Below, in pieces: positions 1 through 64,000 of a stretch of DNA of 64,000 nucleotides. The notes under the pieces are model-generated. The model saw only the letters and a list, made by a program, of their open reading frames with translations. It was not told the origin of the DNA and did not search any database. The DNA comes from Owenia fusiformis (taxonomy: Eukaryota > Annelida > Polychaeta > Sabellida > Oweniidae). The first letter of the stretch is position 1. Every line of letters begins with the position of its first letter. The translations under genes were made by a program, and so were the position numbers. The stretch is from assembly GCA_903813345.2 (NCBI GenBank), contig CAIIXF020000008.1:27016822-27080821 (forward strand), written 5' to 3'.

Positions 1-3000
1 TTTTTAGGATGAACTTCTCGTAAACTTCTTCTTTGAATATCTGAACTTGAGATGTTTACACATTTCTCTGCAGATAGCCCATAGATAAGACATCATAATA
101 AGAGATCATGTAGCATTCATGTTCATAGCGTCTTCACCTGTAGCAGCTGTTACATGAGATATAACCCTCCCTCCCCAAATGAAGGAGTTGAATATTTTAT
201 CGTACTTTCAAAATGTGCTATATTGTGGTCGCCTTGTGAGCAGGGAGGTGTCTGTGTGTGCCATATAAATCTTGTCATCAAAAAAATTCAGTAAAACTAC
301 TTACCTGTTCAATTGAAATTTTACAGATGCAAGTGCTGATTCGATTTAAATCTGATTTGGTTGGGCAACCTGAGTAAGTTACATGGTAGCCATTTTGCTA
401 TTCAAAATGCGATATTTTTCACTGTGTGTCTTATTTTAGAATATTGTCTGAAACAAAAAATTGTGGCTATTAGAAGAGGGTAAACTTCTCAACATTTGGA
501 TAAATTAGCCTTACTTAATATTTTCTTCTGTCTACAAAACAAGTTGGTTGACTGTCAACCCCTAGAAAGGTCAACAGTGATAAACTGTACACAGGGTCGA
601 ATATAAATGAAATTGATTGAAAGTGATTAATGATGCCATGTTTTTTTGTTGTTGTAAACATAAAATCACATATGCTTTGCTGGTTATTGTTATTTCATAG
701 CTTTGCCTGTACAGTGTTTTCTTTGACTCTAGATAGAAGTTTTTCCCATATATTCTGTGTATATTTCAGTTCTTGAGTTCTCAATGACATTTTTGAGTAT
801 ACCATGACCCTGTAGTATTAGTCTAGACTGAGGTGTATGTTGTGCCAATAAAATTCTCTTTTTGTTGTTGATATACATGTCATGTATAAATATTATTTCA
901 GTAAAACGATAACTTAAATATAAATTTAACTCGTGGAAATTTGCTTTTTTAGAACTTTGGAGTAAAATTAATAATTGACTGATTTTGCTCTGCTGAGAAA
1001 TTAGAGCCCATCTTTAAAAAGTAGAGCCCTCTTTTGATGAAACCTGGCAATAGCGCTGGATATGAAGAAGTGCCCTATATTGGCAAAGTAAAGGCCTCTA
1101 TTGATGAAACCTGGCAACAGAGGGCTCTACAGAGGCCCTCTATTAACATATCTGGCAATAGCCCTGGATATGGAGTAGACCCTGCTTTTGACGAAACCTG
1201 GCAAATCACCAGTGGATTTAGAGTAGTGCCCTCTGCAGATAAAACCTGCCAAATAGCCTTGGATATGAAGAAGTGCCCTCTATTGGCAAAGTAAAGCCCT
1301 CTATTGATGATACCTGGCAACAGAGTAGAGCCCTCTATTGACAAAACCTGACAATAGCTCTGGATATAAAGTAGAGCCTTCTATTGATGTAACCTGACAA
1401 TAGCCCTAGATACATAGTAGACGGGAGAAAATGGAAAGAACAACCTCATTCTATGTCAGTGTAAATGTTTGTCTAAGTCTGTCTTTTGTGACAATAGCAC
1501 AAACACTTGAAATCAGATTTGGTTCAAAGACCTATAGGCCAAGGACCATGGGCCGATGTCTATAGGGTAGAGGACCATAGGGAAACAATATGGAAAATGT
1601 GTATCAAAATGACCACTGCATCTTTTATACACGTATTTGATTTTCACTTGGTTTATATTTGACAAATAATTAAATACGTACAGCCTTAACCTGTCTAAGT
1701 AACACCTCTCTTTATTGGATACCTGTATCTCGTCGACAACCTTCCTCCACACATACTTTACTGACTTTTGTATAAATTACCCTCTCTGTAGTGAACACCT
1801 ATCACCACTGAACTTTTTTTGTTCAATATACACAGGTTAAATGCTGTGTATGTTGTTTTTGGCTCACACAGTGAGCCTATGGGATCGACCAGGCGTCCGT
1901 CCGTCCGTTGGTCCGTCCGTCCGTTGGTCCGTCCGTCCGTCCGTCAACATTGGCCGCACAAATTAAAACTGCTATTCGGATTGAGTCATATCCACAATCA
2001 TTTTATGCATATCCATAATGGCTATTTGACCTATCATCGCCATTTCCCAAGTTCGCCCGGTTTCCGAGAAATTGCTGATTTCAACGTCAAAAAGTCAAAT
2101 TTTCTTATATACTAGACACTTTGTTGAAGTAGAACTTTCAAATAACTTGTAGTAGTTGCTGTATATGCAACTTATGTCCTCTGAAGATTTCAAAGCTCTT
2201 GGAATTACAGTTTTTGGTGCTTACTCCATAAAATTTGACAAAAAGTAGGACTGTCATTTTCAGGAAACTTTCTTATGTATAAAGTCAATGGCAGGTTTTG
2301 TGATTGATAAGTTTCTCAAAGTTTGCCTTATACTTGATCATTTCTTGCAATGAATTACATCATAACTAGATTTAACCATTCCCTACATATTGCTCAATAT
2401 ATGTCAGCATCAATTTTTTACCGTTTTTGAGATATTTGACGTAAAAAAACAGTAAAAATAAGTTATTTTTCAACTTGCTTCAATTTGACCAATTTTTTTT
2501 TTGAAAATCATCTACAAGTTACCAGGAGTTCAAATCTGACATTAGTTTTAGGATTTGACCTTTACTTGACCTTCAGTGACCTTTGAAAGGTCAAAAAGTT
2601 GATTTTTCAAATTGATTTTTGGATGTAAAGTTTGGTCAGCTTAATCACAAAAGACCTTACTGAGCTCTAAATAAGTTAAATTTTCAAGGTCAAAGGTCAT
2701 CAAACTAGGTCACAAACTGTGCTGTCTAAGTTTCTCAAAGTTCGAGACTACAAATCCAAATCAATATTTTTGTTTGAAAGTCAGGATATACATTCCTCTG
2801 AAGGTTCCAAACTGTGTGAGCACAGGACCGTGGGTCTTATTTTTTCCAAAAAGAATCACTCATACTGTTTGGATATTTCTTGTATGAATGATTCGAAATG
2901 AAGAATCGTATGAGAAAAATATTTTCAAGATTTGCTACACAATTGAGTTTTTCTAGTTTTGATAGTTTTTTGATGTGAAATACATGTAGACTAATGAGAT

Positions 3001-3839
3001 CAGACCAGGTAGATTTTGTTACTGTAACCAATATCAAAGCCTGCTGCTAAGTCTTACCGCTTACCTTTCATACTCAATAGCATCATATTAATGCCATTGA
3101 AATACATGGGTTGGTGCTGATGAAAGGTTTGTATGCAGGTTGAATGCAAACAGATGCTACATCTATCAGTTACATGTACACATTGATGGGAATCCACCCA
3201 AACCTAATAATATCAAGATATTCCTGTAATGGTATCTGTATATGGTATAACGTGTATTCTGCCCACAAATATTGATAAATTGATAATTTTTTATGTGGAG
3301 CTAGGCACGAGGCGCAAAAAAGAATAATATCAATTTAGATTTTTTCAATTGAAACAGTTTCAATAGAAAAAGAAAATTGAAACATTTTTAAATAAAACAC
3401 AATTCCAGTTTTGTTATTATCCTATGGCTTACACATAAGCTATTTTTTCAGCTAAATTTATATTTACATCCGTTGGCCTTGGTATATACAGCTACCAACT
3501 GGGTGGGTGTGATAGCATGACTGAGGGAAGGGGGGGGTCTGTGTCAATGGTTGTTTTTTTTGAATTTATTTGCCTTGGTTAATATCAACTTTTTCATGTC
3601 AAATTTTCTATCATGCATAAGAGTGTTTGGAAGGTCTCAAATTGTTTAGATTTTTAGACAAAATAAAACTCTTTAAATCCTCATTAAAACTTTTTCCTTC
3701 AAGTTTAATTTATTTTTTATTTTCTGTACGACCTGAGGCTGTATAAGCTCAAGCTTCATAAACATTGGCTCATGTTATTTAACAAAGTCTGCTCTATCAT
3801 TGCTGAGAATTAATGACTTATGCAGAGGTATTTTTGAGG
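1..3839. other. 5' flank with repeats; no recognised gene
   Basis: Contains a ~56-bp minisatellite at 1,020-1,420 (CCCTCTATTGATGAAACCTGG) and, at about 1,860-2,895, a dispersed-repeat candidate starting GGCTCACACAGTGAGCCTAT with a GTCC microsatellite and ending near CTGTGTGAGCACAGGACCGTG. The short open frames look like repeat artefacts. The missing DPH6 first exon was not found here. Confidence 0.6.
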
Positions 3840-4392
3840 TACAGTAAAACCTGTGTACAGTGAACACCTATAAACAAAAATGTGTTCATTGTAGGTAGGT
3901 GTTCATTACAGAGACTTTGAGAGGCAATTTGATACAGATTTACTATGTAGAGTATGTGTTCACTTGAGTTAGGTGTTCACTAGACCCAGGTGTTCACTAG
4001 AGACAGGTGTTCACGAGAAACAGGTGTTCACAAGAGAAAGGTGTTCACTAGACCCAGGTGTTCACTAGAGACAGGTGTTCACTAGACTCAGGTATTCACT
4101 AGAGACAGATGTTCACTTGAGAAAGGTGTTTACTAGACCCAGGTATTCACTAGAGATAGGTGTTCACTAGACCCAGGTGTTCACTAGAGAAAGGTGTTCA
4201 CTAGACCCAGGTGTTCACTAGAGACAGGTGTTCACTAGACTCAGGTATTCACTAGGGACAGATGTTCACTTGAGAAAGGTGTTTACTAGAGACAGGTGTT
4301 CACTCGACCCAGGTGTTCACTAGAGACAGGTGTTCACTCGACCCAGGTGTTCACTAGAGAGATAGGTGTTCACTAAGACATGTTTTACTGTA
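3840..4392. mobile_element. MITE (TACAGTAAAACC family) with internal minisatellite
   Basis: Left end TACAGTAAAACCTGTGTACA, right end ACATGTTTTACTGTA. Between them, about 24 copies of a ~17-bp unit (GGTGTTCACTAGACCCA / GAGACA) expand the usual short interior. Confidence 0.85.
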
Positions 4393-5279
4393 ATTTGCAG
4401 TTTTATTGCTAAGATTTACTGGCCACATAGATTGTATTTTGCAGAAAATCAATTGTTAAGTCAATTCAGTTATTGTTACAGAGCCAAGGCTTGCTTAGAA
4501 TGGCTGCTCCATACGTGTAGTAACAATTACATAGACAACTTGAGATTTGTCCTCTTTCCTGAAAATGTGTAAAATATTTCTTCAAGGGTATTACTTGCAT
4601 GTCACTCGATAAACCAATGTGTTAATAACAATAAAAACAGTTCAGTTTATATTTGCAATCAAACATAATATTTAGATAGACTGTTTCTTATTGATCATGA
4701 ATTAAAGGTACTTTGCTATATTAATTTCTCCTCCAATAAGATTTAAGAGATCCTTTAACATGTTCCAACCAAAAAGTTCATTCCAAATTGCACTAAAACA
4801 TACTATATTGTACTTGCTAAAATGATATAATCTTAAAATGTTGCACCACCAAATATACATTGAATCCTGAGCAGAGTAATAGAAATACAGTATCTCTCTT
4901 TTCTGTTAAAGTGTAAAAAATCACATTTTAAGCCCCCTGGAAAAGTCTATTTAGATAAGCGAATCAGGAAATCATTAGGATTATCAGTAGAAGTTGTCAG
5001 TAAACTCCTGTACTCATCTCGAGATCTATTGGTTATATAGGTTAGCATCTGCTTTGGGAAGGTTTTTAACCACTGTATCTAAGTAGCAACTTATGGAGGT
5101 CTTTGACACCTCATTCATCTATGGCTTTCTTCACATTTCATTGAGAGATGTAGAGAAGCCCATCCAGGCATTAACTCAAATGCTGTTGGCCCAGTCTTGT
5201 TTATGTTGATTTATTTTATATATACATATGCCCTATATGAATAAAAGTGTAATATTTTTTTATTCATATATCATTCCAG

Positions 5280-5371
5280 TGGGGGCAAAGACAGCTGTTA
5301 CAACATGATGCAGTGTGTTGCTGAAGGCCATGATATAGTAGCCCTGGCCAACCTCAAGCCCAAAGACACAG
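5280..5371 (+). CDS. DPH6: DPH6 exon with PP-loop GGKDS
   Basis: The acceptor is ttccag at 5274-5279 and the donor gtaagt starts at 5372. The exon encodes GGKDSCYNMMQCVAEGHDIV and ends in LKPKDT plus one base. The incoming phase requires the previous exon to end with the first two bases of a Ser codon. The last ~45 bases and the donor are copied many times in the following intron. Confidence 0.93.
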
Positions 5372-8300
5372 GTAAGTGCAGACATAATATAGTAGCCCTT
5401 GCCAATCTTAAGCCCAGACTCAAGTGAGTGCAGACATGATATAGTAGCCCTTGCCAAACTTAAGCCCAAAGACACAGGTGATTGCAACCATGATATAGTA
5501 GCCCTTGCCAATCTTAAGCCCAAAGACACAGGTGATTGCAACCATGATATAGTAGCCCTTGCCAAACTTAAGCCCAAAGACACAAGTGAGTGCTGACATG
5601 ATATAGTAGCCCTTGCCAAACTTAAGCCCAAAGACACAGGTGATTGCAACCATGATATAGTAGCCCTTGCCAAACTTAAGCTCAAAGACACAAGTGAGTG
5701 CAGACATGATATAGAAGCCCTTGCCAAACTTAAGCCCAAAGACACAAGTGAGTTCAAACATGATATAGAAGCCCTTGCCAATCTTAAGCCCAGACTCAAG
5801 TGAGTGCAGACATGATATAGTAGCCCTGGCCAACCTCAAGCCGAAAGACACAGGTGAGTGCAGACATAATATAGTAACCCTTGCCAATCTTAAGCCCAGA
5901 CTCAAGTGAGTGCAGAGATGATATAGTAGCCCTGGCCAACCTTAAGCCCAAAGACACAGGTGAGTTCAAACATGATAGAGTAGTCCAAAGACACAGGTGA
6001 GGTCAAACATGATATAGTAGCCCTTGCCAATGCCAATCTTAAGCCCAAAGACACAGGTGAGTTCAAACATGATAGAGTAGTCCAAAGACACAGGTGAGTT
6101 CAAACATGATATAGTAGCCCTTGCCAATGCCAATCTTAAGCCCAAAGACACAGGTGAGTTCAAACATGATATTGTAGCCCTTGCCAAACTGAGGCCCAAT
6201 GAAAATTCATAGAATTAGCAGTGTAAATCAGCAACTTGTCTTAGATCATACGCTGATCTTCACTGACATTTGTAGCTTATATAGGATCAATAAGGAAATG
6301 TAGCATGAAGAAAACCTAGTCAGGGAGATGCAATGTATTAACTCTTGTTCAAGGCTCATCTGTTAGTTATTCTCTGTTTTCTATAGGTTATTCGGTCAGC
6401 TGATGATATTGTATCATTCTTGGGAAATCTAATTGATGATCATCGATCATCATCATCTCCATTTTTCATTTTCTCCTATCTTTGCATCATCTCCTTGAAC
6501 ATCTTCTAAAGCGTGAAGCACAGGATTTCATTAACCAATTTATTAACTTTTTTGGCCAGATTTAAAGATCCAGGGTGATGTATATATTGCTATATGTTTC
6601 AGATGAGTTGGACAGTTTCATGTTCCAGACAGTAGGCCACCATGCTATAGACCTATATGCAGAGGCCATGGGGCTTCCGCTGTACAGGAGGGTGATATAT
6701 ATTGCTATATTGTTTCAGATGAGTTGGACAGTTTCATGTTCTAGACAGTAGGCCACCATGCTATAGACCTATATGCAGAGGCCATGGGGCTTCCGCTGTA
6801 CAGGAGGGTGATATATATTGCTATATTGTTTCAGATGAGTTGGACAGTTTCATGTTCCAGACAGTAGGCCACCATGTAATAGACCTATATGCAGAGGCCA
6901 TGGGGCTTCCCCTGTACAGGAGAGTGATATATATTGCTATATTGTTTCAGATGAGTTGGACAGTTTCATGTTCCAGACAGTAGGCCACCATGTAATAGAC
7001 CTATATGCAGAGGCCATGGGGCTTCCCCTGTACAGGAGAGTGATATATATTGCTATATTGTTTCAGATGAGATGGACAGTTTCATGTTCCAGACAGTAGG
7101 CCACCATGCTATAGACATATATGCAGAGGCCATGGGGCTTCCCCTGTACAGGAGGGTGATAGAGGGGAGCAATATACAACAACACATGGACTACGAGGCA
7201 ACAGAGAATGATGAGGTAGAAGACATGTACCAACTACTCAAAGAAGTTAAGGTAAACATTTGATTTTCAGATGGTAAACATTGATTTTCAGAAGGTAAAC
7301 ATTTGATTTTCAGATGGTAAACATTTGATTTTCAGATGGTAAACATTTGATTTTCAGATGGTAAACATTTGATTTTCAGAAGGTGAACATTTGATTTTAA
7401 GATAGGAGAGAGGAGAGCACAATATTTGAAAAGATCAAAGGCTAACTCTAGCTACAGTAAAACCTATTTATCTGAATACCTCTCTTATCAGAACACCTCT
7501 CAATTTGAACAATTTTCTGGTCCCAATTTTCTTAGATTGATTCACATATTAATAAACCTTAAAATCTTAGCTACACACTTTAATGCAGTGATGGGGGACC
7601 TATATAGCATGCAAATCGAGCTCACACATTTTACTACTGAATGTGACTTCACATTAAGTCTGTTCCAAATTATGGTCATTGTATGGATCATCATATACAT
7701 ATCTCTGCTAACATTTTACATTTCTACTGAAGTTCTTGCTTCTACCAGTTCATCCGAAAAACAAATTAGAGATAAAATCCTTAGTGCTGTTTTCCATGTA
7801 AGATGTCATATTTGTAGACTTTTGTGTTTCTTTAGGAAGAACACCAGATAGAGGGCGTATCAGTCGGGGCTGTTCTGTCAGACTACCAGAGGATAAGAGT
7901 AGAAAATGTGTAAGTAAAATTAGAATCAGATTGCGTTTGAAAACAAGAATGTATACCAACAAGCAATGATTGCATTGTTTGGTGGTTGGCATAAGTGGTT
8001 CGTCTTCTGCATTCGTGGTGACATTTTGTATGTAGACTAATGTTAATGTCTTGTTATTTTGTGTGTGTGATGCCTGGGTCACATTTGCTCCGATTCATTG
8101 CCTGGTGCCTGGCCGATAGAGTATTTTGTTCAAAATTGTATTTAGTTTTGAACAAAATACTCACTCAGCCGGGCGCTGGTTGATGAATCTGAGCAAATGT
8201 GACCCAGGCATTAGCCAGACAGAAAAAATCAACAATATCTGTAAAAAAATACAATAATATGCTGCCTTACCAATATATTATTGTCCATAAGCAATTTTTA

Positions 8301-11300
8301 TCAGCTCTGCAATTATAATAGTGTGTCTCCCGATGTTGTTTTATACTGTGAATTCACTGAATTGACAAGACCTTTACATCTTCTATTTGCAGCTGTATAC
8401 GTCTAGGACTCACATCTCTGGCGTATCTATGGCAACGTGACCAGAAAGAGCTCCTTAATGAGATGATCTGCTGTGACATAGATGCCATAATCCTCAAAGT
8501 TGCAACATTAGGTACAAAAACAATATATCAACTTACTTCTTTATCATTACTACGAAGGTTGTCCAAAAAGTCTTGAAAGTTTTGCTCTCATATTCTCAAT
8601 TTCTATTATTCTTTTGGCATCACATTTCACATAGATGATGTTTAAATGTTTGTTGTTCACTTTGAAAAGTTTCAGCAAGAATAGATAAATTATGATTTGA
8701 TGAAGTGAGAGGAAATGTTTCAAGACCTTTTTGGACAACCCTTGTATAGACACAGAGATTAAAGAGCAATTTTTGCTTCCAGATATTATGATTCTTAAAT
8801 GCATGTAACATGTTGCATATTTTCTCCACAAAAAGTAGGAGACTATAACAATATGTCACCTCTTCTGGTGGTGACAAAATAAGAATGTAATTGTTTATAT
8901 TTCAGGACTAACACCAGATGAACACCTTGGGATCTCAATACGTCAGATTTACCCACACATGCTACTCATGGTAAGATTCATTGAAATATATAGTCTATAT
9001 ATCTTTTAATGACACTTATTAATTGTTCATTTGCAGCATTAGAATGAAGCGATTTACAAATATAAAGACAACATATTTTTGTAAAATTACTTTTTTATAA
9101 AAATATAATAAAAACAAAATATCACGACATTAATCGAAAAGTATGATGGGATTAAAAACTTTCTCAACTAGGATTTCAACCAGCCCACAAAAGATCCCAA
9201 GAAATGCCAATAGAGCTATTGACATAAAGTGTAGCTCATAAGAGCAGGGCACAAAACACTCTCAGATTATCCATGCGATCTGTGGTAACAGCATCTTTTT
9301 ATTGAATTACTAGTATTTGACTATGTACTTAAACTTTATTTCAGAAAGAGAAATATGGCCTGAACATATGCGGAGAAGGTGGAGAATATGAAACATTTAC
9401 ACTCGACTGTCCCCTATTTAACAAGAGAATTGCTATGTAAGTATATGCACTCATTTACACTCAACTGTTTAACAAGAGAGTTGTTATGTAAGTATATGCA
9501 CTCATTTACACTCAACTGTTTAACAAGAGAGTTGCTATGTAAGTAAATACATCATCAAATATACAATATCATTTCTAGTCAACTATATAACAAGATAATC
9601 ATGATGTTAGTATAAGCACTCTCTTATAGTCCATTTTTTAACAAGACAATCATTGTGTAAGTATAAACACTCATTTACACTCAACTGTTTAACAAGAGAT
9701 TTGTTGTTTAAGTAAATGAACTCATTTACACTCGAATGACCCCTTTTTAACAACAGAATTCCTATGCAAAAACTGGTAAATACACTCATTTACACTCAAC
9801 TGTTTAACAAGAGATTTGTTGTGTAAGTAAATGCACTCATTTACACTCGAATGACCCCTTTTTGGTTAACAACAGAATTCCTATGCAAGTACTGTACTGG
9901 TAAATACACTCAATTACACTCAATTGTTTAACAAGAGATTTGTTGTGTAAGTAAATGCACTCATTTACACTCGAATGACCCCTTTTTAACAAGAGAATTG
10001 CTATGCAAGTACTGGTAGATGCACTCATTTACACTCAATTGTTTAACACAAAAATTGTCACTTGAGTCCGTACACTCATTTACACTTGACTGTTTAGCAA
10101 GAGAATTGTATTATAAGTCTATATTCTCATTCATGTACATGTACAGTCAAATGTTCGACAAGAGAATTGTTAAGTAAGCTCATGTACATGTCTATGTCTT
10201 TGTCTCTAGAGTGAATTAAAATCCATAGTTGTACTTGCAGTGATGACAAAGAGGTTGTGATCCACTCAGCAGATGCATTTGCCCCAGTTGGCTATATCAA
10301 CATAAAACAAGCACATTTAGAAGATAAACCAATTGTAAGTTCTTGTAATAAATCGACTCAATTAATAATAGAAATGACAAAAAGAAAACATTATTCAACT
10401 TCAAGCTCTGTCAATACTGTTTGAATATGTAAATGAAAAATTAAATCTACATCTAGGGTTATGATATAGTGTTTCTTTTAAGATTCTTTTAAGATTCCAG
10501 CTAGATTATCTTCAGTAGTAACTGTTAGTAATTTGAATGATAACTAGGCCCTTCACAAGGTAGTCATGCAGTTTTTCGTGATTCACCAGCACTTTTTATA
10601 TACTTCTTTTTCTAGATCAGAGGCAGTACTCCCTTACAAAGACTAAAAGATCTCCCTATGAAGAAAAGTAGTGACTTACTGAGGGACCTGTATACATTCA
10701 GTGTTGATGTTATACCAACTTGTGAACAATGTGAGCTCAACAGGCAGTCAGTGGAGGATGGTAAGAGTCCTGGTGGTGTAAACATTTATGTAAAGAATGC
10801 TTAACAGTCATATTGCTTAACAATACTACAAGTTATATTATACAGGTTGCAAAATGAATAATTTTTGCACCCCTTTCAAGACCAATTGTTTCATGAAAAA
10901 AATTCATATTTTAAGTAATAATTTTTTTGCAATTTTTTAAAAATTTGGAAATGTAAAATGCATATTACACTTAGAAAATGCTTGTGTTGGGATGTATAGG
11001 GATGAACTACATGTACACGTAGATGGATGGTATACTTGTAGATGCTGGCTATATAAAAGTGTATGAATCTGGTAACTTCTATGTGTCTTGTCTATATGGA
11101 TTGAAGAAAGAAGGAAGCTCCCCTGGTGATATCATGCAAACCATAATAGAGAAACTGAAAAGTAAGAGAATTATGTCTTACCTAATAATATAGATATAAA
11201 CAAATCTGTTTGAGGTTGAGTCAAAATTGTTGTTCTGCAAAAATGGTATTAATAAGTATATTTTTAATAAAGTTGCATTATCACCCATCTCTGTTTTTGT

Positions 11301-14300
11301 TTAATAAAACCTTGCTGAGATTGCACATCTTGTGTGCAAGTGTACTCATTTTGTTTGTGATTGTACTCATCTTGTTTGTTAGTACACTCATCTTGTTTGT
11401 GAGTGAATTTACCTTGTTTGCTAGTGGACACATCTTGTTTTCAAGCATGCTTATCTTGTCTATGATTGTACTCATCTTGTTTGCAAGGGTACTCATCTTG
11501 TCTATGATTGTACTCATCTTGTTTGCAAGGGTACTCATCTTGTTTGTGAGTGTACTCATCTTGTTTCAAATATTTCATAAATAAAATATCAGTACCATAA
11601 GTTATTCCATCAGTGAGTTTATTCAACATTATTACCACCTTGCCGGGCCAGTTCTAGGGGTTTTAGTGCTAGTTTAGAAGGCATTCATTTTACTATATCG
11701 ACCTGAGAAATGTGTGACGTCAAAGTGGTGGTCCATATGGACCGGTCTAGAATATATTCTGGACCGGCAATTTTTCCCCGGGAAATGAGATATCGTTCAG
11801 TGCGTAAAATTTACTTGGTATTTAAGCCCTGGTCGTTAACGGTGGTAATAATACTAATAACGTCATCTCTGCGAGCAATATAGTGAAATATTGGACCTTG
11901 GGCCTTCGGCCGGCCCTCAGTCCAATATTTCACTATATTGCCCTAGAAATGACGTTATTGTACTATTGTACATGTATTTCCAGATGTACTTGTACACTGT
12001 ACAAGTATTTACATATTATGTACTTGTACACTGTAGATATATTTCCAGATGAACTTTTACACTGTAGTGTGCATGTACGTACATATGTACTTTTACAATG
12101 TACATGTATTTTTAGATGTCTTTGTACAATGCATTTCCAGGTGTACTTGAGCAGAAGTCATTGGGTCTGCAGCAGTTGATAGCAGTCCATCTGTATGTGC
12201 AGGATATGAAAGACTTTGCAGAGATCAACCTGGTCTATAAGAGCTACTTTGGGATAAATCCACCTGTCAGGTACTGTTGTACTAAGGTTTAACATAAATT
12301 GCAGATTGTATTTGGTCTGGGTGATTAGCCATTAAAATCTTGATTCTTAGTAATTCATGAAATAAAATAGGGTTCAGGGTCCTTGCCAAAATTTCTTTCA
12401 GAATCATGCAGCACTTCACCATTCTGAGAACTTTTCAAGTGATTTTGGGTCAAAGTCGTCAAATATGAACCCATCCTGAAATTTGAAATTTTTTGAAAAG
12501 TGAACCACCTTGGCAAAATCTGGGTCTTGCCCAGTTGGTGATTTGTGGAAACATATTGAAAATACCCCTTTATATTGTGAATCTGTTCTTCAGGGTCTGT
12601 GTGCAGGCAGATCTCCCTGAGAATGTACTTATTCAGATAGACTGTTTAGGACATGTTGAGAGAGAGTCCTCACCACATTGTAACACCATGCATGTTCAGA
12701 GCCTCTCTCATTGGGCACCAGCAAATATTGGACCTTACAGTCAGGCTGTGCAAGTAAGAAATCCATGCATCCTAATGTACTTCTGTACATATTTTTTTCA
12801 AAAAGTACTTAGATTGCTCCAGCAAATATTGGACCTTACAGTCAGGCTGTGCAAGTAAGCCATCTATAGATCCTAATGTACAAGTATGTACATGTCAATT
12901 GTTGTTGTTGGCCATCTTCAAGTTTTTGAAGTAGTAACGTAAAATTAAAATAGGCTCTGTTCTTTTGTACATATTTTTTTCAAAAAGTAGTCAGTACCTT
13001 AGATAAAAATTACCTGAGGTTTTTGGTTAAAATATGAAAAATGCAAAATTAAACAAAAGAGAATTATATTTCCCCTCGGCGTGAAACGAATGGATTTTGA
13101 GTGGAATTATGATCTAATCCCCTAAGCCAAATAACACTTTCAAAAAAATAATGAGACATTACATCTTAGATATTATATATTAATGTTTTAAAGTGATTCC
13201 CACATTTATTTATCAGTCACCAACAACTGTCCAAAGCATAGAAGATAACTGTCCATATGTCATTGTTTCCAGTTTGGTGACTTTGTGTATGTTGCTGGTC
13301 AGATTGCGCTATGTCCCGCAACTCTACAACTCGTGGAAGGCGGGATTATACCTCAGACAAAGTTGTCACTACGTCACGTTGCCATGGTGCTACAAGCCAT
13401 GGACCCTCACTGCATTCTCACCAGTATTGTTTCTGCTGTGTGCTATGTTACTGACAGTGAATATGTACGCTATGTTCAGAAAGAATGGAAAGATGCCCTA
13501 GAAGCATTTCAGGTCTGTTTTCATTTGTACATAAATGATCCTAAAGTAGCGGCAAAAAATCAAGAGTGTAAAATGTTGAAAGCAAATTCCATAAACCATG
13601 CCAGTGTTTCTCTTAAACTCCTTCTTTTTTTTAAAATTATTACCTGAAAAAAAGGTTGAGATATCTGATGGAATATTGAGGTTGTTCAATAAATCAAAGA
13701 TCATGCACAATTGTTGAGAATTATTGTGATCATAAAATTCAGAACTGTTGAATTGAACTTTTGGAATTTGAAGCAAATTGACATGAAATGTAAACAAAAA
13801 ATGAGCCTGGCCATAGGAAAACTGGTCTTATCACAAAAATGAAAATTGTCCTACATAGCAAAAAATATGCCCAAGATTAAAAATGTGCTAAATTCAAATC
13901 CGACTTTTTGGTCTATATATGCAAGGAAAAATTGGTAAGACAAGCCATGGCTCATTTGAAAGGTCTCTTTGTGCTTTCTAAGATAAACAAAATATCAGAA
14001 TATTGTATAATCTGTGATAAGACCCCTTTTCCTGTGGCCTGGCTCAAATAATGTATATATTGATATTCTCAACTCATCTCGGAGTCTTAATTTTGTTTCT
14101 CCATTAAACAACTTATATTCATCCATACATGAGAAAGTATTTATATTCAGACTACACTTACATATATGAACAATCAGTCATAGTTTTAATCCGTTGAAAA
14201 TATTTTGTAGAAATTAAATACAGTATTATTAGAGGGGGCATTATGTTATATAATACACCCTACCTATATGGTACTTACTATTTTTTTTTAATTCAATACA

Positions 14301-17300
14301 ATTTCAGATCAGTCCTAAATGGCGGGAAGCTCCAACTACTGAGGGTCTGTTGGAGATAGTGGTGGTTCCCGCGCTACCCCGTGGAGCTCTTGTGGAATGG
14401 CAGGTCTATGCTAACACTAAGAAAAATGATGAATGGAGTCGTAAGTTGAATTTTTACCTCTGGATATGAGATATCCCTTGAGCTCACATGAAACCCTCGA
14501 AATAAAAACTCAAGAATGAATTAACACCAAGCAATTGCACTCTATTCATAACAGCTCAATTTCTCTTTTGTAAGTAAGGGTTAGCCCTGAAAAGGGCTGT
14601 TGAGTTTCAAGTATGATAGACTCTAGATTAGATGTATAGTTCACGGAGCAGATCAAGATGTTGTTTGGAGACATAGACCATCATCTTGGCATACTTTAGG
14701 TACATATCTCTGGTCTCCTCCAAGCAAGACACACGCACTTGAAGACTGTAGGCAAACTCTAACTTTCCATCTCTCACAGCTCCAACTTGACGGGCTTCTA
14801 GCTGGTTGATCTCATCATTGAGGCATATAATCTGTGAGCTTGTCTTCCCGTAGCGAGTCTTGATGTCCAAGAGGGCTGCCTTGATGGTATCTGTTGATGG
14901 GTAGAGCTGCGAGTAAATGCTGTTGTTGGCTAGTGTTGTCATATTGAGCTGTGTTGGTGATATGAGCAACTCTTGATATGATGGGGTATTTATAGTGAGT
15001 TGTAGTTGAGGATTTAGAACTGCTCAAATGTCAGATTATATCTACATGCAGATCCAGGGTCCTACTCACTTGTCATATTGTGTATTATTTTATAATATTA
15101 ATCTTGCTCATACATCTAGCCAATGAGGCGGTTATAATCTGTATGTTTAACACCTAATTGCAATGAGCTCATTCAGGGCCGTCAGATGGGGGGGTGCGAT
15201 GGGTGCGACCGCACCCCCCTTTGTCACCCCCCAAAATAAATTTGAAAAAAAAATTGAAAAAATTTTTTTTAAAAATATTTTTTTTGTAATTTTTTTTTCA
15301 TTGACTCATACACTTTGAAAGTACCCAGAAAGCACCAAATAGCATCTTAAAATTGTAAAATTTTCTAGGGGTATTGGCCACCCCTCACACCCCCCACAAA
15401 ACAATGGAAAAGTTCTTAATTTATTTTAGTGTTTTGTCTCAGACACTTTTAAAGTGCCCAGACATCATAAAATAGCTCCTTGATATAGTTAGTGTTTTTG
15501 GGGGACTTGCTCCCCCTCTTGTATCTTGCACTTTCATAGACCCCCCCCCCCCCCTCTGGCGCCCCCCCCCTTGACCCCCCCCCCAAAAAAAAATTGTGAT
15601 TTTCTCAAATTCTTTAATTGACTCATACACTTTGAAAGTGCCCAGAAAGCACCAGATAGCGTTGTAAAATTGTAAAATTTTCTAGGGGGAGTAGGCCACC
15701 CCTCACACCCCAAACAAAACAATGGAAAAGTTCTGAATTTGTTTTATGTACTGTTTCAGACACTTTTAAATTGCCCAGACATCATCATCATCCTTGATAA
15801 AGTTAATGATTCTGGAAGACTAACACTTACTCGCCCTCTGGCATCCCCACTCCACCTCCCCCTCTGGCAGCCCCCCCCCCAAAAAAAATTTCAAATTTTT
15901 TTTATTGACTTTATTGACTAAAGTGCCCAGAAAGCACCAAATAGCATCTTAAAATTGTAAAAGTTTCTTGGGAAATAGGCACTTTTAGGCACAGACACTT
16001 TTAAAGTGCCCAAACTTCATCGAATAGCACCTTGATATTGTAAATTTTGATATCGGGGACAAACACTTGCTCCCCCTCTGGCACCCCAGCCCCACCTCCC
16101 CCTCTGGCACCCCCCCCCCCCCCTTGACACCCCCAAAACTTGAAAAAAATTGTGATTATTTTTCAATGTTTTTACTGACTAATACACTTTAAAAGTGCCC
16201 AGAAGCACCAAATATCATCTTTAAATTGTAAAATTTTCTAGGAGAGTTAGCCACCCCTCACCCACAAAACAAAAGAAAATATTCTGAATTTCATGTATTG
16301 TCTCAGACATTTTTAAGTGCCCAGACATCATCAAATAGCACCTTGATATGGTCAATGTTTCTGGGGGACAACCCCTTGCTCCCCTACTGGCACCACATCC
16401 CACTTCACCCTCTCATCCACTTTGACACCCCCAAAAGAATTTGAAAAAATACACATTTTTCTTATTGACTCATAACGCACAGGCGTACCAGATGGTTGCA
16501 AATTCGCTCCAAATACAACCAAATTTCAAAATTTTCCTGGGGGAGACCCCCCTGAATGCTCGGTTTTTTATTCACTCAACTCTTATTCCCATGGTGGTGG
16601 CGTACTACTTGGAAACATACACTTTGAAAGTGCCCAGAAAGCACCAAATAGCATCTCAAAACTGTAAAATTTTCTAGGGAGAGTGGACCACTCCTCACAC
16701 CCCCCACAAAACAATTGGAACTCTTGGAAGTTGCATTTGTTAATTCCAAACCAATATAGGGAGTAACTGAGCCCCCCTCCCCCCCCCCCCCCCCCCCCCC
16801 CTCTGACTTACACGATTTGATTTTCGCGGCCAAAAAATTGACAATTTTATATTCTCTTTAGTAAGCTAAAAACCGCACCCCCCTTGGAGAAAAGTGTCTT
16901 ACGGGCCTGTCATTACTTAATCACTTTGTTATTTTATTGTTTTAAAAGTTAATCTTTGAATTATAAGCTTTGGTTTACAAAAACATATTAATTAACTTAT
17001 GAACAAAAGTAATGGATGATTTAAAAAGGTGGGATCAATATGTTTTCTAATAAAAAATATCTGGAATATTTTATTTGAAAATATATTTAATTCTGTTTAA
17101 ACACTTGCATATCAGTAGATCTCTACTCATTGGTGATTAAATTATTTAGAGAAAGTCTATGTGCAGTCATACATTCACTAATCAAAGCATGGGTGTCCAA
17201 AGATGATAAAACACTCAAGAAAAACAATGAAATAAGGGCCAGTCAGGTGTTTAAACAATCAATCACTTATTGTGAAAACATCGTGCATAGATACTTGGTT

Positions 17301-20300
17301 TTCTGTAATTCTGGGGTGGGACATAAAAAATTCAGCATTTTGCAGAATCACTGACTTTCCTACCATTATGATTTTATCATGAAATTCCATCCCCATTCCA
17401 TCACGTTTCAGTTCGTTTGTGATCGGCAGTTCTTTCCAATAAATTGGTTGTTGATTTCTGCTTCAAGTTTCAGTATGGGATCGTAAACTTTAAACAATCA
17501 AAAGTTGATAGATTCATCAAGAAAATTGATTTAATCATCATTTGCAAAAAATTGCAGAATTTTGTTTTTTTGATGCAGAAAACTAGGATGTGTGATAAAT
17601 TATGTTATAAGTATTCTCTACATCAACATGATAATGATATCGTAACAACATAATGTTTTTGTAACAAGTGTTTGATTGTTCAAACACCTGTCTGGTCAAT
17701 GTTTCATTGTTTCTATGGAGTATTTTATTATTTTTTTGAGACCCATTCTTTGAATCTTATGATAATTGTGTTTTCGAATTGGAAACAATTAAATGGGAAT
17801 GAATATCAAACACACACTAAATGCAGATAATAAAGGCCGAAATCTTGGAGGGGAAGGCATAAATATGTGTGAAAGCAGAACTTGTTTTTGTATTCTTATA
17901 TTAATAATGGGTCCATAATGACCATTACATGTAAATTAGATGAATACATGCAGTCACTAACACTGTGCAGAATCACATTCATCAAAACACCAAGAACAAC
18001 ATTCACAATTTAATTTCTCTTTTTTAAGTAAGGGTTAGCCCTGAAAAGGGCTGTTGGGTTGAAGTTAGATCGCAGTTTACATGTAGAGTTCACGGAGCAG
18101 ATCAAGATGTTGTTTGGAGACATAGACCATCATCTTGGCATACTTCAGGTACATATCTCTTGTCTCCTCCAAGCAAGACACACGCACTTGAAGACTGTAG
18201 GCAAACTCCAACTTTCCATCTCTCACAGCTCTAACTTGACGGGCTTCTAGCTGGTTGATCTCATCATTGAGACATATAATCTGTGAGCTTGTCTTCCCGT
18301 AGCGAGCCTTGATGTCCAAGAGGGCTGCCTTGATGGTGTCTGCTGATGGATAGAGCTGAGAGTAGATGCTGTTGCTGGCTAGTGTTGTCATGTTGAGCTG
18401 TGTTGGTGATATGAGCAACTCTTGATATGATGGGGTATTTATAGTGAGTTGTGGTTGAGGATTTAGAACCGCTCAATGTAAGATTATATCTACATGCAGA
18501 TTCAGGGTCCTACTCACTTGTCATATTGTGTATTGTTTTATAATATTAATCTTGCTCAAACATTTAGCCAATCAGGCGGCTTTAATCTGTATGTTTAACA
18601 CTTGATTGCAATGAGCTCATTACTTAATCACTTTGTCATTTTATTGTTTTAAAAGTTAATCTTTCAATTATAAGCTTTGGTTTACACAAACATATTAATT
18701 AACTTATGAACAAAAGTAATGGAATGTTTTGACAAGGTGGGATCAGTATGTTTTCTAATAAAAAATATCAGGAATATTTTATTTAAAAATATATTTAATT
18801 CTGTTTAAACACTTGCATATCAGTAGATCTCTACTCATTGGTGATTAAATTATTTAGAGAAAGTCCATGATATGTGCAGTCATGCATTCACTAATTAAAG
18901 CATGGGTGTCCAAAGATGATAAAACACTCAAGGAAAACAATGAAATAAGGGCCAGTCGGGTGTTTAAACAATCAAACACTTGTTGTGAAAAGATACTGTG
19001 CATTAGATACTTTTATTTCTGTAATTCCGGGGCAGGACAGATTACATCAAAATTTCAGCATTTTGCAGAATCACTGATTTTCCTAAATGAGTACCATTAT
19101 GATTTTATCATGAAATTCCATCCCCATTCCATCACGTTTCAGTACGTTTTTGATCAGCAATTCTTTCTAATAAGTTGGTTGTTGATTTCTGCTTCAGCTT
19201 TCAGTATGGGATTGTAAACTTTAAAACAATCAAAAGTGGATAGATTCATCAAGAAAATTGATTTAATCATCATTCGAAAAAAATTGCAGAATTTTGTTTT
19301 TGGAAAATTTGCGCAAAATTTTGTTTTTGGAAAATTTGCGCAAAATTTTGTTTTTGGAAAATTTGCGCAGAATTTTGTTTTTGGAAAATTTGCGCAGAAT
19401 TTTGTTTTTTTCATGCAGAAAACTAGTATGTGTGATAAATTATGTTATAACTATTCTCTACTTCAACATGATGATAATATTAGTTAGATGTAACTTAATG
19501 TTTTTATAACAAGTGTTTGATTGTTTAAACACCTGTCTGGCCAGTGTTTCATTGTTTTTATGGAGTATTTTATTATTTTTTGAGACCCATGCTTTGAATC
19601 TTTTGATAAATGTGTTTTCAACTTGGAAACAATTAAATGGGAATAAGTATCAAACACACTAAATGCAGATAATAAAGGCCGAAATCTTGGAGGGGAAGGC
19701 ATAAATATGTGTGAAAGCAGAACTTGTTTTTGTATTCTAATATTGATCATTGGTCCATAATGACCATTACATGTAAATTAGATGAATACATGCAGTCACT
19801 AAAACTGTGCAGAATCACATTCATCAAAACACCAAGAACAACATTCACAATTCAATTTCTCTTTTGTAAGTAAGGGTTAGCCCTGAAAAGGGCTGTTGGG
19901 TTGAAGTTAGATCGCAGTTTACATGTAGAGTTCACGGAGCAGATCAAGATGTTGTTTGGAGACATAGACCATCATCTTGGCATACTTCAGGTACATATCT
20001 CTTGTCTCCTCCAAGCAAGACACACGCACTTGAAGACTGTAGGCAAACTCTAACTTTCCATCTCTCACAGCCCTAACTTGACGGGCTTCTAGCTGGTTGA
20101 TCTCATCATTGAGGCATAAAATCTGTGAGCTTGTCTTCCCGTAGCGAGCCTTGATGTCCAAGAGGGCTGCCTTGATGGTATCTGCTGATGGATAGAGCTG
20201 AGAGTAGATGCTGTTGTTGGCTAGTGTTGTCATGTTGAGCTGTGTTGGTGATATGAGCAACTCTTGATATGATGGGGTATTTATAGTGAGTTGTGGTTGA

Positions 20301-23300
20301 GGATTTAGAACCGCTCAATGTAAGATTATATCTACATGCAGATTCAGGGTCCTACTCACTTGTCATATTGTGTATTGTTTTATAATATTAATCTTGCTCA
20401 AACATTTAGCCAATCAGGCGGCTTTAATCTGTATGTTTAACACTTGATTGCAATGTGCTCATTACTTAATCACTTTGTCATTTTATTGTTTTAAAAGTTA
20501 ATCTTTCAATTATAAGCTTTGGTTTACACAAACATATTAATTAACTTATGAACAAAAGTAATGGAATGTTTTGACAAGGTGGGATCAGTATGTTTTCTAA
20601 TAAAAAATATCAGGAATATTTTATTTAAAAATATATTTAATTCTGTTTAAACACTTGCATATCAGTAGATCTCTACTCATTGGTGATTAAATTATTTAGA
20701 GAAAGTCCATGATATGTGCAGTCATGCATTCACTAATTAAAGCATGGGTGTCCAAAGATGATAAAACACTCAAGGAAAACAATGAAATAAGGGCCAGTCG
20801 GGTGTTTAAACAATCAAACACTTGTTGTGAAAAGATACTGTGCATTAGATACTTTTATTTCTGTAATTCCGGGGCAGGACAGATTACATCAAAATTTCAG
20901 CATTTTGCAGAATCACTGATTTTCCTAAATGAGTACCATTATGATTTTATCATGAAATTCCATCCCCATTCCATCACGTTTCAGTACGTTTTTGATCAGC
21001 AATTCTTTCTAATAAGTTGGTTGTTGATTTCTGCTTCAGCTTTCAGTATGGGATTGTAAACTTTAAAACAATCAAAAGTGGATAGATTCATCAAGAAAAT
21101 TGATTTAATCATCATTCGAAAAAAATTGCAGAATTTTGTTTTTGGAAAATTTGCCCAAAATTTTGTTTTTGGAAAATTTGCGCAAAATTTTGTTTTTGGA
21201 AAATTTGCGCAAAATTTTGTTTTTGGAAAATTTGCGCAAAATTTTGTTTTTGGAAAATTTGCGCAGAATTTTGTTTTTGGAAAATTTGCGCAGAATTTTG
21301 TTTTTTTCATGCAGAAAACTAGTATGTGTGATAAATTATGTTATAACTATTCTCTACTTCAACATGATGATAATATTAGTTAGATGTAACTTAATGTTTT
21401 TATAACAAGTGTTTGATTGTTTAAACACCTGTCTGGCCAGTGTTTCATTGTTTTTATGGAGTATTTTATTATTTTTTGAGACCCATGCTTTGAATCTTTT
21501 GATAAATGTGTTTTCAACTTGGAAACAATTAAATGGGAATAAGTATCAAACACACTAAATGCAGATAATAAAGGCCGAAATCTTGGAGGGGAAGGCATAA
21601 ATATGTGTGAAAGCAGAACTTGTTTTTGTATTCTAATATTGATCATTGGTCCATAATGACCATTACATGTAAATTAGATGAATACATGCAGTCACTAAAA
21701 CTGTGCAGAATCACATTCATCAAAACACCAAGAACAAAATTCACAATTCAATTTCTCTTTTGTAAGTAAGGGTTAGCCCTGAAAAGGGCTGTTGGGTTGA
21801 AGTTAGATGGCAGTTTACATGTAGAGTTCACGGAGCAGATCAAGATGTTGTTTGGAGACATAGACCATCATCTTGGCATACTTCAGGTACATATCTCTGG
21901 TCTCCTCCAAGCACGACACACGCACTTGAAGATTAGGCAAACTCTAACTTTCCATCTCTCACAGCCCTAACTTGACGGGCCTCTAGCTGGTTGATCTCAT
22001 CATTCAGGCATATAATCTGTGAGCTTGTCTTCCCATAGCGAGTTTTGATGTCCAAGAGGGCTGCCTTGATGGTAATTGCTGATGGGTAGAGCTGAGAGTA
22101 GATGCTGTTGTTGGCTAGTGTTGTCATGTTTAGCTGTGTTGTCATGTTGAGCTGTGTTGGTGATATGAGCAACTCTTGATATGGTGGGGTATTTATAATG
22201 AGTTGTGGTTGAGGATTTAGAACTGCTCAAATGTCAGATTATATCTACATGCAGATCCAGGGTCCTACTCACTTGTCATATTGTGTATTGTTTTATAGCA
22301 TTAATCTTGCTCAAACATATAGCCAACCAGGCAGCTCTAATCTGTATGTTTAACACCTGATTGCAATGAGCTCTTTACTTAATCACTTTGTTATTTTATT
22401 GTTTTAAAAGTTAATCTTTCAATTTTAAGCTTTGGTTTACACAAACATATTAATTAACTTATGAACAAAAGTAATGGATGTTTTAAAAAGGTGGGATCAA
22501 CATGTTTTCTAATAAAAAACATCTGGAATATTTTATTTGAAAATATATTTAAGTCTGTTTAAACACTTGCACATCAGTAGATCTCTACTCATAGGTGATT
22601 TAATTATTTAGATTAAGTCCATGATTTGTGCAGCCATGCATTCACTAATCAAAGCATTGCTGTCCAAAGATGATAAAACACTCAATAAAACAATGAAATA
22701 AGGGCCAGTCAGGTGTTTAAACAATCAAACACTTGTTGTGTAAACATTTTGCATAGATACTTGGTTTTCTGTAATTCCGGGATGGGACATTTTCAGCATT
22801 TTGCAGAATCATTGATTTTCCCAAATGAGTACCATTATGATTTTATCATGAAATTCCATCCCCATTCCATCATGTTTCAGTTCGTTTGTGATCAGCAATT
22901 CTCTCCAATAAATTGGTTGTTGATTTCTGCTTCAAGTTTCAGTATGGGATTGTAAACTTTAAACAATCAAAAATTGATATATTCATCAAGAAAATTGACT
23001 TAATCATCACTTGAAAAAAATTGCAGAATTTTGTTTTTGGAAAATTTGCGCAGAATTTTGTTTTTTTCATGCAGAAACCTAGTATGTGTGATAATTATGT
23101 TATAACTATTCTCTACAGCAACATGATAATGATATAATAATAACATAATGTTTTTATAACAAGTGTTTGATTGTTTAAACACCTGTCTGGCCAGTGTTTC
23201 ATTGTATTTAGGAAGTGTTTTATTATTTTTTTGAGACTCGTGCTTTGAATGTTTTGATAAATGTGTTTTCAACTTGGAAACAATTAAATGGGAATAAGCA

Positions 23301-26300
23301 TCGAACATACACTAAATGCAGATAAAGAAGTTGAAATATGGGAGTGGAAGGCATAAATATGTGTAAAAGCAGAACTTGTCTTTTATATTCTTATATTGAC
23401 CATTGGTCCATTATGACCATTACGTGTAAAATAGATGAACACATGCAGTCACTAAACTTCTGTGCAAAACCACATTCATCAAAACACCAAGAACAACATT
23501 CACAATTCAATTTCTCTTTTGTAAGTGAGGGTTAGCCCTGAAAAGGGCTGTTGGGTTGAAGTTAGATGGCAGTTTACATGTAGAGCTCACGTAACAGATC
23601 AAGATGTTGTTTGGAGACATAGACCATCATCTTGGCATACTTCAGGTACATATCTCTGGTCTCCTCCAAGCAAGACACACGCACTTGAAGACTGTAGGCA
23701 AACTCCAACTTTCCATCTCTCACAGCTCTAACTTGACGGGCTTCTAGCTGGTTGATCTCATCATTGAGACATATAATCTGTGAGCTTGTCTTCCCGTAGC
23801 GAGCCTTGATGTCCAAGAGGGCTGCCTTGATGGTGTCTGCTGATGGATAGAGCTGAGAGTAGATGCTGTTGCTGGCTAGTGTTGTCATGTTGAGCTGTGT
23901 CGTCATGTTAAGCTGTGTTGGTAATATGAGCAACTCTTGATATGATGGGGTATTTATAGTGAGTTATGGTTGAGGATTTAGAACTGCTCAAATGTCAGAT
24001 TATATCTACATGCAGATCCAGGGTCCTACTCACTTGTCATATTGTGTATTGTTTTATAATATAATCTTGCTCAAACATTTAGCCAATCAGGCGGCTCTAA
24101 TCTGTATGTTTAACACCTGATTGTGATGAGCTCATTAGTTATTGTTTTAAAAGTTAATCTTTCAATTTTAAGCTTTGGTTTACACAAACATATTAATTAG
24201 CTTATGAACAAAAGTAATGGATGTTTTAAAAAGTTGGGATCAATATGTTTTCTAATAAGATCTGTATGTTTAACACCTGAAACAAACTTTTGTTTTAAAC
24301 TATGGACAGAATTTAATGGTTGTGTATTAAAAAAAGAGACATCAACATGTAAAAGTAAAAGAAACATCTTCAACATTTTACTTGCTCAAATGTCATTTTA
24401 TATCTACATGCATACTCAGGGTCCTTCTCACACATGATTATCATGTATTTTTTTTCTAATGCTGATCCTTCTCAAATGTCACTTAGAGAGATTATTATTG
24501 ATTTGTCTAACACCCTTTTCGCAATTAAGTCTAACACATAATCTAACCTATTTGTTATTGCAGGTGAATTATTATTTATTTGTTTTTTTTTAATTTTAAA
24601 ATTGTAAATAAAGACAAGTTGTAGTGAATGATCAATTAAGTCATTCCTAAGGGAAAAAATCTTGAGGTAGTTGTTATGGCATTTTTTGGGAATACAGTGT
24701 CGAGATTTTGGCAGTTTGAGCGAAAAAATCTCTCAAAATCATGCAGTTTTTCACCATTCTGAGCACTTTTTAAGTGATTTTGGCCATTTTTGGACCAAAA
24801 TTAACACAAGTGAACCCCCCTGGAATTTTTCAAGAAGTGAACCCCCCTTAGCAAATCCTGGCACCAGGCCTGATATTCCTGTGTGTTAACCACTCAGTAT
24901 TCTTTAAATATAGATGTTGGTCAAAGAATTTATCAAAATGAAATACTCATCAAAAACATAAAGCACCCTGCAAATACAGTGAAACACCCAGCAAAAACAA
25001 TAAAACATCAATTGTTTTACCAATCACACTCGAATTAAAAAAATCAAAACAAAGAAACACTGGTATATGAACAATGAAGCACCTGGAATTTGCACTATAT
25101 TTGAAAATTCATAATTCATTTCTCTTTTGGAAGTAATAGTGGCCCTGAAAAGGGCCGTTTTGGTGTGGCTGAGATTCATGGATCTATAGTATAGCTTGTA
25201 GGCGATGGTTCTCCAAATGAGCACACATCTCTGTGTATCTGTCCATGCTACTGGCAGTGTACAGGTAGAACATGTTCAGTGTCTCCTGTAGGCAGCTGAT
25301 TTGCAAGTAGAGGCTGTAGCCTGTGTGGTAGAGCTGCTTCTCCCTGGCCCTCTTGTACCTCTCCTCTAGAGCCTCTAGCTTCTCTGTCAGCAGGACTATC
25401 TGAGTACGACTCATCTCACAAACACGTCGTAACTTCAGCATGTCTTTAGCAGTTGGCAATTCTGGTTCCATACTGTGTGGATCTACGTTCATGGTTCAGT
25501 GTTTGATTGTTTGCAGTTGTGACAACTATTGTGCAATGCAAGAAGATGCAGGTATATATACTAGCATGTCTGGCAGCTTGAGCAGGCTGGTAATGGGATC
25601 ACTGAGTCTTTTAACTGGCACATTGAGCTGTTGGATTGAATGATAACTGACAATCTGATTGGCTGGCTAATTACATGACATTGATCATGTGTTATAATCC
25701 AGAGTGGCATGTAATTTTTGATTATCTAAATATGTTTCTTAGTCCCAGAGTTTAATTGGCTTATTCACTTGCGCAAGATGTTTTTAAAAAATATTTTTTT
25801 AATTATTTATTCATGCAATTGTGCATTTATTCATTAATTTTATTTGTTTGTTAAATTTTATTTCAATGTTCTTTAATTATTTCTTTATTTGACAAATAAG
25901 TGATTAAAAACTAAAATATTATTTTAAAAGTGATGAAACTATATAATTTAAGAAAAAAAGGAGATTAATTCATTCTTATTATTGCAAGCCATGGCAAAAA
26001 TGGTTCTCTGATAACTGCAAAATCAGCCTGGGTATGAACATGAGACTTGTAGAGAAACTTGACCATGACCAAACCAGTGTTTGTTATTATGTCACCACCA
26101 AAAATGGTGACATATTGTTAGTCTCCAACTTTTTGTGGATGGTGTTCAGGGTTCGGCATTCTGCATCTGTAACAAGTGGCAGGTGGTGACATTTAGCATG
26201 TTAATGCCTTGTTATAGTATTGCCATTGAATCATGTTTTCTCCCTGTGTTGTAGGTGCCATATCTATCAAGCAGTCCCCAGGCCATTACAAGATCAACTT

Positions 26301-27519
26301 AGATTACCATTACCCTCCCAGAGACTATGACCCATCAGTATTTGGAGGCCTCAAAATCTCAGTTGGTCAGTATTTAATGATTTCCTTTCTATGGAAAACA
26401 ATCCAAGCCAAACATATTAGGGATACTTAATTCAAAGGGCCCAGGCAGTTTCTGCTTAATACGATCTGTATCGATACTGAATGAATATCCGTCATATCAG
26501 TTTTGATAATGATAAATAGTAAACAATGATAAAAATCAAATAAACACTATCAAACACATTGAAAATGTGTGCTATAACCAGTGAATATTTTTTTAAAATT
26601 GTATTTTGCTGTTATCTCATGCAGCCGTGCATACATGCATCTGTGCAGGTGGGTGCCATGATCCAGGAAATCGCTCATTTGTTAAACTTGAATTTTTCAC
26701 AGATACAAGTGCAGAGTACACAGCAGTGCAAATATCTTGTTAGGTTTTTGGCATGCTGGGTAAATTATGTGGCAGCCATTTTGCTTTTCGACTCGAATAT
26801 CCGCCACATTGTCTTGTTCTATTGAGTTCATTGTTGAAGTGCATGTGATTATAAATGTATCTATTGTTTGTGTTTTAGAGCTGAGTAAGGTTGCCAAAGA
26901 AGATCTGGAATATGAAAGACTACTTATCAAGATTCTCGCCACATATCAGTCAATTCTAAACCATAAACAACTAAACTTCATCAACGCACCAGGCCTGACA
27001 GTTTTCTACAAATATGATATTGTGCATCTTAGACAGCTGAGTCAAGGTACATTTAATATACATTGTATATGAATATAAGTCCATGATATTATATAGTCTT
27101 CAACTTTTTGTGGATGGTGTTCAGTGGTTGGTGGTTGGCATGTATTTACGAGTATGACAGGAAAATTTAATTTTCATAAAATAGATGGCAATGTTCAACT
27201 GTTCATTTATTATTCAATTACATTAATTATATCTCTTAAGAAAATTTCAAAATGTGATGGTGTGTGTTGGTGTTCGGCTGTCGGCATCTGTAATAAATGA
27301 CATTCAATGGTCCGCTGTAACAAATGCTGGCAGGTGGTGACATTTTAAATGTTAATGCCTTGTTGCATCCTAATGTACATTAAATATGTTTATATTTTTG
27401 CAGCATTGAAGGCCCAGCTGACCCAGTTCTGTAAGGGTCCCAACAATATTCCACCAGTCACATACGTTCCAGTGAGAGGCTTTGAGAACCCAGACCATGT
27501 ACTTTCTATTGTGCATTGA
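5280..27519 (+). CDS. DPH6: Diphthine--ammonia ligase, long form with two RidA-like domains (16 exons, 5' exon missing)
   Basis: DPH6 carries out the last, ATP-dependent amidation of diphthine to diphthamide on elongation factor 2 in the cytosol. Exons: 5280-5371, 7067-7251, 7836-7909, 8393-8511, 8906-8970, 9345-9436, 10241-10334, 10616-10760, 11042-11161, 12141-12270, 12594-12753, 13273-13512, 14308-14440, 26255-26365, 26879-27046, 27404-27519. All junctions are GT-AG and the frame stays open across all of them (2044 nt, about 681 codons without the first exon), close to the roughly 685 aa known for the long fungal form. The PP-loop remnant GGKDSCYNMM, GHHAIDIYAEAMGLPLYRR and CGEGGEYETFTLDCPLF identify the ATP-pyrophosphatase part; two YjgF/RidA-like segments follow. 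The first exon (Met up to the Ser before GGKDS) was not found in 1-5279; it may be outside the window or unrecognised. Intron 14441-26254 hosts an antisense gene array. Confidence 0.96.
5328..6200 (+). repeat. 54-bp minisatellite made of DPH6 exon end plus splice donor
   Basis: About 16 copies of a ~54-bp unit. Each holds the exon end (HDIVALA-LKPKDT in one frame) followed by a donor-like GGTGAGT, AGTGAGT or GGTGATT. The unit is 18 codons, so the frame persists across many copies; deletion variants introduce stops. It begins inside the real exon. Confidence 0.93.
6573..7160 (+). repeat. 116-bp tandem partial duplications of DPH6 exon 3
   Basis: Five copies start at 6603, 6719, 6835, 6951 and 7067, exactly 116 bp apart. 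Each has a tttcag acceptor and the coding segment for DE-DSFMFQTVGHH to LPLYRR. Only the fifth runs on into the rest of the exon. Copy two carries TAG where the others have CAG, and copies three and four read HHVID. Since 116 is not a multiple of three, including an extra unit would break the frame. Confidence 0.95.
7067..7251 (+). CDS. DPH6: DPH6 exon, functional copy of the duplicated exon
   Basis: This is the only array copy that continues into RVIEGSNIQQ, DYEATENDEVEDMY and QLLKEVK before a gtaaac donor at 7252. It joins the upstream exon as ...DTGDEMDSF. The neighbouring copies have ELDSF, as in the family; this one has EMDSF. Confidence 0.92.
7252..7400 (+). repeat. ~22-bp repeat carrying donor-like and acceptor-like motifs
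   Basis: About seven copies of a unit beginning with the real donor GTAAAC and containing ATTTGATTTTCAG, which looks like an acceptor. It starts exactly at the exon boundary at 7252. Confidence 0.9.
7836..7909 (+). CDS. DPH6: DPH6 exon (EGVSVGAVLSDYQRIRVENV)
   Basis: Acceptor tttctttag ends at 7835 and donor gtaagt starts at 7910. The peptide GAVLSDYQRIRVEN is a well conserved DPH6 stretch. Confidence 0.93.
8071..8210. mobile_element. 140-bp foldback MITE
   Basis: Terminal inverted repeats of about 20 bp (TGCCTGGGTCACATTTGCTC at 5', complement at 3'). A second inner palindrome around GAGTATTTTGTTCAAAA makes most of the element self-complementary. There is no coding capacity. It sits in a DPH6 intron. 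Confidence 0.85.
8393..8511 (+). CDS. DPH6: DPH6 exon (LAYLWQRDQKELL)
   Basis: Acceptor atttgcag ends at 8392 and donor gtacaa starts at 8512. It encodes CIRLGLTSLAYLWQRDQKEL followed by NEMICCDIDAIILKVATL, conserved in DPH6. Confidence 0.93.
8557..8745. mobile_element. ~190-bp MITE-like foldback with GTTGTCCAAAAAG ends
   Basis: Imperfect terminal inverted repeats: GTTGTCCAAAAAGTCTTGAA at the left and its complement (CAAGACCTTTTTGGACAACC) at the right. The ends resemble mariner-type termini. A related end (GGGACAACCCTCGTATA) occurs near 28,560. Confidence 0.7.
8906..8970 (+). CDS. DPH6: DPH6 exon
   Basis: Acceptor atttcag ends at 8905 and donor gtaaga starts at 8971. It encodes LTPDEHLGISIRQIYPHMLL plus M, with phases matching both neighbours. 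Confidence 0.9.
9345..9436 (+). CDS. DPH6: DPH6 exon with CGEGGEYET signature
   Basis: Acceptor atttcag ends at 9344 and donor gtaagt starts at 9437. It encodes YGLNICGEGGEYETFTLDCP then LFNKRIA, the most diagnostic DPH6/ATPBD4 motif. The exon end and donor are tandemly copied downstream. Confidence 0.95.
9398..10165 (+). repeat. ~51-bp minisatellite made of DPH6 exon end plus splice donor
   Basis: About 12-13 degenerate copies of a unit holding the exon end (ATTTACACTCGACTG...AACAAGAGAATTGCTAT) and GTAAGTA plus short intron sequence. The first unit is the true exon end. Many copies keep an intact GTAAGT. Confidence 0.92.
10241..10334 (+). CDS. DPH6: DPH6 exon (VVIHSADAFAPVGY)
   Basis: Acceptor acttgcag ends at 10240 and donor gtaagt starts at 10335. 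It encodes IDDKEVVIHSADAFAPVGYI, the conserved end of the ATP-pyrophosphatase domain. Confidence 0.94.
10616..10760 (+). CDS. DPH6: DPH6 linker exon
   Basis: Acceptor tttctag ends at 10615 and donor gtaaga starts at 10761. It encodes a less conserved linker (IRGSTPLQRLKDLP ... NRQSVEDG) between the catalytic and first RidA-like segments. Confidence 0.87.
11042..11161 (+). CDS. DPH6: DPH6 exon, start of first RidA-like domain
   Basis: Acceptor acttgtag ends at 11041 and donor gtaaga starts at 11162. It encodes AGYIKVYESGNFYVSCLYGL, then a segment ending IIEKLK, in phase with both neighbours. Confidence 0.87.
11330..11575 (+). repeat. ~21-bp minisatellite (TACTCATCTTGTTTG)
   Basis: About eleven copies of a 20-21 bp unit with a 42-bp higher-order period near 11,460-11,540. 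The open frames on both strands here are repeat artefacts. Confidence 0.85.
11856..11959. mobile_element. ~104-bp foldback hairpin
   Basis: Near-perfect inverted arms: AATAACGTCAT ... GCAATATAGTGAAATATTGG and their complements around a GC-rich loop (GGGCCTTCGGCCGGCCC). The preceding ~150 bp also hold short palindromes (GGTCCATATGGACC), so the whole element may be larger. Confidence 0.75.
12141..12270 (+). CDS. DPH6: DPH6 exon, first RidA-like domain
   Basis: Acceptor atttccag ends at 12140 and donor gtactg starts at 12271. It encodes LQQLIAVHLYVQDMKDFAEI then NLVYKSYFGINPPVR, typical of YjgF/RidA repeats. Confidence 0.92.
12594..12753 (+). CDS. DPH6: DPH6 exon bridging the two RidA-like domains
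   Basis: Acceptor gttcttcag ends at 12593 and donor gtaaga starts at 12754. It encodes VCVQADLPENVLIQIDCLGH and, further on, SLSHWAPANIGPYSQAVQ, the usual start of the second RidA-like domain. Confidence 0.93.
12819..12862 (+). repeat. Single duplication of DPH6 exon end plus donor
   Basis: About 40 bp repeat the end of the preceding exon (CAGCAAATATTGG ... GCTGTGCAA) with its GTAAGC donor, some 100 bp into the intron. A TTTTTTTCAAAAAGTA tract beside it recurs near 12,975. Confidence 0.9.
13273..13512 (+). CDS. DPH6: DPH6 exon, second RidA-like domain
   Basis: Acceptor gtttccag ends at 13272 and donor gtctgt starts at 13513. It encodes FGDFVYVAGQIALCPATLQL through RHVAMVLQAM and WKDALEAFQ, a clear RidA-like core in a single 80-codon exon. 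Confidence 0.95.
14308..14440 (+). CDS. DPH6: DPH6 exon before the giant intron
   Basis: Acceptor atttcag ends at 14307 and donor gtaagt starts at 14441. It encodes PKWREAPTTEGLLEIVVVPA then LPRGALVEWQVYA. The following intron is 11.8 kb and holds the antisense gene array. Confidence 0.92.
14583..14598 (-). promoter_or_regulatory. Histone-type 3' stem-loop, copy A
   Basis: On the - strand AGCCCTTTTCAGGGCT: a perfect 6-bp stem with a UUUC loop, 29 nt after the stop of copy A. A purine-rich CAAAAGAGAAATT follows, as in histone downstream elements. Confidence 0.9.
14628..14942 (-). CDS. Array copy A: small helical protein with histone-type mRNA 3' end, function unknown
   Basis: Intronless 104-codon gene starting MTTLANNSIYSQLYPS and ending LLRELYI. 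I chose the ATG at 14942 because it lies 45 nt after a TATAAATA box (14987-14994), giving a leader of roughly 20 nt; the longer open frame has no upstream ATG. The protein is predicted by eye to be mostly helical, with near-balanced charge, two Cys (in IICLNDEI and VSCLEE) and no signal peptide. It lacks a histone fold signature or basic tails. The 3' end has the histone stem-loop and downstream element, so expression may be tied to S phase (inference). Family unknown to me. Confidence 0.8.
   Translation of the reverse strand: MTTLANNSIYSQLYPSTDTIKAALLDIKTRYGKTSSQIICLNDEINQLEARQVGAVRDGKLEFAYSLQVRVSCLEETRDMYLKYAKMMVYVSKQHLDLLRELYI
15174..16909. mobile_element. 1736-bp non-autonomous transposon inserted in the array
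   Basis: The ends are CAGGGCCGTCAGATG and, complemented, CAGGCCCGTAAGACA, both leading into GGGGGGTGCG. The element is flanked by a 5-bp direct repeat TCATT (15169-15173 and 16910-16914). Paralogous units have the uninterrupted sequence GAGCTCATTACTTAATC (near 18,613 and 20,455), which is the empty site. The interior is about five ~300-bp subrepeats containing GTGCCCAGAAAGCACC plus C-rich tracts. No transposase frame was seen. Confidence 0.88.
18037..18052 (-). promoter_or_regulatory. Histone-type 3' stem-loop, copy B
   Basis: AGCCCTTTTCAGGGCT on the - strand, 24 nt after the stop of copy B, followed by a purine-rich downstream element. Confidence 0.9.
18077..18391 (-). CDS. Array copy B: small helical protein with histone-type mRNA 3' end
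   Basis: 104 codons from ATG at 18391 (MTTLASNSIYSQLYPSAD) to LLRELYM. TATAAATA lies at 18436-18443. A CCAAT motif (GCCAATCAG, 18567-18575) lies about 125 bp further upstream. The middle segment (GKTSSQIICLNDEINQLEAR) and SLQVRVSCLEETRDMYLKYA are unchanged between copies B and C. The full repeat unit to copy C is 1842 bp and nearly identical, a recent duplication. Confidence 0.82.
   Translation of the reverse strand: MTTLASNSIYSQLYPSADTIKAALLDIKARYGKTSSQIICLNDEINQLEARQVRAVRDGKLEFAYSLQVRVSCLEETRDMYLKYAKMMVYVSKQHLDLLRELYM
18882..19612. repeat. Spacer with ~110-bp imperfect inverted repeats
   Basis: The left arm (about 18,882-18,990, with TGTTTAAACAATCAAACACT) is complementary to the right arm (about 19,500-19,612, with AGTGTTTGATTGTTTAAACA). 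The same arrangement recurs in each array spacer, with the 27-bp VNTR inside the loop. Open frames here are not convincing genes. Confidence 0.8.
19289..19405 (+). repeat. 27-bp VNTR, about five copies
   Basis: The unit is AATTTTGTTTTTGG plus AAAATTTGCGCAG. It lies in the spacer of the B/C unit. The equivalent spacers hold about one (near 17,555), seven (21,131-21,310) and two (23,026-23,070) copies. Confidence 0.93.
19879..19894 (-). promoter_or_regulatory. Histone-type 3' stem-loop, copy C
   Basis: AGCCCTTTTCAGGGCT on the - strand, 24 nt after the stop of copy C, with CAAAAGAGAAATTG downstream. Confidence 0.9.
19919..20233 (-). CDS. Array copy C: small helical protein with histone-type mRNA 3' end
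   Basis: 104 codons, ATG at 20233, TATAAATA at 20278-20285. It differs from copy B by only a few residues (ANN for ASN near the N-terminus, IL for II before CLND). The frame is intact, which together with A, B and E argues that several copies are under coding constraint. Confidence 0.82.
   Translation of the reverse strand: MTTLANNSIYSQLYPSADTIKAALLDIKARYGKTSSQILCLNDEINQLEARQVRAVRDGKLEFAYSLQVRVSCLEETRDMYLKYAKMMVYVSKQHLDLLRELYM
21131..21310 (+). repeat. 27-bp VNTR, about seven copies
   Basis: Same unit as at 19,289. The two extra units account exactly for the 54-bp difference between the B-C (1842 bp) and C-D (1896 bp) spacings. Confidence 0.93.
21775..21790 (-). promoter_or_regulatory. Histone-type 3' stem-loop, copy D
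   Basis: AGCCCTTTTCAGGGCT on the - strand, 24 nt after the ancestral stop position. It is intact although the coding frame is broken. Confidence 0.88.
21815..22145 (-). pseudogene. Array copy D, frameshifted
   Basis: Homologous to copies A-C and E. A 2-bp deletion near 21,931 (GAAGATTAGGC where the others have GAAGACTGTAGGC) ends the frame just after KLEFA, removing the C-terminal half including the SCLEETRDMYLKYAK segment. TATAAATA is missing: the plus strand reads ATTTATAATG at 22191-22200, leaving a TATAAAT core. It shares with copy E an 18-bp N-terminal duplication (MTTQLNMTT). Confidence 0.85.
23534..23549 (-). promoter_or_regulatory. Histone-type 3' stem-loop, copy E
   Basis: AGCCCTTTTCAGGGCT on the - strand, 24 nt after the stop of copy E, with the downstream element CAAAAGAGAAATTG. 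Confidence 0.9.
23574..23906 (-). CDS. Array copy E: small helical protein with histone-type mRNA 3' end
   Basis: 110 codons from ATG at 23906 (MTTQLNMTTLASNSIYSQL) to LLRELYM. The extra six residues come from an 18-bp duplication shared with D; a second in-frame ATG would give the 104-aa form. TATAAATA lies at 23951-23958. The frame is intact. Confidence 0.8.
   Translation of the reverse strand: MTTQLNMTTLASNSIYSQLYPSADTIKAALLDIKARYGKTSSQIICLNDEINQLEARQVRAVRDGKLEFAYSLQVRVSCLEETRDMYLKYAKMMVYVSKQHLDLLRELYM
24660..24880. repeat. Dispersed repeat (TGCAGTTTTTCACCATTCTGAG family)
   Basis: Related copies lie near 12,380-12,535 and 60,715-60,870. All contain TTTTCACCATT-TGAG-ACTTTT-AAGTGATTTT and a GTGAACCCCCCT-like end. 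No coding capacity was seen. Confidence 0.7.
25141..25156 (-). promoter_or_regulatory. Histone-type 3' stem-loop, diverged paralogue F
   Basis: GGCCCTTTTCAGGGCC on the - strand: a perfect 6-bp stem with UUUC loop, 27 nt after the stop of paralogue F. It is preceded by ACCAAAAC and followed by CCAAAAGAGAAATG, matching metazoan histone pre-mRNA signals closely. Confidence 0.93.
25184..25492 (-). CDS. Diverged paralogue F of the array protein
   Basis: 102 codons from ATG at 25492 (MNVDPHSMEPELPTAKDM) to HLENHRLQAIL, intronless. It aligns with the array protein through SRTQIVLLTEKLEALEERYK and YSLYLQISCLQETLNMFYLY (array: SSQIICLNDEINQLEAR and YSLQVRVSCLEETRDMYLKY), so the shared core is helix, short turn, helix with a conserved SCL-ET motif. 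TATATATA is at 25553-25560. A CCAAT-type motif (CTGATTGGCT on the + strand) is at 25655-25664. Function unknown. Strong divergence with retained 3' signals suggests an old, selected family. Confidence 0.8.
   Translation of the reverse strand: MNVDPHSMEPELPTAKDMLKLRRVCEMSRTQIVLLTEKLEALEERYKRAREKQLYHTGYSLYLQISCLQETLNMFYLYTASSMDRYTEMCAHLENHRLQAIL
26088..26220. repeat. Dispersed repeat with GGTGGTGACAT ends
   Basis: Contains GTCACCACCAAAAATGGTGAC, CCAACTTTTTGTGGATGGTG and TGTTAATGCCTTGTTA. Related copies occur near 7,970-8,055, 8,845-8,880, 27,090-27,365, 39,170-39,305 (inverted) and 63,680-63,780 (inverted). Probably a short non-autonomous element. Confidence 0.7.
26255..26365 (+). CDS. DPH6: DPH6 exon after the giant intron
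   Basis: Acceptor gttgtag ends at 26254 and donor gtcagt starts at 26366. It encodes AISIKQSPGHYKINLDYHYP and continues to FGGLKISV, in phase with the exon ending at 14440. Confidence 0.87.
26879..27046 (+). CDS. DPH6: DPH6 exon
   Basis: Acceptor tgttttag ends at 26878 and donor gtacat starts at 27047. It encodes LSKVAKEDLEYERLLIKILA and ends VHLRQLSQ. Phases match both neighbours. Confidence 0.87.
27404..27519 (+). CDS. DPH6: DPH6 terminal coding exon
   Basis: Acceptor tttttgcag ends at 27403. It encodes LKAQLTQFCKGPNNIPPVTY then VPVRGFENPDHVLSIVH and stops with TGA at 27517-27519. The end of the exon seeds a downstream repeat. An AATAAA lies at 29165-29170 and two more near 29,890-29,905. 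Confidence 0.9.
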
Positions 27520-28130
27520 GCACCTAGCCAATGTGCTCATTATTGTGCATCGAAGATCTGAACCATGAGCTCTTTATTGTGCACTGTGCATTGAACTTCA
27601 TTTCGGTACTCATTATTGTGGATCGCATATTCACCCCATGTGTTCACAAGTATGCATCGAACATGTGGACCATGTGCACTGTATGCACTGTAGATGTATC
27701 AATCAGAATTCCTCATGCATTGAACACCCATTGTGCTCTCAGTTGTGCATTGGAAGATCTGAACCATGAGCTCTCTATAGTGCATTAAACATTTGAACCA
27801 TGAGCTCTTAATTGTGCAGTGTGGATTGAACATCATGAAAATATATTTATTCTTTTGCATTGAATATTTGCCCCATGTGCTCTCAGTTATGCATCAAGCA
27901 TTTCGACCTTGTGCGTTGTATTGTGCAATTAACAATAATTAGACCATGTTTTCCTTGTTGTGCATTGAACACCAAAACAATGTGCTCTCTATTGTGCATT
28001 GAATATTCACCCAATGAGTAATCTATTGTGCATTGAACAGTCAGACCATGTATTATGCATTAAGGATCTGAACCATGAGCTCGCACTTTATTGTGCATTG
28101 AACATCTGGGTCATTATTGTATGAACAATT
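27490..28130 (+). repeat. Degenerate repeat derived from the DPH6 stop-codon region
   Basis: At least ten irregular copies of the exon tail (GACCATGT-CT, TCTATTGTGCATTGAACA) follow the real stop. Spacing varies from about 40 to 60 bp. It would lie in the 3' UTR. Confidence 0.85.
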
Positions 28131-28165
28131 AAGAAAAATGCCAGTATAATGCTTATTAGAGACAC

Positions 28166-29400
28166 TTAGTCTAACATGTACATTTCCAGTATTTTATTAC
28201 ATTGAGAATACCCATTGTATTGTGTTTGAAAGTTGTTATGCTCTGCCATTAATGATCTCAGCATGACTGTGCCGAGTTCTGAAAAGGGCTGATTGTGATG
28301 TTGCTGATTGTGATTATGCTGATTATTATTATGCTGATTGCGATTATGCTGATTGTGATTATGCTGATTATGATTGCACTGATTGTGAAAGAACAATTAT
28401 GCCTTTGCTAGAAATTTACACTTTGACATGATTAATAACTCTCCCACGTACGAAACATGTCATAATTCATTGGCTTTGTTATGTTTATATATTTACTGAA
28501 AGTTTCATGTAAAAATATCAATTATTGATAAAGTTAGAGCATATAGTGCATTACTTCTGGGACAACCCTCGTATAGTGAAACCCTGAACAGTAAAAATGT
28601 CTAATCGGAACACCACTGGGGGGATGACTGGGACCCAGCTAAAAGCATTCGGATTAAGAGGTGTTCACATTTCAAAGTTTTTGCATTCATGGGATACAGG
28701 AGGTTGAAAAAATATGAACACATTTCCTGTGAATATTTACAGTTCAATTGACTATGAAACTGTTGCACACCTATATTTTGAATCAAAGTGTTCAGATTAG
28801 GAAGTGTTCAGATTAGCCAGGTGTTCAAATATACAAGTTTCACTGCAGTTCTTTTATATACTGGTATATGTTATACAATGATATAGATTGAGATGTAAAT
28901 ATTCTCTCACTGATGCAATATTGTCAGTGCTGTGTATGTTAGCAATTTTTGATAGACACGAAATATTATATGCTTTAATTAGTGCCAAGTTACATGATAA
29001 TGTAGGCTATATTTTATATAATAGCATGCATGATAGTGCAATTTATTACTTTAGGAATACAGTGCAGTACCGGGAGAAATTCTGGTGGTTCCAATGTTTT
29101 TACATGAAGTACAGGTTAGGGGGATGGTGTCAGGTTGAGAGTAAAATTAAATTGATATTGTTACAATAAAGTAGGTTAAAGGCCCCATGCAAAGTTAATG
29201 ATGATTTCATTCATGAAGAATGTTGATTTTTTGACGAATTGGGTGGAATCATCATTTTCAACTTTCATTAAATTGGGGGAGAAGTGCAGTGGTCTGCCAT
29301 ATAGAATATTAATTTATTATGATATTACAAAGTACATGTACCATCTTACAATGTTTTCCTGTTATGCCTTTGGTCCTACGTGTCCAGGATAAAGGAAATG
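28166..29400. other. DPH6 3' flank: short repeats and a MITE-like relic, no gene seen
   Basis: There is a ~12-bp repeat (ATTATGCTGATTG) at 28,290-28,390 and a copy of the TAGTGAAACC/GGTTTCACTG inverted-repeat family at about 28,573-28,848. Open frames are short and mostly repeat-derived. Confidence 0.6.
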
Positions 29401-29748
29401 ACAGGCCTTCTAGACTTCCACAAATGCGACCATCAGTTCTGACCTCGTGAACCACAGTTCTCACAATGGGAATATCGATTCTTAAGTCGCGAATCACAAG
29501 TTCCTCTCTCCCGAACATAATTCTCCATTCACTAACGGAGTCCCCAGGCCACATTCGCTAACGTAGTTTCCACAAAGCGAACCAGCTGTGTGGTTCTAGA
29601 TGTGGGAATTTTGTCCGCGAGTAGAACAATATGGTGGTTCGCAACTAAAGAATCAATGTTTCTGTTGTGAGAATCGTTGTTCGGGGTGGAAAGAACATAG
29701 TTGGTGAGGTCGGAACTTATGATCACATTTGTGGAAGTCTAGGCCTGT
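29401..29748. mobile_element. 348-bp foldback MITE
   Basis: Inverted ends ACAGGCCTTCTAGACTTCC and (complemented) ACAGGCCTAGACTTCCAC, with further internal self-complementarity. The two antisense open frames inside are artefacts of the palindrome. Confidence 0.82.
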
Positions 29749-30005
29749 ATGATGCATTTATATATTTTGCCTTTTAAGGTAATTATGAAAATTTAGGATT
29801 TTCACTTTTTTTATACTGCTTTATAATGCTATATGGAATGTCTATGTATTAAAATAATTGTAAGCCATCTTTCACATTTCAATATTGAAATAAAATTCAA
29901 TAAAATATATTTAAGTATGTTATGTCAGTTGTTCAGTACTCTGTTGGTTTCAGCTGTACTATGTTGGTATTTTGGTATTGTAAAGGTATTTTTGTGAAAT
30001 GGACA

Positions 30006-30184
30006 TACAGTAAAACCTGTCTAAGTAGAACACCTTTGGTACCTCTAAAGTGTTCCACTTGGCAGGTGTTCCACTTATAGATGTTCATTTAACATTAGGT
30101 CAGTTGGTCTTGTGACTTTGAAGTGTTCCACTAACAGAGGTCTTCTATTTCTAGGTGTTCCACTTTAAAGGTTTCACTGTATTT
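30006..30184. mobile_element. MITE with TACAGTAAAACC ends
   Basis: Left end TACAGTAAAACCTGTCTAAG, right end AAAGGTTTCACTGTA, interior rich in GGTGTTCCACT. The same family occurs at 3,840-4,392, 38,760-38,940 and 59,322-59,444, and partially near 7,454. Confidence 0.8.
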
Positions 30185-30489
30185 GAGAGGTTCAGCTACA
30201 CATTATAAAGACAGCTTGTATATAAACATGTATTATGACCCCCAGGGATTACTGTACCCCATATCTCAATTGTTTTTTCCAGGGACCTAATTATAACAAT
30301 TTCTCTCATACCTTCATCCTCAAGCAAGTAAACATGCCACAAGGAAAAACTAATGCCAAGAGGACCATTATTCTACACATTCATATACAAGATATCTTTA
30401 AAAAGTGTAGCTTACCTTGCTATTATTGTGAAGACCAAGTGTTTCATTTCATATTTCTTTTAACATTCAACAGAAAACTTTTATTCTAT

Positions 30490-33400
30490 TAAATTCATCC
30501 CTTTATTTCCATCTTCACAAAATCAAACAAAAGTAGTTTACATAACAGTCCGATGTAGTTGAGATTGAGTGTGATCTTTTTACAGTCATATGTGATGACG
30601 CAGTGACAGAATACTCCAACTAGGCTCAATGTCATGATAATAAGATGAAGACTAACTTCGCTGAATCTGTGAATAGACTTCATTTTCCAATAAATCCCAC
30701 CACTTTTTGGTACACCTATGAAGCTTTCGTGTTTTGGGTAGATTGATGATGTCATTGGTTGTACTTTTCCAAAATGAGCAACAGCCCTAGGATTATCTGA
30801 TTTTGCTTGGGCTGATTGCTACCCGATATTGCTTAGCTCCTTCGATGTACCAATAGGTGGCAGGGTTTATTGGAAAGGTCTATTAAATGAGACACTTAAT
30901 TAACCCGAGTTTTGTTCCATTGCTACAAAGTTTCCTTTGCTGTCATTTGTCAAGGTGAATCGTCCATACTAAGATGTAGCTATAATGGGCAAACTCATTT
31001 TTGAGTCCAGTTGGAGATATTCCGTCACTTTAAAATGGAGTCTCTTCTGAACCAAGGCATCAAGAACACATAGTTTATATATATATATGTTTATGGCTTA
31101 AATCATTAACATGAAATACATGGAGTCTTGATATAATTTTAAAACTTTTAAATAGAAATGCTCATATATAATACAAATTTAAATACAGTATGTACATAAT
31201 TTCATTTTATCTTTGCATCACAAGACTTTATACATTTCAGGGCTTTCAAACATTAAATAGTGGTCTCCTAGCAACATTGCTATGGCAACCATAAATAAAT
31301 ATAATGTTGTCATGGTAACCATATAATACATACACATCCTAAAAGTAACCTAATTTAACAATTCTATTAAATTAAAAATAAGTTAAAAACTTAACAATGG
31401 CAATACGCAGTAATAGATATTGGAGAAAAGCAGTTTGAAGCAATGTCATACTCATTGAACATGACGAATACATGAATATGCGTAAACAGTACTACATTGT
31501 ATATCTATTAGTTAAATCATCAATAAATCGTGGAAATCATGAATAAGTGAAGCAGTCTATGGCAATAAGTCAAATACAGCTTACTTAAGTGAAACAAATG
31601 TCAGCAACTCATTTAATGTAGCTCAGACTGAATATATCTAAATATGAAGATGAACGTGAAGTTTTAGTTTCTCACGAAGGCCTACTGGATGTGCACACTC
31701 AAACAAGAACACAGAATACACAGCAACTTGTGTGATTGTCAATGAAGAGTATCTACACACCTATCTATATGTTACAAAATACTAACCATCTCGAATGAAT
31801 TGCAACAAAATAAAGCACATACTGATATACAGTATGGAGCTAAATTGATACTATTATACTAATGGCATACATTCTTTCTAAATATCTGAGACAATCACAT
31901 ACATGTATTTGCCACAATTCAGAAGAGCGATGATTGAATGAATGAAAAGATGGATGACGATCACTGACCACCTACAGCTCCATGGTAACAGTTTGAGTCC
32001 ATGGCAACACAACATCAGTCCAAAAGTTCCTTGGTAACAGTGTTTGAGTCTATGACAACACAACCAGTCCACTACACAACTTAACAATGCCAATTCTTCA
32101 GAGTAAGTTTGGAATAAACTAATCCTTAGACCCATGTTTTTTGCATACAGCATAACCTGCCATTGTGAACAAATTCATATTAATACAATGGGGTTCTTTC
32201 AATATGTCAGAGTTATACTATACACAAAATTGATGACTTTATTTGAGTTTATAGAAACTGCAAGACTTACATGTTAGACAGTGTTGTTGATAACAGTAGC
32301 AGAGAAAGAGGGGGGAATATCCCAGAATCCCTAAATGAACCAATCTCCATATAAAGATGAACATCATGGAGAAAGGTCCACATATGGATTCTGGGGCTAT
32401 CCTCCTTTTAGTTATAGAATTGTCCCATGAAGTGAAGACAGTCAGTGATGGAGTAAATTATATTCTAATGTATTAACATTATATTATTTTTTATTTGTAC
32501 ACACATTAGTAACCCATTTAATTAGTGGGACTCATGATCTCATCCAGAATGAAGAGCCAACTAATCATTGTGATATTGTAGTATCTTAGAATCAAGATGG
32601 CCGCCTTGGACTAGAGAGCTCTTCACACTGGAGGAGCAAATGTTATATTGGAATGAAGAATTGAGAAATCCCTTAAAAGTGGCTGCTATTCATGTACATC
32701 TTTAGTCAATTGAGAAGAAGAACTACAATACTGTATAGTTCAATCCATTTAAGATTTCGAAAATTTCAGATTTATGGCAAATTAGATGCTGACTCATTGA
32801 ATTGCGGCTCACTTCTGGAGATTCATTACAAAAATATGCCAAAGTTTACACGTTGAGCTTTAAGGAGAAATTATGAAATAAATTCAATGTACTCAACAGC
32901 AAATCATAGCATATTTCTACATTCTGCACAGCAAACAGCATTTAAACACCAGTATTCCTTATCTAGTATTAAATGGTTTCAAACTTGAGAAAACTACACG
33001 CATCTTAACCATGGGAGATTATACTCTTATTTCACAATAGGGTTCATACAATGTATTTGAAAGAAAACAAACTGAAACACAACAGATATTTACAGACTTG
33101 CATAAGTTGATGAATGCCCTGTGAGTTTACATTTTGTACAATTGGCATGTACAGTTGGGTGCAATGACAAATTGACATGAAGTATGTAGTGTGCATTGAC
33201 ACATTGACATAAAGTATGTAGTGTGCATTGACACATTGACATAAAGTATGTAGTGCACATTGACATAATGTATGTAGTGTGCAGTGACACAATGACATAA
33301 TGTATGTAGTGTGCAATAACACATTGACATGAAGTATGAAATGTGCAATCACACATTAACATGAACATTGACATAATGTATGTAGTGTGCAATAACACAT

Positions 33401-35424
33401 TGACATGAAGTATGAAATGTGCAATCACACATTAACATGAACATTGACATAATGTATGTAGTGCAACGACACATTGACATAATGTATGTAGCTTACAGTG
33501 ACACAATGTATGCTGTGTGCAATGACACAATGTATGCCATGTGCAATGACACACTGACATAATGTATGTAGTGCACAATGACACACTGACATTATGTTTC
33601 TTGTGCTCAATGACACATTGTGGTGAACATTGACATAATGTATGTAGTGCGCAATGACACATTGACACAATAACACTCTGACATAATGTATGTAGTGCGC
33701 AATGACATTTAACACTGAGATTTAAGCAATAAACTGCCCATCCAGAGATTCTAGAAAATAACATTTACTTATCAGCTACAAATAATGTCAGTTGTGTCAT
33801 CTTACGCTGAGAACGATAAACTACATGTTTGATTTTGCTCGGAAGATAGCCATGTCTTTGTATTGCTATGTTATGAACGTAACTTTGATTGCGATCATCA
33901 ATGGCTAAAAATAAAAATATAACATCATCAAAGTGTCATCCCTTGACAAAAGACAAGGTCATGGTCACTAGATAATGAAATATTTTCGTTTAAACCAATC
34001 TCAAGTAGACTTTTATATACTTTTCAAAGCATATTGCACCGCTGGTGTTTAAATAGTTATGAATTATAAGAATAGTATTTACAATCAAATACATCCTCTC
34101 CTTCAGGGAAATATCATTTCAACTTGTGTACACTATTTGTAAAATGTTCATGCCTGTTGAAGTTCATTCTTTTTATGTTCATAAGTTGTAAGACGTGAAA
34201 GTTGAAATAATATTTTCCTAGAGAGAGTAGAATGCCATATCACATGGGAAAAACTTGTTCCTATACGGGTATATGTATAGTATATGATCGATAACAACTT
34301 GAATATTTTCAATAACAACTGTACAAAGTACTAACAGAACAGTTAATAATAAATGGTATACCAGAACACCAAAATCGTCTCAATATACAATTTATAAATT
34401 CAAATATAACAAGCATTAAAAATATGTCGCTTTACATGTGGGCAGAAATTCATCAATGGATATCATCCTCGGGAAGATTCACATACGTCTTAAGATTTTT
34501 AACTCATTTTGTGATTGTAGAAAATGAGTAAAATATTGAGTGTATTCACATGTTACATTGACTCCCGGAGGAGAAGCTTCCTGAAGGAGACTTGTAATAT
34601 CTTGAAGGACAAACCTGAATCTTCACAAGGAGATATCCAATTCAAACATTCCAGTACAATCAGGACTAGTGTAAGCTGGGACTAATAATATGGGACTATG
34701 CATAATGGGAATACGCATTATGGGACTATATATGGGATATCTATACAACCCTCTATCAGAAATGTCCATCTCTGAAGCAACTTTGGTATCTAATTGTGAC
34801 ATAATACAGTGACATAATACGGTGCCATAAAGCCACCGTGGCCAGTTATAATATATTCTTAATTATTATACATTGACTAGAGGTGACTAGCAATTGTCCA
34901 TTTATTTTTCATCAATCAACTAACAATATACAGAACCAAGAATAACTAGCATTTCCACGAAGGTAAATATATATATAGGTCTGGAAATTTGCTACAAGAA
35001 TTGAAAATGAATACTGTGGTACTGTTTGAAATTAATAGCTTCAAAATATAAGCATATATAAAATGTTTCATAATGAGGTACTTGAATTCGTCCATCTTTC
35101 TAAGGATTCTTTAGTACACCGATCTCGATTAGCTTGATTTCTTCGAACAATATGTACACATCATTGTCAACTCATCGTTTGCTTCTTTCCTGAATCAATC
35201 ACAGTGAATCATACAATTCTACGTCATCCTCACTTCCCGAGGGAGTTTACAATTAGAGATCCTCTTTCTTGTCATGGCTCTTTCAACCAATCAGAATTAA
35301 GTATTATGCATACTCATTCCCTGAACGTCTCAGATGTCCCGTGCCATGACCCCTGTTGTCACTAACTTGGGACGCTGCATACTGGGGCTTTTACGCCGCC
35401 AAAATAGGATGGAGGGGTGCAAAG
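30490..35424 (-). other. Long 3' flank or possible NCX 3' UTR; no coding exon seen
   Basis: No splice-bounded coding segment was recognised in almost 5 kb. On the - strand an AATAAA (plus TTTATT near 30,503) lies near the left end, so a long NCX 3' UTR is possible; this is inference. Confidence 0.5.
33160..33715. repeat. ~32-bp minisatellite (ACACATTGACATAATGTATG)
   Basis: About 16 variable copies with nested 50-80 bp higher-order duplications. Four overlapping - strand open frames here encode only repeat peptide. Confidence 0.9.
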
Positions 35425-35801
35425 TTAGAATCCTGGGATATAGCAGTAACTCTCTAGGGAAGAAAGGATGATGTAAAATACCCAAAGTCCTGATAATAAA
35501 ATAGTAGTGACAATTTTACAGCCACGAGGGCCCCCTAATTCTCCACCAATAGACTTTTTTCGCCTAAACATTATGGTTGCTATAGCTATACAGGCAAAAA
35601 TACAGAAAACTGTAACAGAAAATCCTAAAGAGCCAGGTTTCACAATGAACTTGGTTCCCTTGGCAGCGTGAACAATGGCTGCCATTCCCCACGCAAGTCC
35701 AATACCAAGGAACACATTTACAGCATTACTTCCTGTTACGTTTCCCACTGAGGAATCTGCATACTTGTCTCCTATGGCGGCAACTTTGCTAGCAAATGTA
35801 T
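35425..35801 (-). CDS. NCX: NCX terminal exon, distal version
   Basis: 377 nt from acceptor tgtttcag to TAA. It supplies the rest of the alpha-2 repeat (DTFASKVAA, GNVTGSNAVNVFLGIG) and the last TM helices, ending SSLESYCYIPGF. Same length and phase as the 38123 exon, roughly two-thirds identical by eye. Confidence 0.93.
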
Positions 35802-38800
35802 CTGAAACAACCACACCAGTGTTAGCCACATTACAAAGAAATTAGTCTACAAGGAGGTTTCTCTATATAGTATTCTGGTTAATTTATGGCCTAGTCACAT
35901 AGCCCGGCCGATGTCCGGCATCGGTAGAGCTCGGTGGATTTTTTTGGTGCCACCGAGCTCTCCTCATCGGAAGCAGAGCTCGGTGACGTGAACGGACTCC
36001 GTCCGGACATCTTCAGGTACTATATTTTCCAAGGCTCTGTCCCACATCGGCCGGAGCTCGGTCGGAGCTCGGCCGGTGTCCGTTAAAAAAACCTCGTCCT
36101 CTGGTTGTCTCAGACGTGTGTTCTGATGTGGTTACGATGGGGCTGCGATGAGGGAGCTCGGTGAGAGCCCGGTGAAATTTAACTCCGAAGTTAAAATTTC
36201 ACCGAGCTGCCACCGATGCGGTTTTAAGCAACAAACACCACAGATGTCCGGCCGGTGTCCGGCCGGTGTTCGGCCGAGTTCGGTGAAAATTGCATCGCTG
36301 GCTCATCGGAACCTCATCAGCCGGGCTATGTGACTAGGCCATTATTCACATAAGAGAGATTGCGCACAACATTTTAGCTTAACATGTCTAAAATCCATAA
36401 CATATTCACAAGATTTATGCGTACAGTTTAATTAAAAAAAAGATGTGGTTGGTGATACGTTTTAGCTATAACCTGTTTTGCGAACCTCTCTATTATGGTG
36501 AAAAGAAACTCTAAAGTACAGCATCTTTTTAAAGTGAACATTGTATGAGAAAACAGTTACTTATCAAGGCATTTACAGACTGCTGGAAAGTTGTATTGAA
36601 TAAATTCTGTTCATATTTCATTTGTTCACTTTTAATAGAAAGAGGTTTTATACCATATCTAATTTGAAAATTATTAAATAAAAAGTGAAAAAATGAGATG
36701 TTTCTCAAGAAAGTTACGTTTAGACAAATGTGGATATACCCAGTTTTACCATTATATGTTATGTGTGCTGTCAGTAGCATTGGGAACACCTCAATAATCA
36801 TATAACCAATGCTCCCATACATGTATATATATTCCCATTCAGAACACGGAGCACTGTTATTGGTACATACATATTGCATGAGACTTATAGTTAACTGTTC
36901 TAAAAATGAGACTGAAATTGAAAAAAGACTTTTGGCTAGTTTTCTTTCATCTCTTCAAGATTTTTTAATGGGACTACCTTATAAGTAAAATAGGTGCTCA
37001 TTTTTTGATAAATATGGGAGATAAAATTTGATAATTCTCATCGACAATATGTATAAAGTGTATATCAGTTACCAAGTGAAATGCTACTGACTGCAAAATG
37101 TTAAGATTTGGTAGCCTTGCTTCAAGACTTTGGACATTGCTCCCTATCTACAATACAGTTGTTAGAGTAGATAGTCCAGGGTCTTGAAACAAGACTACGA
37201 TTGCAGAAACTAATTAATCACTATTTCAGATAGTCTAGTAATAGACTCGTAAAATGAAATAACAGATGTTGATGTTATGTTGGCTATCTAAGATTGCATC
37301 CACCTAAAAAGTTAAATGACATAAGTTAAAAGAATGTTAAATCACAGGTTTTCTCTAACTAAATTGAGACATGGTTAAATATGGCCTGGGTCCCGTTCCC
37401 ATTATTGTTATCAGGGACCTGGTTAAGAAAGGAATCAAGACATGAAATAAGAAGCTGAAGGCATAACCATAAACCATAAGTCATTCATCATAAGACGAGG
37501 TTAAACCAAAATTGTTGAATCAATCTAGAAATCTCTCTCAAGCAGAACAATCTAGAAACCATTGAATATACAGTCACTCTCCAAAGGTAGAACAATCTAG
37601 AAACCAATGAATATAGTCACTCTCCATGGCAGAACAATCTAGAAACCATTGAATATACAGTCATTCTCCAAGGCAGAACAATCTAGAAACCTTTGAATAT
37701 AAAGTCATTCTCCAAGTCAGAACCATCTAGAAACCATTGAACATACAGCCACTCTCCAAGGCAGAACAATCTAGAAACCATTGAATATACAGTAACTCTC
37801 CAAGGCAGTACAATCTAGAAACCATTGAACATACAGCCACTCTCCAAGTCAGAACAATCTAGAAACCATTGAATATACAGTAACTCTCCAAGGCAGTACA
37901 ATCTAGAAACCATTGAACATACAGCCACTCTCCAAGTCAGAACAATCTAGAAACCATTGAACATACAGCCACTCTCCAAGGCAGAACAATCTAGAAACCA
38001 TTGAATGTACAGTTACTCTCCAAGGCAGAACAATCTAGAAACCTTTGATGATACAGTAACTCTCCAAGGCAGAACAATCTAGAAACCATTGAATATACAG
38101 TTACTCTCCAAGGCAGAACAATCTAGAAACCTTTGATGATACAGTAACTCTCCAGAGCAGAAAGAAGCAAATAAAGAACCCACACACTGACAAAAAATAT
38201 GGCAGTGATAGCTTTTATGGGATTCTTTCCCCCAAATTCTCCCCCGATGAATGGACGCCTCCTAATGAGTAAAGCCACAAAACAGAAAAGGGCCAGTATG
38301 ATGTATAATGTGACAGAGAACCCCAATGACCCTGTTTGTACAATGAACCTAGTCCCATATATAGCATGTTTAACAGCAGCCATAGACCAGGCTATGCCTA
38401 TTCCGAGAAAAACATTCACTGCATTGCTTCCCGTCACATTGCCTACTGAAGCATCTGCAGTTTTATCATTAACAGCAGCCACCTTGCTGGCAAATGTGTC
38501 TGCAAATGAAAGGAAAAATAATGTTATTAAAATCTTATGGCTATGGAAGACATACTGTATAAGCGGTATTTAATCCAAGTGGTTAATTTTCCGAATGGTC
38601 AAATTTCATCATTTTCCTAATTTTAATTTTCCTAATGACAAGAAACCTCCCATTGGATAACATTATAAAGACAATATTTCCGACATTTAATTTTCCGAAC
38701 CTGTCAAAAATTAGGAAATAAGCAAATTAAATGATTAGGCAAAATTACCACTTATACAGTATACAGCAAAATCTGTCTAATCTGAATGCCACTGGGACTG

Positions 38801-41800
38801 GCCAAATGTGTTCATATTAACAGGTGTTTACATTTTAAGGTATTCTAAATATGTGAGTAAATGGGAGATAAAAAATTTGGGACTGAGAAAAAGTGTTCGC
38901 ATTGAGATGTGTTTGGATTAGCGAGGTTTTTGTACATAGAGGGACTGTCTTACCTGGCACACTAGTTCCCAAGGCAACGAATGAGATGGCTGTCACTGAA
39001 TCCTTGAGACCTATAGTACAACCAAATGATGATGCAAGATCACCAATAATTGTTGTTAGAATTCCGATCCAGATTATGGACACAATAAAGCAGGCCCAAC
39101 CTCCCCAATAATCTGAAACATAGCATTCAATTATTCTACTGTTCAGAAAATAAAACACAAATTAAACAAGGCATTGACATGCAAAATGTTACCACCAAAT
39201 GCCAACCACCAACTGGTGAATGCTAAACACCAACCACTGAACACTGTTCACAAAAAAGTTGGAGATTATAAAAATACATCAGCTCTTTTGGTGGTGACAT
39301 AATTACTCTGAAACTTTTTAATCAAAATCCGTAAATATGTGAAAGCATTTACAGCAAGGAAAGTTGGACTCAAAACTTGAGTTAAATATACATATAATGG
39401 CGACAGACAAACTTGGTACAATTGGAAAGCTAATACATTCATATAATGCTTATAATAGTTCATATAATGCTTATAATAGCTTACCTGTGGGGGGCACAAT
39501 TGCAAAAAGAACCTTCCAGAAGATGGTCAGGAAATGCATAACGTAATCCATGCAAGATGGAAGTTTTTCTTCTCCCTCCTCACCGTCATCATCTTCATCA
39601 CCTAGGTAACCAAACACATTACTATGTTAACACTCATTACTAGGGCACCTCTGTTGGTAACTATGGCGACTATGATTGATGCTGAAGCAAAAACTATGAG
39701 ATGATTGGTGAAATGAGCACAATGTATTTATACAACAAAGATGAATTCTTTCAATTGTTTACTAATCACTGTTTATAGATGTGATTATCAAGACGTCATG
39801 GTAACCATGGTAACTATTTCACCAAATCTCAAAAATCAAAATCTCAGTCTCTACTTCATAGATGCAGATCATATTTATGCATGTTGGCACAATTTACATT
39901 TACTTTCGGCACTATTTTCCAAATGCACTATATCTTTACGCTGACAATGTTTACTACAGTTACATATGCACTGAGCCATGACTAAGACCAAAAATGTATA
40001 CTTATCTCTTCTGAAATCTTCAAATTCATTCAGTCGTATTATTTTATACTTATTGATTTTATATAATATTATGAGAAATTATACAAAGCCAACCAAATTT
40101 CATATATAGAAACTAATATTTAAAGAAATAAAACATTTTCTGATAGATATTGGCAAATTGTTGGCTTTATATAGTCGCACATACAATTATAACCTGGAAG
40201 AACATATAAATTATAAATTATATTCCTCATATTTATATTAAGTCTTATACTATTAATTTTAAGCATTTCTTACATTCAAAAACTAAGCTGTGTAAAAGAT
40301 GTGATATTATAAAATTGCGAAATGCGTTAAAAAGCTGTGTCTAAGAAACACATGCAGTACGTTACCATAGATACCCTATCACTACGTCTCCAATATGTGG
40401 AGTTCCCAATCCAAGGTAAAGGGAATAGAACTATAGGCTATTTCTAAAAGATAAAGGTTCTAAAAGGCAAACCAAATGTTAGATATTACAAAATAAACAA
40501 CCAAGATCACACGCATACTGGTAGAAGGAGACAAATCAAAATGTTATGAAAATGTATTTTATATGTTATATAATATAATGGAAAGAGCGAAATATATTGT
40601 AGGTCTCATAGAAATTGGTATCACAATATGGCATGACAAAAAAATAAAACACAAATGTTTTGAACAAGGATTTACCTAAGAGTGGGTGAAATTCACTAAT
40701 CAGACCACCATCTTGCAAGGGGATTTCATTAAAACAAATCACAGATAACAAAATACATCATTTCTGTGGTTAAATTGATCAAAATCATTTTAAGATATAC
40801 AGTGCAGTACAGTACGGTATAGTACAGTACACTACAGTACAGTACATTTCAATATGGTACAGTACATAGCTTATATGATCTAAATAAGTCAGTAGTGTTG
40901 TACATGTACTAATACATATTTAAAAGGATTATCAAAATAACCACAATAAATGACTTAGTGTTGTACATGTACTAATAAGTATTTAAATGGATTATCAAAA
41001 TAACCACAATAAATGACTTAGTGTTGTAAATGTACTAATAAGTATTTAAATGGATTATCAAAATAGCCACAATAAATGACTTAGTGTTGTAAATGTACTA
41101 ATAAGTATTTAAATGGATTATCAAAATAACCACAATAAATGACTTAGTGTTGTACATGTACTAATAAGTATTTAAATGGATTATCAAAATAACCACAATA
41201 AATGACTTAGTGTTGTAAATGTACTAATAAGTATTTCAATGGATTATCAAAATAACCACAATAAATGACTTAGTGTTGTACATGTACTAATAAGTATTTA
41301 AATGGATTATCAAAATAACCACAATGAATGACTTAGTGTTGTTCATGTACTAATAAGTTTTTAAAAGGATTATCAAAATAACCACAATAAATGACATGCT
41401 ATTCTTTAACACACCGACAAACTAACTGATAACAATTTACACAAACATTTTTTAAATTATGAAAAACATTAACAGGTTTATTTTCTAGATAATGATTTTA
41501 TATCTAAATGAGATAATCCATGCTACTACATGTACTATAGTACCAGAAACCAGAGACTCAAATAAGTTAGCATTGAGTATATGGACTAGATTAATCCATA
41601 AGGTTAAACAATAAGAATATCATTTCACAATTTAATGATTTATAAAATTGCTGAGTATAATTTCATTGAATGGAATATATAAGAACCTGATAGATAAAAA
41701 GTTAAATGAACTCTTAGAACTAAAATGCTGAAGACACTTATTTACAGTAAACAGACAGAACGGTACAGAACAGAACAGTACAGTACAGTACAGTACAGCA

Positions 41801-44800
41801 CAGTACAGCACAGTACAGCACAGTACAGTATAGTATAGCATAGTACAGTACACTATGGTACACATTTTTACAGAACAGTACAGTTAATTATGGTACAGTA
41901 CACAGCTGATATTACAATATCAAAACTATTTTGTAGATTTCAAAATCCAAATAACTACCCATTATATAGGAGCAGAATAATAAAATATAAGATAAAGGGC
42001 AATTAAATAACACAGATAACTCATACTAACGAAATAAAAAATAGAATAATTTTAACAGAACGTATACTAAACAGTACAGTATGTAAAGCAATACCAATTT
42101 CTATGAAAGGGTTATGATAACATCTAGTCTAGCTAATAACAAGTTAGCTACAGTAAAACTGCAGAGATCATGAAACATTCGAGGAGAAAGTTTAAAAACA
42201 ACTAAATATTAATTCAGGTGTTAAACAAGGTACAGTAATAGACCTGCTCTTATGGCTGCTGCACCGTAACATTCTACATACTATCAGAAACATTACAACT
42301 CATCTTGGAAAAGCTGACCGCAGTTGGCTGTCGGGGCAAATATTTCCTATTCATAACTATCAAATTGAGTTCAGTCCCTTATACACAGTATACATGTAAA
42401 TGATGACATCACATGACATTGAGGACATTGAGTACATATATGGTCAATAAGCATCTACAGTACTGCCATCTATCTACTGTACTTGGCACCACTGTTTTTT
42501 CGCTACCTATTATTTAAGCAGGGGAGAAGCGTGAACCACCACAAAGGTGACATGAACCACCACATGGTTAATATGGCAGAGACACAGGAGATTGGATACA
42601 AGGCTGATAATCCCAAGTTCTTATTATCTGATCACTATACTCGTATTGTGATTACTTTGAAGGCAAGTGAATTGAAAGTCGTATAAAGTCCTATAAATGG
42701 GTGTGTCTGCCATTAAGGGAGGGATTTACATATGTCACATAATTTCTAATTGGTTTATACAAAATGTGGGTGTTGCTTATCTAAATGACAGACATGATGA
42801 TTGACAAACAATGACATATACTCAAATGTTGTAGTATCAAGGGGACATTCAAATATTTGACTGATATTTGCACTTTGCAATGAGCTGTAGGGTTGTCATC
42901 AATCCATTCATGATGCTAAGATTGTTATATCGAATGCAAGTTATTGACTAAAGTCATCATAATCCAGGGTTGTTATAATCTAATAAGAATATTCTATGCA
43001 TGAATGATTCAATGGAAGATGCAAAGAAAATTATACGATAGGCAATGAACCATATAACTGAGAAGATAGAACTGGGTTTGATTTTAAGACATAAAGTTGA
43101 AGAGATTTTAATAATTTGGTAGACTGAATGAGAGGTTAAATATGAGGAGATGGATGCAAATGGATGAACGTATTTTGTTGAATTTTTTGTATTTTATTGG
43201 TGTTGCATTTTTATAATATTATGAATACATTACATGGTACTATTCATTTACTCAATATAGCTAGTACTACTACTGGGTAGACATTTAAACAAGCTCAAAT
43301 AGATAATAAAAAGAAAAAGCTTCCTATATCATGCAACTAGTCAGTAGTTAGTAATTGAACTCAGCAACTTCAAAAATGAAAATATGATGTATATATTAGG
43401 AACTACTAGCACCCAGTAAGCTGGGATTTGATGGCACTAACTTCATTGATTGATGCAAATATCAGTATAAACTAAAAAGTGCAAATCGCTCTACTCACGA
43501 AATGACAAAATTGTGAAGACTACAACCTTCTAAGGGGCACACTACAAAGTATGTCTGCTAAACTAATGTTACTATACATGATGGTTCGGTTGTTCAAACG
43601 TACTATTCAGTTGACAATAGTGTTTTTGAACAACTACACCTGACTATATTTGCCACTTTAGAGCACTTACATTTACTTGAATGCACTAAGAGATGCAGAG
43701 TGTATGATTATATAAATGTTCAGAAATTTGTGCTACTTTGTGTACATTTGGTAGAAATATGATTATGATTACCATAAATTTATTTTGTCTCACGACAGCA
43801 GGAACAGAATTCTTTTTCACCATCAATATTTGTGAGATAATTATGTATCAATTTATACTAGCAACTAAAACTGCAACTTAATAATTCTAAGTTTCTAAAT
43901 CTATATCTTTACGTGTGGAATCTAGCTTCCATCTACCCTTGTGTGAGTTCTGACTTTGACAAGGACATGGACAAGGATATTCTAAGCGCTAACATTGAAA
44001 AGCATATTAACCATTGAAAGCTTACAGAGACTGATATATGTACATACACTGTACATGGACTAGACAGCAACAACAATGACCAATAGTACCATAAATTCCA
44101 CAGTATAACTTATGTACAAGATTTACCAAAATTGACACTGATACAAAAACCATCACATAGAAATCCAAGAGAAATATACACACAAGAAAGACACAGAAGT
44201 ACACAAGACAATCAACTCCCAAGCTAGACATAAACATAAGTGTAAACATGAGCAACATGACACACAGCTTGGAAAAGAAGCAACTGAAATCTGAATAACT
44301 CTTAACATTCAAATAAAATAGTATATGATCTTGGAAAAGTACAGGACTTTGGTTTGACCAATGATTTAAAGAAATATCTATGCGTTTCTTTGACAGACAT
44401 TATTATTATCACTATATAAAGTATCTCAATGACATGAAGAAGATGACCACAGACCCATTTAGCATAACAAAGTTTAAAACTGAATTCAAAGTGAATTGTC
44501 TGAAACTACGCACATAGCTCAAATGTTTATTTACGAAGAAACAAACAAGTATTTCAACAGCAACATCATAAAACTTTTAAAATTAATTTGAAATCGAATC
44601 CTGCATCATCATAGAGGTTAAGACAATCAGAGGCACAATCACGTACAACCAGCAGGGGAATAAGCTGCACATTACATGATACAATCAGACCAAGGACTGG
44701 AGTATACATAAGCATTTAACACAGTTGACTAAACTTTAAGCTTTAATATTTTTTGAAACAAGTTTGGTCAAAATGTTCACTGTCATGATTTGTGGTGGTA

Positions 44801-47800
44801 ACGCGAATGCTTGTTTTATGTAGTGCTCAAAGTGGCAAAATAGCATGATTGTGGGCAAGGGATTGAATATAATAGTCCTAATCAGATATAATATAGGGCA
44901 GTGGTCTGTCTATAGGTGGGCCAGGCCAGACGCAAGACAAAATATTCAGCAAATTTAGGGTAACAAACATTACACTGAGAAAGTGGAAAAAGTATGAGAT
45001 GAATCAAAGGAATCATGAGAAATAAAAAAGGAGATAAAATTGTTATCAATACAAGAAATCTGGGTTGAGTTCATAAATTGGTGCCATTTTTGAGACACAT
45101 ATTTGTCACGTGAAATGATACCATTGGAAAGATGAATACATGTTAAATGGAATAATTCCAAAATGTTTAATGTAATGAAACAATACAATGACAGCCGTAT
45201 AGTCCAAGAAATGGCTCAGACTTTGACCTTTAACAAGAAGATGGATGAGTTCAGGATTGAACAAGAAGGTATGAAAGAGACATGTAAAAAGCAGCTGAAT
45301 ATTTTGTCTATTATTGTCTGTATATGGCACATGGCCCCACTGCGGTGACTACTGTGACACACCAATGGTTGATAACTGTACACTTGCCTTCCTCTACGAC
45401 GCTGAGAGCAGCTTTAAACTGTTCCCTCCAAGATGAGGTTCCTACCACCACTTGATTTTGGTACAAAAGCTGGTCTATTGTATGCTGAATATATAAATAG
45501 GGCAAAAAAATCAAGATGGACACACAGTTCTGGAGACCTGTCACGCCATGCAGCTGCAATGCTTCAGCCACCCACACTCACATGTCATACCATATATGGC
45601 AATACCCACATGTGATACTATATATGGCACATGTCCACATATCATACCATATTAGGCAACAACCATATATCATACTATGTAATAGCCTCATTCAATACAA
45701 TTTGGCAACAGCCACACCAACGCAATGCCAGCCACATTAAGTGCATCAGAGAGCATGCAAGAAGAAAAATGAAAGAATGTAAATCATATGACAGAGATCG
45801 TTGGGGAGTTATTAACCAGTCACCTGCTTCCAAACTGATGGCTTCAATGAACTGTTCTCTCCACGATGCTGTCCCCACCACCATGGAAGTGTTGGTTTCC
45901 TTTAGCAGTTTGTCAACCGTGTTCTGTATACATATACACATACATTGAATACACATAATGTCAGTTGGTGGGACATTCAGTGACATGCAAACACGACATC
46001 AATATTATATTAGTAATCTTAGCTGCGATGTATGCTATGCCATTCTCTACACACTGTGTTAACATTTATCATAGATGGCGCTATAGCAAATCTCATGCGC
46101 TACAATCATGGCCAACACGCATTCAAGATGGCCGACCATTCACCTGCTTCCACGGTGATAGCCTCGACAAATTGTTCCCGCCATGATGATGTCCCTATGA
46201 CAAGGGAGATGTTAGCTTTCCGTAGCAATTTGTCGACGGTGCTCTGTGGTAATAAGGCATAATTACAATGTTAAACTGTGCGATACTTGGAATGGGGGAG
46301 CAAAGACAACAACCATCGGAACACATGGCCATTACGCTAAATCAATATCATCTGGGGAAGCAAGGGGACTTGATATAACACAGTATAAAAAGATAGACAG
46401 TCATTTTGTTCCATCAATATTCAGGATATTGGTATACTTGTGAAATTTCTGGAAATTCACTAAAAGGGAACTGCTGAAGAGTGCAAGAAGATATTGTCAT
46501 GAAACGGTGTGTGAATGTATGGGTTGGTGTAGGGTACAGAGCAAACAATAACAGATAGAGAGGAAAGAAGGTGTAAAGAACAAGTAGGGGGATTATTTAG
46601 AGAATGAAGTAGTTTGGTCATTTCCGGGACTGATTAGTGGCATAGCATAGAAATGGAGAGCCGAGCTTGAAAATATTGCAATGATCTGAGTAATAGCTTT
46701 GGTGTACAGGAAATAGGATATAGCAGACATAAGGAATGGTAGCATTAAGTGTACAATAGATAAGGAAACAGAATTTAGTGTACAATAGATAAGGTACAAT
46801 AGATAAGGAAACAGCATTTGGTGTATTATAGATAAGGCTAGAGCATTTTGTGATGATAAGGTTACAGCATTTAGATAAGGTTACAGCATATGGTGTGGTA
46901 CAACAGATAAGATTACAGCATTTGATACACAATAGATAAGGTTAGAGCATTTGGTATACAATAGATAAGGTAAGAGCATTTGGTATACAATAGATAAGGT
47001 TAGAGCATTTGGTATACAATAATTAAGGTTAGAGCATTTGGTAAACGATAGACAAAGTTAAAACATTTTGAGTACAATAACAAGGTTAGAGGACTTAGGA
47101 CAAGTATATAAGATTAAAAATAGAAAAGAAATTACAAAAGGAAAGGATGTGTTGAATAACGTAGCTATACAATAGTGGGATGTGCAATAGATACAAATGG
47201 AAATGCAATACATATAGTGGCATTTGCAGTAGGTTAAGTAGAATATGATACATGAAATTGTGTATGATAGATCTGTAGCCAAATGCCATGATTCCCATTA
47301 GAGACTATCTAAGGTATATTAATAGGAGTAATATATGTTGAGATTTTGTGTGGTCAAAGGTGCATCTGGTTACCAATGTTTCATTATGGACTTGAGATTA
47401 ATGTTTAAAACTTTTAAATACACTCAAGAATAAATAATTTTGAAATATTAGATATGCTAAAATTCATGGAATGTCTTGTAATCTTGTAAGCTAAGTAGAA
47501 ATATATGTTTAGGTTAGGTGATGATTTGCAGATAAGATAAATATGATATTTGAGTTTGTGATCTGCAAGCAGGTACCAATTTAATATGGAAGTCTATCCA
47601 GAACAAAATAATTAAACTTGTAACTTAAAACATGCATCAACAAATGCTTTAAATTGTAGGAAATAGGGACGATTTTCTAGTAAAACTAAAGGAATTTCAA
47701 CAAAACATTAATAAACATACTATTTAAAATATTTATAACAATATAAATAAATTACACATAATTTAAATGTGAACCTACAAATCCCTAGTAAAGAAAATAA

Positions 47801-50800
47801 TGGGGCAGTTTTATCATAATAGTTTAAGAATTGTATTTTATAAATAGTAAAGGTAACATAGGGCAGCCTTGATTTGCACCTTCTCCTGTGAAGAAACATA
47901 TTAGTAAGCAAGTTAATGTTCTGCAGCCATTTTCTATAACGCCTAGAATCACCTCATAGTAAACCAACCTGCAAAGCAGTTTCTGTCTACCTTCACACAA
48001 CATTAGCGCTCCACCTGTATCAAATGCATTTTCAAAATCTATCAATGTTAAAGTAGTTACAATTCAGATCACCAAAAGCTTCAAGCTTTTTGATTAAGCT
48101 TATTTCATTAAAAGGATGAAAGCTTGCATGATGTGATTGCTCACTGATACTACATCCAACTATTATGCATTGAAAAGCATATTTTATAATAATATTGTCT
48201 TTAATTCTTTAAACAGTAAAGTGAAGAGTTGAATATTCAGATTAAATCAAATCATACAAATTCATCTGTCTTTCAAACGAATCATTTTAAGCAACCTTCT
48301 TTGAGTGCATTATACATACAAACGGTATGTTATATACAAACATGTACATGTAAATGAACATACAAAATAACAATTTACAGGATCGATAAATTTGATAATG
48401 ATGTCTGACCTGTATACCTCCTACTCTGACCCCAAAGCATCAAGGTGGGCTAAATGGCTGATGCAAAAGAAACCAAGTTAGTTAGCTACAGCATTTTAAC
48501 ACTGAAAAATCAACTCAAACATGAAACTGCTTATTTATCTTTTAACTAGATTTATTTTGACTAGACACTACATGAGGTGTCATTGATTTTTCAGGGTTAG
48601 CATTTTAAAAGCTGCACCCATTTGCATGCAGTGATTTAAATCATATGGCTTTTCCACCAATCAAATCAGGTGTTAGATTCACCTCCTTCCACAGTAACTG
48701 CCTCCAAGAATTGTTCGCGCCAAGATTTTGTACCAACAAGCAATGATGTCGAGATCTTGGACTTTTTCATCAACTTGTCAACGGCATTCTAGAAGAAATC
48801 AAACATCTACAGATTTATGCTACGCTATCTATGGGGCAGGCAGAGAGACAGTTTACCACAGCTTTGGCCTTTGCATAACAAAATTGTCATTAGAAAAATT
48901 GAAAAATCTTAAAACCGAAGGATTGAGAAATCCATGATGTGGAGGATAAAGATTGTAACCAGTTTCAAATGTGTGTAGTAATATATGCAGGAACAGCCAA
49001 AGTGTGATAAATGAAATGATCTCTTCAGTTATGTATGTTTATCATGCATATAGACAGGTTATTTTACCATGGGGCACATAACAGTATCGTTCTAGCATGT
49101 ATCAAATGGCATGAAAGAAGTTAATAAAACAATATTGGAAATTTAGGAATCTTCGCAAATATACCAAATGCAGATGATGATAATCAGAAAACTGTTAATT
49201 GCCTATGGTAAAATCATCATGATGCCAACATGAATAATGGTTTCAATTCAGTGTCTTGAAACCACTATCCATTCAAAATATCACATCACTTGTACATTTA
49301 TTCATGAAACTATCTTCAAACAAACAATACCAGCAAAACATAACAATGAAACACATATATTTGGTCAGTAGATTCTTGAATTCATTTCTATTGCATGTTA
49401 ATTGTGACACTGACTATTTGAAGGCATTTCAACAAAAATCTGTTTGAAAACTGCACAAATGCACATTGCACAAAATGACTGCAAAAATAAAATCCCAAAA
49501 AGAAATCAAAGTTGAATATAAATGGTACCTTTTGATATGGTCAGTTTTTGCAAACAGACATTTTACAAATTAATTAAACAAACTAAACCCATTAAAATTA
49601 ATTGTTGTTCAGTTTGCATACAAATGTAGTTTATCAAAATTAACATTCAAGCTGCTGTAAGTAAAAATCCAAAAAGCATGTTGAGCAACACAAAATATAA
49701 AAGCACAGTATTAAAACTGACCATTAGAAGTAAGTGTGATTTAAAAGTACTACTAGTTCGTTATAACAGATATACAAAAATTAGTAATTATTAATATGAA
49801 CAAATTCACAGGCTAATAACATTGTAAGGCCCCTTTTGAGAAAATAATGAAGTTAACCTTTATTTAATAACCATTTTTTGAAGAATTTTAAAAGGAAACA
49901 TATAGCATACCTTAAACTCCATGCTTTCTTTTATGTGGACTGTACACTTGATTGGATCACCCAGTTGTGGTTTCCCTAGCCTGGCAATCTTATCATCTTC
50001 TGTTAAGTCATCTTCTGGGATGTTGTCATCTATCACCTTGGCACCTTCATTTAAAAGAACCAATCACAAATTAAATACATTCCAATATGTTCACATACAT
50101 GGACCATAGTTATGTATCAAAAAGAGAAAAGCTAGCACATTATACAGTTTTTAGCTAATGTTATTTCCCAGCAGCTCATGCTCTATTATACAAGCTAACC
50201 TTTGAAGCAATTATTTAGTCAATTTCAATTAAATTATAGCTAGCTTAGCACATTCCAAAATGAACTGTTGCAACTTATTTATAAATATGTACATGTATTA
50301 CTGCCAACTTGTGGTTTCAACAAAGTTTAATTCAAATTAGTACTGGACTAAAGCTATATTAGATGTTATAATAGTGTACATTGAAAAATTTTTTACATTC
50401 ACATAAGGTAGTCATATTTTAGGCCATTCCTAGTATCATATCACCACTAAGTGTGAAATCACTACTAGGCAGTTACTGGTATGATATCTCCACTAAATTC
50501 TTAGTATGTTGTATATTCAAGGCCATTTCTAGTATGATATCCCCAATAAGCTGGACAAAGTATGTTGTACATACAAGGTCATTTCTAGTATGATATCCCC
50601 ACTAAGTTGGACAAAGTATGTTGAACATACAAGGCCATTTCTAGTATGATATCCCCACTAAGTTGGACAAAGTATGTTGTACATACAAGGTCATTTCTAG
50701 TATGATATCCCCACTAAGTTGGACAAAGTATGTTGAACATACAAGGCCATTTCTAGTATGATATCCCCACTAAGTTGGACAAAGTATGTTGAACATACAA

Positions 50801-53800
50801 GGCCATTTCTAGTAGGATATCACCACTAAGTTGGATGAAGTATGTTGTACATATAAGGCCATTTCTAGTAGGATATCACCATTAAGTTGTACAAAGTTTG
50901 TTGCACATACAAGGCCATTTCTAGTAGGATATCACCACTAAGTTGGATGAAGTATGTTGTACATATAAGGCCATTTCTAGTAGGATATCACCATTAAGTT
51001 GTACAAAGTTTGTTGCACATACAAGGCCATTTCTAGTAGGATATCACCATTAAGTTGTTCCTAGTATGATATCACTATTATATATGTTTGCACTAATAAA
51101 CAAATACATTATCTGTGGTAATAGCAATAAACCATTTTACTTAATAAAAAGCCATGCATGATGCTGCTCATACTAAAATAGTAAGTGCATTCTAACAACT
51201 TAAACATCGGTAAACTTGGAAAAGCCATGCAAAAATACCACAATGGCAGTTTAACTATGCAGTCTTTCATGCTTTTATGTCATAAAACTGTATATATAAA
51301 TTACCCTTAGGGATGGAATCCCAAGATTGTCATGGTCACATATATAGGTTAAAATATACTGAATTCAAATTGCAACCATTTTTATAAGCATGAAGATTGT
51401 GTATCTTCAAATTGCTTCTATTTACAAAATGTCCCCATCACAAAATTCTTGTCTATTAAACATCGAGATCAAGTATTAGAAAAGATGCCATAACGAATAG
51501 AACAAAAAGTTATAAGAAACATCAATTACTGCTAAATGATAAAGACAAGACTGGGTACACAATAATCTGTCCTTATATTTTCTACTGCCCTGATATATAT
51601 TGCTGAACTAAACACAAGTGGTGGCTGAGTCATCAGCTACCCATGGTTGAGAAAGAAGCACAATAAGTTGCTGGCGTAATGACACTGGCCATCACAGATC
51701 CCGAGCCAGATCCAGTCCCCAGTGATTGTAGACTCAATTAATATATGATTATATTTAGTGAGCCTTGAGACAGGAGGAATCTGGCAGAGGTCCGTGTTTG
51801 CCACACATTTACTTCCAAAGGTAGGGAGAAGGAGAGGAGGGGCAGGAAATGAGGATTGTAAATACTAAGATCTATATGGTCATTCTCAGGATGAAGGGTT
51901 GAGGCAACTGAAGGCATTCAAGGCTTAGATTAACTGTCCATTGAGACTGAGAACTAGGTTGTAGCAACATCTTCTAAGTACATGTTAATTTTGGTAGTTT
52001 TGTTACCCTTTATAATGTATAATGTGATTCTCATGAACAGTTTCACAATTCAGACATGGTTTATTTTCTATCTGTTTGAGATCCTCTGTAGACAGTGAAC
52101 CTAGATTTGGTGGTATAACTGACATAAATAAATCAGAATGCCAATAAAGAGATGACCCTATTTGGAAAAACTTGGATAGAAAGAAAGCTGGTGCTTTATG
52201 AGTTCAAGCACATCAAACATATTAAATAAAAAAAATTGCCATAATATGAGTAAACAAGAGCAAAATAAAAATGGCATTTTGGCTCATGTTGGAATTCACC
52301 ATCTGAAAGGAAGGGGAAAACATCTGAAATTTGAAAAAAATAAATTTTACCATAGAATGATGCAAAAGTTGAAGATATAAATACAACATTTAAGCCTCAA
52401 ATGACCTTTACAGACGGCAAAGCCAAGAAAGGTAAACAATTAATTATTCATAAGAAACAATCAAAAACTTCGACTTTGACCTTTACCCCTTGCCACAATG
52501 CCCATTTCCCGCATCAAGTAGTATATTGTACATTACACTCTCAAATATACCCTACCACCCATCTCAAACAGGTGATTCAGGAGTTACATCTGAAAGTTTT
52601 ACTTGAATAGACATACAGGTGCAACCACAATAACAACCAAAAAAGATCTCATTCATTGCCTCTAGTATCATCGGATTATCAATATAAATCAAGTGTAATG
52701 TTTGATCTGATGGCAATATAGTTTTCTCTCTTGCAGTCAGCTGCCTAAGAATTGTAGAAGATAGTTGGGATAGTTTGAAGGACATCCATGCAACATTCAG
52801 CTCCACCTATATTTGCGGAAGATTATAAGGGGTATAGTTGTACAATCACATGTGGTTACTATAGCAACAGGGGTGTGTCCAGGGAAACAGGAAATCCTTC
52901 AATCACAATATGTTGGAACTTGTGCTTGAAGGAAGAGAATTCTCGACACATCCCTGGATCTCATTGAAATAACACTGAACATTCATCCTTAAATGAGCTG
53001 TCTTAGATGAAGAGGGGAGAATACCCAAAATTCAAAGATAAACCTATCTTAATATAAAGTTGAACCTCTAGGTCAAATTTGAATTATGGGTTATTTCCTC
53101 ATCTTCCTTATATATAAGAATAAAAGATAACACTGAACATCCATCCTTAAATGTTGTCTTATATGTGAGAATAAAAGAAAACATTGAACATCCATATAGC
53201 TGTACCTTCCTCCTCTGGTTCAGGGCTCAACAGTGGCAAACATGCGGCACCCTGTGCTAAACACAAATGGTAATGTTAAACAACTAAATATAAAACAGGT
53301 GATTCACATAGGATGGTGGTGATTCACATAGGACGGTGGTAAAGGGTGGAGGGAAACATTACTGTAAAGACATAATGGAACTAAATGGGTAAGGCTGCTC
53401 AATTGTTTAAATTGAGTACTTCAAACAAGGAAGGCACAATTATTAACCACTTGGCTTTAAAAACAGCCAATTTACAGCAACCACATTGTACATGTATATG
53501 GTAAGTCATATAGGTAAGTTAAAGATGAACAGTCTTGGGTTATATTTTGTAAATGGGATTGAATGGATAAGTTTGGTATTGGGGTATTTCATTAATATAA
53601 AAACACAGGAGTTATGTATTTTAATAATATATTCCTCATTCATGTATGTACCCAATCTAGCCAAATTACTTTTCTTAAATTGAACAAAAGTTTATGTTTT
53701 ACTTCTATCCTCCAATATTTATACAAAACCAATCATTATATAGAACTATAATTCCCCCCGAAACAAAATTCATAATCAGGCAAATCATGATCGCATAACA

Positions 53801-56800
53801 CAACACATTTCCATAACCGAACTAACATTTAAAGCTAAGTAATAAATCTCCAAAACAAATCACATAAATATTCAATCATCTTCCTCTGTATCGTTCATAT
53901 GAACAATAGCAAGAGAAACTTCAAATTCCAATGACACTGACTTCACAACTTCGTAAACAACAAACATGAACAATATGTAAAGCATTTCCCTAATGGTAAA
54001 TCATATATGACTACAAATACCATAGGGAGTAAGTCACCCCTCCCTCCCTCTTTTATTCTGAAGCCTATATTTTTAATATAAAGAATATTAGAAGGGGGTG
54101 GGGGTTGGGACTTACTCCCCGTGACATATACCAACTGAAGGAAGACCAATCTGGACAATCTTGGTACAATTAATGCAACAGCTTCTTAACAAGCAACTGA
54201 TAAAATAATTTTATATTTGGAACTAATTGCTACAAAAACTGCTGTGTAATCCCGAACAATGTAAAAAGCAAAAATATAAAGGAAACGCCATCAACAAGAG
54301 GGCCTAATAAAAGCTACAACTGGAGTTAGCTGAAAATATAATTCAAGCTGACATCATGATGTCATGACTCCATTGTACGTCAATGCATTATGATGTCAGC
54401 TTCATAGTTAAAACAGCCAATAGGTATTTCTAGCAACTCAGTTTTTCCAGCACAGTTAGATATTCTTGTACTGTTGTGGAAATTCTGATATTGTCTGAAT
54501 CCATTGTCTGAAAATTCTTATTAATTCTAGCTACCAGGTATTACACCTCAACAAAAGTTGGCATTACACTAGAACAACCAAAGTGTTACACTACAGCTTA
54601 GATACTTATCTTGATCATCTTGATCCACTGAGAAAAATAAAAGAGTAAAGATAAAGGAAGAGGACGACATTCTAATAAATTGTTCAACTAGGCAAGCTGT
54701 ATGACTATATAGTAGTCCTGATTATATAGCTGTATGACTATATAGCAGTCTGATTATATAGCTGTATGACTATATAGCAGTCTGATTATATAGCTGTATG
54801 ACTATATAGCAGTCTGATTATATAGCTGTATCACTATATAGCAGTCTGATTATATAGCTGTATGACTATATAGCAGTCTGATTATATAGCTGTATGACTA
54901 TATAGTAGTCCTGATTATATAGCTGTATGACTATATAGCAGTCTGATTATATAGCTGTATGACTATAAAGTAGTCTGATTATATAGCTGTATGACTATAT
55001 AGTTGTCTGATTATATAGCAGTCTGACCATATAGTTGTCTGGCTATATAGCTGTCTGACCATATAGCAGTCTGAATATATAGCTGTCTGGCTATATAGTC
55101 GTCTGGCTATAGAGCTGTCTGACCATATAGCAGTCTGGCTATAGAGCTGTCTGACCATATAGCAGTCTGATTGTATAGCTGTCTGACCATATAGTTGTCT
55201 GGCTATAGAGTTGTCTAACCATATAGCAGTCTGATTATAAAACTGTCTGACCATACAGCAGTCTGACTATATAGCTGTCTGGCTATATAACAGTCTGGTT
55301 ATATAGCTCTTTGGCTATATACTCTCTGACTGTATAGTTATCTGAATATACAACAGTCTGACCACATAGTTGTCTGGCTATATAACAGTCTGGTCATATA
55401 ACTATGTAACTATATAGCTATCTAGGCAAACATAGTGTTTCTGTTAGAAACATGAATGAAAATGTTTGATATTTTATCATTCCTAAGTGAGATGGACACT
55501 GGTATATTTTTGAGGTAAATAGTACAATATAACAAAATATAACCACCTGGTTAAGTATTATAATTAGAAAAAGTTGTTTAAATGGAAGTCCATTAGATGT
55601 TAACATGGTAATCAATAATGCCCAAAATCTGAAGATACTTTGAATTTTGATTACATTTATAATATTCACTTAAAATTACCCCAAAAATATTTGAAGATTT
55701 TGCCAGTGTGTTGCTAAGTGGATGTGTTGATTGCATATTTCATCTTAAAAATATTTAAAGCTTGTGTAGTGTTCATCTGACATTTCTAGAATAATCATTT
55801 CTGGTAAATTTACTTAAATGATTATACACATTGTCTAATTCTCAAGAAACACAAAATAAATTAATATTACACAATTATTACATTTACTCTATAATCCTTT
55901 GGAGTGTGCTTTTTACTATATACATATATTTATTGATGATAAATGAACAACATTGAATTCAAACAAACATATTTTTATTAGTGCTCACACACACACTGCA
56001 CACATTAAGTAATGGAAACAAACTTGCGGAACTTTGTTTAATAAATGTGGGATTTATTTATGCTGAGAACAAAACTTAATCAGAAACATGTTTGTCATGG
56101 AAGTGAATATTGAGCAATGATTTAGAGGTTCATCTTTGACAATATAAGCTTGTCATTCGTTTGAGTTTGCTTCTTAAAAGAGAGCTTCATCTTCGGTTGT
56201 TTGTAACTAGATTGCACAGAGTATTGATCAATAACTGATTTTTTATGAATATGAATCATCAGACCATATGGGCATGACAAACATGTTTCAGTGACACACT
56301 TTTATGATTAAAGGATGTGCTTGGTAAGATGACATTGTTACTGAGACTAGGAATGGACTCCAACATCTATTATTACATAAGTAGCCAAGTCACTCTCTAT
56401 TCACACGCCAGCGTCAGCATGGCCTATATGCTGGAAAGACCACACTACATGTAAAGCTAATTTCCCAGTTTCACCCACTAATTGCCCACTAATCGCCCGC
56501 TAATCCCCCACTAATCTCCCACTAATCCCCAACTAATCTCCCACTAATCCCCCTCTAATCATCAAATAATCTTAAGGTGGTTCACAAATTCCTTGTCACC
56601 CCAGAATCAACTACATGAATGGTAGAACAATGGAAACATCGGCTATATTTTTTATATATATATTGCTTGTCAGTCCACACCATGCAGATCAGTACAAAAG
56701 GTGATGGAAATGTGGTTACTAAGGGTAATTATGAAACATTCCAAAATATTCAAAATGTCTTCCTAATGAGGTATAAATGACTTAGGATGAAGTACAATAG

Positions 56801-59800
56801 GCTAAAACACAAATATAACTGGAAACGGAAACTCCATGATGCTTTACTCTTTGGGAACTTACGTATTGCAGGGAGAGGTATAAGCGAATGGCGAGGAGCA
56901 ACTGGAACAACCAATCGTGTGTATTATATGGAATATAGGAGTTAACTTGTAAGTTGATTGACAACTTGAACAGCCAATCATGTATATTATATGGGACATT
57001 AGCAGTTATCTTATAAGTTGATTGACAACTGAAACAGCCAATCATGTGTCTTACACGATGATTGACAACTGAATCAGCCAATCATGTGTGTCACATATGG
57101 AATATAGGTGTGGACTTATAGACTGTTACATGTTTTTAAAACGCATATAATGAGGCTAAAATTAGTTTTTAAGAAGGAGTTTGAATCATGAGTTGATATT
57201 TGAAAAAAGGGAAACTCAGAACTTGAGTATGTGTAAACTCAGGACCTAAACAACACCCTAATATCATCTTAACCCTTTTCTGACAAGTTCCAAAGATGGG
57301 CAAAATATTTTCTTGAGAGTAAAAGGGTTAATTCGATATCCATGACCAACCAGATGTAATCATGACACCCCAGGAGGTTCTAAACATAGGTAAATTCAGG
57401 AGAATCACTATCTTACCATGCTTGCCTGAAAAACCATAAATGATAAACATTAATAATATATTTTGTTACATAATATAAAATAAATAACAAAGGTTTGGAG
57501 AAAAACTTGTCAAACTCATTTGGTGCTACTGTCACCAATGATATTACAAGGTAAACTGGGGAAAGGTCACTGTGGGCAAAAGGAATATGTCAGGGATGGA
57601 CATCTCAATTACAGTGGAATCATCATAATGAGCTGGAAGTCACTACAAAACTGGAAAACAAATAACTACAAATAGGTCCGTTAATTAAATCATGGACCAC
57701 AGAGCTTCGTCCGCCACAAATCACACCGTTAAATTATTTCAATGTATTTACTGACATTCACATGCAAGTTATATAACATAAAATTCAGCACACCACATGG
57801 ATGGATGACCATTTATGTAGTAACTTCTTATTCAACACACACGATGGGATCATATGAGCAATGATGGGCTGTGGTTTGGAGATATCATTGCTGTCAATAA
57901 AGTCAATTTTCAGAAATCCCAACCCAAAAAATAATTGATAAGTTTGTTTATTGCTGTTAAAATCTCCACAGTCGCACAAAGTCACACACACACGACCTGA
58001 CCTAATATAAAACCCCGTAAGATTTCTCATCTACCTTGTCACTAGATGCAAGGAAACTCATAAAACCACAAGAAATTGCATCAAGTCATTTTAGGCTCTT
58101 ATGGTGTTCTCTGGGCATCCTCCCTTATAAAGAGCCCCAAAGAGGACCCAAAAGAACTTGATACAATTTCCAGTATAAAACCACATCAAGCTTTTGCCAT
58201 TTTCCTATAGAAAGTAACTATCGGTCAATAATTGGAAATTATCTTGTCTTAGGGTTCAAAGAATGTAATGTTCAAAGGACTCATGTATTGATAGGCTACT
58301 ACTTATCCCACATGACTGGAATAAGGACTAGAAAGTAAAAAATGTAGCTCCTGCAGAATATGGTGATTCAGGGTTAAATGTTCAACATCAAAATTAATTA
58401 GTTAATCTTGTTGGGTGATATTGCACAAAATTATACCCGATTTGAAATAAAAATTTGTCAAAAGTACACTATTTTTGAGCTGATCAAGAATATTTTTTGC
58501 AGAGTAATAGGCTGGAATGTGCAATGACACATTTGGTCACTTATTACTTTGTATTATTAGGGAGTTTAAGCTTGCATATAAAATCAAAACGCCAACCTAT
58601 ACGTATGACCAATCGCCCGTACAAATCTATTGCTTAAATATTTTCCATTCACATTTTATTTAAGTTTTGAAAAACATTGCAAGCTTAAACTCCCTAATAT
58701 GTCTATTTCACTGTTTAGGATAATTGCAGGAGTATCAGAAACAAAACCATACATCTAATGATGTAATATAAGAGATTAATATTGCATTGCAATTATCAAC
58801 TTTGTACTGATAGGATGTATTATTAAAAAGTATACCCTTCCAAATCTCTCCATACCCATTTCATGGATGATGACCCGCCTTTTCCCAACCTATTGCTAAA
58901 TTCAAAGGTCTGGGACAATCAGGCCACATTCAGAAGCATGACAAAAGCTTGATAATGGTGAATATTTCCTACTTTAAGGGAACTTCTGGCCACACACTCA
59001 TTCAACTTACTAATATTTGATGACCCGTCATCTGTTTAAAAACATAGGAGTCTATTAATATATCTGTTAATAAAAAGTTTGACATAAAGGACTCTTCATA
59101 TCAACTAAGGATTTCCTGCATTCTAAATGTTCTCAGGCCTGGTCAGCACAAAACAATATATTTGTAACTGTAAGTTTAGAGGTAGAAATCTTAGAATGGG
59201 TAAAAGCATGGACTTCCAGAAGGAAGTCCATGACTAAAGGAGTAATGTAGTCTATTCAAATATTTTTCTACTGGTATTTTGTAAATGCCCAATTTTTACT
59301 TCTGATTCCACTTACAGCAAAACCTGTCTTAGTGAACAACTCTCTCTCTTGTGAACACCTGTGTTTAGTGAACATCACTTCAAGACACATCCAATCTCTT
59401 TGTGTGGCTCCATAGGTGTTCACAATATCCAGGTTTTACTGTACTATCACATAGACTAAATGTCAGATTTTTCAAAATTGCCATCATTACAGCTCTATTT
59501 AACATTGCCAGTATCAGAGAAGACATATAATCTTACATAATTTCTGGATTATCATCAAATAGCCTTTATGTTTTGATAGCTCTTGAAAGTTACATCATCA
59601 TACATACATTCTATCTCTACAAGTAGATTCATATCTTCTAAGTATGATTTGGGCATTTTCCCTCAATATATAATGCTAAAGCAAGCAGTTGTAGCACTCA
59701 TATTGAAAAGAAAGTAGGTCAAGATAACATTTTTCATAATATTTTCACTGTCAAATACCTAATTAAATGGTTTCAAAGATTATTAGCAAGTAGAGAGTAC

Positions 59801-61300
59801 ATGAATATAGCAGCTGCAGCATTATTTGGACATAACTTTTCTACTAAGGATGTCTGAATGTATGCATCTCTTAAAGTGAAGCCATGCATGGGATCTTAAA
59901 ACCATAAAAGCATATAAGACAAAGTTTGCTAATTAGTTTACTGGATTAAGTAAGCTAAATGGTTTTCGGAGTCCTCTGTCTTTGAATAACCTTGTTTTGC
60001 CAGATTCAATTTTTACAAGCTTTTTTGTGTTATGAAATTGATCTCGCAAAAGAAGGAAGGACAGGTTTGTTTTAGGATTAACATGTATTTTGCTAACACC
60101 TATAAATATGATGACAGCTTAAAATAAATTGGTCCCATTGTTGGCTTGTAATATTAGGGAGTTTAAGCTTGCATATAAAATCAAAACACCAACCTATAGG
60201 TATGACCAATCGCCAATACAAATGCATCGCTTCAAAATTTTGTTTTCACGTTTAGGGCATTTAGGTTGTGAAAAACATTGCAAGCGTATAACTCCCGTAT
60301 TACTAAATGTGATATGTAGAAACTATAATGCAAGTTTAGGATGTGGAGACATCTATTTTGACATGTACAAATTAAATCCATTGCAAATCCATCTTCTCGT
60401 CCTAAGATAATAATTGACAGTTTTTAATTGCAAAATTGATTCTAATTTAATTTTACAAAACAAGCATTTTAGTTCTCATGTCAGACGATTTATGTCGCTT
60501 TAGTTTAACGACTGAATTGTACTTTTTAAATTCCTCCCTGTAAAGCATTCTGATACTCAAAAATCCTCAATTTTGGCCTCTCCTGGATCGCCAAATCAAG
60601 CTCATTATACCATGGCATCTCAGGGCTGAGAAGATTTGAGATATCATGATGCCTGTAAAGATGTTTGGACAATGACTTTCTGCGAATTTCCTGTACTATC
60701 TTCTTAGGTGGCATTAAAGCCAGGCCAACAGCCAGGGATTTTCCGGGGCTTCGAAAATAAAAATATTACAAAATTTTGCAGTTTTCACCATTTTGAGTGC
60801 TTTTCAAGTGATTTTCATAGACTGACCCACCCCCTGGAAAAGGCTGGCTATGGGCCTGAAGCCATGATGCAAGGCTTTGGTAGCATGTTATAAATCATTG
60901 CTTAATCTATTATTGCTTCATGAACTTCATGAATTCCATCATGCACTTCATTATCTGATACATCTATATCTTTCATTGGGAGGTATATATTACGATACAA
61001 AGCTGGGGTCTAACTAATGAGATACAACCAGGTTATAATAATTGTAAAATATGTGTATATTACTGTAAAGAATCACATAATGATTAATATCTAGAAAATA
61101 TTACACCATTTATAAATCTTATACGATTTAATATACTGCTTATAAAATTTCATAAAGAAAAGAATCAAATAACATATTTGCAAAAGAGTAGATTCTCACC
61201 TGAGCCTCTCCTCACTAATCTGGGTTCCCCGAGTTCAACAAAGAATGTCTCATTCTTCTCATATTGTTCATCATCAATGATCCTCACAGCAATGTACTTT
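35425..61300 (-). CDS. NCX: Na+/Ca2+ exchanger (SLC8/NCX), 3' part with alternative exons
   Basis: NCX is a plasma-membrane antiporter exchanging Na+ for Ca2+. In transcript order the exons read are: 61200-61300 (end of CBD2), cassettes 59011-59031, 57417-57425 and 53206-53256, exon 49911-50044, one of four homologous exons (48683-48788, 46144-46243, 45824-45923, 45388-45484), 39485-39601 (linker and first TM after the loop), 38954-39112 (alpha-2 repeat start), then terminal exon 38123-38499 or 35425-35801. All junction phases agree. Hallmarks are KLPSCMDYVMHF, FGCTIGLKDSVTA, GTSVP joined to DTFASK, and GNVTGSNAVNVFLGIG. The 5' part (TM1-5, inhibitory peptide region, CBD1) is not in the window. 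Exon choice is inferred; no transcript data. Confidence 0.95.
35886..36342. mobile_element. 457-bp GC-rich foldback element
   Basis: Terminal inverted repeats ATGGCCTAGTCACATAGCCC and complement. The interior is packed with GAGCTCGGTG and CCGGCCGGTGTCCGG motifs in both orientations, much more GC-rich than its surroundings. It lies between the two NCX terminal exons. No clear target duplication was seen. Confidence 0.82.
37515..38165 (-). repeat. ~44-bp minisatellite made of the NCX stop-codon region
   Basis: About 14 copies. On the - strand each reads like the end of the adjacent exon (CTGGAGAGT-ACTGTAT, GGTTTCTAG, then ATTGTTCTG), i.e. LESYC..KGF-stop plus early 3' UTR. The first unit is the true exon end at 38,123-38,165. 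Confidence 0.92.
38123..38499 (-). CDS. NCX: NCX terminal exon, proximal version
   Basis: 377 nt from acceptor atttgcag to TAG, encoding DTFASKVAAVNDKTADAS, GNVTGSNAVNVFLGIG, later SALESYCIIKGF. It is the first terminal exon met after 38954-39112; using it gives one C-terminus, skipping it gives the 35425 version. Confidence 0.93.
38954..39112 (-). CDS. NCX: NCX exon, start of alpha-2 repeat
   Basis: 159 nt, acceptor tgtttcag, donor gtaaga. Encodes YWGGWACFIVSIIWIGILTT, then IIGDLASSFGCTIGLKDSVT and FVALGTSVP. The GTSVP-D motif is completed by either terminal exon. Confidence 0.95.
39485..39601 (-). CDS. NCX: NCX exon, acidic linker and TM after the loop
   Basis: 117 nt. Encodes an acidic run (GDEDDDGEEGEEKLPSC) followed by MDYVMHFLTIFWKVLFAIVP and PT. 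Acceptor acctag and donor gtaagc agree with neighbouring phases. Confidence 0.94.
39602..45387 (-). other. NCX intron, 5.8 kb, no exon seen
   Basis: Holds a 63-bp minisatellite (40,880-41,396), GTACA-rich simple repeats near 40,800 and 41,770, and otherwise AT-rich sequence. I searched by eye for further copies of the WREQF exon here and found none. Confidence 0.6.
40880..41396. repeat. 63-bp minisatellite, about eight copies
   Basis: Unit contains AACCACAATAAATGACTTAG and GTACTAATAAGTATTTAAAT. Copies differ at only a few sites, so the array is young. It lies in an NCX intron. Confidence 0.95.
45388..45484 (-). CDS. NCX: NCX linker exon, version 1 (GC donor)
   Basis: 97 nt, acceptor atattcag, encoding HTIDQLLYQNQVVVGTSSWR then EQFKAALSVVEE. 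The donor is GCAAGT, not GT; GC-AG introns are a known minor class. It is one codon shorter than versions 2 and 3. Confidence 0.88.
45824..45923 (-). CDS. NCX: NCX linker exon, version 2
   Basis: 100 nt, acceptor tatacag, donor gtgact. Encodes NTVDKLLKETNTSMVVGTAS then WREQFIEAISLEA; closest to the vertebrate NCX sequence with version 3. Confidence 0.92.
46144..46243 (-). CDS. NCX: NCX linker exon, version 3
   Basis: 100 nt, acceptor accacag, donor gtgaat. Encodes STVDKLLRKANISLVIGTSS then WREQFVEAITVEA. Confidence 0.92.
46690..47095. repeat. ~29-bp minisatellite (GATAAGGTTAGAGCATTTGG)
   Basis: About twelve degenerate copies including GTATACAATA. Intronic in NCX. Confidence 0.85.
47824..48060 (-). 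pseudogene. LINE reverse-transcriptase relic
   Basis: The - strand frame reads LTLIDFENAFDTGG and later GEGANQGCPMLPLLFIKYN, resembling the conserved IDFEKAFD and G-RQGC-LSPLLFN blocks of non-LTR retrotransposon RT. The YADD block and the rest are absent, so it is a degraded fragment. Confidence 0.65.
48683..48788 (-). CDS. NCX: NCX linker exon, version 4
   Basis: 106 nt, acceptor ttcttctag, donor gtgaat. Encodes NAVDKLMKKSKISTSLLVGT then KSWREQFLEAVTVEG; two codons longer than versions 2 and 3. Same phase. Confidence 0.9.
49911..50044 (-). CDS. NCX: NCX exon before the linker cluster
   Basis: 134 nt. Encodes AKVIDDNIPEDDLTEDDKIA then RLGKPQLGDPIKCTVHIKES and MEFK, matching the C-terminal part of the NCX loop. 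Donor gtatgc. The acceptor (aaatgaag) has a poor pyrimidine tract. Confidence 0.92.
50405..51060. repeat. 56-bp minisatellite, about eleven copies
   Basis: Unit contains AAGGCCATTTCTAGTATGAT and CACTAAGTTGGACAAAGTAT. Two sub-variants alternate, giving a 112-bp higher-order period at the right end. NCX intron. Confidence 0.94.
53206..53256 (-). CDS. NCX: NCX cassette exon, 51 nt
   Basis: Acceptor gtgtttag, donor gtacag. Phase 1 to 1, encoding QGAACLPLLSPEPEEE between the flanking split codons. Skipping it keeps the frame, as for the known NCX cassette exons C-F. Confidence 0.8.
54690..55430. repeat. ~30-bp minisatellite (TATAGCTGTATGACTATATAG)
   Basis: About 24 copies; a second variant (CTGACCATATAGCAGTCTGG) dominates the right half. 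The - strand frame of repeat peptide is an artefact. Confidence 0.93.
57417..57425 (-). CDS. NCX: Candidate NCX 9-nt microexon
   Basis: Sequence GCAAGCATG between acceptor tttttcag and donor GTAAGA. Phase 1 to 1, adding (x)-Lys-His and one base. Good splice sites and phase, but so short that only transcript data can confirm it. Confidence 0.6.
58556..58698. mobile_element. 143-bp foldback MITE, copy 1
   Basis: Ends ATTAGGGAGTTTAAGCTTGC and complement. A second copy lies at 60153-60301. Confidence 0.87.
59011..59031 (-). CDS. NCX: NCX cassette microexon, 21 nt
   Basis: Acceptor taaacag, donor gtaagt. Phase 1 to 1, encoding (D)DGSSNI. Fits the small cassette exons that follow the CBD2 alternative exon in other NCX genes. 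Confidence 0.72.
60153..60301. mobile_element. ~149-bp foldback MITE, copy 2
   Basis: Same family as 58556-58698 (shared GACCAATCGCC core), with a more decayed right end (ACTCCCGTATTA). Confidence 0.82.
61200..61300 (-). CDS. NCX: NCX exon at the end of CBD2 (exon A/B equivalent)
   Basis: 101 nt. Encodes KYIAVRIIDDEQYEKNETFF then VELGEPRLVRRGS, the region that is a mutually exclusive exon pair in vertebrate NCX1. Only one version was found here. Acceptor atttccag, donor gtgaga. The acceptor side is copied upstream. Confidence 0.94.
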
Positions 61301-62035
61301 CTGGAAATATACAATGAAACATTGTACTTTATGGAAATATGCAATGAAAAATATGACAATGATCCTCACAGCAATGTACTTTCTGGAAATATACAATGAA
61401 ACATTGTACTTTATGGAATAGAAAATGCAATAGAAAAATATGACAATGATCCTCACAGCAATGTACTTTCTGGAAATATACAATGAAATATTGTACTTTA
61501 TGAAAATATGCAATGAAAAATATGACAATGATCCTCACAGCAATGTACTTTCTGGAAATATACAATGAAATAATATGATAACGATCCTCACAGCAATGTA
61601 CTCTCTGGAAATATACAATGAAAAATATGATAACGATCGATCCTCACAACAATGTACTTTCTGGAAATATACAATGAAAAATATGATAACGATCGATCCT
61701 CACAGCAATGTACTTTCTGGAAATAAACAATGAAAATATATGACAATTATCCTCACAGCAATGTACTTTCTGGAAATATACAATGAAATAATATGATAAC
61801 GATCCTCACAGCAATGTACTCTCTGGAAATATACAATGAAAAATATGATAACGATCGATCCTCACAACAATGTACTTTCTGGAAATATACAATGAAAAAT
61901 ATGATAACAATCGATCCTCACAGCAATGTACTTTCTGGAAATATACAATGAAAATATATGACAATTATCCCCACAGCAATGTACTTTCTGGAAATATACA
62001 ATGAAAATACATTTAACTCCATGAAAATATACTTT
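61285..62035 (-). repeat. Minisatellite made of NCX acceptor plus exon start
   Basis: About 13 copies. On the - strand each has TATATTTCCAG followed by AAAGTACATTGCTGTGAGGA, i.e. the real acceptor and first ~25 exon bases, then short intron sequence. Unit length varies (about 50-110 bp). Confidence 0.93.
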
Positions 62036-62039
62036 TGGG

Positions 62040-64000
62040 AAATATTCAATAAAAATATAAGAATTATTCCACTGAAATGTACTTTCTAGAAAGATGTGTA
62101 TCTATAATATGAATGTACTGTTACTCCAAATACAATATTGTTTGCAATAACTTCGTACTACCAACAAATCTAAAAATAGATTTATAACAAATGAATTGAA
62201 ATGTTTAATAAGCCCTATAAGAAATGTGCATTGTCACCTCACAAATCAAGTTTATGTCACACTTTTATGTTACATTTTTCTGAATATATCGATAATGCAA
62301 AATGAAAATTACTAAATTATTAACCAAGAATAGTAAAATGGCAATTATAACAGCTGCTATAAACGTGAACAGATGTGGAGAAATAAAAATGTAATTTTGG
62401 AACATATAAAAAATGAAATAAAAAGCTTGATTCTCATATGTTAAACAGTGCTACAAGTTGCAAATATTTCATCTTTGGAATGATACAGAATAAAAACAGA
62501 GATATCTTACGCAAACATATTCCAGCATGAACACTTCAATCACAGTGTTTTGATAAAGATAATTTTGAAAATAAATAAATTCCAAACAAATGGTTTAAAT
62601 AACAGGCTTCAATATGCCAAGATTTCAGCTGCAACTGAACATTATCATTTAGACCATGGGCTTTCAAGAGAAGCCTGTGTAAGAACTGACTAACACTGCA
62701 TCTATTGTGCATCAAATACTCTGCATTCTTCAGCAGTACATATGATGGGGGGGGGGGGGTCGGAGCCATGTTAAGATGGAACTTTTAGGGAGCAAGCCCT
62801 TGGTCCTTAGGAAGGAGACTTAGAAAGATGGGCCTTGGAAAATATGCATACAGCCCATTTTTGTCTCATAACAGATTGGGCCCTTTATAAGCTGAGAGGT
62901 AGCCCAGCCCCTTATAGCCTCTAATGACCCCTTGTAGCCTGAAAAGGTAGCCTAGCCCCTTATAGCTTCTAATGATGGCCCAAGCCCCGTGTAGCCTGAA
63001 AATAAAGCTTGGGCCCTATGTAAAGTGAAGAGATAAACTGGGGCTCCTTATAACCTGATGGCATGAAGCACAAGAGGAATTTAACTACATGTATTACACC
63101 AGGAGACTTTTTGGAGGACATCAGCCTAGATATTTTATATGTCAATCTGAACAAATCATCCCGACTCAAAGCAATAAAATCTAATCTCCATGAATCGATT
63201 TACAGATATTTACAAATAATGATCCAAAACAGAAAAGTGATAATCTTTGTAGCAAAACAGAGGAGGACTGTACTTCCCAAGCCATGAAATACATGTGACC
63301 AGAATCAACCAATGAGAATTTACGTTGGAAATGAAGGATGCACTAAATGGCAGAATTGATAACGTGTGTTTGATACGGGATGAGATATTCTGTGTATGCG
63401 AGTGAAGCCATTTCCCTAGCGAACTATAAGAATAATAAATTACTCTAGAATAAACATGATTTCTGGCACTGAATAAAACGAATGTTGTGTATACACTGAT
63501 AATAAAAAGAATGGTACATCCTGTTTCCACACACCTGTGGGACCACACCCTTCTAGCCAATTCTACCCTGGAGATCGTATGTGCAAGTGAATCACGCTAG
63601 TAACCATGGTCAAGGTTAAAATCCAGAACAGATCTAGCAAGCAACCTTTAAAACAATTTTGTCATCTATTAATAAACAAGGCATTTACATGCAAAATGTC
63701 ATCACCTTCCATTTGTTACAGAAAAAAAACAAAAACCACCAAACACCAACTGTGGAACACCTTCAAAACAAGTTAGATTATCTCTGGCAGTGAATAAAAA
63801 AAAAATTCCTAAAGTTCGTACATGTACTATATTCCAGGAACTAAAATACATGTGTTCATTTATATATAAATCGCTGTTCTCCACATAATTTTTTTCAAGT
63901 GGGTGCACAAATCTTCACAATTCAGAGATATTGGTCAAAATATTCATATTGTTTTTCAAGATTTTTCTAATTTTCAAGTGGGTGCAAATGGATTTTCAGG
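62040..64000. other. NCX intron or 5' flank, no exon seen
   Basis: AT-rich sequence with a G run near 62,750, a ~60-bp imperfect repeat (CCCCTTATAGCCTCTAATGA) at 62,880-63,060 and a dispersed repeat copy near 63,680. The remaining NCX exons must lie further right. Confidence 0.5.

Follow-up and report, generated by a model that had tools for sequence, protein, structure and literature searches.

The analysed stretch of the Owenia fusiformis genome, 64,000 nt long and referred to here as the window, holds on its minus strand a tandem array of five copies of a small gene and a diverged paralogue, F. These genes and the neighbouring exon of DPH6 are located as follows:

14254-14469, plus strand: presumed final DPH6 exon, reading ...PRGALVEWQV... 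and then a stop
14628-14942, minus strand: array copy 1, intact ORF, 104 aa
18077-18391, minus strand: array copy 2, intact ORF, 104 aa
19919-20233, minus strand: array copy 3, intact ORF, 104 aa
21810-22145, minus strand: array copy 4, pseudogene by frameshift, with an unbroken stem-loop
23574-23906, minus strand: array copy 5, intact ORF, 110 aa
25184-25492, minus strand: paralogue F, intact ORF, 102 aa, sharing 28% identity with the array protein

The preliminary description had counted six intact genes, whereas only five are found, because copy 4 carries a frameshift and an early TAA (at about 21.8-22.15 kb). It had also placed the array within an intron of DPH6. The exons of DPH6 lie on the plus strand, starting at about 6.8 kb, and the exon listed above was taken as the last since it reads ...PRGALVEWQV..., which we assume to be the DPH6 C-terminal motif. 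With this putative last exon, DPH6 ends at about 14,469, directly ahead of the array and convergent with it, and an intronic location is thus ruled out.

The 3' ends of all six genes carry the following elements:

14583-14598, minus strand: copy 1, perfect histone-type stem-loop, AGCCCTTTTCAGGGCT
14559-14570, minus strand: copy 1, downstream element, CAAAAGAGAAAT
18037-18052, minus strand: copy 2, perfect histone-type stem-loop, AGCCCTTTTCAGGGCT
18013-18024, minus strand: copy 2, downstream element, AAAAAGAGAAAT
19879-19894, minus strand: copy 3, perfect histone-type stem-loop, AGCCCTTTTCAGGGCT
19855-19866, minus strand: copy 3, downstream element, exact CAAAAGAGAAAT
21775-21790, minus strand: frameshifted copy 4, perfect histone-type stem-loop, AGCCCTTTTCAGGGCT
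21751-21762, minus strand: copy 4, downstream element, exact CAAAAGAGAAAT
23534-23549, minus strand: copy 5, perfect histone-type stem-loop, AGCCCTTTTCAGGGCT
23510-23521, minus strand: copy 5, downstream element, exact CAAAAGAGAAAT
25117-25161, minus strand: F, histone 3' end matching RF00032, with a perfect stem-loop, GGCCCTTTTCAGGGCC, at 25141-25156
25118-25129, minus strand: F, downstream element, exact CAAAAGAGAAAT

As had been described, there are thus six perfect stem-loops on the minus strand, five with AGCCCTTTTCAGGGCT and the one at F with GGCCCTTTTCAGGGCC, and in the five intact genes they lie 24-29 nt past the stop. The downstream element had been called conserved, which holds exactly for five of the six, the copy at 18037 having a variant. 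When up to two mismatches were allowed, the stem-loop pattern matched the window eight times against 0.45 expected, a number reached in none of 100 shuffles. In the Rfam scan of the window, F alone passed the gathering score of RF00032 (Histone3), with 38.9 bits, and the five array-copy stem-loops missed it. A histone-like promoter plan was also borne out in the five intact genes, with a TATA box 52 nt before the ATG (68 nt in F) and a CCAAT box farther upstream. Selected promoter features are:

14989-14994, minus strand: TATAAA of copy 1, 52 nt ahead of the ATG, with equal spacing in the other array copies
15135-15140, minus strand: AGATTA promoter word upstream of copy 1
22192-22197, minus strand: TATAAA of copy 4
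25555-25560, minus strand: TATATA of F, 68 nt before the ATG
25658-25662, minus strand: CCAAT box of F
25695-25700, minus strand: GGATTA promoter word upstream of F

The window proteins are members of an unnamed family with approximately 94 loci on nine large contigs, and the set of non-histone genes with histone-type ends is far larger than first noted, at about ninety. As the family census was partly seeded from stem-loop matches, the figure to be considered for stem-loop retention is that of a single protein search, in which 77 of 83 matched loci carried the stem-loop (query counted, loci mapped by hand). The preset check on stem-loop retention in relatives, run within the Owenia genome, did not refute the first interpretation. 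Six of the 83 loci have no good hairpin; L120, L127 and L132 carry one with a single change that was rejected by the filter, and the scan of 3' UTRs found no hairpin in L080, L136 and L155. In the HMM-defined family, 87 of 92 3' UTRs contain a hairpin with a 6-bp stem and a 4-nt loop (one unpaired stem position allowed), nine of these 87 having two or three hairpins. The hairpin lies 22-155 nt past the stop in most members and is followed, about 12-14 nt on, by an AAAAGAG-type element; by a stricter scan, this purine-rich element is present at fixed spacing in 75 of 93 family ORFs. The exact stem-loop plus element pattern occurs at 75 sites in 498 Mb (reversed control, 0), namely 48 in this family (47 and the frameshifted copy L129), 7 in H1 genes, 17 at other loci and 3 outside the loci read. 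Judged from sequence, the genes are single ORFs without introns between TATA and hairpin. For 38 disjoint family pairs the median dN/dS was 0.20, and it was 0.09-0.19 for pairs of window array copies, which points to purifying selection on the family proteins (ORFs shorter than 95 aa were excluded from the dN/dS, pI and TATA counts). It should be noted that four very diverged members (L046, L050, L062 and L135) were admitted by an iterated HMM and could be coiled-coil look-alikes.

Of 90 family ORFs, 76 have a TATA box 40-130 nt ahead of the ATG, as compared to 6 of 52 sequences of a downstream control, and CCAAT boxes are common to diverged members. The word RGATTA, which we take to be of the K50-homeodomain type, as for Otx, Pitx and bicoid, occurs 49 times in 16 diverged promoters, against 10.6 in shuffles (sd 3.3, maximum 21 among 300 shuffles), with at least one site in each; L080 and L136, which have neither stem-loop nor RGATTA, were left out of this set. 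Across all 90 family ORFs, GGATTA is found upstream of 27 and RGATTA upstream of 62, and the promoter word is therefore weaker in the recently expanded clusters. This RGATTA-rich promoter has no counterpart in the histone genes of the genome, and an element common to four core histone promoters was found in 0 of 90 family promoters, as well as in 0 of 16 H1 promoters.

In 79 distinct stem rows, 99.2% of stem cells were paired, compared with 92.5% in shuffles, 40 cells were changed on both sides (10.5 in shuffles) and the covariation was 0.256 (0.120 in shuffles); none of 500 shuffles reached any of these values, and slid versions of the alignment all scored lower. The remaining two of the five measures, pairs with both-side change (2 vs 2.0) and further pair types (5 vs 5.1), were not above shuffles. 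Double change is seen at only two of the six stem pairs, and in some rows the closing pair is an unpaired A-C. In a tree built from 85 protein rows, stem pair 1 changed state at least 11 times and pair 3 at least 4 times. As read from these alignments, the stem varies by compensatory changes across dozens of paralogues.

The 3' cis-elements of the family and their spacing match those of the genome's own histone genes. The H1 genes end in GGCCCTTTTCAGGGCC and the downstream element, and in one core histone unit H4, H3 and H2A end in GGTCCTTCTCAGGACC and the element. The order and layout of the core histone genes are those of PMC12153100, the consulted part of which describes, for Owenia fusiformis, an H4-H3-H2A-H2B unit with H2A on the opposite strand, arranged as two large arrays plus a small cluster; no mention of the family genes was found in that part, nor the term 'stem-loop' in its main text. 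A gene for SLBP is present on C5, with the RNA-binding domain (PF15247) in two exons. For U7 snRNA, no match in the genome rose above the cut-off and no convincing gene was found: pattern searches gave matches no commoner than control patterns did, none of six candidates showed a U7-like hairpin by eye, and three of them, because their flanks are shared, lie in a repeat.

Taken together, the stem-loop, the AAAAGAG element spaced as in histone genes, the compensatory changes, the purifying selection and the SLBP gene suggest that this large non-histone family forms its mRNA ends by the replication-dependent histone (SLBP/U7) route, a reading to which we assign a probability of roughly 0.78. By analogy with established histone biology, SLBP would bind the hairpin, the U7 snRNP would pair with the AAAAGAG element and CPSF73 would cut between the two, leaving a message without poly(A) that would thus be made and be stable mainly during DNA replication. 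The family is probably expressed in replicating cells; that these include the early embryo is a tentative proposal, somewhat less likely to be right than wrong.

The same 3' ends might have arisen by a single capture of the cassette from a histone gene and be kept mainly through the recency of the copies, with a near-idle hairpin and polyadenylation farther on. Many copies are indeed recent tandem duplicates, the frameshifted copy retains its hairpin, two covariation measures do not exceed shuffles and in some copies poly(A) hexamers lie close to the stop. Nonetheless, the 40 compensatory stem cells, the constant hairpin-element spacing between differing flanks and the hairpin in 16 of 18 representatives below 70% identity (L127, with a shifted start, was left out of the original 19) make such a history improbable. 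The genes could also be bimorphic, with histone-type ends in S phase and poly(A) ends otherwise, as an H2A.X-type gene can form hairpin ends during S phase (PMC3188798). Of 89 family ORFs, 22 have AATAAA or ATTAAA at most 155 nt from the stop, so that polyadenylation may occur; the UTRs with two or three hairpins would also fit. However, the other 67 ORFs have no such hexamer there, and we regard this dual mode as unlikely, though clearly less so than a captured, idle cassette. H2A.X itself is a histone, unlike the family proteins, and any poly(A) use by the family is hypothetical.

The array protein is predicted to form a two-helix antiparallel hairpin (helices 17-57 and 61-103, mean pLDDT 89.8); conserved basic residues sit close to the turn, and most paralogues have an additional acidic tail. 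Such proteins had been described as near-neutral, which is true of the window copies (pI 6.4-8.5) and not of the family at large, with pI below 5.2 in 69 of 90 ORFs. That they are not histones, in contrast, was supported by both the profile search and the structure prediction: no Pfam histone or linker-histone match was found among three window proteins and 18 family members, and both predicted structures are hairpins without the histone fold. Although the gene plan and 3' end would suit divergent histones or linker histones, these results and the acidic pI make that identity hardly credible. A hairpin unrelated to histones that binds nucleic acids or serves as a scaffold, in the manner of an ESCRT-III-type hairpin or of the seryl-tRNA synthetase arm that binds tRNA, is a doubtful but not negligible candidate. 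It would agree with the basic residues near the turn, with the weak matches that 2 of the 18 members gave to Pfam Seryl_tRNA_N (best E 0.093) and with the presence of CHMP3 and aq_298 (presumably a seryl-tRNA synthetase) among the top Foldseek rows, none of which reached E 0.001. At E ≤0.001, however, Foldseek returned nothing from the PDB for either model, nor from BFVD for the array model, and such hairpins resemble many proteins. No significant structural or profile match was obtained to ESCRT-III/CHMP, the SerRS arm, prefoldin or other helical hairpins, and PDB profile and sequence searches gave only coiled-coil-like matches. One of these, to the BAP31 coiled coil (E 1.1e-4, PDB profile search), was judged to reflect coiled-coil bias; SAICAR synthetase, TBCA, DUF1985 and other Pfam matches were under curated cut-offs where shown, or weak.

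Neither sequence nor structure indicates a specific biochemical role. We weakly favour a histone or chromatin role, for instance as a histone- or chromatin-binding protein, while considering it unlikely to be correct as it stands; the protein might then be a small factor supplied in bulk alongside new histones where cells divide rapidly, possibly at cleavage stages. Similar 'LRLxLxxxEGVRNMFYEYA' proteins may occur in other spiralians. No sign of a viral or bacterial origin emerged, as far as tested: L068, L080 and L092 had no relatives in viral contigs (in a search for close relatives only), L068 had none in the genome contigs collection, array copy 2 had none in phage records and the exact stem-loop plus element was absent from viral contigs.

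The family resembles metazoan replication-dependent histone genes (RF00032) in being intronless, in its TATA and CCAAT boxes, its tandem arrays, its hairpin past the stop and its AAAAGAG element about 12-14 nt farther on. It differs from them in its non-histone protein, in clusters lying away from the core histone arrays, in its RGATTA words, in lacking the core-histone promoter element and in having up to three serial hairpins. A broader and more speculative view, which we hold to be possible but a minority prospect, is that the histone 3'-end machinery is a general expression channel in the Owenia lineage, serving about 90 hairpin-protein genes together with a Cys-rich family, GDSL-like genes, a basic coiled-coil gene, Tc1-like transposases and a dispersed repeat. 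On this view they would form a non-histone regulon, coupled to replication and free of poly(A), and in early embryos a K50 homeodomain factor would activate its main family.

To our knowledge, a hairpin mRNA end in place of a poly(A) tail is thought to be nearly exclusive to histones, and among the matches listed in our literature search no title or abstract opening reported histone stem-loops on genes other than those of histones. Some ninety conserved genes of this non-histone kind with histone-type ends would break this near-exclusivity and would show that the SLBP/U7 route is open to recruitment by new genes, while poly(A)-free ends would explain why poly(A)-selected data would miss such genes. 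The family adds a new group of small, predicted helical proteins and would serve as a natural experiment on which histone-gene parts suffice to tie a protein to DNA replication.

A pattern scan placed six perfect histone-type stem-loops (hairpins) on the minus strand of the window, at the positions given in the preliminary description, and the purine-rich AAAAGAG element behind the hairpin, the TATA boxes and the CCAAT motifs ascribed to these genes were all present. Six intact genes had been claimed; five are intact, and the copy near 22 kb carries a frameshift. The array had also been placed within an intron of DPH6, yet the plus-strand DPH6 exons start at about 6.8 kb and end at about 14,469. 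As the exon ending there carries a C-terminal motif by which we take it to be DPH6, the array lies outside this gene and is convergent with it. In the window, the gathering score of the Rfam histone 3' UTR model was reached by F, the diverged sixth paralogue, alone. A sequence resembling the hairpin, one mismatch away from the pattern and with no downstream element by eye, is found at 28275-28290 (minus strand), and the array spacers contain a minisatellite (19154-19414 and 20996-21310, minus strand), one frame of which reads as KTKFCANFP repeats.

The genome containing the window spans 498 Mb, with the twelve largest contigs among those seen measuring 32-62 Mb, which fits the twelve chromosomes given for Owenia fusiformis in PMC9539403. 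Searching it by tblastn (E up to 10) yielded 85 matches for the array protein and 77 for F, many of them weak. A family HMM, iterated from fetched ORFs, converged at 93 ORFs, with no matches between 1e-6 and 10 in the final round. These ORFs represent 92 loci when counted per 3' UTR and, together with the frameshifted copy L129 and with L155, bring the family to about 94 loci, spread over contigs C1, C3, C4, C5, C6, C7, C8, C10 and C12. A protein search with a single member, L068, gave 83 matches (E up to 1), and 77 of the 83 loci, mapped by hand and with the query counted, carry the hairpin. Among the other six, the hairpins of L120, L127 and L132 each carry a single change and failed our filter, while in L080, L136 and L155 a hairpin was sought and not found. 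Median dN/dS was 0.20 over 38 disjoint family pairs and 0.09-0.19 for the window array pairs.

The commonest hairpins in 87 family UTRs were GGTCCTTTTCAGGACC (41), GGCCCTTTTCAGGGCC (15) and AGTCCTTTTCAGGACT (10), followed by AGCCCTTTTCAGGGCT (5), GGTCCTTTTAAGGACC (4) and TGCCCTTTTAAGGGCA (3), and nine UTRs held two or three hairpins. Such series of 2-3 were seen in L005, L021, L026, L075 and L079 (a minus-strand gene), where the AAAAGAG element follows the last hairpin only. In a stricter scan, hairpin and element occurred together in 75 of 93 family ORFs. The histone genes of this genome end in the same signals. In L144, the core-array unit that was read, GGTCCTTCTCAGGACC with elements such as CTTACAAAAGAGAAAT lies behind H4, H3 and two H2A copies, one of which has an altered frame. 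The frame of the H2B copy there is also altered, and its hairpin is one loop base short, with a CTTACAAAAGAGATAT element behind it. At H1 loci, GGCCCTTTTCAGGGCC or a similar hairpin is accompanied by an element of the same kind. The family thus uses the local histone code. The hairpin-bearing H1 genes (20 loci, e.g., L001-L003, L006, L007 and L009-L014) are dispersed outside the core arrays. For the core histones, PMC12153100 describes an H4-H3-H2A-H2B unit with H2A inverted, in two large arrays plus one small cluster; this unit and layout fit the genome studied, although exact gene numbers for each cluster were not matched.

Covariation was tested on 79 distinct rows against 500 shuffles, all of which were exceeded in the proportion of stem cells paired (99.2% versus 92.5%), in stem cells with both sides changed (40 versus 10.5) and in the covariation score (0.256 versus 0.120), and every slid stem alignment scored below the true register. 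There was no excess in stem pairs with a double change (2 versus 2.0) or in further stem pair types (5 versus 5.1). Double changes were confined to pairs 1 and 3, and pair 1 was an unpaired A-C in four rows. As relatedness inflates such tests, a tree-based count is useful: a tree of 85 protein rows, in which 41 of the 80 inner branches remained open, required 11 or more state changes at pair 1 (with unpaired states counted) and 4 or more at pair 3.

Scanning the genome with RF00032 gave 75 scored matches, 73 of them above the cut-off, which we assigned to this family (28), histone genes (25, i.e., 20 H1 and 5 H2A or H2B) and other loci (22); this list is a lower bound because core histone arrays are missing from the scored candidates. 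The exact hairpin-plus-element pattern occurred at 75 sites versus 0 for a reversed control, namely 48 family sites (47 and L129), 7 H1, 17 other and 3 known by their matched letters only, these letters being identical to those of a dispersed repeat. This repeat, without a long ORF, carries up to three hairpins and a AAAAAGAG-type element (L030-L034, L039, L045, L145, L146), and two copies are 97% identical across 1.8 kb. L147 (G000:C3:1550300-1553600) contains a Tc1-like transposase ORF (DDE_3) with a hairpin 52 nt past the stop and a AAAAAGAG element; no long inverted repeats were found in its 3.3 kb. Transposase fragments adjoin the hairpins of L067 and L070. A second non-histone family (L059-L061) encodes Cys-rich proteins of about 100 aa (CRCVICAVHLNK...) with the hairpin 19 nt past the stop; a Pfam scan of the L059 protein gave no match, and L140 holds a related fragment. 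GDSL-like ORFs stop 28 nt (L018, above the Pfam cut-off) and 14 nt (L055, below it) upstream of a hairpin, and L025 has a fragment resembling them by eye. Hairpin and element also accompany other small non-histone ORFs at L138, L066 and L071, and L138 has four RGATTA sites upstream.

A TATA box lies 40-130 nt upstream of the ATG in 76 of 90 family ORFs, versus 6 of 52 in a control window, most commonly at 86 nt (26 ORFs). In 16 diverged promoters, the six-letter words with the strongest enrichment were GATTAA (29 versus 3.1) and GGATTA (28 versus 3.9). RGATTA occurred there 49 times, mostly 100-250 nt upstream of the ATG, versus 10.6 in 300 shuffles (maximum 21), and elsewhere twice in 6,066 coding bases and three times in 2,645 downstream bases. 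The word is less widespread in the full set of 90 ORFs, with GGATTA upstream of 27 and RGATTA upstream of 62; GGATTA was present in 2 of 20 histone promoters (4 core and 16 H1). The stretches upstream of L080 and L136, whose frames are open, contain no RGATTA site, and the transcripts of these two genes are perhaps polyadenylated in the manner of replacement histones. The motif GTGGATTC(A/T)G(A/G)CTGCA is common to the four core histone promoters read and was found in 0 of 90 family and 0 of 16 H1 promoters tested; as H1 promoters also lack it, its absence from the family is no argument against replication-dependent expression. We take RGATTA to be a K50 homeodomain site. LEUTX is a TAATCC-targeting activator, as are other K50-type factors, according to the abstract of PMC6258689. 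By analogy, our guess is that the family promoters might be used in the early embryo.

For 3' processing, an SLBP gene is present in the genome; a search of it for a U7 gene found none. The cleavage mechanism assumed here follows PMC7614891 and established histone biology. Judging by titles and abstract openings, the literature searched reports no non-histone genes with histone stem-loops.

In AlphaFold2 models, each built from five window sequences, both the array protein (pLDDT 89.8) and F (82.2) are predicted to fold as a two-helix hairpin. Among 18 diverged representatives (less than 70% identity), a Q in helix 1 is invariant, and conservation is otherwise highest at R, Y, R and A ahead of the turn and at Y, S, L and L beyond it. 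Pfam gave no significant match for the window proteins and representatives, nor did Foldseek at E 0.001 for the two models. A PDB profile match to the BAP31 coiled coil (E 1.1e-4) was judged to reflect coiled-coil bias. The pI is 7.7-8.5 for the array proteins and 6.4 for F, and below 5.2 in 69 of 90 family ORFs, mostly with acidic tails. These tails and the expected co-regulation with histones, which together form the whole basis of the proposal, suggest that the family may have a chromatin or histone-handling role.
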